Source: Blastococcus sp. TBT05-19
GTDB taxonomy: Bacteria > Actinomycetota > Actinomycetes > Mycobacteriales > Geodermatophilaceae
Assembly: GCF_003319095.1 (NCBI RefSeq)
Contig: NZ_QOHI01000004.1
Location: 248,001-312,000, forward strand
Length of the DNA stretch: 64,000 bases
Reading direction: 5' to 3'
Below are positions 1 through 64,000 of this stretch, in pieces (the stretch's first letter is position 1; each line of letters opens with the position of its first letter). The translations under genes and the position numbers were made by a program. The notes below the pieces were generated by a model that did no database searches, was not told the DNA's origin, and saw only the letters and a program-made list of their open reading frames with translations.

Positions 1-642
1 GAGGCCGGCCACGTCGTCCACGCCCCCACCCTCACCGGCCTGTCGGAGCGCGCGCACCTGCTCTCGCCGCTGGTCGGGCTGGACACCCACGTGGAGGACG
101 TCGTCCGGCTGATCGACACCCTGGGGCTGACCGACGTGGTGCTGGTCGGGCACAGCTACGCGGGCCAGGTCGTCACCGCCGTCGCCGACCGCCGTCCGGA
201 CGCGGTCGCGCAGCGGATCTACCTGGACGCCTTCGTCGGCGCCGACGGCGAGGCCGCCCGCGACCTGCTCCCCGAGACGGTCGAGCACCACTGGGCGGAG
301 TCCGCCGCCGAGCAGGGCTTCGGCTGGCTGGTCCCGGTGCGCAAGCTGTCGGTGCTGGGCGTGACCGAGCAGGCCGACGTCGACTGGCTGCTGCCGAAGC
401 TGACGCCGCACCCGTGGAAGACCTACACCGACGCCCTGCGGCTCACCGGCGCCGTCGAGCGGGTGCCGGCGGCCTTCGTCGAGTGCGTGAGCTGGATGCG
501 CGTCTTCGCCGGTCAGGCCGACCGGGCGCGCGAGCGCGGCTGGCCCGTGCACGAGCTCGAGACCGGTCACGAGGCCATGGTCACCGCGGCTCCGGAGCTC
601 GCCGGGCTGCTGGACCGCCTGGCCACCGAGAGGGGTGCCTGA
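1..642 (+). CDS. Alpha/beta-fold hydrolase, esterase type (5' end missing)
   Basis: The reading frame is open from base 1, so the start lies outside the window; 213 residues are visible. The nucleophile elbow GHSYAG puts the serine near visible residue 52, and a late GHEAM segment supplies the likely catalytic histidine. The preceding LTGLSERAHLL and GLDTHVEDVV segments are typical of small methyl-esterase-like hydrolases. It is the first visible gene of a same-strand aromatic/one-carbon block, ending 1 nt before the next ATG. I infer hydrolysis of an aromatic ester or of a lactone formed after ring cleavage; the sequence does not fix the substrate. Confidence 0.8.
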   Translation, partial: EAGHVVHAPTLTGLSERAHLLSPLVGLDTHVEDVVRLIDTLGLTDVVLVGHSYAGQVVTAVADRRPDAVAQRIYLDAFVGADGEAARDLLPETVEHHWAESAAEQGFGWLVPVRKLSVLGVTEQADVDWLLPKLTPHPWKTYTDALRLTGAVERVPAAFVECVSWMRVFAGQADRARERGWPVHELETGHEAMVTAAPELAGLLDRLATERGA

Positions 643-643
643 G

Positions 644-946
644 ATGGAGTTCCTGGTCCGGTCGGAGAACCGGCTGCCGGCCGACACCCCCGCGGAGCGC
701 CGCGAGGAGCTGCGGGCCGGCGAGCGGGCGCGGGCGATGGAGCTGCGCGCCGAGGGCGTGCTCAAGCGGCTGTGGCGCGTTCCCGGCCGGAACGCGACGA
801 TCGGCCTGTACGAGGCCGCGGACCCGGCTGCGCTGCACGACGCGCTCATGTCGCTGCCCATGGCTCCCTGGCTGGACGTCCACGTCGAGGCCTTGGCTCT
901 GCACCCCCAGGAACGAGCCACCCACCCGCAGGAGCGGACGTCGTGA
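644..946 (+). CDS. Muconolactone delta-isomerase-like protein
   Basis: The 100-residue product has the size and the MEFLVR opening of the muconolactone isomerase (MIase, CatC) family, small ferredoxin-fold proteins that move a double bond in a lactone. ATG 644 matches the family N-terminus better than the in-frame GTG at 635, which overlaps the previous gene. It sits between an esterase-like gene and ligAB. CatC normally serves ortho (catechol) cleavage, so its place beside a meta-cleaving extradiol dioxygenase is odd. It may isomerise a tautomer or lactone of the ring-cleavage product; that role is inferred. Confidence 0.75.
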   Translation: MEFLVRSENRLPADTPAERREELRAGERARAMELRAEGVLKRLWRVPGRNATIGLYEAADPAALHDALMSLPMAPWLDVHVEALALHPQERATHPQERTS

Positions 947-984
947 CCGCCGTCCTGACCGCGATCCCGACCGAGGGGACCTCG

Positions 985-1353
985 ATGAGCACGCACGAGA
1001 CGGGCGGCCGGCTGAACGTGCCGGGCACGCCGATCTTCGACGGGCAGACCAGCCGGCGCGGGCTCCGCCTGAACAAGATGCTGATGAGCTTCCGGTCGGC
1101 GGACAACCGCGAGCGCTTCTCCGCCGACGAGGCGGCCTACTGCGCGGAGTTCGGTCTGGCTCCCGAGCAGACGCAGGCGGTCCTCGACCGCGACTGGACG
1201 GCGATGATCGACCTCGGCGGGAGCATCTTCTACGTCTACAAGCTCGCCATGATGGACGGCCGGTCGATGCAGTACCTCGGTGGCGTGTTCACCGGCATGA
1301 CCGAGGAGGAGTTCCAGGCGGAGCTGCGGGCTGGAGGTCGCCGCGATGGCTGA
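985..1353 (+). CDS. ligA: Protocatechuate 4,5-dioxygenase-type alpha subunit (LigA family)
   Basis: The 122-residue helical protein carries the LigA signatures: a VPGTPIF segment, NRERFSADE, and AMIDLGGSIF leading to GGVFTGMTEEEF. LigA is the small non-catalytic subunit of class III extradiol dioxygenases acting on protocatechuate, gallate or 3-O-methylgallate. ATG 985 follows a GAGGGGA ribosome site. GTG 943 would add 14 residues, overlaps the previous stop and also has a GGAG site, so the start is open. It overlaps ligB by 8 nt, as expected for two subunits made in step. Confidence 0.85.
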   Translation: MSTHETGGRLNVPGTPIFDGQTSRRGLRLNKMLMSFRSADNRERFSADEAAYCAEFGLAPEQTQAVLDRDWTAMIDLGGSIFYVYKLAMMDGRSMQYLGGVFTGMTEEEFQAELRAGGRRDG

Positions 1354-2194
1354 CGTGCTCTGGGGTCTGGCCACGTCGCACGTGCCCTCGATCGGCGCGG
1401 CGATGGACCGGGGCAAGACCGAGGACCCGAACTGGAAGGACCTCTTCGACGGCTACGCCCCCGCCCGGGCGTGGCTGGCCGAGCACCGGCCGGACGTGGC
1501 GATCGTCGTCTACAACGACCACGCCAACGGCCTGGACCTGGACATCGTGCCCACCTTCGGGATCGGCACCGCGGACTCCTACCCGGTCGCCGACGAGGGC
1601 TACGGCCCGCGCCAGGTGCCCGATGTGATCGGTGACCCCGAGCTGTCGCTGCACCTGCTGGAGAGCCTGGTCGACGAGGGCTTCGACCTCACCGTGTTCC
1701 AGGAGCTCGAGGTCGACCACGGGCTCACCGTGCCGCTGTCGGTGTGGACGCCGGACCCCGGCGACGCGTGGCCGTGCCCGGTGGTGCCGATCCTGGTCAA
1801 CGTCATCCAGTACCCGCAGCCGACCGCCGCGCGCTGCTACGCCCTGGGCCAGGCACTGGGCCGGGCCATCCGCTCCTACCGCGAGGACGTGACCGTCGGC
1901 ATCCTCGGGACCGGCGGCATGTCCCACCAGCTGGCCGGCTCCCGCGCCGGGTTCATCAACCCCGAGTTCGACGCCATGTGGCTGGAGAAGATCCAGACCG
2001 ACCCCGCCGCGCTGGCCGGCCTCAGCCGCGAGGAGCTCATCCGCGAGGCGGGCTCCGAGGGCATCGAGCTGATCATGTGGCTGATCATGCGCGGCGCCAT
2101 GCACGAGCAGGTCACCAAGGTGCACTCGCACTACTTCCTGCCGGCCTCGAACACCGCGGCCGGCATCGCCCTCTTCGACAACCGCCCCGCCTGA
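1346..2194 (+). CDS. ligB: Class III extradiol ring-cleavage dioxygenase, beta subunit (LigB)
   Basis: This is the catalytic subunit partnering the upstream LigA; it opens a vicinal dihydroxy-aromatic ring next to a hydroxyl using Fe(II) and O2. The 282-residue length is normal. Expected iron-ligand histidines are present: SHVPS at residue 12 and NDHAN near residue 59. The second-sphere histidine lies in GGMSHQL. Likely substrates are protocatechuate, gallate or 3-O-methylgallate, meaning the cleavage step of vanillate or syringate breakdown. Which one cannot be read from sequence. The folate genes downstream favour a methoxylated precursor. Confidence 0.9.
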   Translation: MADVLWGLATSHVPSIGAAMDRGKTEDPNWKDLFDGYAPARAWLAEHRPDVAIVVYNDHANGLDLDIVPTFGIGTADSYPVADEGYGPRQVPDVIGDPELSLHLLESLVDEGFDLTVFQELEVDHGLTVPLSVWTPDPGDAWPCPVVPILVNVIQYPQPTAARCYALGQALGRAIRSYREDVTVGILGTGGMSHQLAGSRAGFINPEFDAMWLEKIQTDPAALAGLSREELIREAGSEGIELIMWLIMRGAMHEQVTKVHSHYFLPASNTAAGIALFDNRPA

Positions 2195-2240
2195 GCCGCA
2201 CCGAGGCGATCCTCCCCCTCCGCACGAGAGAAGGCCCCCC

Positions 2241-3104
2241 GTGAACCGCGCTCTCACCATCCGCGACGCCTCCACCCGCGCCTCGCTGCGGCAGACCTTC
2301 CAGACCCTCGGGTACGAGGTCATCCCGTTCAAGAAGACCCAGGAGCAGGTGCTCCAGCACGTGCCCCGGGGCGTCCCGCTGACCGTGACCGCCTCCCCGG
2401 CCAAGGGCCAGGACGTGACCGTCGACCTCGCCGTCGCGCTGGCCGCCGCCGGGTACTCGGTGTCGCCGCACTTCTCCGCCCAGCAGGTCCGGGACCGCTC
2501 GCACCTGGCCGACCTGGTCGCCCGCTGCCGCGAGGCCGGGATCACCGGCGCCTTCGTCATCGGCGGCGACCCGACCGACGTGCCGACGGAGTTCCGGGAC
2601 GCGCACGCGCTCCTCGTCGCGCTGCACGAGCTCGACCACGGGTTCACCGACATCGGCATCGGCGGTCACCCCGAGGGCCACCCGTCGGTCAGCGAGGACG
2701 TGCTGTTCAAGGCACTGCAGGACAAGGCATCGCTGGCCACCCACATCACCACCCAGATCGTCTTCGACCCGGCGGTGATCCTGCGGTGGGCGCGCGAGCT
2801 CAAGCGCCGCGGCATCGACCTGCCGGTGCACGTCGGCGTCCCCGGGTCGGTCAGCCGGCAGAAGCTCCTCCGGGTCTCCGGCGGGCTGGGGATCGGCGAG
2901 TCCGCGAAGTTCCTGAAGAAGCAGCAGACGCTGCTCTGGCGCTTCTTCGTGCCCGGCGGCTACGACCCGACGAAGATCATCAAGGGCCTGGCCCCGCACC
3001 TCGGCAAGCCGGACAACACCCTCGCCGGCTTCCACGTCTTCACCTTCAACGACCTCGAGCCCACCGAGGAGTGGCGCACGCGCACCCTGCGCAACCTGTC
3101 CTGA
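2241..3104 (+). CDS. Methylenetetrahydrofolate reductase-like protein (MetF family)
   Basis: The 287-residue TIM-barrel flavoprotein is of the MetF family, which interconverts 5-methyl-THF and 5,10-methylene-THF. The N-terminal YEVIPFKKT segment keeps the acidic residue of the canonical EFFPP motif in altered form, and GGDP keeps the flavin-tuning aspartate. The sequence is clearly divergent from biosynthetic MetF. GTG 2241 has a GAAGG site. It lies between ligB and folD, so it probably runs in the oxidative direction, clearing methyl-THF made by a THF-dependent aromatic O-demethylase, as metF does beside ligM in Sphingobium. That direction is inferred. Confidence 0.85.
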   Translation: MNRALTIRDASTRASLRQTFQTLGYEVIPFKKTQEQVLQHVPRGVPLTVTASPAKGQDVTVDLAVALAAAGYSVSPHFSAQQVRDRSHLADLVARCREAGITGAFVIGGDPTDVPTEFRDAHALLVALHELDHGFTDIGIGGHPEGHPSVSEDVLFKALQDKASLATHITTQIVFDPAVILRWARELKRRGIDLPVHVGVPGSVSRQKLLRVSGGLGIGESAKFLKKQQTLLWRFFVPGGYDPTKIIKGLAPHLGKPDNTLAGFHVFTFNDLEPTEEWRTRTLRNLS

Positions 3105-3153
3105 GACAGTTTCCTCCCCCGGCCGCGACCGGCCGCCGTCGACCGGAGATCCC

Positions 3154-3192
3154 ATGACCACGCTCCCTCCCGCCGCAGGAACGCTCCGATGA
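3154..3192 (+). CDS. Possible 12-residue leader peptide before folD
   Basis: An ATG with a well placed CGGAG ribosome site opens a 12-codon frame (MTTLPPAAGTLR) whose TGA overlaps the folD ATG in an ATGA arrangement. FolD has its own AGGA site inside this frame. The peptide has no run of one amino acid that would suggest attenuation, so translational coupling is the simplest reading. It may equally be chance. Confidence 0.3.
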   Translation: MTTLPPAAGTLR

Positions 3193-4049
3193 CGGCCCGG
3201 GTGATCGACGGCACGGCCGTCGCGCGCGAGGTGCGGGCCGAGGTCGCCCGCGGGGTGGAGCAGCTGCTCGCCGCCGGTGGCACCGCGCCGGGCCTCGCGA
3301 CGGTCCTGGTCGGCGACGACCCGGCGTCGGAGGTGTACGTCCGCAACAAGCGCCGGCTCAGCGTCGAGGCCGGCATGGTCGACCAGCACCGGCACCTGCC
3401 CGGCGACGTCGACCAGGCGACGGCGGAGGCCCTGCTCGACGAGCTCGCCGCCGATCCGGCGGTGTCCGGCATCCTGCTGCAGCTGCCCACGCCGAAGCAC
3501 CTGGACTCCGACGCGCTGGTGCTCCGCATCCCGGCGGAGAAGGACGTCGACGGGCTGACCACGCCCAACGCCGGGCTCCTCGCCCAGGGCCGGCCGGGCC
3601 TGCGCCCGTGCACGCCGGCCGGGGTGATGCGGCTGCTGGACGAGTACGACGTCGAGCTGTCCGGCGCCGAGGCCGTGGTGGTCGGCCGGTCCGCGCTGGT
3701 GGGCAAGCCGATGGCGCAGCTGCTGCTGGGCCGGAACGCGACGGTGACGACCTGCCACTCCCGCACCCGCGACGTCGCCGAGGTGTGCCGCCGGGCCGAC
3801 GTGCTCGTGGTCGCGGCCGGCATCCCGGGCCTCATCGGTGCCGACGCCGTCCGGCCCGGTGCCACCGTCATCGACGTCGGCATCCACCGCGGCGAGAACG
3901 GGCTCGTCGGCGACGTCCGATACGACGAGGTCGCCGAGGTCGCCGGGCTGCTGACCCCGGTCCCCGGCGGGGTCGGGCCCATGACCATCGCGATGCTGCT
4001 GGCCAACACGCTCACCGCGGCCAAGGCCCAGCAGGGGCTCGGCGACTGA
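3189..4049 (+). CDS. folD: Bifunctional methylene-THF dehydrogenase / methenyl-THF cyclohydrolase
   Basis: The 286-residue cytosolic enzyme oxidises 5,10-methylene-THF to methenyl-THF with NADP and hydrolyses it to 10-formyl-THF. Family marks in order are YVRNKRR (catalytic lysine region), ILLQLPTPKH, DVDGLT, the PCTPAGVM signature, GRSALVGKPMA of the Rossmann fold, and PVPGGVGPMT near the C-terminus. It follows the MetF-like gene and overlaps pabBC by one base (TGATG). In this block it would be the second step of oxidising a methyl group carried on THF. Confidence 0.93.
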   Translation: MTARVIDGTAVAREVRAEVARGVEQLLAAGGTAPGLATVLVGDDPASEVYVRNKRRLSVEAGMVDQHRHLPGDVDQATAEALLDELAADPAVSGILLQLPTPKHLDSDALVLRIPAEKDVDGLTTPNAGLLAQGRPGLRPCTPAGVMRLLDEYDVELSGAEAVVVGRSALVGKPMAQLLLGRNATVTTCHSRTRDVAEVCRRADVLVVAAGIPGLIGADAVRPGATVIDVGIHRGENGLVGDVRYDEVAEVAGLLTPVPGGVGPMTIAMLLANTLTAAKAQQGLGD

Positions 4050-5830
4050 TGCCCGGGCCGTGGGCGCGGTTCGACGACCTGCGGGCGGGGACGGCCCTGC
4101 GCTGCCCCCCGCCGCGGCAGGTGCTGACCGCGAACCGGCCCGACGAGGTCGCCGGCGTGCTCCAGGAGGTGCACGACGCGACCGAGCGCGGCAGCTGGGC
4201 GTTCGGCTACGTGGCCTACGAGGCGGCGTCCGGGCTCGACCCGCGGCTGCCGGGCCGGACCACCGACGGCGAGCCGCTGGTCTGGTTCGGGCTCTGCGAC
4301 GAGCCGGTCCCGGTGGACCCCGTGACGCCGCCCGCCGCTGCCGCCGACGACACCACCTGGCTGCCGGACTGGTCGGACACCGGGCACGCCGCCGCCGTCG
4401 CCACCGTGCGGGAGCGGATCGCCGCCGGTGAGACCTACCAGTGCAACCTGACCGACCGGCTCCGCTCGGCCGTTCCCGGGAACCCCGAGGAGCTGTACGC
4501 GCGCCTTGCCCTCGCCCAGCGGGGAGCGCACAACGCCTACCTGGACCTGGGGCGGCACGTGGTCGCCAGCGCCAGCCCCGAGCTGTTCTTCGAGTGGGCC
4601 GGCGACGAGGTCCGCACCCGCCCGATGAAGGGCACGGCCGCCCGCGGCCGCACCACGGCAGAGGACCGGGAGCGGTCGGCGGCCCTGCGCGCCAGCGCCA
4701 AGGAGCGCGCCGAGAACCTGATGATCGTCGACCTGCTGCGCAACGACCTCGGCCGGGTGGCCGAGATCGGCAGCGTGCGGGTGGACGAGCTGTTCACGCT
4801 GGAGCGCTACCCGACGGTGTGGCAGCTGACCTCGGAGGTCTCCGCGCGGGTGCGCCCCGGCACCGGGCTGCTCGAGCTGTTCCGGGCGCTGTTCCCCTGC
4901 GGCTCGGTCACCGGGGCGCCCAAGCAGCGCACGATGGAGCTCATCAGCGAGCTGGAGCCGACCCCGCGGGGGATCTACTGCGGCGCCGTCGGCCTGGTCG
5001 CGCCACCGACGGCGCCGTTCCGGGCGCGGTTCAACGTCGCCATCCGGACCGTCGTGCTCGACCGCGCCACCGGCCGGGCCGTCTACGGCGCCGGCGGGGG
5101 CATCACCTGGGACTCCGACGCCGCCCGCGAGCGGGCCGAGCTGCACGCCAAGGCCGCCGTGCTCACCCACGACGCCGCCGAGCACCGGCTGCTGGAGACC
5201 CTCGCCCTCGACCCCGGCACCGGGCCGCGCAACCTCGACCGGCACCTGGCCCGGCTGGTCGACTCCGCGGAGTGGGCCGGCTTCCGCTGCGACGTCGAGG
5301 CGGTCCGCGCGGCCGTCGGGAGGTCGGTCGCCGGGCGGACCGGGCCGGCCCGCCTCCGCGTGCTGCTGTCCCGCGACGGCACCGTGGAGGTCGGGGTCGG
5401 GGCGCCGCCGCCGCCGTCAGATGGTCCCGTGCGGTTGGCCCTGGACGACGAGCCGGTCGACGCGGACGACCCGTGGCTGCAGCACAAGAGCACCCGGCGC
5501 GGGGTCTACGTCGCCGCCGCGCTCCGGCACCCCGGGGCCGACGACGTGGTCCTGGTGAACCAGGCGGGCGAGGTCACCGAGACCACGATCGCCACCCTCG
5601 CGGTGCGCCTGGACGGTCGGTGGTGGACGCCGCCGACCACCTCGGGCTGCCTGCCCGGCGTGGAGCGGGCGCGACTGCTGGACCTCGGGCTCCTGCGCGA
5701 GCGGGTGCTCCGGCCGGCCGACCTGCTCGCCGCCGAGGAGATCGCCGTCGTCAGCTCGCTGCGCGGCTGGCGTCCCGCGACCCTCGTCGTCCGCCAGCCG
5801 CCCGGCCCCGCCCTGCAGCCCTCCTCCTGA
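4049..5830 (+). CDS. pabBC: Fused aminodeoxychorismate synthase component I / aminodeoxychorismate lyase
   Basis: The 593-residue protein joins two p-aminobenzoate enzymes. Residues about 1-370 are PabB (chorismate-binding): AGETYQ, SPELFF, RPMKGTAARG, NLMIVDLLRNDLG and CGSVTGAPK. Residues about 380-590 are a PLP class IV lyase like PabC: RNLDRHLARL, HKSTRRG with the probable PLP lysine, and GEVTETT. The glutaminase PabA is not nearby and must be supplied elsewhere, or free ammonia used. Start overlaps folD by 1 nt. Together with folP it makes the pABA and pteroate part of THF, suggesting extra cofactor supply for the pathway. Confidence 0.9.
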   Translation: MPGPWARFDDLRAGTALRCPPPRQVLTANRPDEVAGVLQEVHDATERGSWAFGYVAYEAASGLDPRLPGRTTDGEPLVWFGLCDEPVPVDPVTPPAAAADDTTWLPDWSDTGHAAAVATVRERIAAGETYQCNLTDRLRSAVPGNPEELYARLALAQRGAHNAYLDLGRHVVASASPELFFEWAGDEVRTRPMKGTAARGRTTAEDRERSAALRASAKERAENLMIVDLLRNDLGRVAEIGSVRVDELFTLERYPTVWQLTSEVSARVRPGTGLLELFRALFPCGSVTGAPKQRTMELISELEPTPRGIYCGAVGLVAPPTAPFRARFNVAIRTVVLDRATGRAVYGAGGGITWDSDAARERAELHAKAAVLTHDAAEHRLLETLALDPGTGPRNLDRHLARLVDSAEWAGFRCDVEAVRAAVGRSVAGRTGPARLRVLLSRDGTVEVGVGAPPPPSDGPVRLALDDEPVDADDPWLQHKSTRRGVYVAAALRHPGADDVVLVNQAGEVTETTIATLAVRLDGRWWTPPTTSGCLPGVERARLLDLGLLRERVLRPADLLAAEEIAVVSSLRGWRPATLVVRQPPGPALQPSS

Positions 5831-5863
5831 CCACTTCCCCGCCGACCCGCTGAGACCGGAGCC

Positions 5864-6493
5864 ATGGACACCGACCCCGACCTGCCCCGCCAGTCGATGG
5901 GCCAGTTCCTCGACGAGCTCGCCGCGCGCCTGTCCGCGCCCGGCGCCGGCGCCGCCGCGGCGATCGAGGCGGCCCTGGCCGCGTCGCTGGTCGCCATGGT
6001 CGGGCGGTTCACCCCCGACGAGGAGCACGCGGACCTGGTCGGTGCGGTCGTGGCCGAGGCCGACCGCCACCGGGCCGCCGCCCTGGAGGCCGCCGCCGAC
6101 GACGAGACAGCCTTCTCCGCCGTGGCCGAGGCGATGAAGCTGCCGCGCGGCAGCGACGAGGAGAAGGAGGCCCGCCGGCGGGCGATGGCCGAGGCCCAGC
6201 TGGCCGCCGCGCGTCCTCCGCGCGCCGTCCTCGCGATCGCCGGTGAGCTGGTGCAGCTGGCCGAGCGCATCCTGCCGGTCGCCAACCGCAACCTGGTCAG
6301 CGACGTCGCCGCCGCGACCGCCGCCGCCCGGGCAGCCGCCACGACCGCGCTGCTGGCCGTCGAGACCAACCTGGTCGGCCTGGACGAGCCGGGCGCGGCC
6401 GACGACCTCACGGCGGCGGCCGGCGCCGCCGCCGAGGTGGCCCGGCGGGCCGACGCCGTGGAGGCCGACGTGCGGACGGCGATCCGCGGATGA
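5864..6493 (+). CDS. fchA: Methenyl-THF cyclohydrolase (cyclodeaminase/cyclohydrolase family)
   Basis: The 209-residue, almost wholly helical, alanine-rich protein has the FTCD C-terminal fold: the SMGQFLDELAAR opening, APGAGAAAA turn and the NLVSDV segment in the middle. Members are formimidoyl-THF cyclodeaminase domains or stand-alone FchA cyclohydrolases of C1-metabolising bacteria. No formiminotransferase domain is present, so FchA is the better call. It hydrolyses 5,10-methenyl-THF to 10-formyl-THF, the same half-reaction as FolD, so two cyclohydrolases stand in one block. A CCGGAG site precedes ATG 5864; it overlaps folP by 4 nt. Confidence 0.85.
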   Translation: MDTDPDLPRQSMGQFLDELAARLSAPGAGAAAAIEAALAASLVAMVGRFTPDEEHADLVGAVVAEADRHRAAALEAAADDETAFSAVAEAMKLPRGSDEEKEARRRAMAEAQLAAARPPRAVLAIAGELVQLAERILPVANRNLVSDVAAATAAARAAATTALLAVETNLVGLDEPGAADDLTAAAGAAAEVARRADAVEADVRTAIRG

Positions 6494-7452
6494 CCCGGGC
6501 CCTCGCCGCGGTGCGGATGCGTCCCTCGCTGCCGCGCACCGACCGGTGCCAGGTCATGGGCATCCTCAACGCCACGCCGGACTCCTTCTCCGACGGCGGC
6601 CGGTACGACTCGACCGGCGCCGCGGTGGCGCACGGCCTGGCCCTGGCCGCCGCGGGCGCGGACTCCGTGGACGTCGGCGGCGAGTCGACGCGGCCCGGCG
6701 CCCGGCGCGTGCCGGTCGAGGAGGAGCTGCGCCGGATCGTCCCGGTCGTCACCGAGCTCGCCCGCGCGGGCGTCGCGGTCAGCATCGACACGACGCGGGC
6801 CCGCGTGGCCGCTGCCGCGCTGGAGGCCGGCGCCGTCCTGGTGAACGATGTGAGCGGCGGCCTGGCCGACCCCGGCATGGCACGGGTGGTGGCCGACGCC
6901 GGGGTGCCGTGGGTGCTGATGCACTGGCGCGGGCACAGCCGGGACATGTACGCGGCCGCGTCCTACCGCGACGTCGTCGGCGAGGTGCGTCGGGAGCTGT
7001 GCGCCCGCGTCGACGCCGCGATGGCGGCCGGCGTCGCGGCCGACCGCCTGGTGGTCGACCCGGGCCTGGGCTTCGCCAAGCACCCGGAGCACGACCTGGC
7101 GCTGCTGGCCGGCCTCGCCGACATCGTCTCGCTCGGCCTGCCCGTGCTGGTGGGGGCCTCGCGCAAGCGGTTCCTCGGCACAGTGCTCGCCGGGGCGCAC
7201 GGCCCGGTGCCGGCCACCGGGGACCGCGACAGCGCCACCACGGCGACCACGGTGCTCGCCGCCTGCGCGGGCGCGTGGGGCGTCCGGGTGCACGACGTGA
7301 CCGGCAGCGCCGACGCGGTGCGCGTGGTCGCCGCCACCCGGCGGTACCGGGCCCCGGGCCCGGCGGAGAGCTCGGCGCACGCTGCGCCGGAAGGAACGGC
7401 GGCGGGCATCCCGCCGGCAACGGAAGACACAGAGAGGTGGCGATCCGCATGA
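6490..7452 (+). CDS. folP: Dihydropteroate synthase
   Basis: The 320-residue TIM barrel joins pABA to the pterin pyrophosphate. Motifs appear intact: NATPDSFSDGG, GGESTRPGA, SIDTTRA, NDVSGG, DPGLGFAKH, GASRKRFLG and the late VRVHDV. A short Ala/Pro tail of about 40 residues extends beyond the barrel. It is not beside folE, folB or folK, where the housekeeping copy usually sits in actinobacteria. It is tied by ATGA overlaps to fchA and to the aldehyde dehydrogenase, so it may be a second, pathway-linked copy. Intact motifs argue against a non-enzymatic FolP2-type paralogue. Confidence 0.9.
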   Translation: MTRALAAVRMRPSLPRTDRCQVMGILNATPDSFSDGGRYDSTGAAVAHGLALAAAGADSVDVGGESTRPGARRVPVEEELRRIVPVVTELARAGVAVSIDTTRARVAAAALEAGAVLVNDVSGGLADPGMARVVADAGVPWVLMHWRGHSRDMYAAASYRDVVGEVRRELCARVDAAMAAGVAADRLVVDPGLGFAKHPEHDLALLAGLADIVSLGLPVLVGASRKRFLGTVLAGAHGPVPATGDRDSATTATTVLAACAGAWGVRVHDVTGSADAVRVVAATRRYRAPGPAESSAHAAPEGTAAGIPPATEDTERWRSA

Positions 7453-8945
7453 CCAGCACGGTCAGCACGACGGCTCCGGTGACGACGGGGCTCTACATCG
7501 GCGGGGAGGCGCGGTCCGCGGCGGAGACGATGGACGTCATCGACCCGGCCCGCCCGGGTGCCGTGGTGGGCACCGCGGCGGCGGCGTCGAAGGAGGACGT
7601 GGCGGACGCCGTCGCGGCGGCCAAGGCGGCCTTCCCGGCGTGGGCCGCCCTGTCCGCGACGGAGCGCGCGGCGCAGATGGCCGCCGCCATCGAGGGGATC
7701 GCCGAGGACCGCGACGAGGACGCCCGCGTGCTCTCGCTGGAGAACGGCAAGATCCGCATGGAGGCGTGGATCGACGCGCTGGTCTTCGACATCCGGTGGC
7801 AGCTCGCCCTCTCGATCGCCGACGAGGTCGACGGCACGAAGGTGCTCTCCCCGGCCCCGGGCATCCCGGTCGAGACCACCGTGGGCTACCAGCCGCTCGG
7901 CGTGGTGACGATCATCGTCCCGTTCAACTGGCCGATCGCGATCCTGGGCGCGGCCCTCCCCCACGCCCTGCTGGCCGGCAACACCGCGATCGTCAAGCCG
8001 CCGCCGACCACGCCGCTGGCCATCACGCGGCTGGTGCAGCGGGTCGCGGAGAAGCTGCCGCCGGGGGTGCTCAACATCGTCACCGGCAAGGACACCGAGA
8101 TGGCCGGCCTGATCGACAACCCCGACATCGCCAAGGTCTGCTTCACCGGCAGCGTGGGCGGCGGCAAGCGGATGATGGAGATGGCCTCGCGCAACCTGAC
8201 CCGGGTCACCCTGGAGCTGGGCGGTAACGACGCCGCGATCTTCCGCGAGGACGCGATCCTGGACGACGACCACCTCGACCGGCTGTTCGCCGGCATCTTC
8301 GACACCACCGGCCAGATCTGCATGGCTGCGAAGCGGATCTACGTGCACCGGTCCCGGATGGACGAGCTGGTGGCGGGCCTCTCGGCACGGCTGGAGAAGG
8401 TCGTGCTCGGCCACGGCCTGGCCGAGGGCACCACGATGGGCCCGCTGCACCAGAGCGCCCAGAAGGCGTTCGTCGCCGAGATCATCGAGGAGGCGAAGTC
8501 CGCCGGGGCGACGGTGCTGGAGTTCGGCGAGCTGCCCGGCGGCGAGTTCGCCGAGGGGAACTTCTTGCGTCCGGCCATCGTGGTCGATCCCGACCCGTCG
8601 CTGCGGGTCGTGACCCAGGAGCAGTTCGGCCCGGTCATCCCGGTGCTCCCCTTCGACGACGACGCCGAGGCGGTGCGGGCGGCCAACGACACCTGGGGCG
8701 GCCTGTGCGGCTCGGTCTGGACGGCGGACACCGAGGCCGCCAACCGGATCGGCGGTCAGCTGGCCTGCGGCTACGTCTGGGTCAACGACCACGGCGCCAC
8801 GCGGCTGGACCTGCGCGCTCCCTTCGGCGGCATGAAGCAGTCGGGCATGGGCCGCGAGCAGGGCATCGAGGGGATCCGGGCCTTCCAGGACACCCGCTCG
8901 ATCGCGCACCTGGACGCTGCCGCGGCGGCGGCCGGGGCGCACTGA
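7449..8945 (+). CDS. NAD(P)-dependent aldehyde dehydrogenase, aromatic aldehyde type
   Basis: The 498-residue product is a full-length ALDH-superfamily enzyme. Visible marks are PFNWPI, GNTAIVKPPPTTP, FTGSVGGG of the cofactor site, LELGGND with the general-base glutamate, and GQICMAAKR with the catalytic cysteine. ATG 7449 overlaps folP by 4 nt, so it belongs to the same transcript. In a lignin-aromatic block the natural substrate would be vanillin, syringaldehyde or a similar benzaldehyde. An aldehyde formed after ring cleavage, or formaldehyde, cannot be excluded. Confidence 0.88.
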   Translation: MTSTVSTTAPVTTGLYIGGEARSAAETMDVIDPARPGAVVGTAAAASKEDVADAVAAAKAAFPAWAALSATERAAQMAAAIEGIAEDRDEDARVLSLENGKIRMEAWIDALVFDIRWQLALSIADEVDGTKVLSPAPGIPVETTVGYQPLGVVTIIVPFNWPIAILGAALPHALLAGNTAIVKPPPTTPLAITRLVQRVAEKLPPGVLNIVTGKDTEMAGLIDNPDIAKVCFTGSVGGGKRMMEMASRNLTRVTLELGGNDAAIFREDAILDDDHLDRLFAGIFDTTGQICMAAKRIYVHRSRMDELVAGLSARLEKVVLGHGLAEGTTMGPLHQSAQKAFVAEIIEEAKSAGATVLEFGELPGGEFAEGNFLRPAIVVDPDPSLRVVTQEQFGPVIPVLPFDDDAEAVRAANDTWGGLCGSVWTADTEAANRIGGQLACGYVWVNDHGATRLDLRAPFGGMKQSGMGREQGIEGIRAFQDTRSIAHLDAAAAAAGAH

Positions 8946-8996
8946 CCCGCTCCGGGCGGGCCGGTGGGGTGCTCCCCCGCCGGTCCGCCCGGCCGG

Positions 8997-9596
8997 TCAG
9001 CCGGCGGTCGGGGCGAGGTCCTGCCAGCCGCCGGACGGCGTCACGACGGCGTCCACCGGCCGGTCGTGCGCCTCGCGCGGGAGCTCCTCGAGGCGTTCGT
9101 CGTCGAACACGAGGGTGACCAGCACCGCGTCCGGCCGCGCGTACGCCAGGGCCCGGTCGTAGTAGCCGCCGCCGCGGCCCAGCCGGATGCCGTACCGGTC
9201 GACGGCGAGCGCGGGCACGACGACGGCGTCCGCCGCGGCGAGGGCGTCGGCGCCCAGCCGGGGACCGACCGGCTGCGACAGCCCGTACCGGCCGACCTCC
9301 AGCTCACCGGTGTGCTCGGCCCAGTCCAGCACCCGGCCGGTGGAGGGGACGACCGGCAGCAGCAGCCGGGCGCCGAGGGCGGTGAGCGCCTCGGGCAGCC
9401 GGCCGGAACCGGGCTCCTCCGGGTCGGGCACGAAGGCCGCGAGCGTGGACACCCGCCCGCGGAGCGCACCGACGAGCGCGGCCGCGACCGCGTCGGCGGC
9501 CGCCGCCCGCTCCGCCGGCGGCCGCGCCAGCCGGGCGGCCAGCAGGCGCTCGCGGAGCACGGTCTTGGCGAGGGCCGGCTCCGCGGGGGTGGTCAC
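8997..9596 (-). CDS. 5-formyltetrahydrofolate cyclo-ligase
   Basis: The 199-residue enzyme uses ATP to turn 5-formyl-THF, a dead-end folate, back into 5,10-methenyl-THF. The family glycine-rich signature GRGGGYYDR is present after an AVDRYGIRLG segment, and an arginine-rich N-terminus (RERLLAARLAR) contacts the nucleotide in homologues. It converges on the aldehyde dehydrogenase across 51 nt. This adds a sixth folate enzyme to the locus, although on its own transcript. GTG 9596 follows a TAGGCT hexamer by 6 nt with no ribosome site, so a leaderless transcript is likely. Confidence 0.92.
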   Translation of the reverse strand: MTTPAEPALAKTVLRERLLAARLARPPAERAAAADAVAAALVGALRGRVSTLAAFVPDPEEPGSGRLPEALTALGARLLLPVVPSTGRVLDWAEHTGELEVGRYGLSQPVGPRLGADALAAADAVVVPALAVDRYGIRLGRGGGYYDRALAYARPDAVLVTLVFDDERLEELPREAHDRPVDAVVTPSGGWQDLAPTAG

Positions 9597-9602
9597 GCCG
9601 GC

Positions 9603-9608
9603 AGCCTA
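9603..9608 (-). promoter_or_regulatory. Leaderless -10 box (TAGGCT) for formyl-THF cyclo-ligase
   Basis: TAGGCT on the minus strand ends 6 nt before GTG 9596, placing the transcription start on or next to the start codon. Confidence 0.55.
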
Positions 9609-9633
9609 GGACGGCGGGCGCGGGCCTGCGCTG

Positions 9634-9639
9634 TAGCGT
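9634..9639 (+). promoter_or_regulatory. Likely -10 box (TAGCGT) of the siderophore-interacting gene
   Basis: TAGCGT lies 47 nt before ATG 9687, giving an expected start near 9646, just before the iron-box-like dyad. No clear -35 is seen. Confidence 0.45.
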
Positions 9640-9648
9640 CGTGGCCAG

Positions 9649-9667
9649 TTAGGGCAGCCTCACCAGG
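9649..9667. promoter_or_regulatory. Iron-box-like operator (IdeR/DtxR type)
   Basis: The 19-mer beginning TTAGGGCAGCCTCACC matches 13 of 19 positions of the DtxR/IdeR consensus (TTAGGTTAGSCTWACCTAA), including both conserved half-site cores. It lies just after the presumed -10 and before the siderophore-interacting gene, where Fe-bound IdeR would block initiation. Confidence 0.6.
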
Positions 9668-9686
9668 GCGCCGGAACGGAGCAGCC

Positions 9687-10553
9687 ATGACCGAGCCACG
9701 AGCCGCCGGCGACGCGCGAGCGCCGCGCAAGCGCACGCCCCGCATCGGCGAGGTGGTGCGCACCTCGCGGATCACCCCGCACATGATCCGCGTCGTCCTG
9801 GGTGGCGAGGGCCTCGCGGGCTTCCCCGAGGGCGACCAGACCGACCGCTACGTCAAGCTGCTCTTCCCGCCGGTGGGCGCGGCCTACGGCGTCCCCTACG
9901 ACGTCGAGCAGGTGCGCGCCGACCACCCCTCGGACCAGTGGCCGGTCACGCGCACCTACACCGTGCGGGGCTGGGACGCCGTCGCCGGTGAGCTGACGAT
10001 CGACTTCGTGCACCACGGCGACGAAGGCCTCGCCGGACCCTGGGCCGCCGGCGCGCGCCCGGGCGACCTGATCCAGTTCATGGGCCCGGGCGGTGGCTAC
10101 TCGCCCCGCCCGGACGCCGACTGGCACCTGCTGGCCGGTGACGAGGCCGCCCTCCCGGCGATCGCGGCGACGCTCGAGCAGCTCCCCGCGGACGCCCGCG
10201 GCCTGGTGTTCGTCGAGGTGGCCGGCCCCGAGGAGGAGCAGGCCGACGTCGTCGCGGGTCCCGGCCTCGAGCTGCGCTGGGTGCACCGGGGCGACGCTGC
10301 GCCGGGCGAGGCGCTGGTCGCCGCCGTGACCGCCACGCCGCTGCCGGAGGGCCGGGGGCACGTCTTCGTGCACGGCGAGGCGTACGCGGTCCGGGCGCTG
10401 CGCGGGCACCTGCGGGAGACCTGCGGGCTGGACCCGGAGTGGACCTCGGTCTCGGGCTACTGGCGCCGGGGCGACACCGAGGACCGCTGGCAGGCCACCA
10501 AGCGCGAGTGGAACGCCGAGATCGAGGCCGAGGAGGTCGGCGTCCGGTCCTGA
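9687..10553 (+). CDS. Siderophore-interacting protein (FAD ferric-siderophore reductase)
   Basis: The 288-residue protein has the ViuB/SIP layout: an N-terminal FAD-binding barrel (VTRTYTVRGWD, the RxYT flavin motif; DFVHHGDEG; GPWA) and a C-terminal NAD(P)H lobe (LAGDEAALPAIA, VFVHGEA, SGYWRRGDTED). Such enzymes release iron from siderophores in the cytoplasm by reducing Fe(III). A GGAACGGA site precedes ATG 9687. An iron-box-like sequence upstream predicts repression when iron is plentiful. No siderophore synthesis or uptake gene lies next to it. Confidence 0.9.
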   Translation: MTEPRAAGDARAPRKRTPRIGEVVRTSRITPHMIRVVLGGEGLAGFPEGDQTDRYVKLLFPPVGAAYGVPYDVEQVRADHPSDQWPVTRTYTVRGWDAVAGELTIDFVHHGDEGLAGPWAAGARPGDLIQFMGPGGGYSPRPDADWHLLAGDEAALPAIAATLEQLPADARGLVFVEVAGPEEEQADVVAGPGLELRWVHRGDAAPGEALVAAVTATPLPEGRGHVFVHGEAYAVRALRGHLRETCGLDPEWTSVSGYWRRGDTEDRWQATKREWNAEIEAEEVGVRS

Positions 10554-10629
10554 CCGCGGGAGCTCGTCGTCGGCGACCGAGCGGGTCAGGCCCGGGCTGG
10601 GCCGTCTCCTCACCGCCGCGTGCTGGCCG

Positions 10630-10657
10630 CGACCGCCGCGTGGCAGCGCGGCGGTCG
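10630..10657. terminator. Perfect 11-bp hairpin between convergent genes
   Basis: CGACCGCCGCG (10630-10640) and its exact complement (10647-10657) flank a 6-nt loop, in the gap where the siderophore gene and the small HhH gene converge. There is no U tract, as is common in high-GC actinobacteria. Nothing else is evident in 10554-10727. Confidence 0.6.
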
Positions 10658-10727
10658 GCACCACACGGCGGCGGTGGCGGGCTCAGGTGGTGGTGGTCCG
10701 GCCGCGGAGATACCGGCGGCCGGAGCC

Positions 10728-11210
10728 TCAGCCGAGCAGGCGCCGCACGGTCCGCGCCGGCTGCTGCAGCCACCACCGGGCCACCCGCAGGCCGAGGTGC
10801 CAGAGGTCGGCCCACTCGGGCGGACGCGGAGGCGCCACCGTGCGGGCGGGCTCCGGCTCGGGCAGCGGGAGCTGCTGCGGCACCAGCAGGTCGATCGGGC
10901 TCCGACGGCTGGTGTCGCGCAGCGAGGCGAAGGACGGGATCGACGGCGCGGCCGGCGAGTCCTCGTCGTCCGGGTCCCGCGGCGCCGCGGACCGGGTGAT
11001 CGTCCCGACCGGCTCCGGCACGACCTGCCGGATGGCGGCGACCATCCCGGCGCCCAGCCCCGGGACGGCGGCCAGCTCGGCCCGGGTCAGGCTCGACAGG
11101 TCCTCGACGGCGGTGATCCCCGCCCTGGTCAGCGCGGTGACCGCGCGACCGGGCAGATCCAGCTCGCGGACGGTCTGGGCGGGCACGGCTCCGGGCGACT
11201 TCCTCGGCAT
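10728..11210 (-). CDS. Small protein with RNA polymerase alpha-CTD-like helix-hairpin-helix domain
   Basis: The 160-residue protein is not a known enzyme. Residues about 13-60 (RELDLPGRAVTALTRAG, then LTRAELAAVPGLGAGMVAAI) read like the helix-hairpin-helix C-terminal domain of the RNA polymerase alpha subunit, which binds DNA and activators. The rest is a Pro/Glu-rich linker and a short basic C-terminal helix rich in Trp and Arg. It stands alone, converging with the siderophore gene. A DNA- or polymerase-binding accessory role is inferred from the fold only. ATG 11210 has TAGCGT 8 nt upstream. Confidence 0.65.
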   Translation of the reverse strand: MPRKSPGAVPAQTVRELDLPGRAVTALTRAGITAVEDLSSLTRAELAAVPGLGAGMVAAIRQVVPEPVGTITRSAAPRDPDDEDSPAAPSIPSFASLRDTSRRSPIDLLVPQQLPLPEPEPARTVAPPRPPEWADLWHLGLRVARWWLQQPARTVRRLLG

Positions 11211-11218
11211 GCCCACCG

Positions 11219-11224
11219 ACGCTA
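11219..11224 (-). promoter_or_regulatory. Leaderless-type -10 box (TAGCGT) for the HhH protein
   Basis: TAGCGT on the minus strand stands 8 nt before ATG 11210; no ribosome-binding site intervenes. Confidence 0.45.
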
Positions 11225-11309
11225 GTCGCCCGGGACCGTCCCGACCCGCCCCGGGCGGCGCGCGGGGGTGCCGAGGCGGACCGGCGGCGGGACGGCGGGC
11301 GGCCCTCCG

Positions 11310-11315
11310 TACCGT
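11310..11315 (+). promoter_or_regulatory. Leaderless -10 box (TACCGT) for the first SDR
   Basis: TACCGT ends 6 nt before ATG 11322, and the spacer GCGCGC holds no ribosome site. Confidence 0.5.
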
Positions 11316-11321
11316 GCGCGC

Positions 11322-12143
11322 ATGTCTCCGAGCCCCTCTCCGGCCGCCGCCCCCCGGCGCGTCCTCGTCACCGGCGGCGCCTCCGGCCTCGGCGCCGCGC
11401 TCGCCGCCCGGTACGCCGCGCGCGGCGACCGCGTCCTGGTGACCGACCTCGCCCCGTCCGCCGACGTCCCGGCCGGCGCGACCTACCAGCGCCTCGACAT
11501 CACCGCCGAGGCCGACTGGGCCGCGGCGCTGGACCGGGTCCGCACCGATCTCGGCGGGCTGGACGTCCTGGTCAACAACGCCGGGATCGCCGCCGGCGGG
11601 CGGATCGACCGGCTCGGTGCCGACCACTGGCGCCGGGTGCTCGACATCAACGTGCTCGGCGCGGTGACCGGCTGCCGCACGTTCGCGCCGATGCTCAAGC
11701 AGCAGGGCTCCGGCCACCTGGTCAACATCGCCTCCGCTGCCGGCCTGGTGCACCCGCCCGCCATGACGTCCTACGACGCCGGGAAGGCCGCCGTGGTCGC
11801 GCTGTCGGAGAGCCTCCGGTGGGAGCTGGGGCCCTGGGGCGTGGACGTGTCCGTCGTCTGCCCGACGTTCTTCCGCACCAACCTCGCCGCCTCCCTGGGC
11901 GACGACGACCCGCTGATGAACACCGTCGCGACCCGGCTGATCGAGAAGTCGAAGCTCGGCGCCGACGAGATCGCCGACCGGGTCGTGCGGGCAGTGGACG
12001 CCAAGCGCTTCCTGGTGCTGCCCGACCGCAACGCGCAGATCGCCTACTGGACCAAGCGCCTGGCCCGGCCGCTGTACGAGCGGCAGATGCGCGGCATGGG
12101 CGCCCGCATCCACCGCGCCGAGCAGGACGAGGCCCGGGCATGA
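11322..12143 (+). CDS. Short-chain dehydrogenase/reductase
   Basis: The 273-residue classical SDR has the TGGASGLG nucleotide loop, the NNAG segment, the catalytic serine in IASAAG and YDAGK with the catalytic Tyr and Lys. The C-terminus (about residues 210-273) is longer than usual and basic. It is followed with a 4-nt overlap by a second SDR, so the two are co-translated and may act on one substrate class, possibly lipids given the acyl-CoA synthetase nearby. Substrate is not identifiable. Confidence 0.85.
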   Translation: MSPSPSPAAAPRRVLVTGGASGLGAALAARYAARGDRVLVTDLAPSADVPAGATYQRLDITAEADWAAALDRVRTDLGGLDVLVNNAGIAAGGRIDRLGADHWRRVLDINVLGAVTGCRTFAPMLKQQGSGHLVNIASAAGLVHPPAMTSYDAGKAAVVALSESLRWELGPWGVDVSVVCPTFFRTNLAASLGDDDPLMNTVATRLIEKSKLGADEIADRVVRAVDAKRFLVLPDRNAQIAYWTKRLARPLYERQMRGMGARIHRAEQDEARA

Positions 12144-12886
12144 GCACCGGCACCGTCCTGATCACCGGGGCCAGCGCCGGCCTGGGCGCTGAGATGGCCC
12201 GCCAGTTCGCCGCCCTGGGCTACGACCTCGCCCTCTGCGCACGGCGCACCGAGCGGCTGGACGCCCTCGCCGAGGAGATCCGGACCTCGACCGGGCGGCG
12301 GGTCGAGACCGCGGCGCTGGACGTGACCGACCCCGACGCCGTCCCCGCCGTCTTCGGCCGGTTCGCCGAGCAGTTCGGCACGGTCGACCGGGTGGTCGTC
12401 AACGCCGGCCTCGGCAAGGGCGCGCCGCTGGGCACCGGCCGCGCCGAGGCCAACCGCGAGACGGCGATGACCAACTTCGTCGGGGCGCTGGCGCAGACCG
12501 AGGCGGCGCTGGAGATCTTCCGCCGCCAGCAGCGCGGGCACCTGGTGCTCATCTCGTCCATGTCCGCGCTGCGCGGCATGCGGAAGTCGATGACCACGTA
12601 CGCGGCGACCAAGGCAGGCGTGGCCTCGATCGCCGAGGGCCTGCGGTCCGAGCGCATCCGCGGGCTGGACGTGTCGGTGATCTACCCCGGCTACATCCGC
12701 TCGGAGATGAACGAGCACGTGCAGCAGAAGACCCGCTTCATGGTCGACACCCCCACCGGCGTCCGCGCCATGGTGGCCGCGATCGAGGCCCGCCGGACGA
12801 AGGCTCACGTGCCGTCCTGGCCGTGGGTGCCGATCGGCGTCGCCATGCGGGTCCTGCCGCTATCGGTCGTCCGGAAGCTCACCTGA
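12140..12886 (+). CDS. Short-chain dehydrogenase/reductase
   Basis: The 248-residue SDR opens with TGASAGLGAEMARQFA, followed by VVVNAGLGKG, ISSMSAL and YAATK (catalytic Tyr/Lys). The GYIRSEMN segment resembles SDRs of fatty-acyl or keto-lipid reduction. The C-terminal WPWVPIGVAMRVLPLS stretch is hydrophobic and could touch the membrane. Coupled to the preceding SDR by ATGA. Function beyond NAD(P)-linked oxidoreduction is open. Confidence 0.85.
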   Translation: MSTGTVLITGASAGLGAEMARQFAALGYDLALCARRTERLDALAEEIRTSTGRRVETAALDVTDPDAVPAVFGRFAEQFGTVDRVVVNAGLGKGAPLGTGRAEANRETAMTNFVGALAQTEAALEIFRRQQRGHLVLISSMSALRGMRKSMTTYAATKAGVASIAEGLRSERIRGLDVSVIYPGYIRSEMNEHVQQKTRFMVDTPTGVRAMVAAIEARRTKAHVPSWPWVPIGVAMRVLPLSVVRKLT

Positions 12887-12904
12887 GCGCGCCTGCCGGT
12901 CCGG

Positions 12905-14214
12905 TCAGCGCACCGACCGGATCGGCAGGACCGCCAGCGCACCGGCCACCGCGACCACCATCGCGATCGGGAAGAGCGCGGCGTAGCTCAGCAGGCTCAC
13001 GATCAGCCCAGCGATGGCCGGCGCCAGCGCCTGGGGCAGCGTGACGGCGATGTTGAGCACCCCGAGGTAGCGGCCGTTGTCCTCCGTCGTCGGCAGCACC
13101 TCGGTGAGCAGCGCCTGGTCGACCGCGAGGTAGGAGCCGAACCCCAGCCCGGCCAGCACGGCGAAGACGATGATCCCGGTCATCGTCGGCATGAGCCAGG
13201 GCGCGACCAGGCCGGCGGCGATGAGCAGCCCGGCAGCGACCGCGACCGGCTTGCGGCGGCCCATGCGGTCGCTGAGCGGGCCACCGACCACGGTGCTGAC
13301 CAGGGTGGCGAGCAGGCTCACCACCGAGATGAGCGGGATCGCGTCGACGGCGTCGTCCCCGAGGCCGATGTGGTCCTGCAGCACGTAGAGCTGGAACGTC
13401 GTGGTGATGTAGTAGCCGGTCAGCGTGAGCAGCCGGCCGAGGAAGCCCCAGGCGAAGTCGGGGTGCCGCCGGGGCTCACCCAGAAGGTCCGGAGGAACGC
13501 CGTCCACTGCAGCGGCGGCCGGGGCTCGCCCCGGTTGTCGTGGTCGGGGTTGAACAGCGCGAACCCGCCGGCCGCGAGCACGATGACGACGGCGAGCACG
13601 GTGTAGCCGACGGCGGGGGTGCCGGAGAGGACCGCGCCCAGGCCCATGCCGCCGGTGATGCCGACCAGCACCCCGAGACCGCCGGAGGCGGAGAACAGCC
13701 CGCGCACGCCGCGGGGCACCCGGTCGGGCATGACCGCGGCCTTGGGGCTGAAGTAGATGTTGAGCGCCACCATGACCAGCAGGTAGAGCGCGCCGATGCC
13801 CACCAGCCCGGTCATGCCGCCGAGCACGACCATGCCGCCGGCGGCCAGCAGCGCCCCGGCGAAGATCCACGGCGCCCGCCGGCCCCAGCGGGTGCGGGTG
13901 CGGTCGGACAGCAGGCCCGCGATCGGCTGGGCGATCATGCCGCCGACCGCACCGACCGCGGTGACGATCGCCAGGTTGGCCGCCTTCTGCGCCGGGTCCA
14001 CCGCCTCGACCTACAGCGGCAGCAGCACGCTGTTGACCGCGCCGAGGGCCAGGTAGACGCCCAGGCTGGCGACGCCGTACCAGACCAGCAGCCGGCGCAG
14101 CGGGCCGCTGACGGGGATCCGCTCGGTGCTCTGCGGGTCGTGCCCCTCCGGGCTGAGCCGGGGGGTGGGCAGCTGGGCGGTCACCGTCTCGGACGAGTGC
14201 GGGACGACAGACAT
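12905..14214 (-). pseudogene. MFS transporter, broken by a stop codon and a frameshift
   Basis: Read as one product this is a complete 12-helix MFS carrier of about 436 residues. ATG 14214 has a strong GGAAGGGG site. After VNSVLLPL an in-frame TAG (14011-14013) replaces what should be a glutamine before VEAVDPAQKA. The frame then continues to FLRTFWVSP near 13470, where loss of one C from a C run shifts it; RHPDFAWGFLG resumes one frame over and runs to 12905 with GRRKPVAVAAG and further helices intact. Two lesions make loss of function likely. The single-C loss alone could be a sequencing error; the nonsense change is harder to explain so. Confidence 0.8.
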
Positions 14215-14334
14215 GGATCCCCTTCCCGCGCGGCGGGCGCTGGGGCGGAGGCGGCCACCCCGTTGTGACCGCCCGGAGCCGGACGGCAGCGTAGGGGCGG
14301 AGTGATCCGGGCCACAAGAGGCGCCGCCGGTCCC

Positions 14335-14340
14335 TAGGCT
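14335..14340 (+). promoter_or_regulatory. Leaderless -10 box (TAGGCT) for the acyl-CoA synthetase
   Basis: TAGGCT ends 6 nt before GTG 14347; the spacer is GGGCGG. Confidence 0.55.
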
Positions 14341-14346
14341 GGGCGG

Positions 14347-16002
14347 GTGACCGCCGACGCGCTGCCCTCGTACGCCCACGGCCCCTCGACGGTGCCCCTG
14401 CTGGGCGACACCATCGGCGCGAACCTCGACCGCACGGCGGCCCGGGTGGGCGACTCCGAGGCGCTGGTGGAGTGCGCGACCGGCCGGCGGTGGAGCTATC
14501 CCGAGCTGGTGGCCGACGTCGACGCCTGCGCTCTCGGGCTGGACGCGCTCGGCGTGGCCACCGGCGACCGGGTCGGGATCTGGGCACCGAACTGCGCGGA
14601 GTGGGTCTTCGTCCAGTTCGCGACGGCGAAGCTCGGCGCGGTGCTGGTGACCATCAACCCCGCCTACCGCACGTCCGAGCTGGCGTACGTGCTGGACCAG
14701 GCCGGCATCTCGGTGCTGGTCTCCGCGCCCGAGTTCAGGACCAGCGACTACCGGGCGATGGTCGCCGAGGTCCGCCCCGACCGGCCGGGCCTGCGCGAGG
14801 TCGTGTTCCTGGGCTCCCCCGAGTGGGAGCAGCTGATGGCGACCGGACGGGCGGCCGACCGCGGTCTGCTGGCGCGCCGGGCGGCCGAGCTGTCGGCCGA
14901 CGACCCGATCAACATCCAGTACACCTCGGGCACCACCGGCTTCCCCAAGGGCGCGACGCTCACGCACCACAACCTGCTCAACAACGGCTTCTTCGTGGGT
15001 GAGGGCTGCGGCTACACCGAGGCCGACCGCATCTGCATCCCGGTGCCGTACTACCACTGCTTCGGCATGGGGATGGGCAACCTCGGGGCCACCTCGCACG
15101 GCGCGACGATGGTCATCCCGGCGCCCGGCTTCGACCCGGCCCTGACGCTGCAGGCGGTGCAGGACGAGCGCTGCACCTCGCTGTACGGCGTCCCCACCAT
15201 GTTCATCGCCGAGCTCGGGCTGCCCGGGTTCGCCGACTACGACCTCTCGTCGCTGCGCACCGGGATCATGGCGGGCTCGCCCTGCCCGGTCGAGGTGATG
15301 AAGCGGGTGGTCGACGAGATGGGCATGACCGAGGTGACCATCTGCTACGGCATGACCGAGACCTCCCCGGTGTCCACCCAGACCGGTGCCGACGACGACC
15401 TGGACCGCCGGACGGCGACCGTCGGGCGGGTGCACCCGCACCTGGAGGTCAAGGTCGTCGACCCGGCCACCGGGCTGACCGTGCCCCGCGGGACGCCCGG
15501 TGAGTTCTGCACCCGCGGCTACTCGGTGATGCTGGGCTACTGGGACGAGCCGGAGAAGACCGCGGAGGTCATCGACCGCGCCCGGTGGATGCACACCGGC
15601 GACCTCGCCGTCATGGACGACGAGGGCTACCTGACCATCGTCGGCCGGATCAAGGACATGGTCATCCGCGGCGGCGAGAACGTGTACCCGCGGGAGATCG
15701 AGGAGTTCCTCTTCACCCACCCCGACGTCGTCGACGCCCAGGTCATCGGCGTTCCCGACGAGCGGTACGGCGAGGAGCTCATGGCCTGGGTGCGACTGCG
15801 CGAGGGAGCCGAGCCGCTCACCGCGGAGGCGCTGCGGGAGTTCTGCACGGGCAAGCTGGCCCGCTACAAGGTGCCCCGGTACGTGAAGGTCGTCGAGGAG
15901 TTCCCGATGACCGTGACCGGCAAGGTCCGCAAGGTCGAGATGCGCCAGGTGTCGGTCGCGGAGCTCGGGCTGGAGCCCGCGGCGGCCGTGCGCAACGCCT
16001 GA
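14347..16002 (+). CDS. AMP-forming acyl-CoA synthetase (FadD-like)
   Basis: The 551-residue adenylate-forming enzyme activates a carboxylic acid to its CoA thioester. Core motifs are [12 protein letters not shown] (ATP P-loop), YGMTETSPV, the hinge region [14 protein letters not shown] and [16 protein letters not shown], and the C-terminal lysine in TVTGKVRK. Length and motif spelling fit medium/long-chain fatty acyl-CoA synthetases; aromatic acids are possible. It stands alone between two divergent MFS genes. Confidence 0.9.
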
Positions 16003-16051
16003 CGCCGGCCGCCCCGCGGGACGGCCGGCGTCAGGGGGTCTCGCCGGGAGC

Positions 16052-17302
16052 TCAGTGCGCGGCGACCGGCTCCGGCCGGCCGAGCCGGACACCCACCGCG
16101 GCGGCCACGGAGAGCGCACCGAGCACGGTCAGCGCCGATCCGAGCCCGCCGATGGCACCCGTGAGGGCCAGGACCAGCAGCGGGCAGAAGAACTGGCCGA
16201 CGAAGAACGCCGACGTCCAGACGCCGGTGCCGCGGCCGCGCTGCTCGAAGGCGAGCGAGCCGAGGGCCCAGGTGAGCAGCGAGGGCAGCAGCAGCCCGTT
16301 GCCGACGCCGGTCACCACGGCGGCGGCGATGACGGCGGGGACCGACGTGGCGACGCCGAGGCCCAGGATGCCGACGCCGGAGAGCGCGAAGGCCAGGGGC
16401 ACCAGCACCGCCGGGCCGCGCTGCGCCAGCCGGCCGAAGAGCAGTCCGCCGACCGCCGTGCCGAGCGAGGCGACGGCGCTGGCGGCACCGATGGTCGCCG
16501 TCGACTCCACGCCGATGCCGTCGAGCACGAAGGACAGCTGCACGATCAGGACGTAGAAGACCAGGCCGCCCAGCAGCGACACGGCCACCGGAGCGCCGAC
16601 CCGGCGCCACGGCAGGGGCTCCAGCTTCCCCGTGCGAGCGGCGGCCTGCGCCTGCGGCGCGGGCTGCCAGATCAGCTTCGCGGCCGCCGCCGCGAGCGGC
16701 AGGCTGACCGCGTACAGCCAGAACGGCGTGCGCCAATCGGCCGCACCGAGCGCGCCACCGATCCCGAAGAAGAACGTGGCGGCGACGGTCGTGAACACGA
16801 CCTGGAGCCCGAAGTACTTCTCCCGCTTGGAGCCGTGGAAGTAGTCGGCGAGCAGCGTCGTGCAGCAGGTCATGATCGCCGCCTCGGTGAGCCCGAGGAG
16901 GACGCGGCTGGCGATGATCAGCTCGAGCGACGGCAGCCACAGCGGAGCGGTGCCGACGACCGCGTAGACGACCAGCGAGGAGACCAGCAGGCGCTTGCGG
17001 CCGACCCGGTCGACGATCCGGCCGGCGACCATCGCCGTGAGGCCGATGACCAGCGCGGGCGCGGTCAGCACGATCGGCGTGAGCGCCTCGACGCCCGGGG
17101 TGCCGGCGAAGGCGCGCTGGATGCTCGGGAGCACCGGCGCCAGCAGCACGGCGCCGAGGACGGCGAGGCAGCTGGAGAGCAGCAGGACCAGCGCCTGCGG
17201 ACGACCGGCGGGGCGGCCGGTGGCGGGGTCGACGGCGACCTCGCCGGCGAGGGTCTCCCCCGCCGTCCGGTCAGGGCTCAGGACGTTCTCCGACACGGGC
17301 AT
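16052..17302 (-). CDS. MFS transporter, probably aromatic acid uptake
   Basis: The product of about 416 residues has 12 predicted hydrophobic segments and the MFS loop motif GRIVDRVGRKRLL after helix 2. ATG 17302 (MPVSENVL) is preferred over an upstream in-frame start at 17341 because the extra residues are polar and poorly placed. It lies directly downstream of, and on the same strand as, the LysR gene, and opposite the meta-cleavage operon. It is therefore the likely importer of that operon's substrate. Confidence 0.8.
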   Translation of the reverse strand: MPVSENVLSPDRTAGETLAGEVAVDPATGRPAGRPQALVLLLSSCLAVLGAVLLAPVLPSIQRAFAGTPGVEALTPIVLTAPALVIGLTAMVAGRIVDRVGRKRLLVSSLVVYAVVGTAPLWLPSLELIIASRVLLGLTEAAIMTCCTTLLADYFHGSKREKYFGLQVVFTTVAATFFFGIGGALGAADWRTPFWLYAVSLPLAAAAAKLIWQPAPQAQAAARTGKLEPLPWRRVGAPVAVSLLGGLVFYVLIVQLSFVLDGIGVESTATIGAASAVASLGTAVGGLLFGRLAQRGPAVLVPLAFALSGVGILGLGVATSVPAVIAAAVVTGVGNGLLLPSLLTWALGSLAFEQRGRGTGVWTSAFFVGQFFCPLLVLALTGAIGGLGSALTVLGALSVAAAVGVRLGRPEPVAAH

Positions 17303-17380
17303 CTCCGATGACAGGGAGCCGATCCAGGTGATCGGCGTCACTGCCGCAGAAGTGTCAGGAGTGCGCCGTCCGAGCGGAAA

Positions 17381-18337
17381 TCACTTCTTCTGAGCCTGGG
17401 TATCAGTGAGGTCGATGACCGCCTCGGCCCCGACCGCCAGCTCCGCGGCCCGCAGCACGAGGTCCCGGAGGTAGCGGTGCTCGGGATCGTCGTCGAAGGC
17501 CGGGTGCCACCACATGGCCTCGATGAGGGGGGCGACCTCGAACGGGGGCGCCACCGACCGGATGCCGGCGTTCAGCGGCAGCTGGTCGACCAGGCGCCGC
17601 TGCAGCAGGGCGATCCGGTCGCTGCCGGCGATGAGGGTCGGGACGGTCAGGAAGTTCTCGTTGATGACCGTCACCTTCGGCTCGATGCCGAGCATGCGCA
17701 TCTGCCGCGCGGCCATCGTCGACGCCGTCTGCCCGTGGTAGGTGGCCACCCACGGCAGGGTCTCCAGGTCCTCGATGGTGAGCCCCTCGTCGGCGATCGG
17801 GTTGTCCGAGGCGAGGACGACGACCCACTCGTCCCGGTAGAGGTCCCGGTGCGAGACGTCGGTGACGAAGCCGTGCGGCATGAAGAGCAGGTCGGCGCCG
17901 AGCAGGGTCTGGTCGGCCCGCTCCACCAGCGCCGGTGAGTGCGGCGTGAGCCGCAGCCGGGTGTGCGGCGCCTCCTCGGACAGCAGCTCGGCGATCGTGT
18001 CGCCGAGGATGACGACGACGTAGTCGCTGACCAGCAGCGTGAACTCGCGGGTCGAGGACGCCGGGTCGAACTCCGGCTGCGCGGTGAAGACCCGCTCCAC
18101 CCCCGACAGCGCGATGCGGACGAGCTCCTTGAGCTGCACGGCCAGCGGGGTGAGCCGGTACTCGTTGCCGACCCGGCTGAGCAGCTCGTCCCCGAAGTGC
18201 CGCCGCAGCCGTGCCAGCGACGCCGACAGCGCCGGCTGGCTCAGCCCCATCTGCGCGGCGGCCCGCGTGACGCTGCGCTGCTGGAGCAGGGCGTCGAGGG
18301 AGACGAGCAGGTTGAGGTCCAGGCTCGCCAGGTTCAC
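17381..18337 (-). CDS. LysR-family transcriptional regulator
   Basis: The 318-residue protein has the N-terminal winged helix (LDLNLLVSLDALLQQRSVTRAA, then LSQPALSASLARLRR) and a periplasmic-binding-like effector domain from about residue 90. It is divergent from the cyclase/monooxygenase operon with a short shared control region. A TGATG-N5-CATCA dyad lies there, centred about 56 nt before the operon's likely start, the usual LysR activator position. The MFS gene follows on the same strand. It should sense the operon's substrate or an intermediate. Confidence 0.92.
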   Translation of the reverse strand: MNLASLDLNLLVSLDALLQQRSVTRAAAQMGLSQPALSASLARLRRHFGDELLSRVGNEYRLTPLAVQLKELVRIALSGVERVFTAQPEFDPASSTREFTLLVSDYVVVILGDTIAELLSEEAPHTRLRLTPHSPALVERADQTLLGADLLFMPHGFVTDVSHRDLYRDEWVVVLASDNPIADEGLTIEDLETLPWVATYHGQTASTMAARQMRMLGIEPKVTVINENFLTVPTLIAGSDRIALLQRRLVDQLPLNAGIRSVAPPFEVAPLIEAMWWHPAFDDDPEHRYLRDLVLRAAELAVGAEAVIDLTDTQAQKK

Positions 18338-18343
18338 GCCGCA

Positions 18344-18349
18344 ACGCTA
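18344..18349 (-). promoter_or_regulatory. Leaderless -10 box (TAGCGT) for the LysR gene
   Basis: TAGCGT on the minus strand ends 6 nt before GTG 18337. The nearby dyad at 18360-18374 falls around its -35, allowing autorepression. Confidence 0.55.
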
Positions 18350-18359
18350 TCGACGCCGC

Positions 18360-18374
18360 TGATGCCTGTCATCA
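18360..18374. promoter_or_regulatory. Probable LysR binding dyad (TGATG-N5-CATCA)
   Basis: Perfect 5-bp inverted repeat with a 5-nt spacer between the divergent LysR and cyclase genes. Its centre is about 56 nt upstream of GTG 18423 and about 30 nt upstream of the LysR start. Confidence 0.55.
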
Positions 18375-18409
18375 GACATCTCGTCTTCCCTCACCCGTGT
18401 GGGCCGCAC

Positions 18410-18415
18410 CACTCT
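18410..18415 (+). promoter_or_regulatory. Leaderless-type -10 box (CACTCT) for the meta-cleavage operon
   Basis: CACTCT ends 7 nt before GTG 18423 and fits the NANNNT pattern seen at many genes here. It supports GTG 18423 over GTG 18399 as the operon's first start. Confidence 0.35.
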
Positions 18416-18422
18416 CGGAGCC

Positions 18423-19421
18423 GTGCAGCCGTCTCCCGAACCCCTCGACCGGTCCGACCCCGAGGGCGCCATCGCCGCCGCCGCGAAGCGCTGCTCCAAC
18501 TGGGGTCGCTGGGGCGCCGACGACGTCATCGGCACGCTGAACTTCCTCACCGAGGACAAGCGGGTGGAGGGCGCCCGGCTGGTGCGCCGCGGGGCGAGCT
18601 TCTCGCTCTCGCAGGCCTTCGACACCGACGGCCCGCAGAAGGGCTGGCGCCGCCGGACCAACCCGGTGCACACGATGACCGACACCGGCACCGACGCCGA
18701 GCGCGGCGTGCAGGGGTTCCCGCACGGCATCGGCGGCGCCGACGACGTCATCTCGATGCCCCTGCAGTGCTCGACGCAGTGGGACGGTCTCGGGCACATC
18801 TTCGACCACGGCAACGCCTGGAACGGCCGTCGCGCGGGCGACGTCGTCACCAGCCTCGGCGACTCGGTGACCGGCATCGAGACGGTCGCCTCTCTGATCG
18901 CCGGGCGCGGCGTGCTGCTCGACGTCGGCCGGGCGATCGGCACCGGCGGCGAGCTGCCCGACGGGTTCGCCATCACCGCCGAGCACCTCGAGGCGACCAT
19001 CGCCGCCCAGGGCGCGTCCTCCCGCGTCGGCCGGGGTGACCTCCTGCTGGTGCGCACCGGCCGGCTGACCCGGGCCCGCCGGGACATCGCCGAGGGGCGC
19101 GGCTGGGGCGACTACGCCGGCGGTGCCGCCCCCGGCCTGTCCTTCACGACCGCCGACTGGCTGCACGGCAGCGAGGTCGCCGCCGTCGCCACCGACACCT
19201 GGGGCTTCGAGGTGCGGCCCAACGAGTTCGACGTGGCCTTCCAGCCGCTGCACCAGGTCGCCATCCCGAACATCGGCCTGTTCATCGGCGAGATGTGGGA
19301 CCTCGACGCGCTCGCCGCCGACTGCGCCCAGGACGGCGTCTACGACTTCTGGCTCACCGCGGCCCCGCTGCGCGTGACCGGCGCCGTCGGCGCACCCGTG
19401 AACCCGATCGCCGTCAAGTGA
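18423..19421 (+). CDS. Cyclase-family metal hydrolase (isatin hydrolase / kynurenine formamidase-like)
   Basis: The 332-residue protein is of the bacterial cyclase superfamily, metal-dependent hydrolases that open amide or lactone rings. The metal region reads STQWDGLGHIFDHGNAW, a variant of the usual HxGTHxDxxxH motif found in a long-chain subgroup, so metal use may differ. The opening AKRCSNWGRWG is typical of that subgroup. GTG 18423 is chosen because of a CACTCT box 7 nt upstream; GTG 18399 is the alternative. It is first in an operon with a flavin monooxygenase, an extradiol-type VOC enzyme and hydrolases, so it probably opens a cyclic precursor or product. Confidence 0.8.
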   Translation: MQPSPEPLDRSDPEGAIAAAAKRCSNWGRWGADDVIGTLNFLTEDKRVEGARLVRRGASFSLSQAFDTDGPQKGWRRRTNPVHTMTDTGTDAERGVQGFPHGIGGADDVISMPLQCSTQWDGLGHIFDHGNAWNGRRAGDVVTSLGDSVTGIETVASLIAGRGVLLDVGRAIGTGGELPDGFAITAEHLEATIAAQGASSRVGRGDLLLVRTGRLTRARRDIAEGRGWGDYAGGAAPGLSFTTADWLHGSEVAAVATDTWGFEVRPNEFDVAFQPLHQVAIPNIGLFIGEMWDLDALAADCAQDGVYDFWLTAAPLRVTGAVGAPVNPIAVK

Positions 19422-19431
19422 GGAGCACCCC

Positions 19432-20562
19432 GTGCCCGCTGTGAACACCGTCCTCGTCGTCGGCGCCGGCCTGGCCGGCGCCGCGACCGCGATCCGCCTC
19501 GCCGAGGCGGGCGTCGCCGTGGAGCTCGTGGAGATCAAGCCCGACCTCGCGGCGATCGGCTCGGGCATCACCCTGCAGGGGAACGCGCTGCGCGAGCTGC
19601 GCACCCTCGGCGTCTGGGAGCAGGTGCAGCGGGAGGGCTACGCCTTCGACGTGACCGGCATCCGGGCGCCGGACCCGCACGGCACGGTCGTCGCCGAGAT
19701 CCCCGACGCCAAGACCGGCGGCCCGGACCTGCCGGCCGCCATGGGCATGCCGCGACCGGCGCTGGCGCGCATCCTGTGCGAGCGTGCCACCGAGGTCGGC
19801 GTGAAGCTGCGCTACGGCACCACGCAAACCGGGCTCGTCCAGGACGACGCCGGCGTGGACGTCACCTTCGCCGACGGCTCGTCCGGCCGGTACGACCTGG
19901 TCGTCGGCGCCGACGGCGTGCGCTCCTGGACCCGCCGGGCCCTCGGCGTGAACCTGGAGACGCGCTCGGTGGGCATGGGGATCTGGCGCGCCTTCGGGCC
20001 GCGGCCCGCGAGCGTCACCCGCACCGACCTGTACTACGGCGGCCCGTCCTTCATCGCCGGCTACTGCCCCACCGGCGAGGACTCGCTCTACGCCTACATC
20101 GTCGAGCCGGCGCAGGACCGCAGCGGCCTCTCCCCCGACGAGCAGCTGGCCACCATGAAGCAGCTGTCGCAGGCCTACCACGGCCCGTGGGACGAGATCC
20201 GCGAGACGCTCACCGACCCGTCCCGGGTCAACTACACCTGGTTCGAGACGCACCTCCTCGACGAGCCGTGGAACCGCGGCCGGGCGGTGCTCGTCGGCGA
20301 CGCCGCGCACACCTGCCCGCCCACCATCGCCCAGGGCGGCGCGCAGGCCCTGGAGGACGCATTCGCGCTCACCGACCTGCTGCTCACCCGCGACGTCCTC
20401 GACCAGGACCTGTGGGACGCCTTCCACGCCCGCCGTCACGCCCGAGCGACGACCGTCGTCGAGGCCTCCAACCAGCTCGCGCAGTGGCAGCTCGACCACG
20501 TCCAGGGCGACATCCCGGGCCTGATGCGCTCGATCGCCCAGCTCACCAGCCAGCCTGCTTAA
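19432..20562 (+). CDS. FAD-dependent aromatic monooxygenase (salicylate/hydroxybenzoate hydroxylase type)
   Basis: The 376-residue single-component flavoprotein hydroxylase shows the N-terminal VVGAGLAGAATAIRLAE dinucleotide fold, the central VVGADGVRS (DG motif) and the late VLVGDAAHTCPP (GD motif binding FAD ribityl). GTG 19432 follows an AGGAG site, 10 nt after the cyclase. Such enzymes add a hydroxyl to an activated aromatic ring using NAD(P)H and O2, making the catechol-like substrate for the next gene's dioxygenase. The ring substrate is unknown. Confidence 0.88.
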   Translation: MPAVNTVLVVGAGLAGAATAIRLAEAGVAVELVEIKPDLAAIGSGITLQGNALRELRTLGVWEQVQREGYAFDVTGIRAPDPHGTVVAEIPDAKTGGPDLPAAMGMPRPALARILCERATEVGVKLRYGTTQTGLVQDDAGVDVTFADGSSGRYDLVVGADGVRSWTRRALGVNLETRSVGMGIWRAFGPRPASVTRTDLYYGGPSFIAGYCPTGEDSLYAYIVEPAQDRSGLSPDEQLATMKQLSQAYHGPWDEIRETLTDPSRVNYTWFETHLLDEPWNRGRAVLVGDAAHTCPPTIAQGGAQALEDAFALTDLLLTRDVLDQDLWDAFHARRHARATTVVEASNQLAQWQLDHVQGDIPGLMRSIAQLTSQPA

Positions 20563-20571
20563 GGAACCGCA

Positions 20572-21510
20572 ATGACCCAGCGCCTGATCACCCACCTGCG
20601 GCACGTCGACCTCGCCGTGCCCGACTTCCGCACGCAGCTCGACTTCTACTCCGGCACCTGGGGCCTGACGACCGAGCACACCGACTCCGGCCTGGCCTTC
20701 CTGGCCGCCGAGGGCTCGCCGGAGCAGTACATCGTGCGGCTGCGGGAGGCTCCCGACAAGCGGATCGACCTGATCGCCTTCGGCGCCGCCACCGCCGCCG
20801 ACGTCGACACCCTCGCCGGGCAGCTCGCCCGCGACGGCGTGCAGCTGATCGGTGAACCCGACACGCTGCAGACCCCCGGCGGCGGCTACGGCTTCCGGTT
20901 CTTCGACAACGAGGGCCGCACCGTCGAGATCAGCTCCGACGTGGCGGTCCGGCGGCACCGCGCCATCGAGGAGGGCGAGTCGATCCCGGTGCGGCTCTCG
21001 CACGTGGTCCTGAACTCCACGGACCCCGAGGGCACGGTCGCCTTCTACGACAAGCACCTGGGCTTCTCGCTGTCGGACACGCTCATGCACCCGCGGATGG
21101 GCAACATGATGTGGTTCCTGCGCACCAACGCCTGGCACCACAGCATGGCGATCGCGCGCGGCCCGCACGCCTCGCTGCACCACGCCTCGTTCGAGATGCG
21201 GGGCGTCGACGAGTACATGCGCGGCACCGGGCGGCTGCTCCGTGCCGGGGTGGAGAAGATCTGGGGCCCCGGCCGGCACCTGGCCGGCAACAACACCTTC
21301 AGCTACTTCCTCGACCCGCAGGGCAACACCGTCGAGTACACGACGGAGCTGGAGACCCTCGACGAGGACACCTGGCACCCGCACCTCTACGACATCAGCA
21401 ACCCCGAGGTCAGCGACCAGTGGGGCACGGCGAACGCGATGAACGAGTTCGTCGCGCAGAAGTCGTTCAACGACCCGGACAAGGGTCTCTTCGTCGCTCC
21501 CCCGGTCTGA
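20572..21510 (+). CDS. Two-domain VOC extradiol-type ring-cleavage dioxygenase
   Basis: The 312-residue protein has two vicinal-oxygen-chelate modules. The second holds a complete 2-His-1-Glu Fe(II) triad: His144 in RLSHVV, His203 or His204 in SLHHAS, and Glu255 in NTVEYT. That layout fits type I extradiol dioxygenases. The first domain (HLRHVDLAVPDF) lacks the set and is structural. An AAGGAA site precedes ATG 20572; its stop overlaps the FAH gene by one base. It probably cleaves the dihydroxy product of the preceding monooxygenase. Confidence 0.85.
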   Translation: MTQRLITHLRHVDLAVPDFRTQLDFYSGTWGLTTEHTDSGLAFLAAEGSPEQYIVRLREAPDKRIDLIAFGAATAADVDTLAGQLARDGVQLIGEPDTLQTPGGGYGFRFFDNEGRTVEISSDVAVRRHRAIEEGESIPVRLSHVVLNSTDPEGTVAFYDKHLGFSLSDTLMHPRMGNMMWFLRTNAWHHSMAIARGPHASLHHASFEMRGVDEYMRGTGRLLRAGVEKIWGPGRHLAGNNTFSYFLDPQGNTVEYTTELETLDEDTWHPHLYDISNPEVSDQWGTANAMNEFVAQKSFNDPDKGLFVAPPV

Positions 21511-22472
21511 TGCGGTTCGCCACCTGGGAGGCTGGAGGCCGCGTGCAGGCCGGCGTGGTGGAAGCCGCCGGCCTGCACGCCCTGCCCGACGGGCGCAGCA
21601 TCCTCGACCTGGTCCGCGCCGGGCTGCCGGCCGCCCTGGACGCGGGCGCCGCCGCGCTCGACGGCCCGGCCGTGCCGCTGGAGCAGGTGCGGCTGCTGCC
21701 GCCGCTGGCCGCGCCGACCGTGCGCGACTTCGTCGCCTTCGAGGAGCACGTCGAGGGCATGGTCGCGCCGAGCGGTGAGCCGGTGCCGCCGGAGTGGTAC
21801 CAGGCGCCGACGTTCTACTTCACCAACCCCTACGCGCTGGTCGGCGCGCACGACGACGTCGCGGTGCCGCCGGGGTCCCGGCGGTTCGACTTCGAGCTCG
21901 AGGTGGCGGTCGTCGTCGGCCGGGACGGCGCCTCGCTGTCACCGGAGCAGGCCCGCGACCACGTGTTCGGCTACACGATCCTCAACGACTGGTCCGCCCG
22001 CGACCTGCAGATGCGCGAGATGGCCGTGCGTCTGGGTCCGGCGAAGGGCAAGGACTCCGCGACCACGCTCGGGCCGTGGCTGGTGACCGCCGACGAGCTG
22101 GAGCCCTACCGGGACGCCGAGGGCTTCCTCGGCCTCGACATGCGGGTGCAGGTCAACGGCGTCGAGATCGGCCGGGACCTGCTGTCGAACATGGGCTGGC
22201 CGTTCGAGGAGCTGATCAGCTACGCCTCCCGCGGCACGCAGGTGCGCGCCGGCGACGTCCTCGGGTCGGGCACCTGCGGCAACGGCGGCTGCCTCGCCGA
22301 GCTCTGGGGCGTCCGGGGCGACGCCGCTCCCCCACCGCTGCAGGTCGGCGACGTCGTCGAGATGACCGTCGAGGGCCTCGGCACCATCCGCAACCGCGTG
22401 GTGGCCGGCCACGACCTCCCCCCGGTGCGCCCGGCCCGTCCGCGGCCGCGCACCCGTACGCGCACCCCCTGA
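21510..22472 (+). CDS. Fumarylacetoacetate hydrolase-family enzyme
   Basis: The 320-residue protein shows the FAH fold: PTVRDFVAFEEH, FYFTNPYALVG, RFDFELEVAVVVG with the metal-binding glutamates, LNDWSARDLQ and the GSGTCGNGG turn. Family members hydrolyse or decarboxylate beta-diketo acids such as fumarylpyruvate or 2-oxohept-3-enedioate after meta-cleavage. The start overlaps the dioxygenase stop (TGATG). A Pro/Arg-rich tail of about 20 residues ends the protein. It would process the ring-opened acid; exact reaction open. Confidence 0.88.
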   Translation: MRFATWEAGGRVQAGVVEAAGLHALPDGRSILDLVRAGLPAALDAGAAALDGPAVPLEQVRLLPPLAAPTVRDFVAFEEHVEGMVAPSGEPVPPEWYQAPTFYFTNPYALVGAHDDVAVPPGSRRFDFELEVAVVVGRDGASLSPEQARDHVFGYTILNDWSARDLQMREMAVRLGPAKGKDSATTLGPWLVTADELEPYRDAEGFLGLDMRVQVNGVEIGRDLLSNMGWPFEELISYASRGTQVRAGDVLGSGTCGNGGCLAELWGVRGDAAPPPLQVGDVVEMTVEGLGTIRNRVVAGHDLPPVRPARPRPRTRTRTP

Positions 22473-22486
22473 GAGAGGAACCACCC

Positions 22487-23662
22487 GTGTTCGAGTACTT
22501 CCCCACCGGTCCCTACACCTGGAACCTCGGCGTCGTCGCGACGCTGAACTCCGGCGGGCTCATCGACGAGGTCGACCGGGCCTGCCGGCCGATCAAGGAC
22601 GCCGCGAACGCCGGCGAGGACGCCGGCACACCAGACTTCCTGCGCGCCTGGACGGCGCTCACCGACCAGCTGGTCGCCCAGGCCGAGGAGGCCGAGAAGG
22701 CCGGGCACGTGCGCACCGCCGGGCAGCTGTGGTTCCGCGCCAGCAACTACCTCGCCCAGGCCGAGCGGATGCTGGCCCACTCCGACCCGAACCGGGTCCC
22801 GACCTACCGGCGGATGCTGGAGATCGCGCAGAAGGCCTTCGACACGCACAGCCCGGGCGTCACCCGCGTCGCGATCCCCTACCAGGGCACGACGCTGCCG
22901 GCCTACTTCAGCGAGGCGCCGGGCGACGGCCCGAAGCCGGTCGTCGTCCTGGTCAACGGCCTGGACTCCACCAAGGAGCACATGTACGCGTCGAACCACT
23001 GGGAGGAGCTGGCCGCCCGCGGCATCTCCTGCCTGATGCTCGACCAGCCCGGCACCGGCGAGTCGCTCCGGCTGCAGGGGCTCACCGCCCGGATCGACAC
23101 CGAGGTGTGGGCCGGCGCGGCGGTGGACTGGTTGGAGACCCGGGACGACGTCGACGCCTCCCGCATCGGCATCGTCGGCTGGTCGCTCGGTGGCTACTAC
23201 GCCCCCCGCGCGGCGGCGTTCGAGAAGCGCTTCGCGCTCTGCGTCGCCTGGGGCGCCAACCACGACTGGGGCTCGGTGCAGCGCCGGCGCAAGGAGCGCG
23301 AGGGCGAGCGCCCGGTCCCGCACTACTGGTCGCACGTACTCTGGGTGTGGGGGCAGGACGGAGACGAGAACCACCTCGACGGGTTCCTCGACTTCGCCGA
23401 CGACATCCACCTGGACGGCGTCGTCGAGCAGATCACCGTGCCGTTCCTGATCGCGCACGGGGAGAACGACCGGCAGATCCCCCTGGCGATGGCGCACCGC
23501 TCCTACGACCAGGCGGTCGGCTCGCCCAAGCGCGAGCTGCGGGTGTTCACCCCGGAGGAGGGCGCGACGGAGCACATCGGGCTGGACCACCTGCCGCACG
23601 TCAGCACCTTCGTCGCCGACTGGGTCGCCGACACCTTCGCCGAGCTGGGCGGCCGCGCCTAG
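22487..23662 (+). CDS. Alpha/beta hydrolase, C-C hydrolase type (dihydroxypseudooxynicotine hydrolase-like)
   Basis: The 391-residue hydrolase has a helical N-terminal cap of about 130 residues followed by the alpha/beta core. The nucleophile is GWSLGG, the acid lies in HGENDRQIP and the histidine in the EHIGLDH region. The size and cap resemble 2,6-dihydroxypseudooxynicotine hydrolase and DUF1100 esterases, which break C-C or ester bonds of aromatic substrates. GTG 22487 has a GAGAGAGGA site. Last gene of the operon; its TAG stop forms part of the next gene's -10 box. Confidence 0.85.
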   Translation: MFEYFPTGPYTWNLGVVATLNSGGLIDEVDRACRPIKDAANAGEDAGTPDFLRAWTALTDQLVAQAEEAEKAGHVRTAGQLWFRASNYLAQAERMLAHSDPNRVPTYRRMLEIAQKAFDTHSPGVTRVAIPYQGTTLPAYFSEAPGDGPKPVVVLVNGLDSTKEHMYASNHWEELAARGISCLMLDQPGTGESLRLQGLTARIDTEVWAGAAVDWLETRDDVDASRIGIVGWSLGGYYAPRAAAFEKRFALCVAWGANHDWGSVQRRRKEREGERPVPHYWSHVLWVWGQDGDENHLDGFLDFADDIHLDGVVEQITVPFLIAHGENDRQIPLAMAHRSYDQAVGSPKRELRVFTPEEGATEHIGLDHLPHVSTFVADWVADTFAELGGRA

Positions 23663-23665
23663 GGT
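23660..23665 (+). promoter_or_regulatory. Leaderless -10 box (TAGGGT) built on the upstream stop codon
   Basis: The TAG stop of the hydrolase (23660-23662) forms the first half of TAGGGT, 7 nt before ATG 23673. Confidence 0.5.
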
Positions 23666-23672
23666 CGGGTGC

Positions 23673-24158
23673 ATGGCCGACTCCTTCCCGACCGTCGCCG
23701 AGCTCGCCGCCGAGGAGGCGGAGCTGCAGCTCGACTCGTTCACCAACGACGACGCGTGGGAACTCGGCGCTGCGCTCGTGGCGGCCGCCCGCGCGGAGGC
23801 GGCGCCGGTGGCGGTCGAGATCGTCCGCAACGGGCACCGGCTGTTCTCGGTCGCCCTGACCGGGGCGACACCGGACAACGCCTCCTGGATCGAGCGGAAG
23901 TCCCGGGTGGTGCACCGGTTCGGGCACAGCTCCCTGCACGTCCGGCAGGCCAGCCGCGAACGAGGGACGACGTTCGAGGACGAGTTCGGCCTGGACCCGG
24001 CGCTGTACGCGGCGCACGGCGGGGCCCACCCGCTGCTGGTGCGCGGGGTGGGCCCTGTCGGCGTCGTGACGGTGTCCGGGCTCCCCCAGCTCGAGGACCA
24101 CCGCATGGTCGTCGAGGCGCTCCGGCGACACACCCTCGCCGGTCCGGCGCAGCGGTAG
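23673..24158 (+). CDS. UPF0303 / HbpS-fold protein
   Basis: The 161-residue protein belongs to the UPF0303 group of the GlcG/HbpS (DUF336-like) fold, some of which bind heme. Seen are the ELGAALVAAA helix, VEIVRNGHRLFSVAL strands, DNASWIERKSRVV and the VGVVTVSGLPQLEDH C-terminal signature. It trails the meta-cleavage operon but has its own likely leaderless start. A redox or heme-related role is inherited from the family and unproven. Confidence 0.75.
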   Translation: MADSFPTVAELAAEEAELQLDSFTNDDAWELGAALVAAARAEAAPVAVEIVRNGHRLFSVALTGATPDNASWIERKSRVVHRFGHSSLHVRQASRERGTTFEDEFGLDPALYAAHGGAHPLLVRGVGPVGVVTVSGLPQLEDHRMVVEALRRHTLAGPAQR

Positions 24159-24229
24159 GACACAACTCACCAACAGCACCAGACGGTTTCGTCCTCTTAT
24201 TGCCAGTGCGTGGCCGGCGAAGGTCTCAG

Positions 24230-24235
24230 TAGCGT
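24230..24235 (+). promoter_or_regulatory. Possible -10 box (TAGCGT) of the whiB gene
   Basis: TAGCGT lies 59 nt before ATG 24295, leaving a leader with a GAGGAG ribosome site. No -35 at standard spacing is seen. Confidence 0.35.
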
Positions 24236-24294
24236 TACGGACAGCAGTCGGGCCGTACCGGTCCGTCACCCAGACGCCGACCGAGGAGCTTCCC

Positions 24295-24711
24295 ATGCCT
24301 TCCTTCTCCCGCCCCGCCCTGACCCTGGTCCACGGCCAGTCCGCTCCCGAGCTCAGCTACGCCGAGCCCGCCTGGGACGCCGGCTGGGACGACCTGACCG
24401 AGTGGGACGCCGAGTCGCAGTGGGACGAGCCGGCCGCCGAGACGGCTCCGCTCTGGCCGCAGGCCGCCCCGGCCACCGGCGAGGAGTGGCGTCTGGACGC
24501 GCTGTGCGCCGAGACCGACCCCGAGGCCTTCTTCCCGGAGAAGGGCGGCTCGACCCGCGACGCCAAGCGCGTCTGCACCGGCTGCCCGGTGCGGGCCCAG
24601 TGCCTGGAGTTCGCCCTGGCCAACGACGAGCGCTTCGGCATCTGGGGCGGGCTGTCCGAGCGCGAGCGTCGCCGCGTGCGCGTGCAGCGCAACGGCTCGA
24701 TCAGCGCCTGA
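24295..24711 (+). CDS. whiB: WhiB-family [4Fe-4S] transcription factor
   Basis: The 138-residue protein has the four cluster cysteines (ALCAETDPE; RVCTGCPVRAQC), the FFPEKGG segment, the GIWGGLSERERRR turn and basic DNA-binding tail. The long acidic N-terminal extension of about 65 residues rich in Trp, Asp and Glu suits the WhiB2/WhmD branch linked to septation and sporulation. WhiB proteins work with the principal sigma factor and respond to O2 or NO. The subgroup assignment is less certain than the family. Confidence 0.9.
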   Translation: MPSFSRPALTLVHGQSAPELSYAEPAWDAGWDDLTEWDAESQWDEPAAETAPLWPQAAPATGEEWRLDALCAETDPEAFFPEKGGSTRDAKRVCTGCPVRAQCLEFALANDERFGIWGGLSERERRRVRVQRNGSISA

Positions 24712-24749
24712 CGCGCATCCCCGGGCGCCGCCCGGGGCACTGAGCGCCC

Positions 24750-25733
24750 ATGCCGGACGCACCGGGCCCCGCGCCCACCCGGAGCCACGCCACCGGCCCG
24801 GGGTGGGACGCCACCGCTCCCCACCACATCCCGCTGCGCGGCTGGGTCCAGATCCTCCGGCGGGCCGGCCGTCAGGTGCTGGGCGACCGGCTCCAGGTGC
24901 TCAGTGCCGGCATCGCCTTCTTCGCCCTGCTCTCCCTGGCACCCATGCTCATCGCGGCCCTGTCGGTGTACGGCGCGCTGAACAGCCCCGAGGCGGCGCT
25001 GCGCCAACTCTCCGACGTCACCGGGCTGCTGCCCGACGACCTCGAGCCCGTCGTGGGCGAGCAGCTCGCCACCATCACGCAGGCCGCCGGCGTCGTGAGC
25101 ACGCGAAGCCTGGTCGGCCTGCTCGTCTCCCTCTGGACGGCGACGACCGCGGCCACCTGGCTGGTCGACGCCCTCACCCTGGCCTACCTCCAGCACGACA
25201 CGCGCGGCTGGCTGCGGCGCGCCTCGATCGGCCTGGGCGTCGTCGTCGGCGGTGCGCTGCTGGTGGGCGGTGCCCTGAGCGTGTCCGGGTACGTCGACGG
25301 CCTGCTGGCGGGCGCACCGGGCCCCGTCCGCGCTACGGGCCGGCTGCTCGGCTGGCCGGTCCTGGCCGCGCTGATCGCGACCGCCCTGTCCGTGCTCTAC
25401 CGCTTCGTGCCCGACCGGACGGGCGCCCGGTGGCGGTGGATCAGCGGCGGCGCGGCGCTGGCCACCCTGCTGTGGCTGGGCGCGACGGCAGTCCTGTTCG
25501 CCTACGTGGAGACCCTCGGTGGCTACCGGTCGACCTACGGGTCGCTGGCCGGCGTGGCCGTGAGCATGTTCTGGCTGTGGCTGACCGTCTTTCTCGTGAT
25601 CGTCGGCGCCGCGATCAACGCCGAGACCGAGCGGCAGACGGCGCGGGACTCGACGGTGGGCCCCGAGCGGCCGCTGGGCCAGCGCGGCGCGGTGGTCGCC
25701 GACAGCGCGCCGCCCTACCCGGAAGACGGTTGA
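24750..25733 (+). CDS. YihY/BrkB-family inner membrane protein
   Basis: The 327-residue polytopic protein has about six hydrophobic segments. The family opening LSAGIAFFALLSLAPMLIAA follows a cytoplasmic N-terminus, and TYGSLAGVAVSMFWLWLTVFL near the end is the most conserved part. YihY/BrkB proteins are widespread; the molecular role is not established. The C-terminal 45 residues are polar. It lies 38 nt after whiB with no clear terminator, so partial co-transcription is possible. Confidence 0.88.
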   Translation: MPDAPGPAPTRSHATGPGWDATAPHHIPLRGWVQILRRAGRQVLGDRLQVLSAGIAFFALLSLAPMLIAALSVYGALNSPEAALRQLSDVTGLLPDDLEPVVGEQLATITQAAGVVSTRSLVGLLVSLWTATTAATWLVDALTLAYLQHDTRGWLRRASIGLGVVVGGALLVGGALSVSGYVDGLLAGAPGPVRATGRLLGWPVLAALIATALSVLYRFVPDRTGARWRWISGGAALATLLWLGATAVLFAYVETLGGYRSTYGSLAGVAVSMFWLWLTVFLVIVGAAINAETERQTARDSTVGPERPLGQRGAVVADSAPPYPEDG

Positions 25734-25772
25734 GCCGCGCGTCCGGCCACCCGCGGGCATGGATCGGCCACC

Positions 25773-25778
25773 GAGCGT
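25773..25778 (+). promoter_or_regulatory. Leaderless-type -10 box (GAGCGT) for the SUV3-like helicase
   Basis: GAGCGT ends 6 nt before ATG 25785 and there is no ribosome site; the first base departs from TANNNT. Confidence 0.35.
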
Positions 25779-25784
25779 GTTGTC

Positions 25785-27662
25785 ATGGGCAACGACGCAC
25801 TCGTCCGCCCTCCCGGGCGTCGACCCCTGCCTGGAACCAGCGAAGGACCACTCCTGCCCGAGACGCCGCCCCAGCCCGCCACCGCCCGACGTCGGGAGCG
25901 CTCCTCCTCCCGCCGGACGCAGGCCCGCGAGTCCGACAGCATCGCCGCCCGCGCCGAGAAGCTGGCCCAGCAGAGCTGGGTCGAGGGCGCCGAGCCCGAG
26001 CTCCCCGTGCGCCCCGTGCCCCCCGAGAACGTGGTCTTCCACCTCGGCCCGACGAACTCCGGCAAGACCTACGAGTCGCTGCAGGCGCTCGCCGCCACCG
26101 GCTCCGGCGTCTACGCCGCGCCACTGCGCCAGCTGGCCCACGAGGCCTACGCGAAGCTGTCGGCCCAGCTGCCCGAGGGCATGGTGGGCCTCTCGACCGG
26201 CGAGGAGGAGATCGACCCCTTCGCGCCCATCGTCTGCTGCACCGTCGAGAAGGCGCCCCCGCGCGGCGAGATGCTCGTGCTCGACGAGGCGCACTGGGTC
26301 ACCGACCCCGACCGCGGCCACCACTGGGCCCGCCTGCTGCTCACCGGCGAGTACCGGGAGATGCACCTCATCTCCGCGGCGGAGGCCTACCTGGTGCTCA
26401 AGCCGCTGGTCTCCGACGCCGAGCACGTCGAGGTCGTCAACCACAAGCGGCTCTCCCGCCTCGACGTCCTGAGGGCCCCGGTGCGGGCCGACGGCGTCCG
26501 CCCCCAGACGCTGGTCGTCGCCTTCTCCCGCAAGGCGGTCTACGCCGTGGCCGCCGAGCTCGACCAGCACCGGCCCGGCAAGGTCGGCGTCCTCTACGGC
26601 GCCCTGCCACCGGCCACCCGCCGCGAGGTCATCGAGCGCTTCACCAGCGGCGAGCTCGACGTGCTGGTCACCACCGACGTCATCGGCCACGGCATCAACG
26701 TGCCCGCCACGACCGTGCTCTTCGCCGAGACGACGAAGTTCGACGGCCAGGAGATGCGGCCGCTGCGCACCTGGGAGGCCGCCCAGATCGCCGGGCGGGC
26801 CGGTCGCTACGGCCTCACCGGGCACGGCGCCGTCGGCATCCTGATAGGGGTCAGCGGGCTCAGGCCGATCGCCTCCCTGGTCGGCGCCGGTGCCGCCGTC
26901 GCGCGCGGCGACGAGATGAGCGACCTGCCCAAGCGGGCGCCCCGGCTGCGACCGGAGCTGGAGGACCTCGGCGCCTTCGAGCCGGTCGACCTCCCCGAGG
27001 CCCTCACGCGCTGGATGGCGTGGGCGCGCGCCGCCACCCGCGACCAGGCGATGACCGCCGACGACGTGACCAGCCTGGTGCTGCGGGTGCACGCCCTGCT
27101 GCCGCTGCTGCGCGGCCCGCTGGGCGCGGCCGGCGACCTGCGGACCGTCTGGCGCCTGGTCAACCTGGCGATCGACTACAACCCGCCGCGGCGCACCCGC
27201 TGGCTGGTGCTCGCCAAGGCCGCGCTGCAGCACGAGGTCGGCATCCCCGTCCCGCCGGAGACCGTGCTGCCCGACGTGCCGCGCGGCGGCGGCGTCGAGG
27301 ACTACGAGCAGGCGGCGGCCGCCGCGCGCGACGCGCAGACGCTGCTGCGCCAGTTCCCCGGCGTCGGCGGGCTCTCCGGCGACGACGCCGCCTGGGTCGA
27401 GGAGGAGTGCGCGGAGATGATCACCGAGCTGCTCCCCGACGCCATCGCCCTGGGCCGCTCCGGGAAGTGCACCGACTGCGGCCGGCCCATCGCGCCCTGG
27501 TTCACCACGTGCCGGCCGTGCAGCGCCCCCGCGGGCCGCGGCAGCGCCGGCGAGCGGGACCGCCGTCCCTCCTCGGGCGGGCGCCGGACCGCCGGACGGG
27601 CCGCCGGGCGCGCCCTGGGCGGACGGCAGGGCGGCCCGCGGGGGCGGTCCCGCCGGGGCTGA
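25785..27662 (+). CDS. SUV3-like RNA helicase with C-terminal zinc ribbon
   Basis: The 625-residue protein is a superfamily 2 helicase whose Walker A reads GPTNSGKTYES, the hallmark of mitochondrial SUV3, followed by APLRQLAHEAY, LSTGEEE, LDEAHW (motif II), TTDVIGHGIN and QIAGRAGRYG (motif VI). The C-terminus adds a CTDC...CRPC zinc ribbon and a 60-residue Arg/Gly tail likely to grip RNA. SUV3 unwinds RNA for degradation by a partner exonuclease. A bacterial role in RNA turnover is inferred. ATG 25785 is preceded by GAGCGT at 6 nt. Confidence 0.85.
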   Translation: MGNDALVRPPGRRPLPGTSEGPLLPETPPQPATARRRERSSSRRTQARESDSIAARAEKLAQQSWVEGAEPELPVRPVPPENVVFHLGPTNSGKTYESLQALAATGSGVYAAPLRQLAHEAYAKLSAQLPEGMVGLSTGEEEIDPFAPIVCCTVEKAPPRGEMLVLDEAHWVTDPDRGHHWARLLLTGEYREMHLISAAEAYLVLKPLVSDAEHVEVVNHKRLSRLDVLRAPVRADGVRPQTLVVAFSRKAVYAVAAELDQHRPGKVGVLYGALPPATRREVIERFTSGELDVLVTTDVIGHGINVPATTVLFAETTKFDGQEMRPLRTWEAAQIAGRAGRYGLTGHGAVGILIGVSGLRPIASLVGAGAAVARGDEMSDLPKRAPRLRPELEDLGAFEPVDLPEALTRWMAWARAATRDQAMTADDVTSLVLRVHALLPLLRGPLGAAGDLRTVWRLVNLAIDYNPPRRTRWLVLAKAALQHEVGIPVPPETVLPDVPRGGGVEDYEQAAAAARDAQTLLRQFPGVGGLSGDDAAWVEEECAEMITELLPDAIALGRSGKCTDCGRPIAPWFTTCRPCSAPAGRGSAGERDRRPSSGGRRTAGRAAGRALGGRQGGPRGRSRRG

Positions 27663-27732
27663 GTCCCCCGGCGCCCGGTCGGTGCGCGTGCGGCAGGATC
27701 GACGCGCGCACCCGACCGTCCGGAGGACACCG

Positions 27733-28770
27733 ATGACCGCTCAGCTCCCGCCGCTGCCCACCATGGTCGTCGGCAGCCTGCCGCAGCCCGACTGGCTGAT
27801 CGACCGCGAGCGGCTGGGCCACCAGTTCCCGCCGCGGGTGCGGGCGGCGGAGCTGTGGCGCGTGCCGGAGCAGTTCCTCGCCGAGGCGCAGGACGACGCC
27901 ACGCTGGTCACGATCCGCGCGCAGGAGGAGGCCGGCCTCGACGTCCTCACCGACGGCGAGATCCGCCGCGAGTCCTACTCCAACCACTTCGCGACGGCGC
28001 TGGACGGGCTGGACCTGGACAACCCCGGCAGCGTCCGCAACCGGTCGGGCATCGACATCCCGGTGCCGCGGGTGACCGGGGAGATCCGGCGTCCCCGGCC
28101 GGTCCAGGTCGACGACGTCCGCTTCCTCCGGGCGCACACCGACCGCGCGGTCAAGATCACCGTGCCGGGCCCGTTCACGATGGCCCAGCAGGCCCAGAAC
28201 GACCACTACCCCGACGACCGCGCGCTCGCCCTGGCCTACGCCGACGTCGTCCGCGAGGAGATCGCCGACCTGTTCGCCGCCGGCGCCGACATCGTGCAGG
28301 TCGACGAGCCGTGGCTGCAGGCCCGCCCGGACGTCGCCCGGAAGTACGGCGCCGAGGCGCTCACCCGCGCGATCGAGGGCGCCGCCGGCCCGGTGCACGT
28401 GCACCTGTGCTTCGGCTACGCGGCGATGGTCGCCGAGCGGCCCGACGGCTACTCGTTCCTGCCGGAGCTGGCCGACACCCCCGCGCACACGATCTCGGTG
28501 GAGACGGCGCAGTCCTCCCTCGACCCCGCCTCGCTGCGGCCGCTGCGCGGAAAGGGCATCGCCCTCGGCGTCCTGGACCTGTCCACGCCCGAGGTGGAGA
28601 CGCCGGAGGTCGTCGCCGACCGGGTCCGGCGCGCGCTGGACGACGTCGACGTCGACAAGCTGATGCTGTCGAGCGACTGCGGCCTGAAGTACCTGCCGCG
28701 CGCCTCGGCCGTCGGGAAGATGCGCTCGCTGGCGCGGGCCGCGGCGATCGTGCGGGCCGAGCTCGGCTGA
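27733..28770 (+). CDS. MetE C-terminal-type (core) methyltransferase
   Basis: The 345-residue TIM barrel matches only the catalytic half of cobalamin-independent methionine synthase. Zinc-site candidates are His and Cys in VHLCFGY and Cys in SSDCGLKYLP; VGSLPQP and VDEPWLQ are family marks. Full MetE has a duplicated N-terminal half, absent here. Such core-MetE proteins transfer a methyl to homocysteine or another thiol, the donor often not being polyglutamyl-THF. A GGAGGA site precedes ATG 27733. With the methyl-THF genes 20 kb away a link is possible but speculative. Confidence 0.82.
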   Translation: MTAQLPPLPTMVVGSLPQPDWLIDRERLGHQFPPRVRAAELWRVPEQFLAEAQDDATLVTIRAQEEAGLDVLTDGEIRRESYSNHFATALDGLDLDNPGSVRNRSGIDIPVPRVTGEIRRPRPVQVDDVRFLRAHTDRAVKITVPGPFTMAQQAQNDHYPDDRALALAYADVVREEIADLFAAGADIVQVDEPWLQARPDVARKYGAEALTRAIEGAAGPVHVHLCFGYAAMVAERPDGYSFLPELADTPAHTISVETAQSSLDPASLRPLRGKGIALGVLDLSTPEVETPEVVADRVRRALDDVDVDKLMLSSDCGLKYLPRASAVGKMRSLARAAAIVRAELG

Positions 28771-28777
28771 CCCGGGC

Positions 28778-29218
28778 GTGCTGGGCTTCCTCCTCGAGCT
28801 CCTGCTGGACCCCAGCGGTGTGCTCGAGGGGATGCGGGAACGGCGTCGCGAACGACGCATCGAGAAGCGGGCGCGGGCGACGCAGATCCGCTGCGCCCTC
28901 CGGGTCGTCGAGGGCGCCCACCCCGGGCTCGGCCGCCGGTGGAGGCGCGGGACGGCCCGCGTCCCGCCGGGTTCCGTCGTCTTCGAGCCGGACTCCCGCT
29001 GGCGGTCGCGGCTGACCGTCGCCGTCCGTTCGTGCACCCTGCGCCCGCCCGGGGACACCCCTCGACGCGGTCCGCGGGCGGTGGGGCCGCGACCGCGCCT
29101 GATCGTGCTGGAGACCGCCGGCGCGACCCTGGAGTGGCTGGTGCCGGAGGAGCAGGTGGAGCGATCGATGCGCGTGACCCGGCGCAGCGTGCGCGACGCG
29201 CGCCCGCCGACCGGGTGA
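28778..29218 (+). CDS. Basic hypothetical protein, possibly DUF2550-like
   Basis: I do not firmly recognise this 146-residue protein. It opens with a short hydrophobic stretch (MLGFLLELLL) and a highly basic region of Arg and Glu, followed by a compact beta-rich part (QIRCALRVVEG, WRRGTARV) that resembles the core of DUF2550 proteins. It starts at GTG 28778, 7 nt after the MetE-core gene, and is probably co-transcribed with it. Membrane anchoring by the N-terminus is possible. Confidence 0.55.
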   Translation: MLGFLLELLLDPSGVLEGMRERRRERRIEKRARATQIRCALRVVEGAHPGLGRRWRRGTARVPPGSVVFEPDSRWRSRLTVAVRSCTLRPPGDTPRRGPRAVGPRPRLIVLETAGATLEWLVPEEQVERSMRVTRRSVRDARPPTG

Positions 29219-29236
29219 GCCCGTCGGGCCCTCCCG

Positions 29237-29278
29237 GCGAGATCAAGTCCCGCAGAAGCGAGGTCAGGTCCCGCAGAA
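29237..29278. repeat. 21-bp tandem duplication at the 3' end of selO
   Basis: Two adjacent 21-bp units (29237-29257 and 29258-29278) differ at two positions. Read on the minus strand each encodes FCGT followed by TGA, so the last codons and stop of selO are present twice in tandem. Confidence 0.85.
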
Positions 29279-30727
29279 CGTGACGTAGGCGCCGAACGCC
29301 TCCGGCGCCGGCTCGGCGTAGCGCTCCAGGCCGGGGCGCTCGTCGAACGGCCGGGCGAGCACCTCGAGCAGGCGGTGGAGCGGCTCCAGGTCGTCGGCGG
29401 TCGCCGCCGTGAGCGCCTGCTCCACGAGGTGGTTGCGCGGGATGTAGACGGGGTTGACCCGGTCCATGGCGGCGGCGTCGGGGCCGACGGCGCGCCACCG
29501 CTCCAGCCAGGCGTCGAACCCGGCGAGGTCGAGCACCAGCAGCCGCGCGGGCTCGGCGTCGCCGCGTGCCGCGTCGCCGAGCCGGCGGAAGAACGTCGTG
29601 TGGTCGACCCGGTTGTCCCGCATCAGGGCCTGCAGGTCGTCGATCAGGCCGGTGGCCACCTCGCCGTCGAGCCCGTCGGGGAGGCCCAGCTTGGCCCGCA
29701 TGCCCGCGGTCCACGCCTCGCTGTACCGGCGGCGGAAGGTCCCCAGGGCCTCGGTGGCGATGCCCACTGCGGCCTCGGTGTCCTCGGCCAGCAGCGGCAG
29801 CATCGCCTCGGCCAGCCGGGCCAGGTTCCACTCGGTCACGATCGGCTGGTTGCCGTAGGCGTAGCGCCCGGCGGTGTCGATGGAGCTGTAGACGCTGCCC
29901 GGGTCGAACACGTCGAGGAACGCGCAGGGCCCGTAGTCGATGGTCTCGCCGGAGATCGTCACGTTGTCGGTGTTCATCACCCCGTGCACGAAGCCGACCA
30001 GCATCCAGCGGGCCACCAGCTCCGCCTGCACCTGGAGCACCTGCTCGTACAGCGCCAGGTAGGGCTGCGCGGCGTCGGCGGCGGCCGGGTGGTGCCGGGC
30101 GATCGCGTGGTCGGCGAGCCGGCGCAGCAGGTCGGCGTCGCCGGTCGAGGCGGCGTACTGGAAGCTGCCCACCCGCAGGTGGCTGCTCGCGACCCGCGCG
30201 AGCACGGCGCCCGGCAGCTCGGTCTCGCGGCGCACGCCGCGCCCGGTGGCGACCACGGCGAGGGCGCGGGTGGTGGGGATGCCGAGGGCGTGCATCGCCT
30301 CGCTGACCACGTACTCGCGCAGCATCGGCCCGACCGCGGCCAGCCCGTCCCCGCCGCGGGCCACCGGGGTGCGCCCGCTCCCCTTGAGGTGCAGGTCGAG
30401 CAGCCGGCCGTCGGCGCGGGTCAGCTCGCCGAGCAGCAGCGCCCGGCCGTCGCCCAGCCGCGGGCTGTACCCGCCGAACTGGTGCCCGGCGTACACCTGG
30501 GCCACCGGCGTCGCGCCCGCGGGCACCGCGTTGCCGACCAGCAACCGGAGGCCGTCGGCGCCCCGCAGGGCGGCCGGGTCGAGGCCCAGCTCGCCGGCCA
30601 GCGCGTCGTTGAGCACCAGCAGCCGCGGCTCGGGTGCCTCCTCGGCCGTCCAGCGGATCGCCAGCTCGGGCAGCTCGGAGGCGAAGCGGTCCCCGAGGAC
30701 CAGGGTCGGGGCAGGTGCGACGCTCAC
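29264..30727 (-). CDS. selO: Protein adenylyltransferase SelO
   Basis: The 487-residue pseudokinase transfers AMP to Ser, Thr or Tyr of target proteins in redox stress. Family segments: [52 protein letters not shown] (catalytic), [10 protein letters not shown]. The C-terminus ends FCGT; the terminal Cys is the position that is selenocysteine in some eukaryotic members. GTG 30727 is chosen over an upstream in-frame start because TACGCT stands 7 nt before it. The terminal codons are tandemly duplicated after the stop. Confidence 0.92.
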
Positions 30728-30734
30728 GGTTCCG

Positions 30735-30740
30735 AGCGTA
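30735..30740 (-). promoter_or_regulatory. Leaderless -10 box (TACGCT) for selO
   Basis: TACGCT on the minus strand ends 7 nt before GTG 30727, with no ribosome site between. Confidence 0.5.
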
Positions 30741-30766
30741 CGAGCGCGTCGCACGCGCCGCCGGGC

Positions 30767-31576
30767 TCAGCCCAGGGCGGAGGAGATGTTCTCGCTCCAC
30801 ACGTCGGCGCCCAGCCGGACGATCAGCGCGGTGACCACGACGAGGAAGGCGATCCGGATGAACCGGCTGCCCCGGCTGGTCGCCGTCCGCGCGCCCAGGT
30901 AGCCGCCCAGCATGTTGGCCGCGCCGAGCAGCAGCCCCAGGCCCCAGAAGACCGAGCCGTGCGGCACGAAGAACAGCAGCGCGCCGAGGTTGGTCGCGCA
31001 GTTGACGATCTTGGCCTTGGCGCTGGCGTTCAGGAAGTCGTAGCCCAGCAGCGACACCATGGCGAACACGAGGAACGAGCCCGTGCCCGGGCCGAGGATC
31101 CCGTCGTAGAACCCGATGACCAGGCCCAGCGCGGCGGCGATGCCGTGGTGCCGGCGGCCGGTGTGCCGCAGCGCGGTGACCTCCCCCAGCGCCGGGCGCA
31201 GCAGCGTGAAGGCACCGATGCCGACCAGCGCGACCACGATCACCGGCTTGAAGACGGCGGCCGGCAGCAGCGCGGCCACCGACGCGCCGACGAAGCTGCT
31301 GACCAGGGCGATCCCGGCCATCGGCAGCGCGGTGCGCAGGTCCGGCCGCACCCGCCGGTAGTAGGTGAGCGCGCTGGTGCTGGTGCCGAACACCGAGCCG
31401 AGCTTGTTCGTGGCCAGCGCCTGCACCGGGCTCATCCCCGGCACGAGCAGCAGGGCCGGCAGCTGGATCAGCCCGCCCCCGCCGACGACGGCGTCGACGA
31501 AGCCCGCGGTGAGGGCGGCGAGCAGGACCAGCAGGAGGGTGGCGGTGGTCAGCCCCTCCGGCAGCAGATCGGTCAT
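30767..31576 (-). CDS. TSUP-family anion exporter (TauE/SafE)
   Basis: The 269-residue membrane protein has about eight hydrophobic segments. TSUP signatures are GFVDAVVGGGGLIQLPAL in the first repeat and GFYDGILGPGTGSFL in the second. Members move sulfite, sulfoacetate or other organosulfur anions. Nothing nearby names the substrate. It is on the same strand as selO and about 40 nt upstream of it. Confidence 0.88.
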   Translation of the reverse strand: MTDLLPEGLTTATLLLVLLAALTAGFVDAVVGGGGLIQLPALLLVPGMSPVQALATNKLGSVFGTSTSALTYYRRVRPDLRTALPMAGIALVSSFVGASVAALLPAAVFKPVIVVALVGIGAFTLLRPALGEVTALRHTGRRHHGIAAALGLVIGFYDGILGPGTGSFLVFAMVSLLGYDFLNASAKAKIVNCATNLGALLFFVPHGSVFWGLGLLLGAANMLGGYLGARTATSRGSRFIRIAFLVVVTALIVRLGADVWSENISSALG

Positions 31577-31630
31577 CCGCGGGCGTAGGGCAGGACGACG
31601 GCACGCACGCGGGGATCCTGCCTCACGCGG

Positions 31631-33259
31631 TCACCCGGCCTCCGCCCAGGACCGGACGACGGCGACGTCGAGCGGGAAGTCCACCGGGAACCCGCCGAAC
31701 AGCAGCCGGCCGGCGGAGGCCGCCGCGCGGCGCACCTCCTCGGCCACCTCGGCGGCCAGCTGCTCGGGGGTGTGCACGACCACCTCGTCGTGGAGGAAGA
31801 AGACCAGGTGCGGCCGGTCCTCCAGCGGGCCCTCGCCCAGCTGCCACAGCCGGTTGCGCAGGTCGGCCAGCCAGCACAGCGCCCACTCGGCCGCCGTGCC
31901 CTGGACGACGAAGTTGCGCGTGAACCGGCCCCAGGCGCGCCGCCGGCGGTCCTGCTCGTGCAGCGGACCGGAGGGTTCGGGCGGCTCCCCGAGGTCCGCC
32001 GTCCGCTCGCCGCCGGGCACCGGCGATCCGCGCCCCAGCAGGGTGCGCACCACCTCCCCGCGCTCGCCGGCCCGGGCCGCCTCCTCGACCAGCGCGATCG
32101 CCTGCGGGTAGCGCCGGGTCAGCCGCGGCATCATCCGCCCGCTCTCCCCGCGGGTGCCGCCGTACATCGCCCCGAGGATGCCGAGCTTGGCCTCGGCCCG
32201 GGTGGCGACGGTGCCGGCGTCGACCATGCCCTGGTAGAGGTCGGCCGCGCGTGCGGCCTCGGCCATCGCCAGGTCCCCGCTCATCGCGGCCAGCACCCGG
32301 GGCTCCAGCTGGGCGACGTCGGCGACGACGAACCGGTGGCCCTCGTCCGCGACCGCGGCGGGCCGGATCTGCACCGGCACGGAGAGCGCGCCTCCGCCGG
32401 TCGAGGACCACCGGCCGGTGACCACGCCGCCGGGCAGGAACCACGACCGGAAGCGGCCGTCGCGCACCCAGGTCTCCAGCCACGACCACCCGTTGGCCGT
32501 GAGCAGCCGGGAGAGCTTCTTGTACTCCAGCAGCGGCGGGACGACGGGGTGCTCGAGCTGGACGAGGGTCCACGAGCGCGTGTCCTCGACCGGGAGGCCG
32601 GCGGTCTGCAGCGCGCGCAGCACGTCGGCCGGGGAGTCCGGGTTGAGCGACGGCGCACCGAGGGCGGTCCGGATCTCGGCCGCCAGGCGCTCGAGGACGG
32701 CGGGCCGGTGCCCGGCGAGCGGCCGCGGGCCGAGCAGGTCGGTGAGCAGCCGCTCGTGCACGTCGGCCCGCCAGGGCAGCCCGGCGTGCGTCATCTCCGC
32801 GGCGACCAGCGCTCCGGAGGACTCGGCGGCCAGCAGCAGCTCCAGGCGGCGACGCTCCGGGGACGCGGCGAGGGTCGCCAGCTGGCGGTCGTGCTCGGCG
32901 ACCGGGTCCAGCTCGTCGGCGGGGTCGGCCAGCGGGAAGAGCGCGGCGTCGGACGCGGTCACCGGCTGGAGCGCGTCCCACCCGCGCGTGGTGGCGGCGG
33001 CCAGCAGCCGCTGGTCGGCGAAGGGCGTGCGGCGCAGGAGGGCGTGCGTGAGTCGCAGGTCGGTGCACCGCGCCACCCGGACCCCCGAGGCGAGGAGCGC
33101 CGGGTACCAGCGGGTGGTGTCGTCCCACACCCAGCGCACCCCGGCGGCCTCGTGGGCCAGCACGAAGTCGGCGAGCCCGTCGGCGGCCAGCCGCGAGACG
33201 GTCGCCGGCCCGTGCGCCTCGACGTCGTCCCCGCGGCGCACGAGGACGATCCGGTTCAC
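31631..33259 (-). CDS. Short family-A DNA polymerase with degenerate 3'-5' exonuclease domain
   Basis: The 542-residue protein is the actinobacterial short PolA type. The C-terminal polymerase has motif A as DVAQLEPRVLA (instead of DYSQIELR), motif B TRAEAKLGILGAMYGG and motif C LHDEVVVH. The N-terminal 180 residues occupy the exonuclease place but the DEDD acids are not evident, and no 5' nuclease is present. It is an accessory repair polymerase, not the main PolA. GTG 33259 is preferred over upstream starts because GACACT lies 6 nt before it. Confidence 0.85.
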   Translation of the reverse strand: MNRIVLVRRGDDVEAHGPATVSRLAADGLADFVLAHEAAGVRWVWDDTTRWYPALLASGVRVARCTDLRLTHALLRRTPFADQRLLAAATTRGWDALQPVTASDAALFPLADPADELDPVAEHDRQLATLAASPERRRLELLLAAESSGALVAAEMTHAGLPWRADVHERLLTDLLGPRPLAGHRPAVLERLAAEIRTALGAPSLNPDSPADVLRALQTAGLPVEDTRSWTLVQLEHPVVPPLLEYKKLSRLLTANGWSWLETWVRDGRFRSWFLPGGVVTGRWSSTGGGALSVPVQIRPAAVADEGHRFVVADVAQLEPRVLAAMSGDLAMAEAARAADLYQGMVDAGTVATRAEAKLGILGAMYGGTRGESGRMMPRLTRRYPQAIALVEEAARAGERGEVVRTLLGRGSPVPGGERTADLGEPPEPSGPLHEQDRRRRAWGRFTRNFVVQGTAAEWALCWLADLRNRLWQLGEGPLEDRPHLVFFLHDEVVVHTPEQLAAEVAEEVRRAAASAGRLLFGGFPVDFPLDVAVVRSWAEAG

Positions 33260-33265
33260 CGCCGC

Positions 33266-33271
33266 AGTGTC
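33266..33271 (-). promoter_or_regulatory. Leaderless-type -10 box (GACACT) for the short DNA polymerase
   Basis: GACACT on the minus strand ends 6 nt before GTG 33259. It stands back to back with the STAS gene's own box. Confidence 0.35.
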
Positions 33272-33316
33272 GCCGACGGCTCCGCCTCCCGCGCTGCCCG
33301 CCCGGCCGGTCGCGCG

Positions 33317-33322
33317 CAGACT
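33317..33322 (+). promoter_or_regulatory. Leaderless-type -10 box (CAGACT) for the STAS gene
   Basis: CAGACT ends 7 nt before GTG 33330; no ribosome site is present. Confidence 0.35.
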
Positions 33323-33329
33323 GGCGGGC

Positions 33330-33617
33330 GTGACCCCGGCGTCGCGCGGCCTCGTCCGCCTGCTGAACACCGCCGGCGGGCGGGTGCTCTGCCTGGCCGG
33401 TGAGATCGACGCGGCGACGGTGGACTCGCACCTGCGGCGCTACGGCCGGGAGCCGATGCCGGTCGAGGTGATCGACGCCGGATCGGTCACCGGGCTCTCG
33501 GCACCGGCGCTGGACCTGGTGCTCGACCACCTCGACGCGGCTGCCCGCGCCGGGCGGCCGGTGCGGGTCCGCCGCTCCCCCGCCGTCGAGAGGCTGCTGG
33601 CGGGTGCCGAGCGCTAG
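33330..33617 (+). CDS. STAS-domain protein (anti-sigma factor antagonist-like)
   Basis: The 95-residue single-domain protein reads as a STAS fold: GGRVLCLAGEIDAATVDSHL, then VEVIDAGSVTGLSAPALDLV and a C-terminal helix before VRVRRSPAVERLL. The place of the phosphorylated serine (usually DSSG) reads LSAPA, so a serine is present but the context is unusual and phospho-switching is uncertain. No anti-sigma kinase is adjacent. Start at GTG 33330 is set by the CAGACT box. Confidence 0.7.
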   Translation: MTPASRGLVRLLNTAGGRVLCLAGEIDAATVDSHLRRYGREPMPVEVIDAGSVTGLSAPALDLVLDHLDAAARAGRPVRVRRSPAVERLLAGAER

Positions 33618-33620
33618 CGT
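33615..33620 (+). promoter_or_regulatory. Leaderless -10 box (TAGCGT) built on the STAS stop codon
   Basis: The TAG stop of the STAS gene (33615-33617) is the first half of TAGCGT, which ends 6 nt before GTG 33627. Confidence 0.5.
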
Positions 33621-33626
33621 GCGCGC

Positions 33627-34559
33627 GTGCGCATGAAGCCGGGCCGCCCGGACCTCGGCCCGCGGGCCGCCCTCTTCGACGTCCCGGCGGCCGGTGGGGG
33701 TCCCGGCGTCACCTTCCTGGGCGTCTCCAGCCTGCTGTTCGACGACGGCGAGCACGCCGTCCTCACCGACGGCTTCTTCTCCCGTCCCTCCCTGCTGCGG
33801 GTCGGGCTGGGCCGGATCGCCCCCGACGCCGCCCGCATCGGCGCCGTCCTGGGCCGGCTCGGTCTGGACGACGAGGGCTCCCGGCTGCGGGCCGTCGTGC
33901 CCGTGCACACCCACTACGACCACGCCCTGGACTCCGCCGTGGTCGCGCGGCGGACCGGCGCGGCCCTCCTGGGCGGGGAGTCCGCGGCGAACGTCGGCCG
34001 CGGCGCCGGCCTGCCGGCGGACCGGATCCGCGTCGTCGGACCGGGCGCGCAGGTGGAGCTCGGCTCGTTCACCCTCACCTTCGTCGGGTCCGCGCACTGC
34101 CCGCCCGACCGCTATCCCGGCACCGTCGACCGGCCGGTCGTGCCCCCGGTCCGCGCGGGCGCCTACCGCTGCGGTGAGGCGTGGTCGGTCCTCGTCGCGC
34201 ACGCCGGCGGGCGCACCGCGCTGGTCCAGGGCAGCGCGGGCTTCGTGCCCGGCGCCCTGGACGGGCTGCGCGCCGACGTCGCCTACCTCGGCGTCGGGCA
34301 GCTCGGCGTGCAGGACGAGAGCTACCTCCGCGGCTACTGGACCGAGACCGTCGCCGCGGTCGGCGCCCGGGACGTGGTGCTGATCCACTGGGACGACTTC
34401 TTCCGGCCCCTCGACCGGCCGCTGCGCGCGCTGCCGTACGCCGGCGACGACCTCGACGTCACCCTCCGCGTGCTCGGGCAGCTGGCCGCGGAGCAGCAGG
34501 TGGGGCTGCACCTGCCGACGGTCTGGCGGCGCGAGGACCCCTGGAGCCTGCGGAGCTGA
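33627..34559 (+). CDS. MBL-fold metal-dependent hydrolase
   Basis: The 310-residue protein has the metallo-beta-lactamase HxHxDH metal motif in PVHTHYDHALDS, a VTFLGVSSLLFDDG opening strand pair and a late LIHWDDFF that supplies another histidine/aspartate region. It resembles UlaG-type cytoplasmic hydrolases. GTG 33627 follows TAGCGT by 6 nt; a second start (ATG 33633) is possible. Substrate unknown; it overlaps functionally with no neighbour. Confidence 0.82.
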   Translation: MRMKPGRPDLGPRAALFDVPAAGGGPGVTFLGVSSLLFDDGEHAVLTDGFFSRPSLLRVGLGRIAPDAARIGAVLGRLGLDDEGSRLRAVVPVHTHYDHALDSAVVARRTGAALLGGESAANVGRGAGLPADRIRVVGPGAQVELGSFTLTFVGSAHCPPDRYPGTVDRPVVPPVRAGAYRCGEAWSVLVAHAGGRTALVQGSAGFVPGALDGLRADVAYLGVGQLGVQDESYLRGYWTETVAAVGARDVVLIHWDDFFRPLDRPLRALPYAGDDLDVTLRVLGQLAAEQQVGLHLPTVWRREDPWSLRS

Positions 34560-34668
34560 GGGGACGGCGCGCCGAGGGGGGAATGAACCGGCACCTCGAT
34601 GGTATTTGCAACTGGTGAGAGGGCCAACGGCGGTCGCTCGACACCGCTGCTCCCCCTGAGAGGCCCCC

Positions 34669-35931
34669 GTGACAGTCACCGCGCCCGCACCCGCCCCGGT
34701 CGAGGCCTCCCCGCGCCCACCCCGCACCGCAGCCCTGGCACTGATGCTGGGTGCCTTCGTCGCGCTGGGCCCGCTCACCATCGACATGTACCTGCCGGCG
34801 CTGCCGGAGATCCGGGCCGACCTCGCGACGACGTCGGCGACCGTGCAGCTCACCCTCACCGGGACCCTCGTCGGCCTGGCCTTGGGACAGCTGGTGATCG
34901 GCCCGCTGTCCGACGCGTTCGGCCGCAAGCGGCCGCTGCTCGCGGGCGCCGCGCTGCACGTGGTCGCCTCGCTGCTCGTGCTGGTCGCCCCCACCATCGG
35001 CGCCCTCGGTGCCCTCCGGGTGCTGCAGGGCGTGGGCACCGCGGCCGCCAGCGTGGTGGCGCTGGCCATCGTGCGGGACCTCTTCGAGGGCCGCGCCGCC
35101 GCCACGATGCTCTCCCGGCTGTTCCTCGTCATGGGCGTCGCCCCGGTGCTCGCACCGACGCTGGGCGGTGAGGTCCTGCGGTTCACCTCGTGGCGCGGGG
35201 TGTTCGCCGGGCTCGCCCTCTACGGCGTGGCCGTGCTCGTCGTCGGCAGCCTCGCCCTGCGCGAGACCCTGCCGGCCGAGCGCCGCCGCGGCTTCGGCGT
35301 CGGCAGCACCCTGCGCACCTACCGGATGCTGCTCCGCGACCGCACCTACGTCGGCCTGATCCTCTCCGCCGGGCTCACCATGGCTGCGCTGTTCGCCTAC
35401 GTCTCGGGCTCCTCGTTCGTCTACCAGCGCGAGTTCGGCCTCGACGAGCAGCAGTTCGGCATGCTCTTCGGGGCCGGCGCGGTCTGGCTGATCGCGGCCA
35501 CCCAGCTCAACCCGGTGCTGCTGCGCCGCTGGTCGCCGGCGCAGATCCTGGTCACCGCCACCGTGGGCGGCACCGCGGCGGGCGCCGTGCTGCTCGGGAT
35601 CGCCGCGGCCGGGTTCGGCGGCCTCTTCGGCGTGGCCGTCCCGCTGTGGGCGGTGCTCTTCGCCACCGGGCTCGCGCTGCCCAACGGCCCGGCGCTGGCG
35701 CTGTCCGGCTACGGGGAGTCCGCGGGCTCGGCCGCGGCGCTGCTGGGGGCCGTCCAGTTCGGCGTCGGTGCCGCGATCTCCCCGCTGGTCGGGATCCTCG
35801 GCAACGACGCCGTGGCGATGTCGACGGCGATCGTGGGCTCCCTGGCCCTCGCCGTCCTCGTGCTCCTCGCGATCCGGCCCTGGCGGCTGCCCGACCCGCA
35901 GGACGACGTCGCCCCGGCCCTCGCGCACTGA
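34669..35931 (+). CDS. Bcr/CflA-family drug:H+ antiporter
   Basis: The 420-residue 12-helix MFS exporter has the Bcr/CflA marks LTIDMYLPALPEI in helix 1, GQLVIGPLSDAFGRKRPLL after helix 2 and VVALAIVRDLF in helix 4. The family expels chloramphenicol, bicyclomycin or related compounds. GTG 34669 is the start. The 109-nt upstream gap holds AT-richer DNA around ATGGTATTTGCAACTGG, unusual for this region and likely a promoter or operator, but no regulator gene is adjacent. Confidence 0.88.
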   Translation: MTVTAPAPAPVEASPRPPRTAALALMLGAFVALGPLTIDMYLPALPEIRADLATTSATVQLTLTGTLVGLALGQLVIGPLSDAFGRKRPLLAGAALHVVASLLVLVAPTIGALGALRVLQGVGTAAASVVALAIVRDLFEGRAAATMLSRLFLVMGVAPVLAPTLGGEVLRFTSWRGVFAGLALYGVAVLVVGSLALRETLPAERRRGFGVGSTLRTYRMLLRDRTYVGLILSAGLTMAALFAYVSGSSFVYQREFGLDEQQFGMLFGAGAVWLIAATQLNPVLLRRWSPAQILVTATVGGTAAGAVLLGIAAAGFGGLFGVAVPLWAVLFATGLALPNGPALALSGYGESAGSAAALLGAVQFGVGAAISPLVGILGNDAVAMSTAIVGSLALAVLVLLAIRPWRLPDPQDDVAPALAH

Positions 35932-35950
35932 GCCCGCGGGGCCCGCCGCC

Positions 35951-35956
35951 TACGGT
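35951..35956 (+). promoter_or_regulatory. Leaderless -10 box (TACGGT) for the ArsC-like gene
   Basis: TACGGT ends 7 nt before GTG 35964, and the spacer GGGCCCC is not a ribosome site. Confidence 0.5.
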
Positions 35957-35963
35957 GGGCCCC

Positions 35964-36323
35964 GTGGAGGTCTGGTTCAACCCCTCGTGCTCGAAGTGCC
36001 GCACCGCCCGGGACGAGCTGTCCGGCGCCGGGGCGGACGTCACCCTGCGCCGCTACCTCGACGAACCGCCGAGCGAGGCGGAGCTGCGGGCGGCGCTGAC
36101 CGCGCTGCGCCTGCAGCCCTGGGACATCACCCGGCTGTCGGAGCCGCTGGCCCGCGAGCTCGGGCTGCGGGACCTGCCGCACGACCCCGACGCGTGGATC
36201 GCGGTGCTGGCCGAGCACCCGCAGCTGATCCAGCGCCCGATCGTGCTCGCCGACGACGGCCGGGCCTGGGTCGCCCGCGACGGCGAGACCCTGGCCGAGG
36301 TCGTCGCCGCGGCCAGGGGCTGA
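35964..36323 (+). CDS. ArsC/Spx-family arsenate reductase-like protein
   Basis: The 119-residue thioredoxin-fold protein has NPSCSKCRTARDEL with the catalytic cysteine, RRYLDEPPSEAELRA, and QRPIVLADDG whose arginine binds oxyanion in ArsC. The second cysteine of CSKC recalls Spx/YffB relatives. Arsenate reduction with glutaredoxin-like or mycothiol partners is the family expectation; no arsR, acr3 or arsB is nearby, so an arsenic role is not supported by context. Confidence 0.82.
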   Translation: MEVWFNPSCSKCRTARDELSGAGADVTLRRYLDEPPSEAELRAALTALRLQPWDITRLSEPLARELGLRDLPHDPDAWIAVLAEHPQLIQRPIVLADDGRAWVARDGETLAEVVAAARG

Positions 36324-36358
36324 CCGCCCCCGCCGATTACGCCCGGCCTGCCCGGGGG

Positions 36359-36364
36359 TAGGGC
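36359..36364 (+). promoter_or_regulatory. Possible leaderless -10 (TAGGGC) for a small acidic protein
   Basis: TAGGGC ends 6 nt before GTG 36371; it lacks the final T of the common box. Confidence 0.25.
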
Positions 36365-36370
36365 TCCCGG

Positions 36371-36526
36371 GTGACCAAGGAGATCGACCCCCGGGATCCG
36401 GACACCCTCTACGCCGAGGGCCCGGTGGCCGCGGAGCCGCCGGACGACGACCTGCCCGAGACCTCGCCGCTGCCCGACTCCGGCGGGACCGGCCCGGGCC
36501 CGGACGACCTGGACAGGCTGCTCTGA
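36371..36526 (+). CDS. Small acidic, disordered-looking protein
   Basis: A 51-residue frame (VTKEIDPRDP ... DDLDRLL) begins at GTG 36371. It is rich in Asp, Glu, Pro and Gly and has no hydrophobic core, so it is probably disordered. The upstream TAGGGC hexamer at leaderless distance and the balanced codon use support a real gene, but nothing identifies a function. It converges with the exported hydrolase gene at 36555. Confidence 0.4.
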   Translation: MTKEIDPRDPDTLYAEGPVAAEPPDDDLPETSPLPDSGGTGPGPDDLDRLL

Positions 36527-36554
36527 CCGCCGACGGCGGCCGGCCCCGCGGGGG

Positions 36555-37403
36555 TCAGCGGTAGTTCACGTGCGGGTGGTCCATGTGGTTGGCCGTGGCG
36601 CTGCCCCGGTTCTCCATGGCCTTCCAGCTGCCGTTCGCCGAGGACAGCATCCGCTGCTGCCAGATGATGTAGTCCACGCCGAGCTCGTCCCAGTGGGCGC
36701 GGTGGTAGGCGACGATCGCGTCGCCGAGGGCGCTGTCGCTCATGACCATGTAGTCCAGCGCGTTGCCCGAGGGGTGCCCGCCGGGGTCGGCCGCGCTGGC
36801 CCGCGTGCCGCCGAGGGTGATGCTGTCGGCGCCGGGCACGTTGCTCACGACGGCGTTCGCGGCCGCCTGCACCCGTGCGGACACCGGGCCGGCGCTGTTG
36901 CTGATCCTGGCGATGACGTCGACGGCGGTCGAGGCAGCGGCGGCGGCGACGCCCCCGGCCGACTTCTCGACCGCGGACTGCTGCTTCTCGGCCTCGGCTG
37001 CCGCCGCGGCGGCGGCCGCCTCGGCCTCCGCGCGGATCTTGGCCTCCTCCTCGGCCTTGCGCCGGTCGAGCTCGGCCTGGTCCGCGGCGGCCTGCGCCTG
37101 CTGGGCCTGGGTCTCCTCGGCCTGCCGGCTGCTGCGGCTGGCGGTGAGCTGCTCCAGCGACTCCAGGTCCTGGGTGGTCACGTCGATCGGGGCGGACTGG
37201 GCGCTGAGGCCGAGCTCCTGCGCGACGCTGACCGACTGGGAGGCGCCGGCCTCGGCCTGGGCGGCCGGCTCGACGCCGATCAGCACGTTGACCAGGACGG
37301 CGCCGGCGGCGGCGACCCCGAGGTAGAGGCCGGGACGGCGCCCGGGGGTGGGCGGGGTGAGCGATCGGGTGCTGCGGCCGGACGTGGTGGTGCGGGGGTT
37401 CAT
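36555..37403 (-). CDS. Exported coiled-coil protein with cell-wall-peptidase-like C-terminus
   Basis: The 282-residue protein has an N-terminal signal/anchor (GLYLGVAAAGAVLVNVLIGV), an Ala/Glu/Gln-rich coiled coil at about residues 65-150, and a globular C-terminal domain with HPSGNALDYMV and NHMDHPHVNYR. The spaced His/Asp/His pattern recalls M15-type D,D-peptidase metal sites, though it belongs to a distinct actinobacterial domain. A c-di-AMP riboswitch lies upstream, the usual control of actinobacterial wall-remodelling genes. ATG 37403 is preferred; an upstream in-frame start at 37478 is possible. Peptidoglycan cleavage is inferred. Confidence 0.75.
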   Translation of the reverse strand: MNPRTTTSGRSTRSLTPPTPGRRPGLYLGVAAAGAVLVNVLIGVEPAAQAEAGASQSVSVAQELGLSAQSAPIDVTTQDLESLEQLTASRSSRQAEETQAQQAQAAADQAELDRRKAEEEAKIRAEAEAAAAAAAAEAEKQQSAVEKSAGGVAAAAASTAVDVIARISNSAGPVSARVQAAANAVVSNVPGADSITLGGTRASAADPGGHPSGNALDYMVMSDSALGDAIVAYHRAHWDELGVDYIIWQQRMLSSANGSWKAMENRGSATANHMDHPHVNYR

Positions 37404-37691
37404 GGGGTGCTGGTGCTCCGTGTCGTGCGAGCCGCGGGGCCCCTCGGAGGAGCGCGGCGGCGGCGGGTGTGCGGGCATCGGCGGCCGGGCCGGGCGGATC
37501 GCGGGGCACCTGGGAAGCGGCGAGGAGCCGGTCGAGCGGTGGTGCTCGGGGCGGTGCGCCCGTGGGTCCGCGGCGTCAGGGACGGCCGCGCGGGGTCACA
37601 TCCGGGCGCGCACCCGGGTCGAGCGGGAGGTGGGGCTGGGTCGAGCGTTGGTGCACGGGCACGCCATGCGGCGGCTCTCCGTTCTTCCGTT
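37404..37691 (-). other. Leader between riboswitch and exported-hydrolase start
   Basis: This gap of almost 300 nt holds no convincing gene. A short GC hairpin (CCGGG/CCCGG arms at 37602-37617) could be part of the expression platform. The in-frame extension to 37478 lies at its 3' end. Confidence 0.4.
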
Positions 37692-37832
37692 GCCGCCTAC
37701 CGAGTTAGCTGACGGATTCGGGCTCAGAAGTAGCCCTACCGCCCCGGGCTGGCGCCCCGGGCGGATTCACCCCAGTACTGCGATGGGTCCCCGGCTCCCC
37801 CGCGGTCCGAGGACCACGGGCGACTCGGCGGC
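37692..37832 (-). ncRNA. c-di-AMP (ydaO/yuaA) riboswitch
   Basis: The minus strand shows conserved ydaO blocks in order: GCCGCCGAGTC (5' P1), GGGGGAGCC, GGGGACCCA, GGGGTGAATCC, GGTAGGG, then GAGCCCGAATCCGTCAGCTA and the closing CTCGG-TAGGCGGC, which pairs with the 5' end. These blocks define the ydaO class. About 290 nt separate it from ATG 37403. In this class c-di-AMP binding usually lowers expression. Confidence 0.88.
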
Positions 37833-37882
37833 GTCCGCTCGGACTCCCCGGACGGGGACGAAACGACCGATCGGACCGAGCC

Positions 37883-37912
37883 ACGGTAGCCGTCGTTATG
37901 GAGTCGTGACAA
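37883..37912 (-). promoter_or_regulatory. Sigma-70-type promoter of the riboswitch transcript
   Basis: On the minus strand TTGTCA (37907-37912) and TACCGT (37883-37888) are 18 nt apart, placing the start near 37876, about 44 nt before the aptamer. It is the best -35/-10 pair I found in the window. Confidence 0.55.
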
Positions 37913-38110
37913 CGCGAAGCCCGGATTTCGTCGGCGTGACACGCGTCGCGGCGTTTCGGGGAATGCCCTGCGGTGTATGCGGCACTCCCGCCGCTCCGCC
38001 GATCCGGGGGTGGACCGTCGCAGGTCAGGCCCACGCATGACCCCTCCGGCGGATGCGGTACAGGTCACTTCCGGAAATGGCTCAAGCAATCGCCCCGTGC
38101 GCTCGATGGG

Positions 38111-39769
38111 GTGACTGTGACCAGCGTTGCCGAGCGACCGGACGAGGAGTGCGCACCCCCTGCGCACCCGTCCCTCGACGGCGACCCCGCCCGCCTGTGG
38201 GCGGCAGTCGCCGATCTGACCGCCGACGTGGCCGACCTGGAGATCCTCTCCCGCTTCGAGCGGGACGACGTCGAGCCGCTCGCCGAGCGCGCCGTCTCCG
38301 CGGCCCGCGAGCTCGGTCTCGTCGAGCTCGAGCTGCGCGCCACGCTGGTGCAGGCCGACCTCGAGCGGAAGCGCGGCAACGTGGCGGAGGCCGGTCGTCG
38401 TGCGCAGGACGTGCTCCGCTGGGCCGGGGAGAACGACGCTCGGCACCTCGAGGCCCGCGCCCACTTCCTGCTGGCGGGCGCCTTCCAGGAGCTCGGCGAC
38501 CTCTCGCGCGCCCTCGAGCACGCCGTCCGCTCCGCGGAGCTCCTCGACGACGACGCCCGGCCCGAGCTCCGGGTGGACCACCACGCCCGGCTGGCCGACT
38601 GCCTGGGCCTCAACGGCGATCTCGCCGCTCGTGAGCGCTACGACCACGTGCTCGCCCTCGCCGAGGACCTCGGCGACGTCGAGCGCCAGGTGCTCGTCCT
38701 GAACAACCGCGCCTACTGCGAGACGATCTGCGGCCACTACGACGAGGCCCTGGTCTGGACGACGCGGCTCCAGGCCGTCTCCGCGCGGCACGGGATCCCC
38801 CTCCGCGTCGGACGGCTCGACACCCTCGGCCGGGTGCTCATGGAGCTCGACCGGCTGGAGGAGGCCGAGGCGGCGATGCTGCCCGGGCTCCACCCGGAGG
38901 TGCTCGACGCCTCGCTGGACGGCGACGGCGGCGCGGACTTCCTGCTCACCCTGGCCGAGCTCCGCCGCCGTCGCGGGCACCTCGACCAGGCGCAGGAGGT
39001 CCTCGACGAGTGCGTCCGCCGGTGCGATCGGTACGGGCTGAACTCGATCCGGGTGCGGGCGTGGCGCGAGCAGGCCGAGCTGCACGCCGCGGGCGACCGG
39101 TACCGGGAGGCCTTCGAGGCGCACAAGCTGTACGCCGCCGCGCTGGTGGACCTCCAGTCCACCGAGCGCGACGCCCGGGCCAGGGCCCTGCAGGCCATGT
39201 ACGAGACGGCCGAGGCGCGCCAGCAGACCCTGCGGTACCGCGAGCTGTCCCTGCGCGACCCGCTCACCGGGCTGTACAACCGCCGGTTCGTCGACGACGA
39301 GCTGCCGCGCCTGCTGGCCGAGCCCGCGGCCGCCGAGGGCGCCGTCACCATCGCGCTGCTGGACCTCGACCACTTCAAGCGGATCAACGACGAGTGCTCG
39401 CACGAGACCGGGGACGAGGTGCTGCGCACCGTCGCCGCGCTCCTGGAGGAGGTGGGCCCGCCCAGCGGCGCGACCGCCCGCACCAGCGGCTCCTTCGTCG
39501 CCCGCCTCGGCGGCGAGGAGTTCCTGCTCGTGCTCGTCGGCCTGTCCCCCACCGAGGCGGCCGCGCACCTCGAGGAGGTCCGGGTCGCCCTGGGCACCCA
39601 CCCGTGGTCGGCGATGACCCACGACCTGCCGGTGACGGTGAGCATCGGCGCCGCCAGCACCGAGAGCCTGGTCTCCCCCACGCCGTCGGACATGCTCGCG
39701 CGCGCCGACGCCCGCCTCTACACCGCCAAGCGGCAGGGCCGCGACCGGGTGGTCAGCGAAGCCGGCTGA
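38111..39769 (+). CDS. TPR-domain diguanylate cyclase (GGDEF)
   Basis: The 552-residue cytoplasmic protein has a long helical N-terminus of tetratricopeptide-like repeats (about residues 20-360), a linker helix, and a C-terminal GGDEF domain from about 385: SLRDPLTGLYNRRF, LLDLDHFKRIND, and the active-site loop RLGGEEF. It should make c-di-GMP from GTP. The inhibitory site RxxD before the loop reads RTSG, so product inhibition is probably absent. No transmembrane segment. Start is GTG 38111 or 38117. It is divergent from the c-di-AMP-controlled gene. Confidence 0.88.
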   Translation: MTVTSVAERPDEECAPPAHPSLDGDPARLWAAVADLTADVADLEILSRFERDDVEPLAERAVSAARELGLVELELRATLVQADLERKRGNVAEAGRRAQDVLRWAGENDARHLEARAHFLLAGAFQELGDLSRALEHAVRSAELLDDDARPELRVDHHARLADCLGLNGDLAARERYDHVLALAEDLGDVERQVLVLNNRAYCETICGHYDEALVWTTRLQAVSARHGIPLRVGRLDTLGRVLMELDRLEEAEAAMLPGLHPEVLDASLDGDGGADFLLTLAELRRRRGHLDQAQEVLDECVRRCDRYGLNSIRVRAWREQAELHAAGDRYREAFEAHKLYAAALVDLQSTERDARARALQAMYETAEARQQTLRYRELSLRDPLTGLYNRRFVDDELPRLLAEPAAAEGAVTIALLDLDHFKRINDECSHETGDEVLRTVAALLEEVGPPSGATARTSGSFVARLGGEEFLLVLVGLSPTEAAAHLEEVRVALGTHPWSAMTHDLPVTVSIGAASTESLVSPTPSDMLARADARLYTAKRQGRDRVVSEAG

Positions 39770-39775
39770 CCCCGG

Positions 39776-40612
39776 TCAGGACGGCTGGACGCCGAAGACG
39801 TCCGCCAGCCGCTCGATCTTGCGGGCCCGGCCCAGCCGGGGCAGGTCGCTGCCGTCGCGGATGACCTGCCCGCGTGCGTCGAAGTCGGCGAGGAAGTCCC
39901 GGGCCCACGCCACGTCCGACGGCGTCGGGCTGATGACCTCGTTGATCACCGGCAGCTGGTCCATGTCCAGGCACAGCTTCCCGGTGAGACCGAGGGAGAC
40001 GGTGACGGCGGTCTGCTCGCGCAGCACCGGGTGGCTGCTGCTCACCGTGGGCCCGTCGATCGGCCCGGGGAGGCCGCCGATCCGGCTGGCAACCACCAGA
40101 CGGGACCTCGGGTAGGCCATCGCCAGGTCGTCGGCGCTGGTGCCGGTGTCGCGGCGGTAGTCACCGCTGCCGAAGGCCAGCCGGGAGGCGCCCCGGGCCC
40201 GGGCGATGTTCACCGACTCCTCGATGCCCAGCGCCGACTCGACCAGCGCCAGCACCGGGGCGGCGCCCCCGAGCCGGTCGAAGGTCTCGGTGACGTGCTC
40301 GGCCGCCTCGGTCTTGGCGAGCATCACGCCGAGCAGGCCCGGCACGCCGGCCAGCTGCGCGACGTCGTCGGCCCAGAAGGGGCTGGCGTGGTCGTTGATC
40401 CGCACCCACGCCGTGCGGTCGCCCTGGGCCAGCCACCGCAGGACGCCCTCGCGGGCCTCGTCCTTGTGCGCCGGGTCCACGGCGTCCTCGATGTCCAGCA
40501 CGATCTGGTCGGCCCGCGACTCGTGCGCGACGTCGAAGAGCTCCGTGCGCGCGCCGTTGACCAGCAACCAGGACCGGGCGTCGTCGGGCCCGATCGTCCT
40601 CCGTCTCGCCAT
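39776..40612 (-). CDS. HpcH/HpaI-CitE family lyase
   Basis: The 278-residue TIM-barrel enzyme is of the citrate lyase beta / malyl-CoA lyase group. Marks are RSWLLVNGAR, IVLDIEDAV with the metal-binding Glu/Asp, VRIND, KTEAAEHV, LALVESALGI and AFGSGDYRRD. It cleaves or forms a C-C bond in a CoA-linked or free hydroxy acid. ATG 40612 is preceded by CAGGAT at 6 nt. Converges with the diguanylate cyclase gene with 6 nt between. Substrate not assignable. Confidence 0.85.
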   Translation of the reverse strand: MARRRTIGPDDARSWLLVNGARTELFDVAHESRADQIVLDIEDAVDPAHKDEAREGVLRWLAQGDRTAWVRINDHASPFWADDVAQLAGVPGLLGVMLAKTEAAEHVTETFDRLGGAAPVLALVESALGIEESVNIARARGASRLAFGSGDYRRDTGTSADDLAMAYPRSRLVVASRIGGLPGPIDGPTVSSSHPVLREQTAVTVSLGLTGKLCLDMDQLPVINEVISPTPSDVAWARDFLADFDARGQVIRDGSDLPRLGRARKIERLADVFGVQPS

Positions 40613-40618
40613 GCGCCC

Positions 40619-40624
40619 ATCCTG
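40619..40624 (-). promoter_or_regulatory. Leaderless -10 box (CAGGAT) for the CitE-like lyase
   Basis: CAGGAT on the minus strand ends 6 nt before ATG 40612. Confidence 0.5.
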
Positions 40625-40681
40625 CCCGGCTGGGCTGCGCCCGCCCACCGCACCGCCCCGGCACGGGGCGTCGGCTTCCGG

Positions 40682-42127
40682 TCAGCGGGAACGCGGGATC
40701 AGGTGGTCGAGCGACACCGGGTCCACGAGGACGCCGACCGGCGTGCGCACCCACCAGGCGCCGGTCGCCCGGCGCTCCTCGCGGGTGGTGAAGCGGTAGC
40801 GGTAGAGGCGCACCCGCACGTACCGCGGTGGCGCCCCGGGCGGGAACGGCGAGGAGCGCAGCAGCCGCAGCGTCGCCCGGTCGCCCTCGAGCAGGAGCCG
40901 CAGGAACTCCGGGAGCCAGCGCCCGCCGTAGCGGGGGTCGATGCCGACGAACCACATCATCCAGTCCAGCCGCAGGTGGTACGGGGCGTACTGCGGCGGC
41001 CGGCGGTGCACGTCGCCGGGTTTCCCGCGGAACTCGTACTCCTGCCAGGCGGCGTCCGGGCCCGCGACCGGGTCGTCGGTCCCCTCGACCACGGCCTCGT
41101 GCCGGACGCGGGTCACCGAACCGAAGGCGCCGTAGGTGTTGACCAGGCGGAGCGGGTCGAAGCTGGCGTTCATCACCTGGCGCCGGGAGAAGAGGTTGCG
41201 GGCTGGTCGCCAGCTGAGCACGAGCAACCCCGCGGTGACGACGACGACCAGCACCTGGTGCCAGAGCGGCGAGGCGAGCTCCGCCGGCCGCTGCACGGGC
41301 AGCACCGCCTCCCACACCCGCCCGTCGACGACGGAGGTGGCGAGCACGAGCGTCAGCCAGTTCAGCCAGGCGAAGTTGCCGCTGATCACCAGGTAGCCCT
41401 GGGTCACGATCACCACCACCGCGGCGACGGTGGCGACCGGCTGCGGCATCAGCAGCCCCCAGACGACGACGAGCTGGGTGGCGTGGTTGGCCAGCGCCTC
41501 GACCCGGTGCAGCCGGGGGCTCAGCGAGTGGAACCAGCGGCTGGCCGGGTTGGGCATCGGCTGGGTCTCGTGGTGGAACTGCAGGCAGGTCAGGTCGCGC
41601 CAGCAGTCGTCCCCGCGGAGCTTGATCAGGCCGGCCCCGAACTCCAGGCGGAAGAGCAGCCAGCGCAGCAGCCACAGGACCAGCACCGGCGGGGCGACGT
41701 CGGCCGGGCCCAGCCAGATCGCCAGGAACCCGGCCTCGACCAGCAGCGACTCCCAGCCGAAGCCCCACCAGGTCTGGCCGACGTTCACGATGGACAGGTA
41801 CAGCGCCCACAGCACCGCCCAGAGCACCATCCACGCCCAGAGCGGCAGCCGGTCGGCGACGCCCACGAGTGCAGCCGCGGAGAGCGCGATGCCGACCCAG
41901 CAGACGGCGGCGAAGAAGCGGTCCGACCAGGGCAGGTGGAACAGGCTCGGCGAGCGGCGGAACGGCGTGCGCGCCAGGTACGCCGGCACCGGCAGCATGC
42001 CGCCGGTGCCGATCAGCGGCCGGAACTGCCGCAGCGCCGCGACGAACGCGACCAGGTAGACCAGCGCGAGGCCGCGGGTGAGCACCAGCCGGCTCGCCCA
42101 GTACCCGGGGTCCGAGAGCCAGTCCAC
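40682..42127 (-). CDS. Lipase maturation factor-family membrane protein
   Basis: The 481-residue protein has eight or so hydrophobic segments in its first 330 residues, then a soluble domain. LMF signatures are WWGFGWESLLVEAGFLA, RLEFGAGLIKLRGDDCW, CLQFHHETQPMPNP and later WMMWFVG and YAPYHLRLDW. Animal LMF1 aids lipase folding in the ER; bacterial roles are unknown. GTG 42127 is decided by a GGGGGAGG site 6 nt upstream; an in-frame start at 42232 would add a polar, unconserved stretch. Confidence 0.85.
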   Translation of the reverse strand: MDWLSDPGYWASRLVLTRGLALVYLVAFVAALRQFRPLIGTGGMLPVPAYLARTPFRRSPSLFHLPWSDRFFAAVCWVGIALSAAALVGVADRLPLWAWMVLWAVLWALYLSIVNVGQTWWGFGWESLLVEAGFLAIWLGPADVAPPVLVLWLLRWLLFRLEFGAGLIKLRGDDCWRDLTCLQFHHETQPMPNPASRWFHSLSPRLHRVEALANHATQLVVVWGLLMPQPVATVAAVVVIVTQGYLVISGNFAWLNWLTLVLATSVVDGRVWEAVLPVQRPAELASPLWHQVLVVVVTAGLLVLSWRPARNLFSRRQVMNASFDPLRLVNTYGAFGSVTRVRHEAVVEGTDDPVAGPDAAWQEYEFRGKPGDVHRRPPQYAPYHLRLDWMMWFVGIDPRYGGRWLPEFLRLLLEGDRATLRLLRSSPFPPGAPPRYVRVRLYRYRFTTREERRATGAWWVRTPVGVLVDPVSLDHLIPRSR

Positions 42128-42301
42128 GTTCGCCTCCCCCTCGTGCGGCGCCGCCTGCCCGGTTCCCCGGTGCACCGGTCGCCATGCCTCATCCGGCAGG
42201 CCCGCTGCTGACCGTTCCACCGCTGTCGTCAAGAGTCCGCTGACATCTGTGGAAGGGCCGCTGAGCTGGGGATTCGCGCTGCGGAGGCCATCGAGAGCGG
42301 C

Positions 42302-42307
42302 CAGTAT
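42302..42307 (+). promoter_or_regulatory. Leaderless -10 box (CAGTAT), DUF222 copy A
   Basis: CAGTAT ends 6 nt before ATG 42314; the same position in copy B holds TAGTAT. Confidence 0.5.
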
Positions 42308-42313
42308 CCGTAC

Positions 42314-43553
42314 ATGCGTTCGAACACGTTAGCGGCTCTGGAGGCGGCTCTCGACGAGCTGTCCGCCGAGCGGTTGGACGGCATGTTCGGACCGCAGCTG
42401 CTGGAGCGGCTGGGTGATCTGCTGACGGCGCAGAACCGGCTGGCCGCTGAGGTCGCGCGCACGGTTCGCCAGTGCGAGCTGGCCGGGGCGGCGGACGTCG
42501 ACGGCAAGGCGTCGATGGCGGCCTGGCTGCGCGGGCACGCCCGGTTCTCGGCTGCGGCGGCGAACAGGGTGGTCGTCGCGGGCCGGACGATGGAGCAGTT
42601 GCCGGTCCTTGCAGCAGCAGCCGCCGCCGGTGAGGTGAGCGCCGAAGCGGTGTCCGCCGTCGCGCCGGTTGCGTCGGCGGAGAACGTAGCTGCGGCTGAC
42701 GCGTCGGGTATCGACCTGGCCGACATCGACCAGCTCCTCACCGACGTCGCCCGCAACCAGTTCCACCCCGTCCTCCGCCGGGCGGTCGCCCACTACCTGG
42801 ACCGGCTGGACCCCGACGGCACCGAGCCTGACCCCACCGACCAGCGGTCGCTGACCTGGTCGAAGCACGCCGACGGCAGCGTGACCGGTCGCCTGGAGCT
42901 GGACCCGGTCGGTGCGGAGAAGGCGATGGCGGCGGTCGAGTCGATCGTGCAGGCATCCCGCCCCGCCGGTGACACCCGCACCCGAGCCCAGCAGCAGGGC
43001 GACGCCTTCGTGCAGCTGTGCGACAACTCCTTCGCCGCCGGTCGACTGCCGGTCCTCCGGACTCAGAAGCCGCACGTCGTGGTCACCATCCCCATCGAGG
43101 ACCTCGTGGACCCCTCCACCGGCCAGGGCGCCGCCGATCTCGGGTTCGGCGCCACGATCTCCGCCGCCCGCGCCCGCTGGCTCGCCTGCGACGGCAACGT
43201 CACCCGCATCGTCATCGGCCCCGAAGGCCAGCCCCTCGACCTCGGCCGCAGCCACCGGGTGGTGCCCCACCACCTGCGCCGGGCGGTCGAGGCCCGCGAC
43301 GGGGGCTGCATCTTCGCCGGCTGCGACGCCCCCAGCCACTGGTGCGACGTCCACCATTCGGCCATCCCCAGGGGCCCGCGGCGAGCTGGCGAGTCGTGGG
43401 GAGGGGGTGGTCCTTCTGCACACCAAGGTCCACCACGGGTTCCGGGTGGAACGACAACCCGATGGCCGATGGCGCACCTGGCGACCTGACGGCACCGAGA
43501 TCCTGCTCCTCCACCGCGTCGTCGACGGGACCGCGAGCCCGCGGGCGGGCTGA
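42314..43553 (+). pseudogene. DUF222/HNH endonuclease (13E12 type), damaged HNH region
   Basis: The first 350 residues are a normal DUF222 helical domain (SNTLAALEAALDELSAERLDG to HWCDVHH). After DVHH the expected LVHW segment is lost: the frame becomes SAIPRGPRR and runs to a stop near 43489, while the family C-terminus (VVLLHTKVHHGFRVERQPDG) continues in another frame to 43553. Comparison with family members suggests a net frameshift near 43360-43380 and a short in-frame loss where the CERHH residues belong. The nuclease core is therefore broken even if the frame were restored. Confidence 0.75.
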
Positions 43554-43580
43554 CGACCCGCGACGGTCGGTGCCGGCTGC

Positions 43581-43586
43581 CACGAT
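43581..43586 (+). promoter_or_regulatory. Leaderless-type -10 box (CACGAT) for DNA ligase
   Basis: CACGAT ends 6 nt before GTG 43593. Confidence 0.4.
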
Positions 43587-43592
43587 GGCCGG

Positions 43593-45128
43593 GTGCTGCT
43601 CGCCGAGGTCGTCGCCGCGTCCACCGAGGTCGCGGCCGTCCGCGGGCGGACGGCGAAGGCCGCCCTCATCGCCGACGCCCTCCGCCGGGCCGACGCTGAC
43701 GAGGTCCCGGCGGTCACCGCCTGGCTCTCCGGCGAGCCCCTGCAGCGGCGGCTGGGGGTCGGCTGGCGCTCGCTGGCCGCGCTCACCGGCGGGACCGCCG
43801 CGCAGCCGTCGCTGTCCGTCGAGGCGGTGGACACCGTTTTCGCCGAGCTCGCCGCCACTGCCGGTCCCGGGTCCGCCGCGAGGCGGGAGGAGCTGCTGCG
43901 CGGCGTGCTGTCCACCGCCACCGCCGAGGAGCAGCGCTTCCTGGTCCGCCTGGTCACCGGCGAGCTCCGCCAGGGGGCGCTCGAGGGTGTCGTGCTCGAA
44001 GCCGTGGCCGCGGCCTCCGGCGTCCCTGCGGCCGACGTCCGTCGCGCCTTCATGCTGTCGGGGAGCCTGCCGGCCACCGCCGCCACCGCGCTCGCCGGTG
44101 GCTCCGCCGCGCTCGCCGCCGTCGGGCTGGAGGTGGGGCGGCCCGTGCGGCCCATGCTGGCCAGCCCCGGCTCCTCGCTCGACGCCGCGCTGACCGACCT
44201 CGGCCCCGACGTCACCGTGGAGTTCAAGCTCGACGGGGCCCGCATCCAGGTGCACCGGGACCGCGACGACGTGCGGGTCTGGACCCGGACGCTGCGCGAG
44301 GTGACCGCCGGCGTCCCCGAGCTGGTGGAGCGGGTTCGAGCGCTCCCCTGCCGCACCGCCGTCCTCGACGGCGAGACGCTCGCCCTGGACGACGACGGCC
44401 GGCCGCGGGCGTTCCAGGACACGATGAGCCGCTTCGGCAGCGACGCGGCTGACGCGGGGGTGCTGCTGAGCCCGTTCTTCTTCGACCTGCTGCACCTCGA
44501 CGGCCGCGACCTGCTCGACGAGCCGCTGCACGTGCGCCTCGACGCCCTCGCCGGGTTGCTGGCCGACGACGCGCACGCCCCGCTGCGCATGCCCGGTGCC
44601 CGCCGGCCGGACGCCGAGCGGGCCACCCAGGTGCTCGACGACGCGCTCGACGGCGGGCACGAGGGCGTCGTCGTCAAGGACCTCGCCGCGCCCTACGCCG
44701 CCGGCCGGCGCGGCAAGGCCTGGCAGAAGGTCAAGCCGGTGCACACCCTCGACCTCGTCGTCCTCGGCGCGGAGTGGGGCTACGGCCGGCGCACCGGGAA
44801 GCTCTCCAACATCCACCTCGGCGCCCGCGACCCCGAGGGCGGCGAGCCGGTGATGGTCGGCAAGACGTTCAAGGGCATGACCGACGAGCTGCTGGACTGG
44901 CAGACCGCCACGTTCCCCGCGCACGCGCGGGAGGAGGCGCCGTGGGGCGTGCTCCTACAGCCCGGACTCGTGGTCGAGATCGCCGTGGACGGCGCGCAGC
45001 GCAGCCCCCGCTATCCCGGCGGCGTCGCGCTGCGGTTCGCGCGGGTGCTGCGCTACCGGCCGGACAAGACGCCGGCCGAGGCCGACACGCTCGAGGCGGT
45101 GCGGGCGCTGCTGGCCGGCGCGCCCTAG
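43593..45128 (+). CDS. ATP-dependent DNA ligase (LigB type)
   Basis: The 511-residue ligase has an N-terminal helical DNA-binding domain (to about 200), the adenylation domain with motif I EFKLDGARIQ (nucleophile lysine), motif III TAVLDGETLA, motif IV GHEGVVVKD, motif V AWQKVKP, and a C-terminal OB domain. The layout matches mycobacterial LigB and archaeal ligases, seals nicks with ATP, and is not the essential NAD-dependent LigA. GTG 43593 has CACGAT 6 nt upstream. It overlaps the convergent LLM gene by 4 nt. Confidence 0.9.
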   Translation: MLLAEVVAASTEVAAVRGRTAKAALIADALRRADADEVPAVTAWLSGEPLQRRLGVGWRSLAALTGGTAAQPSLSVEAVDTVFAELAATAGPGSAARREELLRGVLSTATAEEQRFLVRLVTGELRQGALEGVVLEAVAAASGVPAADVRRAFMLSGSLPATAATALAGGSAALAAVGLEVGRPVRPMLASPGSSLDAALTDLGPDVTVEFKLDGARIQVHRDRDDVRVWTRTLREVTAGVPELVERVRALPCRTAVLDGETLALDDDGRPRAFQDTMSRFGSDAADAGVLLSPFFFDLLHLDGRDLLDEPLHVRLDALAGLLADDAHAPLRMPGARRPDAERATQVLDDALDGGHEGVVVKDLAAPYAAGRRGKAWQKVKPVHTLDLVVLGAEWGYGRRTGKLSNIHLGARDPEGGEPVMVGKTFKGMTDELLDWQTATFPAHAREEAPWGVLLQPGLVVEIAVDGAQRSPRYPGGVALRFARVLRYRPDKTPAEADTLEAVRALLAGAP

Positions 45129-46159
45129 GCCGTCGCGGCCGTCACGCGCGGCGCGACCTCGGTGCCCAGCAGCTCGATGCCGCGCATCAGGTCGGCGTGC
45201 GCCAGGCGCGGGTTGGTCATCTGCAACGCCACCCGGTCCACGCCGCCGAGCTGCTCGCCGATCCGCACCAGCTTCTCGGCCACCGTCTCCGGGTCACCCA
45301 TGAAGAAGGCGCCGTCGGGACCGCTGGTGGCGTCGAACTGGGCCCGGGACGGCGGGGCGAAGCCGCGCTCGCGGGAGACCTTCGTGAACATCTCGTGCCA
45401 GCCGGGGTAGATGGTGTCGGCCGCGGCCTGGGTGCTCTCTGCGACGAACCCGAACACGTGCAGCCCCACCTGCAGCTTCTCCGGCGCGTGGCCGGCGTGC
45501 GCCCCGGCGCGGCGGTAGAGGTCGATCAGCGGCGCGAACTGCCGGGGCTCCCCGCCGATGATCGCGACCATCAGCGGCAGGCCCAGCAGCCCGGCCCGCG
45601 CGAAGGACTCCGGCGTCCCGCCGACGCCGACCCAGATCGGCAGCGGGTCCTGCAGCGGCCGCGGGTAGATGCCCTGGCCGGTGAGCGGCGGCCGGTGGTT
45701 GCCCGACCAGGTGACGTGCTCGGACTCCCGGATCCGCAGCAGCAGGTCCAGCTTCTCGGCGAACAGCTCGTCGTAGTCGCCCAGGCTCAGCCCGAACAGC
45801 GGGAACGCCTCGGTGAACGAGCCGCGGCCGACGACGAGGTCGATCCGGCCCTTGGAGATCAGGTCGAGGGTGGCGAACTGCTGGAACACCCGCACCGGGT
45901 CCGCCGCGCTGAGGACGGCGACGGCGCTGCCCAGCCGGATGCGCGAGGTGCGCGCCGCGGCGGCGGCGAGGATCACCGGCGGGGCGGAGTCGTAGTACTC
46001 GCTGCGGTGGTGCTCGCCGATGCCGAAGGAGTAGAGCCCCACCCGGTCGGCGAGCTCGATCTCCTCCAGCAGGTCGCTCATGCGCTCCTCGGGCCCGATC
46101 TGCCGACCGGAGACCGGGTCGGTCACCGCCGCCACGAAGCTGTCGACGCCGAGGTGCAT
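45125..46159 (-). CDS. LLM-class flavin-dependent oxidoreductase
   Basis: The 344-residue TIM-barrel is of the luciferase-like monooxygenase family using FMN or F420. Visible are LGVDSFVAA, GIGEHHRSEYYDSAPPV, IRLGSAVAVLS, DLVVGRGSFTEAFPLFG and the late GDPETVAEKLVRIGEQLGG. ATG 46159 has a GGGAGGGA site, better than the upstream in-frame start at 46231. Direct TTGAA repeats lie upstream and may be a control site. Substrate unknown. Confidence 0.88.
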   Translation of the reverse strand: MHLGVDSFVAAVTDPVSGRQIGPEERMSDLLEEIELADRVGLYSFGIGEHHRSEYYDSAPPVILAAAAARTSRIRLGSAVAVLSAADPVRVFQQFATLDLISKGRIDLVVGRGSFTEAFPLFGLSLGDYDELFAEKLDLLLRIRESEHVTWSGNHRPPLTGQGIYPRPLQDPLPIWVGVGGTPESFARAGLLGLPLMVAIIGGEPRQFAPLIDLYRRAGAHAGHAPEKLQVGLHVFGFVAESTQAAADTIYPGWHEMFTKVSRERGFAPPSRAQFDATSGPDGAFFMGDPETVAEKLVRIGEQLGGVDRVALQMTNPRLAHADLMRGIELLGTEVAPRVTAATA

Positions 46160-46217
46160 GACATCCCTCCCAGGGTCCGCTGACGACGCCGTCCGGACCG
46201 ACGGCGACCGCGTAGGT

Positions 46218-46232
46218 CGTTCAACATTCAAC
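46218..46232. promoter_or_regulatory. AT-rich direct repeat upstream of the LLM gene
   Basis: On the minus strand TTGAATG is followed directly by TTGAACG, about 60 nt before ATG 46159. It is unusually AT-rich for this DNA and could be a -35 region or repressor site. Confidence 0.3.
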
Positions 46233-46265
46233 CACCGGCCCTGCTTCCGGGCCCGGTGCGGCGGC

Positions 46266-47498
46266 TCAGCGCTCGGTGACCTCGTAGGTGTGCCCGGCGG
46301 CGCGGAGCCGCTCGACGAGCACCTCGCCCATCGCCGTCGCCGGGGTGAGCGAACCGGCCGCCGCGGGCAGCCGGTCGCCGTCCAGGGCCAGTGCGAGCGC
46401 GGCCTCCCCGAGCATGACGGCGGTCGCGGCGTAGCCGGGATCCCCCTTCCCCGCGGCGGTGGCCCGGTAGCGACGGCCGCTCTCGGTGGTCGCGTCGACC
46501 GCCATGCGGAACCAGCCCTTCTCCCGCGCCTCCGCGCCGGGGCCGGTGCCCGGGGCCGGGAGCACGCGGTCCAGCAGCGCTCGGGTCGGCCCGAAGCCCA
46601 TGGCCGCCATGGCCCCGGCCAGACCGGCGGTGATCCCGGTCGCGGTCACCGCGCCCAGCGGTCCGCGCCCGGCGCCCATGACCTCGCCGTAGCTGAGCTC
46701 GCGGCCGTAGGCCCAGTCCTGCAGCGCGTTGCTGCGCCGGACGATGCGGGTGTTGAACGAGGCCATGACGAAGGGCGCCGTCCACCGGCCGTCGGCGGTG
46801 CGCGCCGGGGGCCCGGCGTCCCGCGGCTGCCGGGTGCGCGGCTCGGCCGGGCGGTCGGGGCTGAGCGCGAACGGGTCGCCCAGCACGCGGCGCAGCGCCG
46901 GGTCCGCCGTCACGGCCTCCATCTGCGCCCGCATCGAGTCGATCGTCCCGCCGCTGAAGCCGCCGCGGGCCGTCGCCACGAGCTGCACGTCGCGCAGGCC
47001 GCCCGCGCCGTCGGCCGCCGCCTGCCGGGCCAGGAGGAAGGTGCTCAGGTCCGAGGGGATGGAGTCGTAGCCGCAGGCGTGCACGATCCGGGCACCGGTC
47101 TCCCGGGCCACCGCGTCGCAGCGCTCGATCGCGTCGCGGACGAAGAGCACCTCGCCGGTGAGGTCGGCGTAGTGCGTGCCGGCGCGGGCGCACGCCTCGA
47201 CCACGGGCAGCCCGTACCGGGCGTAGGGGCCCACGGTCGTGGCCAGGACGCGGGTGCTCTCCGCGAGCGCCCGGAGCGACGCCGCGTCGCCGGAGTCGGC
47301 CTCGACGAGGGCCCAGTCCCGCGCGGCCGCGGGAAGACCGGCCCGCACCTCCTCCAGCCGGGAGCGGGACCGCCCGGCCAGCGCGATCCGGAGCCCGTCC
47401 GGGGCGGAACCGGCCAGGTAGTCGGCGAGGAGCCGCCCGACGAAGCCGGTGGCTCCGTAGACGACCAGGTCGTGGGTGCGTGCACCGTCGGCTGCCAT
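46266..47498 (-). CDS. Saccharopine dehydrogenase-like / trans-acting enoyl reductase-type protein
   Basis: The 410-residue protein opens with an NADP-binding YGATGFVGRLLADYLA fold followed by ALAGRSRSRLEEV, TTVGPYARYGLPVVEAC and HACGYDSIPSDL. This set marks the actinobacterial saccharopine-dehydrogenase-like group that includes the trans-acting enoyl reductases of lipid synthesis. A lysine-pathway role is unlikely. ATG 47498 has CAGGAT 6 nt upstream. It stands alone, so the partner enzyme is unknown. Confidence 0.82.
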   Translation of the reverse strand: MAADGARTHDLVVYGATGFVGRLLADYLAGSAPDGLRIALAGRSRSRLEEVRAGLPAAARDWALVEADSGDAASLRALAESTRVLATTVGPYARYGLPVVEACARAGTHYADLTGEVLFVRDAIERCDAVARETGARIVHACGYDSIPSDLSTFLLARQAAADGAGGLRDVQLVATARGGFSGGTIDSMRAQMEAVTADPALRRVLGDPFALSPDRPAEPRTRQPRDAGPPARTADGRWTAPFVMASFNTRIVRRSNALQDWAYGRELSYGEVMGAGRGPLGAVTATGITAGLAGAMAAMGFGPTRALLDRVLPAPGTGPGAEAREKGWFRMAVDATTESGRRYRATAAGKGDPGYAATAVMLGEAALALALDGDRLPAAAGSLTPATAMGEVLVERLRAAGHTYEVTER

Positions 47499-47504
47499 GC
47501 GGCC

Positions 47505-47510
47505 ATCCTG
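47505..47510 (-). promoter_or_regulatory. Leaderless -10 box (CAGGAT) for the enoyl-reductase-like gene
   Basis: CAGGAT on the minus strand ends 6 nt before ATG 47498. Confidence 0.5.
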
Positions 47511-47633
47511 ACCGGTCCCGCGCGGACCGGCTGACGGAGGGCCCAGGTCACGGGCAGGTCACGGTCGGCCACGGGGGTCACTCGGCACCCAGGAGTGCAC
47601 AAGTCAGGGGTCGTTCCTGCCGATTGATGGCGC

Positions 47634-49268
47634 ATGGCAGCTCGGCTCGCAACGGTGCGGTCCTCGGCGCGGCGGCAGTTCGCCCCCGAGCAGGCGACGT
47701 CGCCCTGGTGGCGCGACGCGGTCGTCTACCAGGTCTACCTGCGCTCGTTCGCCGACGGGAACGGCGACGGCATCGGTGACCTGGCCGGCCTGCGCGCCCG
47801 CCTGCCGTACCTGAACTGGCTGGGCGTGGACGCCCTCTGGATCAACCCGCACTACCCCTCGGGTGGCGCGGACGGCGGCTACGACATCAGCGACTACCGC
47901 GCCGTCGACCCCGAGTACGGCGACGTCTCCGACCTCGAGGCCCTCGTCGACGACGCCCGCGCGCTCGGGCTGCGCGTGCTGCTCGACGTCGTCCCCAACC
48001 ACACCTCCGACCAGCACCCCTGGTTCCAGGCGGCGCTGGCCGACCCCGACTCCCCCGAGGCGGCGCGCTACCACTTCGCGCCGGCGTCGGAGGAGCCGCC
48101 GAACAACTGGCGCTCGCTGTTCGGCGGGCCGGCCTGGTCCCGCACCCCGGACGGCCGCTGGTACCTGCACCTGTTCGCCCCGGAGCAGCCCGACCTCAAC
48201 TGGCGCGACCCCGCCGTGGCCGAGGACTTCGAGCGCACGCTGCGCTTCTGGCTCGACCGCGGGGTGAGCGGCTTCCGCGTCGACGTCGCCTACGGCCTGT
48301 TCAAGGACGCCGACCTGCGCGACAACCCGGGCGCCTACTCCCCCACCCTGTTCGGCCACGGACCCGAGCAGGCCATGACGTGGAATCAGCCCGAGGTGCA
48401 CGACGTGTGGCGCCGCTGGCACTCGGTCTGCGACGAGTACCCGGACACCATGCTCGTCGGCGAGGTCTGCCTGGCCGACCCCGAGGAGATCGCGCTCTAC
48501 TCCCGGCCCGACGAGCTGCACCAGTCCTTCTCCTTCCGGCTGCTGAAGTCCGGCTGGTCGGCCGAGTCGTTCGCCGACGGCGTCCGCAGCGCGCTGGACG
48601 CCTTCGGCAAGGTCGGCGCCCCGGTGTCCTGGGTGCTCGGCAACCACGACAAGGACCGTCAGGTCACCCGCTTCGGCGGCGGCGAGGTCGGCGACGCCCG
48701 CGCCCGCGCGGCCGCGCTGCTGACCCTGAGCCTCCCCGGCTCGGCCTACATCTACGCCGGCGACGAGCTCGGCCTGCCGCAGGCCTCCGTTCCCGACGAG
48801 GCCAAGAAGGACCCGATCTTCTTCCGCAGCGGTGGCGAGCGCAGCGGCCGGGACGGCTGCCGCGTGCCGATGCCGTGGAACGCCACCCCCGGCGTGGGCT
48901 TCTCCCCCCGCGGCTCGGCCAAGCCGTGGCTGCCGATCCCGGCGGAGTGGCGGCGCTACGCCGTCTCCCGCCAGACCCGCGACGACAGCTCGATGCTGCA
49001 CCTCTACCGCCGGGCGCTCGCCGTCCGCGCGGAGCACCCGGCGCTGGGTTCCGGTGAGGCGACGGTGAGCCGTCGCGGTGAGGTGCTGACCGTGCGCAGC
49101 ACCGCCGAGGGCCGTTCGGTGCGGTGCGTCGTCAACATGGGCGACCACACGGTCCTGGTGCGGACGGCGGGCACGGTGCTGCTGTCCTCGGCACCGCAGG
49201 TGTCGCACACCTCCGGCCGCTCGCTGGCCCTGCCGGCGAACACCGCCGTCTGGATCGCGGAGGACTGA
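47634..49268 (+). CDS. Glycoside hydrolase family 13 alpha-glucosidase
   Basis: The 544-residue enzyme has the GH13 barrel: VYQVYLRSFADGNGDGIGDL, DVVPNHTS (region I), GFRVDVAYG with the nucleophile Asp (region II), VGEVCL with the acid/base Glu (region III) and LGNHDKDR (region IV). A beta-sandwich follows from about 460. No signal peptide, so it is cytoplasmic. The opening GNGDGIGDL is shared with oligo-1,6-glucosidases and trehalose-cleaving relatives. It likely hydrolyses small alpha-glucosides. Confidence 0.9.
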   Translation: MAARLATVRSSARRQFAPEQATSPWWRDAVVYQVYLRSFADGNGDGIGDLAGLRARLPYLNWLGVDALWINPHYPSGGADGGYDISDYRAVDPEYGDVSDLEALVDDARALGLRVLLDVVPNHTSDQHPWFQAALADPDSPEAARYHFAPASEEPPNNWRSLFGGPAWSRTPDGRWYLHLFAPEQPDLNWRDPAVAEDFERTLRFWLDRGVSGFRVDVAYGLFKDADLRDNPGAYSPTLFGHGPEQAMTWNQPEVHDVWRRWHSVCDEYPDTMLVGEVCLADPEEIALYSRPDELHQSFSFRLLKSGWSAESFADGVRSALDAFGKVGAPVSWVLGNHDKDRQVTRFGGGEVGDARARAAALLTLSLPGSAYIYAGDELGLPQASVPDEAKKDPIFFRSGGERSGRDGCRVPMPWNATPGVGFSPRGSAKPWLPIPAEWRRYAVSRQTRDDSSMLHLYRRALAVRAEHPALGSGEATVSRRGEVLTVRSTAEGRSVRCVVNMGDHTVLVRTAGTVLLSSAPQVSHTSGRSLALPANTAVWIAED

Positions 49269-49271
49269 CCC

Positions 49272-49907
49272 TCAGGCGCTGATCTCCTCGTGCGTGTTCA
49301 CCCCGGGGATGCGGCGCACCGAGCCCCAGCCGAACCGAGCCCAGACGACGAGCAGGGCGGCCCCGGCGACGGCGCCGAGGCTGTCGCGGACGAGATCGCC
49401 GTTGGTGTCGTCGTTGCCCTCCGACAGGTTCGTGCCGAGCCACGCGTCGGACCGCCACTCGTAGATCTCCCACAGGGCGCCGACCGTGATGCCCAGGGCC
49501 GCGGTGACGACGGCGATGCCCACGTAGTGCCGCAGGTGCGTCTCCTGCCGCGGATCGGGGACGACGTCGAGCCGGGCGAGCGCGATGTAGACGACGGGCG
49601 CGGTGAGCATCGGCAGCGTGACGTGCACCAGGTCGTCGAAGCGGACGAACCGGTCGTAGAGACCCCACACCTCGCCGAAGCCCTGCAGCGCCATGGCCGC
49701 GGTGACCGACAGGTCGTAGACGCGGGGCAGGTTCACCGCGCGGGCGGCGAGGGTCACCGCCGCCATGACGGCGAGGACCGCGGCCGACCCGCCGTCGCCG
49801 GCGAAGGCGTACCAGAGCGCTCCGCCGATCAGCAGCACCCGCAGGACGTCGATGCCGTCCCGGACGACGGGCGACCAGTCCCCCAGCAGCAGTCGGCGCG
49901 CGTCCAC
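49272..49907 (-). CDS. Small integral membrane protein, YjdF/DUF2238-like
   Basis: The 211-residue protein has about five or six hydrophobic segments. The [29 protein letters not shown] and [19 protein letters not shown] segments match the conserved pattern of DUF2238 (YjdF) membrane proteins, with acidic residues lining helices. Role unknown. GTG 49907 has TAGCCG 6 nt upstream. Converges with the GH13 gene with 3 nt between. Confidence 0.7.
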
Positions 49908-50124
49908 GGCCGACGGCTACCCCCGGGGACCCGTCCGGCAATCCGTCGTCGTCGACACATCCGGACGGCGAACCGGATCCGAAGACCTGGACGACGGGGA
50001 CGCCAGGGCTTGCCCCTGCCCCGTCGGCAGGGATCAATGGACACGCACGTGGACGGCGGCCCCGAGCCGCCCCCGCACCGACCCGCGGTCGACGTCGACC
50101 GGTCCGGACCTGGAGGGGGTGGTC

Positions 50125-51378
50125 GTGGTGACCGCGTCCGCCGCTCGCGACCTCGACGACGCCGTCGCCCGCATCGCCGGCTCCGCGCTGCGTCCGGGCC
50201 CGGTGGGCCGCGTCGGCCTGGAGCTGGAGAACCACCTCGTCGACCTGGCCGATCCCGGGGCGCCCGTGGACTGGCACCGGCTCACCCGGTCCGCCGCCGG
50301 CTGCGGGCCGCTGCCCGGGGGCAGCCGGATCACCTTCGAGCCCGGCGGCCAGGTCGAGCTGTCCGCACCGCCGGCGGACGACGTCGCCGCGGCGGTCCTG
50401 GGGTTGCGCGCCGACCAGGCAACGCTGGGCGCGGCGCTGGCCGCCGACGGCCTGGGCCTGGTCCTGCTCGGCGCCGATCCGCTGCGGCCGGCCCGCCGGC
50501 TGAACGGCGCCGCCCGATACGCCGCCATGGAGGCGCACTTCGCCGCGGTGGGCTGCGCCGACGCGGGCGCCCGCATGATGACCTCGACCGCCGCGCTGCA
50601 GGTGAACCTGGATGCGGGTCCGGCCGCCGACTGGTCGTCCCGGCTGGCCCTCGCCCACCGGCTCGGGCCGGTGCTGGTGGCCGTCTCGGCCTGCTCGCCG
50701 CTGCTGGCCGGCCGCGCCGTCGGGTGGCGGTCCTCCCGCCAGCAGATCTGGGGCGAGCTGGACTCCGCCCGCTGCGGTCCGTTGCTGACCGGCGACGACC
50801 CGGCGGCGGAGTGGGCGGCCTACGCCCTCGCCGCGCCGGTGATGCTCGTCCGCGACCCGGTCAGCGGCGCCGCCGAACCGGTGCGCGGGCGGGTGCCGCT
50901 GGCCGACTGGGTGACCGGCGAGACCCGGCTGGGCGACCGCACGGCCACCGACGCCGACGTCGACTACCACCTGACCACGCTCTTCCCACCGGTCCGCCCC
51001 CGCGGCTACCTGGAGATCCGCTACCTGGACGCGGCCCCCGAGCCGTGGTGGCCGGCGCTGGCCGCGGTCACCGCGACCCTGCTGGACGACCCGGTCGCCG
51101 CCGACCGGGCCGCCGACGCGTGCACCCCCGTCGCGGACCGCTGGAGCGACGCCGCCCGGTTCGGGCTGGCCGACGCCGCCCTGCGGACCGCGGCCGCCGA
51201 CTGCCTCGCCGCCGCCCACGACGCGGCCCCGCCGGCCCTGCGCGCCGAGGTCGGGCTCCTGCGGGAGCTCGTCTCCCGTGGGGAGAGCCCCGGCGACGCC
51301 GTGCTCCGTCAGGCGGGCAGCGCCGATCCGCTCGCCGTGCTCCGCGCCGCCCTCGATCTCCCTGGAGGAACGCCATGA
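50125..51378 (+). CDS. egtA: Glutamate-cysteine ligase EgtA
   Basis: The product of about 417 residues is a GCS2-type ligase that makes gamma-glutamylcysteine, the sulfur donor for ergothioneine. Marks are [52 protein letters not shown] and [13 protein letters not shown] 50125 lies 8 nt after a GGAGG site; GTG 50119 and 50128 are near alternatives. It overlaps egtB by 4 nt, opening a tight four-gene operon. Confidence 0.92.
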
Positions 51379-52658
51379 CGTCCCCGACGCTGCGGGAGCG
51401 CCTCGCCCGCGATCTGGAGAGCGCCCGCGGGCGCACGCTCCTGCTCACCGACCACGACGACCCGGTCCTGCTGGCCCAGCACACCCCGCTGCTCAGCCCG
51501 CTGGTCTGGGACCTGGCGCACATCGGCCAGCAGGAGGACCTGTGGCTGCTGCGCGCCGGCGACGGCCGGCGGGAGGGCCTGCTGCCGCCCGACGTCGAGG
51601 CGCTCTACGACGCCTTCACCCATCCGCGGGCCGGGCGGGCGCGCCTGCCGTTGCTGCCGCCGGTCGAGGCGCGGGCGTTCTGCCGCGAGGTGCGCGGCCG
51701 GGTGCTGGACCGGCTGGAGCGCCTGGGGCCGGACGACGACCCGTTCGACTTCGCGATGGTCGTCAGCCACGAGCAGCAGCACGACGAGACGATGCTGCAG
51801 GCGCTCGCGCTGCGCCCCGGGGCGGCGCTGCTGGGCCGGGGCGCACCGCTGCCCGCCGGTCGGCCCGGCGTCGCGGGCACCTCCGTCGCGGTGCCGGGCG
51901 GCCCGTTCCTGCTCGGCGTGGACGCCGCCGACGAACCGTTCTCGCTGGACAACGAGCGGCCCGCCCACCGGGTCGACGTCCCGGCCTTCCGCATCGGCCG
52001 GGTGCCGGTGACCAACGCCGAGTTCGCCGCGTTCGTCGCCGACGGCGGCTACCGGGCGCCGCGGTGGTGGTCGGACCGCGGCTGGGAGCACCGGTGCGCG
52101 GCCGGGCTGGAGCGCCCGGAGTTCTGGGGGCCCGACGGCACCCGGCGGCGTTTCGGCGTCGTCGAGGACCTGCCGCCCGACGAGCCGGTCCAGCACGTCA
52201 CCTTCTTCGAGGCCGAGGCCTACGCGGCGTGGGCCGGCGCGCGGCTGCCCACCGAGGTGGAGTGGGAGAAGGCCGCCGCCTGGGACCCCGCGACCGGCCG
52301 CCGCCGGCGCTACCCGTGGGGCGAGGCGGAGCCCACGCCGGAGCTGGCGAACCTGGGCGGAGCGGCGCTGCGGCCGGCACCGGTCGGCGCCTACCCGCGG
52401 GGGGCGTCGGCGTACGGGGCCGAGCAGCTGATCGGCGACGTCTGGGAGTGGACCTCCTCGCCGTTCCGTGCGTGGCCGGGGTTCCGCCCGATGCTCTACG
52501 CCGACTACTCCGCACCCTTCTTCGGGGGTGACTACCGGGTGCTGCGCGGTGGCGCCTGGTCGGTCGCGCCGTCGGTGATCCGGCCCAGCTTCCGCAACTG
52601 GGACCACCCGATCCGGCGGCAGATCTTCAGCGGCTTCCGGCTGGCCTGGGACGCCTGA
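51375..52658 (+). CDS. egtB: Hercynine oxygenase EgtB
   Basis: The 427-residue iron enzyme joins gamma-glutamylcysteine to hercynine with O2, giving a sulfoxide. The N-terminal DinB-like bundle gives the three iron histidines: HIGQQEDLW near residue 49 and HEQQHDE at about 130 and 134. The C-terminal FGE-sulfatase domain has [32 protein letters not shown] and LRGGAWSV. Start and length are normal for actinobacterial EgtB. Confidence 0.95.
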
Positions 52659-52660
52659 CC

Positions 52661-53365
52661 GTGTGCCGTCACCTCGCCTGGCTGGGCGGGCCGCGCACGC
52701 TGGCCGAGCTCCTGCTGGACCCACCGTCCTCGCTGCTCGTGCAGTCCTGGGCGCCGCGGCGCCAGCGGCACGGCACCGTCAACGCCGACGGCTGGGGCGT
52801 CGGGTTCTGGACGCCGGGCCGCGCGGAACCCGCCCGGTGGCGCTCGGCGCGCCCGCTGTGGGCCGATCCCTCCTTCGCCTCGGTGGCGCCGTCGCTGTCG
52901 TCGGGGTGCGTCGTGGCCGCCGTCCGGTCGGCCACCGTCGGCATGCCGATCGAGGAGAGCGCCGCCGCGCCCTTCACCGACGGGCGGGTGCTGCTCTCGC
53001 ACAACGGCCGGGTGGACCGCGCCGTGCTGCCGCCGGTGCGCGACGCGGAGTCCACCGTCGACAGCGCGTTGCTGGCGGCGCTGGTGTTCGACCGCGGGCT
53101 CGACGCGCTGGGCGACGTCGTCCGGGAGGTCGGCCGGCTCGATCCGGCGGCCCGGCTCAACCTGCTCGCCGCCGATGGCGCCCGGCTGGTGGCCACGACG
53201 TGGGGCGACACCCTCTCGGTGCTCAGCACCCCCGACGGCACGGCTCTGGCCAGCGAGCCGTGGGACGACGACCCCGCGTGGACCGACGTCCCGGACCGCT
53301 CCCTCGTGGTGGTGACGCCCGACGGCGTCGCCGTCACCCCCCTCGACCGATCGGAGCCCGCGTGA
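52661..53365 (+). CDS. egtC: Gamma-glutamyl hercynylcysteine sulfoxide amidohydrolase EgtC
   Basis: The 234-residue Ntn (class II glutamine amidotransferase-like) hydrolase removes glutamate from the EgtB product. The second residue is cysteine ([10 protein letters not shown]), the nucleophile exposed after loss of the starting residue. [10 protein letters not shown] and LLSHNGRVD are family active-site segments. GTG 52661 lies 2 nt after egtB; the end overlaps egtD by 4 nt. Confidence 0.93.
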
Positions 53366-54339
53366 CGCTCTCCCTGACCGACCACCTCTCCCCCGGCGAC
53401 GCCGGCGCGGCGCTGCGGGCCGACGCCTCGGCCGGGCTGACCGCGCAGCCGAAGTCGCTGCCGCCCCGGTGGTTCTACGACGAGCGCGGCAGCCTGCTGT
53501 TCGACGAGATCACCCGGTTGCCGGAGTACTACCCGACCCGGGCCGAGCGCGCCGTGCTGGAGGCGCGCGCCGCGGAGATCGCCGCGGCCTCGGGCGCCGA
53601 CGTCCTCGTCGAGCTGGGCAGCGGCACCTCGGAGAAGACCCGCCTGCTGCTCAGCGCCCTGCGCGACGCCGGGACGCTGCGCCGGTTCGTGCCCTTCGAC
53701 GTCGACGCGTCGGTGCTGCAGACCGCCGGGGCGTCGGTGAGCGCCGAGTACCCCGGGGTCGAGGTGGCCGCGGTGATCGGCGACTTCACCCGGCACCTGG
53801 GCACCCTGCCCCGCGAGGGACGGCGGATGGTCGCCTTCCTGGGCTCCACGATCGGCAACCTTGAGCCGGGGCCGCGGGCCGAGTTCCTCGCCGAGCTGGC
53901 CGCCACGCTGGGCCCCGACGACACGTTCCTGCTGGGCACCGACCTGGTCAAGGACCCTGACCGGCTGGTCCGGGCCTACGACGACGCGGCCGGCGTCACC
54001 GCCGAGTTCAACCGCAACGTCCTCGCGGTGCTGAACCGGGAGCTCGACGCCGACTTCGACCCCGACGCCTTCGAGCACGTGGCGCTCTGGGACGCCGAGC
54101 GCGAGTGGATCGAGATGCGGCTGCGCTCCCGGGGGGAGCAGCGGGTGCGGGTGGCCGCGCTGGACCTCGACGTGCGCTTCGCCGCCGGTGAGGAGATGCG
54201 CACCGAGGTGTCAGCGAAGTTCCGGCGCGCGACCGTCGAGGCGGAGCTGGCCGCGGCCGGGATGGAGCTCACGCACTGGTGGACCGATCCCGACGGCGAC
54301 TTCGGCGTCTCGCTGTCCCGGGTGGTCGCCGCCGGCTGA
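53362..54339 (+). CDS. egtD: L-histidine N-alpha-methyltransferase EgtD
   Basis: The 325-residue SAM-dependent enzyme trimethylates histidine to hercynine. Family marks are [41 protein letters not shown] (SAM loop), FLGSTIGNL, and [18 protein letters not shown] with the histidine-binding asparagine. Start is GTG 53362 in a GTGA overlap. It closes the operon: the next gene is an MFS carrier, not the C-S lyase egtE. Confidence 0.95.
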
Positions 54340-54362
54340 GCGCCGGTGCCACCCGCACCTGA

Positions 54363-54368
54363 CAGGAT
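54363..54368 (+). promoter_or_regulatory. Leaderless -10 box (CAGGAT) for the MFS gene
   Basis: CAGGAT ends 6 nt before GTG 54375, separating this gene from the egt operon. Confidence 0.45.
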
Positions 54369-54374
54369 CGGGGT

Positions 54375-55580
54375 GTGCCGTCCGCTCCTCCGGTCCCGGC
54401 CCCGCCGCGGGCCGCCCGTGCCGCCGTCGGCACCTGGTTCTTCGTCAACGCGGTCCTCTACGCGAACGTGCTGCCCCGCCTGCCGGAGATCAAGGCCGAC
54501 CTCGGCCTGAGCAACGCCGCGCTCGGCACCGCGCTCGCCGCCGCCCCCGTCGGGGCGCTGCTCGCGGCGCTGTGGTCCGCGCCGCTGATCCGGCGGCTCG
54601 GGTCCGGGCGGGTGGCGGCGCACGGGCTCGTGCTGCTCGCCGCCGCGATGAGCGCGGTCGCGATCGCGCCGTCGTGGGCCGTGCTGGCGGCCGTCCTCCT
54701 GCTGGTCGGCGCGGTGGACGCGCTGGTCGACGTCGCGCAGAACGCGCACGGCCTGCGGGTGGAGCGGCGCTACGACCGGTCGATCCTCAACGCGTTCCAC
54801 GGGCTCTGGAGCGTCGGTGCGGTCGCGGGTGCGCTCCTCGGGTCGGCCGCCGCCGGGCTCGGCGTCCCGCTCGGCTGGCACCTGGGCGGGGTCGGCGTCT
54901 TCTTCGCGGCCGTCGCGCTCGTCTCGGGCCGGGCGATGCTGCCGGGAGCCGACGAGGACGACCGCGCGCCCGAGCCGGTCGCGGCCGCCGGCGGGGCGCT
55001 CAGCGCGCGGTCGCGCTCGCTGCTGCTGCTCGCCGTGCTCGGCCTGCTCGCGGCCGCCGGGGTCTTCGTCGAGGACGCGGGCGCCTCGTGGAGCGCGATC
55101 TACCTGCGCGAGGACCTCGGCGCCGGCGCCGCCGTCGCCGGGCTCGGGCTGGTGGCCCTGCAGACGACGATGACCGTGGGCCGGCTGACCGGTGACCGCG
55201 TCGTCGACCGGTTCGGCCAGCGGGCGGTGACCCGGGTCGGCGGTGCGCTGGTCGCGGTCGGCATGGGCGCGGCGCTCGCGTTCCCCTCGATCCCCGGGAC
55301 GCTCGCCGGCTTCGCGGTCGCCGGCCTCGGCGTCGCCACCCTCGTGCCGGCCGCCTACGCCGCGGCCGACCGCCTCCCGGGGCTGCCTCCGGGGGCCGGG
55401 TTGTCGATGATCAACTGGCTGCTGAGGGCCGGCCTGCTGCTCTCCCCGCCGCTGGTCGGGGTGATCGCGGACGCCGCCGGGCTGCGCACCGGCCTGCTCA
55501 CCGTGGTCGCCGCCGGCATCGTCACCGTGCTGGCCGCCGGGGTGCTGACCGGCCGGGCGGGCGGCCGCCCCGCTGGCTAG
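54375..55580 (+). CDS. MFS transporter
   Basis: The 401-residue protein has 12 hydrophobic segments with WFFVNAVLYANVLPRLPEIKA in helix 1 and an NAFHGLWSVGAVAGAL helix 5. That spelling matches the YbjJ/fucose-permease-like group of MFS. It follows egtD by 35 nt but appears to have its own leaderless start, so an ergothioneine exporter role is only a thought from position. Its TAG stop is part of the next gene's -10 box. Confidence 0.82.
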   Translation: MPSAPPVPAPPRAARAAVGTWFFVNAVLYANVLPRLPEIKADLGLSNAALGTALAAAPVGALLAALWSAPLIRRLGSGRVAAHGLVLLAAAMSAVAIAPSWAVLAAVLLLVGAVDALVDVAQNAHGLRVERRYDRSILNAFHGLWSVGAVAGALLGSAAAGLGVPLGWHLGGVGVFFAAVALVSGRAMLPGADEDDRAPEPVAAAGGALSARSRSLLLLAVLGLLAAAGVFVEDAGASWSAIYLREDLGAGAAVAGLGLVALQTTMTVGRLTGDRVVDRFGQRAVTRVGGALVAVGMGAALAFPSIPGTLAGFAVAGLGVATLVPAAYAAADRLPGLPPGAGLSMINWLLRAGLLLSPPLVGVIADAAGLRTGLLTVVAAGIVTVLAAGVLTGRAGGRPAG

Positions 55581-55583
55581 GGT
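55578..55583 (+). promoter_or_regulatory. Leaderless -10 box (TAGGGT) built on the MFS stop codon
   Basis: The MFS TAG stop (55578-55580) is the first half of TAGGGT, ending 6 nt before GTG 55590. Confidence 0.5.
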
Positions 55584-55589
55584 CCGCCG

Positions 55590-56441
55590 GTGACCTTCTC
55601 GATCGTCGGACGCTCCCCGGACGGCGCCGCTCTCGGCGTCGCGGTGGCCAGCAAGTTCCTGGCCGCGGGCGCCTACGTGCCGGCCGCGGCGGCCGACGCC
55701 GGAGCGCTCGCCACCCAGGCCCACGTCAACCTCGAGCTACGCACCCGGGGCATCGAGCTGCTGCGGGAGGGCGTGGCGCCCGGGGAGCTGCTGACCCGCT
55801 TCTTCGCCGACGACCCGGAGCGCGACCAGCGGCAGGCCGGCGTCGTCGACCGCACCGGAGCCGCGGCGACGTTCACCGGCGAGCGCGCCCAGCCCTGGGC
55901 CGGCGGGCGCACCGGCGAGGGCCCGGAGGGCTCCTTCGCCGCGCAGGGCAACCTGCTCGCCGGGCCCGAGGTCGTCGACGCCATGGTCGACCGGTGGCTG
56001 GCCACGGCCGCAGAGCCCTCCCTCGCCCGGCGCCTGGTCGCCTGTCTCGCGGCCGGGCAGGAGGCGGGTGGCGATCCGCGCGGCAAGCAGGCGGCAGCGG
56101 TTCTCGTGGTGTCGGCCGGCGCCGGCTACGGCGGGCTCGGCGACGTCGTCGTCGACCTGCGCAGCGACGACTCGCCCGAGCCGATCGGCGAGCTCGACCG
56201 CATGCTCGGCCTGCACGACCTCTACTTCGGCTCCACGCCCGCCGACGAGCTGCTGCCCCTCGACGACGCGCTCGAGGAGGAGCTGCGCGGGCGCCTGGCG
56301 GTCACCGGCTACGCGACCGGCGACGTCCGGCGCGACCTGTACGACTGGATGGGCCGGGAGAACTTCGAGGAGCGCTGGCACGAGGGCCGCCTCGATCCCG
56401 TCGTCCTGGAGCACCTCCGCGCCACCACCGCGGAGCGCTGA
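55590..56441 (+). CDS. DUF1028 protein (Ntn-hydrolase-like)
   Basis: The 283-residue protein starts TFSIVGRSPDGAALGVAVAS, the DUF1028 hallmark in which the early residues resemble an Ntn hydrolase. ALATQAHVNLELRTRGIELL, QAGVVDRTGAAATFTG and FAAQGNLLAG are further family segments. An extra C-terminal part of about 70 residues carries a putative peptidoglycan-binding-like tail in some members. Function is not established. Confidence 0.85.
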   Translation: MTFSIVGRSPDGAALGVAVASKFLAAGAYVPAAAADAGALATQAHVNLELRTRGIELLREGVAPGELLTRFFADDPERDQRQAGVVDRTGAAATFTGERAQPWAGGRTGEGPEGSFAAQGNLLAGPEVVDAMVDRWLATAAEPSLARRLVACLAAGQEAGGDPRGKQAAAVLVVSAGAGYGGLGDVVVDLRSDDSPEPIGELDRMLGLHDLYFGSTPADELLPLDDALEEELRGRLAVTGYATGDVRRDLYDWMGRENFEERWHEGRLDPVVLEHLRATTAER

Positions 56442-56463
56442 CCGGCGGTGCGTCCGGGCCGGC

Positions 56464-56927
56464 TCAGCCGGCCTCGGCGATCCGCTTGATCGCCGCGAGC
56501 GTCACCGGGATGCCCTCGTGCGCGTCACGGGTGCGCTGGGCGATCTGCTCGTCGGCGGCCTCGCCGTAGCGCTCCGCGAAGAACGCCTGCCCGGCGGGGA
56601 GGAACTCCCACTCCTCGGTCAGCAGGGTGCCGCCGTCGACGGGGCGAGCACGAACCCCCACCGGACGTAGCCCTGACCGACCTCCCAGGCGAACTCGCGC
56701 CCGCGGTCGGCGACGACCACGCGCGAGCGCGTCTCCCACGTCCGCCCCGCGGTGACGTTGCGGCCGGTGAACCAGTCCCCCACCCGCCCGGATCCGCCCT
56801 CGTCCCACCAGCAGACCTCGCAGATCGGGCTCCACTCGCCGGTGCGGGTCACATCGGCGACCAGGTCGTAGACCGCCTCGGGTGACGCGTCGACGGACAC
56901 CGAACCGGAGAAGCGGAGCTCGCGCAT
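56464..56927 (-). pseudogene. SRPBCC-fold protein with a frameshift
   Basis: Read across both frames this is a polyketide-cyclase/SRPBCC protein of about 154 residues. The first part (ELRFSGSVSVDASPEAVYDL to YVRWGFVLAP) starts at ATG 56927; the second (VDGGTLLTEEWEFLPAGQAFF to IKRIAEAG) is one frame over. The join near 56640 is explained by loss of one G: GCCCCGTCGAC where GCCCCGGTCGAC is expected. Without correction the protein stops at 56619 after 102 residues. It may be a real lesion or a base-call error. A GAGACT box stands 6 nt before the start. Confidence 0.78.
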
Positions 56928-56933
56928 CCGCGC

Positions 56934-56939
56934 AGTCTC
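56934..56939 (-). promoter_or_regulatory. Leaderless-type -10 box (GAGACT) for the SRPBCC gene
   Basis: GAGACT on the minus strand ends 6 nt before ATG 56927. Confidence 0.35.
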
Positions 56940-56966
56940 GCAGCCGGGGCCGCGTGCCCGCCCGGG

Positions 56967-59900
56967 TCAGCCGCCCACCTGCGCCGGGGTCTCGCCACCT
57001 TCGAGGTCGCCCTCGGTGTCGAGGTAGGCCTGCTGCAGCTCGGCCAGCAGAGCGGGGTCGGGCTCGGCCCACATCTTCCGGTCCACCGCCTCCAGCAGCC
57101 GCTCGGCGATGCCGTGCAGCGCCCACGGGTTCGACGTCTCCATGAACTCGCGGTTCTCGGGGTCCAGCACGTAGGTCTGCGCGAGCTTCTCGTACATCCA
57201 GTCGGCGACGACGCCGGTCGTGGCGTCGTAGCCGAACAGGTAGTCCACCGTCGCGGCCAGCTCGAAGGCGCCCTTGTAGCCGTGCCGGCGCATGGCGGCC
57301 AGCCACTTGGGGTTGACCACGCGGGCGCGGAAGACGCGGGCGGTCTCCTCGGTGAGCGAGCGGGTGCGCACCTGCTCGGGGCGGGTCGAGTCGCCGATGT
57401 AGGCCTTGGGCGCCGTGCCCGTCAGCGCGCGGACGGTCGCGACCATGCCGCCGTGGTACTGGAAGTAGTCGTCGGAGTCGGCGATGTCGTGCTCGCGGGT
57501 GTCGACGTTCTTCGCCGCGACCGCGATCCGCCGGTACGCGGACTCCATGTCCGGCCGAGCCTCGACGCCGTCGAGGTCGCGGCCGTAGGCGTAGCCGCCC
57601 CACACCGCGTAGACCTCGGCGAGGTCGGCGTCGCCGCGCCAGTTCCGGCTGTCGATGAGCGGGAGCAGGCCGGCGCCGTACGCACCGGGCTTGGAGCCGA
57701 ACACCCGGGTGGTGGCGCGGCGCCGGTCGCCGTGCTGCGCGACGTCGGCGTCCACGTGCGCCTTCACGTAGTTGCGGTCGGCCGGCTCGTCGAGGGAAGC
57801 GGCCAGGGTGACGGCGTCGTCGAGCATGGTCACGACGTGCGGGAAGGCGTCCCGGAAAAAGCCGCTGATCCGCACGGTGACGTCGATCCGCGGACGGCCC
57901 AGCTCCTCGAGGTCGATCGCCTCCAGGGAGGTGACCCGGCGCGAGGCGTCGTCCCACACCGGCCGGACGCCGAGCAGCGCGAGCACCTCGGCGACGTCGT
58001 CACCCGAGGTCCGCATGGCCGAGGTGCCCCACACCGAGAGCCCGACCGACCGCGGGTGCTCCCCGGTGTCGGCGACGTACCGCTCGACCAGCGACTCGGC
58101 CATCGCCTGGCCGGTCTCCCACGCCAGCCGCGAGGGCACCGCCCGCGGGTCGACCGAGTAGAAGTTCCGGCCGGTCGGCAGCACGTTGACCAGCCCGCGC
58201 AGCGGCGAGCCCGACGGGCCGGCCGGCACGTAGCCGCCCTCGAGGGCGTGCAGCGTCGCGTCCATCTCGTCGGTGGTGCGGGCCAGCCGGGGCACGACCT
58301 CGTCCACGGCGAACCGGAGCACGGCGCCGACCGTCGCGTCCTCGCGGCCCAGCACCTCGCGCACGACGTCGTCCACCGCGTCGCCGGTCCAGCCGCGCGC
58401 CTCCATGGCGGCGACGAGCGCCTCCGCCCGCTCCTCGACGGCGTCGGTGGCCCGCAGCCCCGCGGTGCCGTCCTCGACCAGGCCGAGCGCCTCGCGGAGC
58501 CCGGGCAGCGCCACCGAGCCGCCCCAGATCTGGCGGGCGCGCAGGATCGCCAGCACCAGGTCGATCCGGTCCTGGCCGCTGGGCGGGGACCCGAGCACGT
58601 GCAGGCCGTCGCGGATCTGGGAGTCCTTGATCTCGCACAGCCATCCGTCGACGTGCAGGATCATCTCGTCGAAGTGGTCGTCCTCCGGGCGCTCGTTCAG
58701 CCCCAGGTCGGAGTCGAGCTTCGCCGCCTGCAGCAGCGTCCAGATCTGCGCCCGGACGGCGGGCAGCTTCGCCGGGTCCATCGCCGCGACGTTGGCGTGC
58801 TCGTCGAGCAGCTGCTCCAGCCGGGCGATGTCGCCGTAGGCGTCGGCGCGGGCCATCGGCGGCACCATGTGGTCGACCAGGGTGGCGTGCGCGCGGCGCT
58901 TGGCCTGGCTGCCCTCGCCCGGGTCGTTGACCAGGAACGGGTAGACCAGCGGCAGGTCGCCGATCGCGGCGTCCGGGCCGCAGGAGGCCGACAGCCCGAC
59001 GGTCTTGCCCGGCAGCCACTCCATGTTGCCGTGCTTGCCGACGTGCACGAGCGCGTGCGCGCCGAAGGTCTCCCGCAGCCACGCGTAGGCCGCCAGGTAG
59101 TGGTGGGACGGCGGCAGGTCGGGGTCGTGGTAGATCGCGATCGGGTTCTCCCCGAAGCCGCGGGGCGGCTGCACCATGACGACGACGTTCCCGGCGCGGA
59201 GGGCGGCGAAGACGATTGCCTGGTCGGGGCCGGAGCCGTCCACGAACAGCGAGCCCGGCGCCTCGCCCCAGTGCTCGGTCATCGCCTCGCGGAGATCGGC
59301 GGGCAGCGTGTCGAAGAAGCGCTGGTACTCGGCCGCCGGGATGCGCACCGGGTTGCCGGACAGCTGCTCCTCGGATAGCCAGTTCTCGTCCTGGCCGCCG
59401 GCGGCGATGAGCGCGTGGAACAGGGCGTCGCCGTCCAGGTCGGCCACGCCGGGCAGCGCGCCGGGGCCGTCGAACGGGCCGATGTCGTAGCCCGCGCCGT
59501 GCAGGGCGGCGAGCAGCCGCACCACCGACGCCGGGGTGTCCAGGCCGACCGCGTTGCCGATCCGCGCGTGCTTGGTCGGGTAGGCGCTGAGCATCACCAC
59601 GATCCGGCGCTCCCCGGGCGGGGTGTGCCGCAGCCGCGCGTGGGCCACGGCGGTGCCGGCGACCCGCGCCGCGCGCTCGGGGTCGGGGACGTAGGAGGTC
59701 AGCCCGTCCTCATCGGTCTCCTTGAAGGAGAACGGCACGCTGATCAGCCGGCCGTCGAACTCCGGGATGGCGACCTGGTTGCCCACGTCCAGCGGGGAGA
59801 GCCCGTCGTCGTCGGCCAGCCAGTCCGCCCGCGAACGGGTCAGGCACAGCCCCTGGATCACCGGCACGTCGAGCTCGGCGAGCTGGCCGACGTCCCAGGC

Positions 59901-60584
59901 TCCGTCGTCGCCGCCGGCCTGGGCGGTCGCCGGTCGCGAGCCGCCGGCGGCGAGCACCGTGACGACCAGCGCGTCGGCGGTGCGCAGCGTGGCCAGCAGC
60001 TCGTCGGACACCGACCGGAGCGAGGAGGTGAACACCGGCAGCGCCCGCCCGCCGGCGTCCTCGATCGCGGTGCACAGGCCCTCGACGAAGCCGGTGTTCC
60101 CGGAGAGGTGGTGGGCCCGGTAGTAGAGGACGGCGACGGTCGGGCCGGTGCCACGGCTGTCCCGCTCGAGCAGCCCCCACTCCGGGGCGACCGACGGCGG
60201 CTCGAAGCCCTCGCCGGTGAGCAGCACCGTGTCGGACAGGAAGCGGTGCAGCTGGACCAGGTTGTCCGGCCCGCCCTGCGCGAGGTAACCGTGCGCCTCG
60301 GTGGCCACGCCCATCGGCACGGTGGAGAGCTCCATCAGCTCCGCGTCGGGCAGCTGCTCGCCACCGAGGACGACCACCGGCGCGGACCCGGCCAGCAGCG
60401 GCGCGAGCATCTCCTCGTACTGCCGCCGCACCCCGAGGATCCGGACGACGACGACGTCGGCGCCCTCGGTCAGCGCTGCCATCCCCGCGTCGTCCAGCCG
60501 GGCCGGGTTGCCGAGCCGCCAGTCGGCGCCGCTGGCGCGGGCGGAGAGCAGATCGGTGTCGCTGGTGGAGAGCAGGGTGAACAC
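56967..60584 (-). CDS. cobN: Aerobic cobaltochelatase subunit CobN
   Basis: The 1205-residue product is the large subunit that inserts cobalt into hydrogenobyrinic acid a,c-diamide, working with CobS and CobT (or ChlI/ChlD-like partners). Signatures include VLYYRAHHLSGNTGFVEGL, HVGKHGNMEWLPGK, YPFLVNDPGEGSQAKRRAHA, RNFYSVDPRAVPS and ISGFFRDAFPHVV. GTG 60584 is chosen for its GAGGGAGG site after the riboswitch. No chelatase partner gene is adjacent. Expression is probably shut off by cobalamin through the upstream riboswitch. Confidence 0.95.
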   Translation of the reverse strand: MFTLLSTSDTDLLSARASGADWRLGNPARLDDAGMAALTEGADVVVVRILGVRRQYEEMLAPLLAGSAPVVVLGGEQLPDAELMELSTVPMGVATEAHGYLAQGGPDNLVQLHRFLSDTVLLTGEGFEPPSVAPEWGLLERDSRGTGPTVAVLYYRAHHLSGNTGFVEGLCTAIEDAGGRALPVFTSSLRSVSDELLATLRTADALVVTVLAAGGSRPATAQAGGDDGAWDVGQLAELDVPVIQGLCLTRSRADWLADDDGLSPLDVGNQVAIPEFDGRLISVPFSFKETDEDGLTSYVPDPERAARVAGTAVAHARLRHTPPGERRIVVMLSAYPTKHARIGNAVGLDTPASVVRLLAALHGAGYDIGPFDGPGALPGVADLDGDALFHALIAAGGQDENWLSEEQLSGNPVRIPAAEYQRFFDTLPADLREAMTEHWGEAPGSLFVDGSGPDQAIVFAALRAGNVVVMVQPPRGFGENPIAIYHDPDLPPSHHYLAAYAWLRETFGAHALVHVGKHGNMEWLPGKTVGLSASCGPDAAIGDLPLVYPFLVNDPGEGSQAKRRAHATLVDHMVPPMARADAYGDIARLEQLLDEHANVAAMDPAKLPAVRAQIWTLLQAAKLDSDLGLNERPEDDHFDEMILHVDGWLCEIKDSQIRDGLHVLGSPPSGQDRIDLVLAILRARQIWGGSVALPGLREALGLVEDGTAGLRATDAVEERAEALVAAMEARGWTGDAVDDVVREVLGREDATVGAVLRFAVDEVVPRLARTTDEMDATLHALEGGYVPAGPSGSPLRGLVNVLPTGRNFYSVDPRAVPSRLAWETGQAMAESLVERYVADTGEHPRSVGLSVWGTSAMRTSGDDVAEVLALLGVRPVWDDASRRVTSLEAIDLEELGRPRIDVTVRISGFFRDAFPHVVTMLDDAVTLAASLDEPADRNYVKAHVDADVAQHGDRRRATTRVFGSKPGAYGAGLLPLIDSRNWRGDADLAEVYAVWGGYAYGRDLDGVEARPDMESAYRRIAVAAKNVDTREHDIADSDDYFQYHGGMVATVRALTGTAPKAYIGDSTRPEQVRTRSLTEETARVFRARVVNPKWLAAMRRHGYKGAFELAATVDYLFGYDATTGVVADWMYEKLAQTYVLDPENREFMETSNPWALHGIAERLLEAVDRKMWAEPDPALLAELQQAYLDTEGDLEGGETPAQVGG

Positions 60585-60629
60585 GGCGGCGCCGCCTCCC
60601 TCGGGGTCCGCGCCCCGAATCGATGGGTA

Positions 60630-60750
60630 CGGCAGCCGGAGTGTCTGGCTCGCCCGGCCTGGAGGGGCCGGGCTCACAGTGGCGGGACCGCGCCGGAATC
60701 GCACCGGCTTCCTCGCTGCGCTGCCGCGGTGGACCGCACGCTACCGCCGG
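60630..60750 (-). ncRNA. Cobalamin riboswitch
   Basis: The minus strand shows the conserved series AGGAAGCCGGTGCGA, CGCGGTCCCGCCACTGTGA with the B12 box (GCCACTGTGA, on plus as TCACAGTGGC at 60674-60683), then GAGCCAGACACTC. This order defines the class. It ends about 45 nt before GTG 60584 of cobN. Confidence 0.93.
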
Positions 60751-60819
60751 CGCGTCCGCATCCGGACGGCGGCCCGCAGGTGAAGTCCCTGCACCACCCG
60801 GACCGCCCGAGGAGTCGTC

Positions 60820-61527
60820 ATGACCCTGCGTTCTCCGTCCCGTCGCACCCCCTCCGGCACGAGCGAGCCGCGCCCACCCGGCGCCCGGGTCCTCGCCGTG
60901 CACCGCATCGGCGCGCTCGTCGTGGCCGCGGTCATCGCGGTGTTCGGCGTCCTCGGCTTCGCTGACGGCCTGGAGTTCTTCTCGACCGAGGGCGAGCGAA
61001 TCCTCGGCCTGTCCTCGAACGGCCTGCTGTCGACCATCTCGATCGTCACCGCGATCGTGCTGGTCGTGGCGGCGCTGCGCGGCCCGCGGGTCGCCTCGAC
61101 GGTCATGATCGTCGTCGGCGTGCTGTTCCTGGTGTCCGCGCTGGCCAACCTGGCCGTGCTGCGCACCGACCTCAACCTGCTCGCCTTCCGCTTCCCCAAC
61201 GTGGTGTTCTCAGTCGTCGCCGGTCTGCTGCTGCTCACCCTGGGCACCTACGGGCGGGTCACCGGGAACCTGCCGCCCGACAGCCCGTACGCCCGGCCGC
61301 GTGCCGAGGAGGACGAGGACTCCGTCGACGGGATCCCGTCGACGCCGGAGGAGTTCGCGGCCGAGCGGGCCATGCGCGAGGCGGAGGTCGCGGTCGTGCA
61401 GCACATCGCCAGCGCCGAGCAGCGCCGCCGCGTGGCCGCCATGGCCGAGCACACCCGCCGGGCCGACCGACGCCGGGTGTGGATGTCGTTCGACTCCGGG
61501 ACCGGCGGCGGGTCCTCGGCGTCGTAG
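60820..61527 (+). CDS. DUF4383 membrane protein
   Basis: The 235-residue protein has four hydrophobic segments (about residues 28-48, 70-86, 92-112, 126-145) with LAVHRIGALVVAAVIAVFG and a late NVVFSVVAGLLLLTLGTYG, matching DUF4383. A long soluble, charged C-terminal helix of about 80 residues follows. ATG 60820 has a GAGGAG site. It is divergent from cobN; its promoter region overlaps the riboswitch 5' end. Role unknown. Confidence 0.78.
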   Translation: MTLRSPSRRTPSGTSEPRPPGARVLAVHRIGALVVAAVIAVFGVLGFADGLEFFSTEGERILGLSSNGLLSTISIVTAIVLVVAALRGPRVASTVMIVVGVLFLVSALANLAVLRTDLNLLAFRFPNVVFSVVAGLLLLTLGTYGRVTGNLPPDSPYARPRAEEDEDSVDGIPSTPEEFAAERAMREAEVAVVQHIASAEQRRRVAAMAEHTRRADRRRVWMSFDSGTGGGSSAS

Positions 61528-61530
61528 CGT
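61525..61530 (+). promoter_or_regulatory. Leaderless -10 box (TAGCGT) built on the DUF4383 stop codon
   Basis: The TAG stop (61525-61527) begins TAGCGT, which ends 7 nt before ATG 61538 of cobG. Confidence 0.5.
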
Positions 61531-61537
61531 TTCCCGC

Positions 61538-62689
61538 ATGACCGTTCCCCGGAGCCGGGCCGACGCCTGCCCGGGTGCCCTGCAGACGCACGCCGCGGCC
61601 GACGGGCGGCTGGCCCGGGTCCGCGTCCCCGGCGGACTGCTCACCGCCGCGCAGCTCCGGGTCCTGGGCGCCGCCGCGCTCGACCTCGGCGACGGCGCAC
61701 TGGAGCTGACCAGCCGCGGCAACGTGCAGCTGCGCGGCCTCCGGGACGGCGGCGGGGCCGAGCTCGGCGAGCGGCTGGCCGACGCCGGGCTGCTGCCCAG
61801 CGCCACCCACGAGACGGCGCGCAACCTCCTGGCCAGCGTCCTCAGCGGCCGGTCCGGCGGGGTGCTGGACGTGCGGCCGTGGGTGCGCGCCTTCGACGCC
61901 GCGCTGTGCGGGGAGCCGTCGCTCGCGGCGCTGCCCGGCCGGTTCCTGGCCACCTTCGACGACGGCCGCGGCGACGTCTCGGCGCTGGGCGCCGACGTCG
62001 GACTGGTGGCGCTCGGGGCGGGCACGGTGGCCCTGACGCTCGGCGGCCGGGACAGCGGGCTGCGCTGCGCGCCCGTGGACGCCGTCGGGGTGGCGATGGC
62101 GGCCACCCGGGCCTTCCTCGACGAGCGCGCCGCGCAGGGCGGGTCGGCCTGGCGGCTGGCCGAGCTGGTCGAGGGACCGGCTCTCGTGGCGGCGCGGCTG
62201 GGTGTGGCTCCGGCGTCCGAGCCGGTGGTGCTGCCGGCCGAGCCCCGGGTCCGGCCGGTCGGCGCGGTGCGCCAGGACGACGGCCGGACGGCGCTGGCCG
62301 CGATCGTGCCGTTGGGCCGGCTGACCGCCGCGCAGGTCGGCCTCCTGGCCGGGCTCGCGGCGGAGGTGCAGCTGAGCCCGTGGCGCGGTGTGGTGGTGCC
62401 CGACCTGCCCGACGACTCGGCGGCGGCGCTGCTGGTGGGCGCGGGCCTCGTGCTCGACCCGGCCAGCCCGTGGACGCGGGTGACGGCGTGCGCCGGGCTG
62501 CCCGGCTGCGCGAAGTCGCTGGCCGACGTGCGGGCCGACGCGACGGCCGCCGTCGTCACGGGCACGCTGCCCCTCGCCGGTGCCCGTCAGCACTGGGCCG
62601 GCTGCGAGCGCCGGTGCGGTCGACCTTCGGGTGAGGTCGTGGACGTCGTCGCCACCGGCTCGGGCTACCGCGTCGGCGCTCCGGGCTGA
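61538..62689 (+). CDS. cobG: Precorrin-3B synthase CobG
   Basis: The 383-residue protein is of the nitrite/sulfite reductase ferredoxin-like family. It has two half-domains: LTSRGNVQLRGL early and a late cluster-binding set TACAGLPGCAKSLAD ... WAGCERRCG whose cysteines hold the 4Fe-4S centre. CobG hydroxylates and contracts precorrin-3A in aerobic cobalamin synthesis, fitting with the aerobic CobN nearby. Start ATG 61538 follows TAGCGT by 7 nt. Its last codons are duplicated 153 bp downstream. Confidence 0.88.
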   Translation: MTVPRSRADACPGALQTHAAADGRLARVRVPGGLLTAAQLRVLGAAALDLGDGALELTSRGNVQLRGLRDGGGAELGERLADAGLLPSATHETARNLLASVLSGRSGGVLDVRPWVRAFDAALCGEPSLAALPGRFLATFDDGRGDVSALGADVGLVALGAGTVALTLGGRDSGLRCAPVDAVGVAMAATRAFLDERAAQGGSAWRLAELVEGPALVAARLGVAPASEPVVLPAEPRVRPVGAVRQDDGRTALAAIVPLGRLTAAQVGLLAGLAAEVQLSPWRGVVVPDLPDDSAAALLVGAGLVLDPASPWTRVTACAGLPGCAKSLADVRADATAAVVTGTLPLAGARQHWAGCERRCGRPSGEVVDVVATGSGYRVGAPG

Positions 62690-62691
62690 CC
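62645..62691 (+). repeat. Direct repeat, copy 1 (3' end of cobG)
   Basis: This 47-bp segment covers the last codons and stop of cobG (ATGSGYRVGAPG then TGA) and recurs at 62798-62844 with two mismatches, exactly 153 bp away. Confidence 0.85.
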
Positions 62692-62712
62692 CGCTCGGCC
62701 GCCGCGCCCGGC

Positions 62713-62741
62713 AAGGGTGGCCCTGCCTGGCAGGGGGCCTT
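62713..62741 (+). terminator. Hairpin terminator after cobG
   Basis: AAGG and CCTT arms enclose a stem around CCCTGCCTGGCAGGG, 24 nt after the cobG stop. It lies between the two copies of the direct repeat. Confidence 0.5.
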
Positions 62742-62797
62742 ACCTCGCCGAGCTCGGGCGGCATCGCCCTGCACAGGCGGACACACCAGCCCGAGTC

Positions 62798-62844
62798 GCC
62801 GCCGCCACCGGCTCGGGCTACCGCGTCGGCGCCCCGGGCTGACC
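62798..62844 (+). repeat. Direct repeat, copy 2 (cobG tail remnant)
   Basis: Copy 2 of the cobG 3' end. It again codes for TGSGYRVGAPG and stop but has no upstream cobG body. The 62690-62933 gap holds this copy, the hairpin and the DUF222 upstream repeat; no gene. Confidence 0.85.
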
Positions 62845-62933
62845 TGCTGGCCCGGCGGTGTCAAGAGCCTTGCCGGATCTGTGGACAGGCTTCTGAGCTC
62901 GGGATTCGCGCTGCGGATGTCAGTCCGGTCCGT

Positions 62934-62939
62934 TAGTAT
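62934..62939 (+). promoter_or_regulatory. Leaderless -10 box (TAGTAT), DUF222 copy B
   Basis: TAGTAT ends 6 nt before ATG 62946, aligned with CAGTAT in copy A. Confidence 0.5.
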
Positions 62940-62945
62940 TCGTAC

Positions 62946-64000
62946 ATGCGTTCGACTAGTTCAGTAGCTCTGGAGGCGGCTCTCGACGAGCTGTCGTCCG
63001 AGCGGCTGGACGGTCTGTTCGGGCCGGCGCTCATCGAGCGGGAAGCGCAGCTGATCGTCGCGGCGAACCGGCTCGCAGCCGAGCTGGCCAGGACGACGCG
63101 GCAGTGCGAGCTGGCCGGAGCGGCAGACGTCGACGGCAAGGCGTCGATGCCCGCCTGGCTGCGCGGGCACGCCCGCTTCTCCGCGTCCGCCGCCTCGGCA
63201 CTGGTCCGCAACGGCCGGGCGTTGGAGCGGCTGCCCACCCTCGCCGTGGCGTTCGCGTCCGGTGCGGTGTCTGCCGAGGCCGTGGCCGCGATCGCGCCGG
63301 TGGTGGCACCCAAGAACGTGGCCGCCGCCGAGGCCTCGGGCGTGGACCTGGCCCAGATCGACGAGCTGCTCACCGAGGTCGCCGCCGGTGCCTTCCACGC
63401 CGATCTGCGCAAGGCGGTCGCGCACTACCTGGACCGCCTGGACCCCGACGGCACCGAGCCCGACCCGACCGAGCAGCGCTCCTTCACCCTGGTCAAGCAT
63501 GCCGACGGCTCGTCCACCGGCCACTTCGAGCTCGACGCCGTGGGAACCGAGAAGGCGCAGGCGGCGCTGGAGTCGATCGTGCAGGCCGACCGCCCCGCCG
63601 GTGACACCAGAACGCGGGCCCAGCAGCAAGCCGACGCGTTCGTGCAGCTGTGCGACAACCAGCTCGCCGCCGGTGGTCTCCCGACCCTGCGCACGGTCAA
63701 GCCGCACGTCGTGGTGACCATCCCGCTGGACGACCTCGTCGGTTCCGACATGAGCCCGGCGACGGCCGACCTCGGGTTCGGGGCCACGATCTCCGCCGCC
63801 CGCGCTCGCTGGCTGGCCTGCGACGGCAACGTCACCCGCATCGTCATCGGCCCCGAAGGCCAACCCCTCGACCTCGGCCGCAGCCACCGCGTCACACCGC
63901 ACCCGCTGCGCCGCGTCATCGAGCACCGCGACCACCACTGCGTCTTCGCCGGCTGCGACGCACCGACCCACTGGTGCGACGTCCACCACCTCGTCCACTG
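62946..64000 (+). CDS. DUF222/HNH endonuclease, 13E12 type (3' end outside window)
   Basis: The 351 visible residues hold the full DUF222 helical domain (SSVALEAALDELSSERLDG, CELAGAADVDGKASMPAWL, RRHRAI-free core, PHVVVTIPLDDLV) and enter the HNH motif (HWCDVHHLVH) before the window ends. Unlike copy A the frame stays intact across DVHHLVH. Such genes are multicopy in actinobacteria; HNH nuclease activity is predicted, biological role unclear. ATG 62946 has TAGTAT 6 nt upstream. Confidence 0.85.
   Translation, partial: MRSTSSVALEAALDELSSERLDGLFGPALIEREAQLIVAANRLAAELARTTRQCELAGAADVDGKASMPAWLRGHARFSASAASALVRNGRALERLPTLAVAFASGAVSAEAVAAIAPVVAPKNVAAAEASGVDLAQIDELLTEVAAGAFHADLRKAVAHYLDRLDPDGTEPDPTEQRSFTLVKHADGSSTGHFELDAVGTEKAQAALESIVQADRPAGDTRTRAQQQADAFVQLCDNQLAAGGLPTLRTVKPHVVVTIPLDDLVGSDMSPATADLGFGATISAARARWLACDGNVTRIVIGPEGQPLDLGRSHRVTPHPLRRVIEHRDHHCVFAGCDAPTHWCDVHHLVH

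Follow-up and report, generated by a model that had tools for sequence, protein, structure and literature searches.

The Suv3 family has been described as one of eukaryotes and purple bacteria, and DEAD-box helicases are assigned to the bacterial degradosomes, in the part of PMC5818665 drawn on here. PMC5758563 deals with the core of Suv3, the helical domain at its C-terminus and the contacts it makes with Dss1, and in yeast the partner of Suv3 is an RNB nuclease (PMC5758563, PMC5818665). Among the titles and abstract openings of the open-licence papers listed, none concerned an actinobacterial or ribbon-bearing Suv3. Here we describe a Suv3-like gene of Blastococcus sp. TBT05-19, which lies in a window of 64,000 nucleotides, the whole stretch of DNA that was analysed. 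We consider it rather likely that its product, P0001, is a stand-alone accessory, ATP-driven SF2 RNA helicase from a divergent DExH lineage that sits beside Suv3.

The gene is an open reading frame on the forward strand (25785-27662, +), with an ATG at 25785 and a stop codon that ends at 27662, and encodes 625 amino acids with zero internal stops. The GPTNSGKT Walker A and STGEEE motifs that the first-pass annotation had pointed out are present, at residues 88 and 137, followed by DEAH at 167, QIAGRAGR at 334, CTDC at 562 and CRPC at 576. RecA1 matches the Pfam family DEXQc_Suv3 (PF22527; 107.4 bits, E 6.8e-31, against a cut-off of 27) and RecA2 matches Helicase_C (PF00271; 52.1 bits), and both domains were found in 21 of the 21 rows of alignment A1, P0001 included. 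The Walker A motif, the D, E and H of motif II, motif VI and the four cysteines C562, C565, C576 and C579 are invariant across the same rows. A sub-threshold Pfam DEAD match falls inside the DEXQc_Suv3 region, and beyond residue 343 Pfam gave zero matches at E ≤ 1. The stretch of ~80 residues before the core gave no Pfam match and is poorly modelled, with pLDDT below 50 for residues 1-75. The core (0.73/0.46/0.99 GC at codon positions 1/2/3), the C-terminal region (0.81/0.51/0.99) and the ribbon are all supported as coding by their codon-position GC. The values for the tail (0.89/0.91/0.93) are uninformative alone, so the reality of the tail rests on its open frame and on the orthologs.

Table 1. 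Layout of the P0001 gene in window coordinates.
Feature	Coordinates	Strand	Basis and remarks
N-terminal region, residues 1-57	25785..25955	+	Basic; low-confidence prediction; poorly conserved, variable in A1
RecA1, DEXQc_Suv3, residues 82-216; Walker A GPTNSGKT, motif II DEAH	26028..26432	+	PF22527, motif positions
RecA2, Helicase_C, residues 240-343; QIAGRAGR motif VI	26502..26813	+	PF00271, motif position
Helical C-terminal region, residues 354-556; probable divergent Suv3 C-terminal domain	26844..27452	+	Model, hhalign; fold comparison weak
C4 ribbon CxxC-x10-CxxC (C562, C565, C576, C579)	27453..27527	+	Putative zinc site; cysteine conservation
Basic Arg/Gly-rich tail, residues 582-625	27528..27659	+	Net basic in most relatives; sequence variable

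Sequence searches of the PDB placed yeast and human Suv3 best, with E 1.5e-43 to 1.4e-41 for matches that span the RecA core. The top match, yeast Suv3 6f4a_B (E 1.5e-43), covers residues 81-353 only, and the next protein after Suv3 is the Mtr4-type helicase FRH at E 2.5e-19. The NCBIfam cut-off was reached by none of the best 25 of the 37 families that match P0001. A role in defence was also considered and set aside: the PADLOC matches, among the best 25 of 26 families, all cover only parts of the RecA region, the best of them (E 1.2e-12, 44.7 bits) spanning residues 266-353. With Suv3/SUPV3L1 (3rc3, 6f4a) P0001 shares the RecA1-RecA2 core, the GPTNSGKT Walker A, the TGEE motif, a QIxGRAGR motif VI and a helical C-terminal region, in the same order. 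It differs from Suv3 in carrying DExH rather than DExQ as motif II, in having only ~80 residues before the core, in its C4 ribbon and Arg/Gly tail, and in giving no Pfam SUV3_C match.

A scan of genome contigs with P0001 returned 36 related loci. We compared these with 17 other bacterial and phage Suv3-like proteins, an uneven sample chosen by hand from plasmid, phage and genome matches; by tblastn 46 plasmid and 16 phage records match P0001, none over more than 80% of the query. L064, the same species and protein as L053, was left out of the counts, as were L002, L003, L054 and L063, which we took as Ski2-like or weak; L003 and L054 are absent from the tree, and L063 yielded no C-terminal region for profile comparison. 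Motif II reads DEAH in 21 and DESH in 15 of the 36 related loci, and the DExQ form of Suv3 occurs in none. The actinobacterial protein L055 shares DEAH, which there follows Walker A by 79 residues. DExQ is the form seen in yeast Suv3 and in the 16 remaining Suv3-like rows, and in the 10 of these 17 rows where the Walker A pattern was found it lies 79-85 residues downstream of that motif.

The Geodermatophilaceae proteins and L055 group together (support 95/98) in a tree built from 25 core sequences, and a 98/97 branch parts this group from yeast Suv3 and 12 bacterial or phage rows; yeast Suv3 is the single eukaryotic sequence in this tree, and the two outgroup rows are long, so that its deepest branching order is tentative. 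L057, which has DExQ, and an alphaproteobacterial branch linked to S4-domain genes also fall outside the group that contains yeast Suv3. On the basis of motif II and tree position we would file P0001 as a Suv3-like DExH lineage and not as Suv3 proper. The label of SUV3-type helicase given at first pass thus holds for the core, with its DEXQc_Suv3 match and its ranking of Suv3 first in the PDB, but not in the strict sense. L055, from a genome of another class (G045), is alike in its DEAH at equal distance from Walker A, its x10 ribbon and a core 52% identical to that of P0001, but is shorter (509 amino acids) and has no Arg/Gly tail. The Bacillota proteins L041, L047, L049 and L053 share the core and a C-terminal CxxC-CxxC ribbon with P0001; theirs, in contrast, have DExQ and an x12 gap in place of x10, and group with yeast Suv3 in the tree. 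The Ski2-like helicase L002 of the same genome has an SF2 core and a DExH motif II (DEFH) like P0001, but its core is only ~30% identical, it sits on a far branch of the tree, and its C-terminal region has no match to that of P0001.

The region after the core is probably a divergent Suv3 C-terminal domain, a reading favoured by profile comparison. Pairwise hhalign probabilities, which carry no database-search correction, were 97 with L055, 94 with L057, 88 with five Bacillota rows and L056, and 38 with five proteobacterial rows and a phage; the ribbon lies inside the alignments with L055, L057 and the Bacillota group. The value was 0.1 both with the Ski2-like helicase of the same genome and with the S4-linked alphaproteobacterial branch. 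The Pfam families SUV3_C and Suv3_C_1 gave no match in P0001 at E ≤ 1; of 9 other Suv3-like proteins tested, only 5 reach the SUV3_C cut-off, and the DExQ relatives L047, L049 and L053 have no SUV3_C match either.

The fold comparison for this region is weak. The model of the whole protein, built on an alignment of close relatives only, is poor (mean pLDDT 60.7). Foldseek ranked three Suv3 chains first for it, over ~500 columns that run through the C-terminal region, with TM-scores of 0.21-0.24 and an rmsd of 21. VIA-align gave human Suv3 a Z of 13.0 over 388 aligned residues (rmsd 21), level with Brr2 and further structures at Z ≥ 12 whose alignments are confined to the RecA part. Folded alone, residues 354-582 reached a mean pLDDT of 82.1. 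Foldseek with the C-terminal region alone returned no match at E ≤ 0.001, and Suv3 was absent among the best 50 of 91 rows. For this region human Suv3 came first in VIA-align (Z 6.3, 189 aligned residues, rmsd 8.7), level with a designed repeat protein, and the aligned range of human Suv3, 157-689, is not confined to its C-terminal domain.

All 36 related loci preserve the C4 ribbon, which, judging from its cysteines, is probably a zinc-binding knob near the end of the protein; Pfam zinc-ribbon matches are weak and touch few rows, with DZR in 2 of the 21 rows of A1 at a best E of 0.25. It was first noted as an added module. The CxxC-CxxC element is real, but it is not a special addition, since 8 of the 17 other Suv3-like proteins carry a similar one: Priestia L041, Butyrivibrio L047, Cytobacillus L049, Lachnospira eligens L053 and Azospirillum L058, together with the actinobacterial L055, L056 and L057. 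The remaining nine (L040, L048, L050, L051, L052, L059, L060, L061 and L062) are without it. The gap between the knuckles is x10 in P0001, L055 and L057, and x12 in the remaining six ribbon carriers. On the tree the distribution of the ribbon is clustered and needs at least five changes, three of them forced by well-supported branches, so that repeated gain or loss among Suv3-like proteins is likely.

The basic Arg/Gly tail was also borne out. Past the ribbon, Lys plus Arg exceeds Asp plus Glu by at least 4 in 33 of the 36 related loci, while the sequence itself is variable. The three exceptions are L006, which is acidic in a frame open to the end of the locus; L013, with 273 residues after the ribbon, 40 basic vs 39 acidic; and L029, with 4 residues before the locus ends. 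The post-ribbon sequence is cut by the end of the locus in L025, L026 and L029. Elsewhere, the open frame beyond the ribbon runs for 131 residues in L057 and 78 in L058, and L058 and L056 have basic, Gly-containing residues after the ribbon.

The helicase gene looks like a rare, accessory one. By title 35 of the 36 related loci belong to Blastococcus, Modestobacter, Geodermatophilus or Geodermatophilaceae, the other (L035) being an unverified Bacillus sp., and identity to P0001 in the C-terminal region is 65-96% across these loci. The copy of Geodermatophilus poikilotrophus (L038) is split over two reading frames, through either a pseudogene or a sequencing error. Strong PF22527 matches (at least 105 bits) occur in 19 of 30 Geodermatophilaceae genomes, our own included; 3 of the 11 genomes without one are less than 90% complete. 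The remaining PF22527 matches within the family are weak and do not exceed 40.5 bits, those of our own genome being L002 and L003. Rarity in Actinobacteria, where SUV3-based RNA turnover was called rarely discussed at first pass, was evident: at E ≤ 1e-15 a draw from the class gave 1 of 296 genomes, our own, and thus 0 of 295 others, and a draw from the phylum, which shares genomes with it, gave 2 of 100, our own and G045, and thus 1 of 99 others. The class of G045 has a match in 3 of 80 genomes. Two tblastn scans of viral contigs, one with A1 and one with a Methylobacterium relative, found no relative.

As an accessory enzyme P0001 would bind and hydrolyse ATP with its two RecA domains and move along single-stranded RNA, in the 3'-5' direction if it follows Suv3, with the helical C-terminal region closing the channel as it does there. 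The C4 ribbon and the basic Arg/Gly tail may offer extra docking on RNA or on a ribonucleoprotein. P0001 would in this way open structured RNA as a stand-alone enzyme, possibly with help to PNPase or RNase E.

It is unlikely that P0001 acts as a genuine bacterial equivalent of the helicase in the mitochondrial degradosome, in a complex with PNPase or an RNB nuclease. The Suv3-type core and the PNPase encoded in the genome speak for such a role, and PNPase is the partner of human Suv3. However, a search for RNB (RNase II/R/Dss1) gave no match in our own genome (G000; 99.89% complete, 25 contigs) or in G012, G020 and G028, the other sampled genomes of the genus; the same search was positive in 19 of the 30 genomes of the family and in 11 of the 14 control genomes. 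Of the 19 genomes that have the helicase 13 have RNB, vs 6 of the 11 without it (Fisher p 0.70), which gives no sign of a link. The strong helicase match is itself missing from 11 of the 30 family genomes, three of these less than 90% complete, and the protein is therefore not a core decay factor there. Nor is there a conserved neighbour: of 35 loci, at most 5 have any one gene family next to the helicase, on gene calls that are rough and based on a custom GC3 rule. The RNA turnover machine first proposed for this gene is not supported by these results, and with no RNB match in the four sampled genomes of the genus, no sign of co-occurrence and no conserved neighbour a helicase-RNB complex of the yeast type is unlikely in this genome. 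PNPase (894.3 bits) and RNase E/G (347 bits) were scored in G000 for presence only, and their presence makes a link of the helicase to PNPase possible.

The genes around the helicase in the window encode an HbpS-like protein, a WhiB regulator, a BrkB-type membrane protein, a MetE-type enzyme, SelO and TauE, none with an obvious RNA role. The order WhiB-BrkB-helicase-MetE-type is complete in L004, L005 and L007, and is kept up to the helicase in L006, where the locus ends.

Homology of the core alone does not separate an RNA from a DNA substrate, and P0001 could be a DNA helicase for repair or recombination, its Suv3-like core shifted to a DExH role of the Hel308/Ski2 kind. The Geodermatophilaceae are stress resistant, motif II is DExH as in the Ski2-like L002, RecA2 has a weaker match to Hel308 (E 2e-11), and the title of a study of human SUV3, cited in PMC10253155, speaks of multiple-substrate unwinding. 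We nevertheless regard this as improbable: Suv3 ranks above Hel308 and Ski2 in the sequence, profile and Foldseek searches, and no recurrent neighbour family resembles a repair gene, as judged from first residues.

In the alphaproteobacterial branch, whose Suv3-like helicase has no ribbon, an S4-domain gene comes directly after the helicase in 3 of 3 annotated loci (Sphingomonas L059, Rhizobium L060 and Paracoccus L062), annotated as RNA-binding in two of them, and this pairing could point to a ribosome-linked role there. A ferredoxin gene comes next after the S4-domain gene in Sphingomonas and Paracoccus. A role for P0001 on rRNA or on ribosomes that are stalled or immature, docked there by a ribbon and Arg/Gly tail that would suit rRNA binding, is decidedly improbable, since the S4-linked branch is without the ribbon, stands apart in the tree and gives no match in its C-terminal region, and no S4-type neighbour was identified for P0001.

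A further and less likely reading takes in a distinct actinobacterial DExH Suv3-like lineage as a whole, which would comprise the Geodermatophilaceae and at least one lineage of another class. Its ribbon, joined in the Geodermatophilaceae by the Arg/Gly tail, might be a docking module that replaces the Suv3 N-terminal domain, and the enzymes might work without an RNB nuclease, perhaps on PNPase or the ribosome. More broadly, the occurrence of Suv3-like proteins with a common C-terminal ribbon in Bacillota, Actinomycetota and Azospirillum suggests that this type of helicase is wider in bacteria than the picture in PMC5818665, and that the nuclease partner of Suv3-like helicases is not fixed. 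The main consequence would be for the history of the mitochondrial Suv3 enzyme.

Two further observations were made in passing. The Salicola phage SCTP-2 encodes a Suv3-like helicase (L051, 2554-4374) that is annotated as a hypothetical protein. Near the helicase in our window lies a gene for a SelO protein adenylyltransferase (29267-30754, −; 358.5 bits), and a SelO gene is also found in 10 other helicase loci, on either strand.
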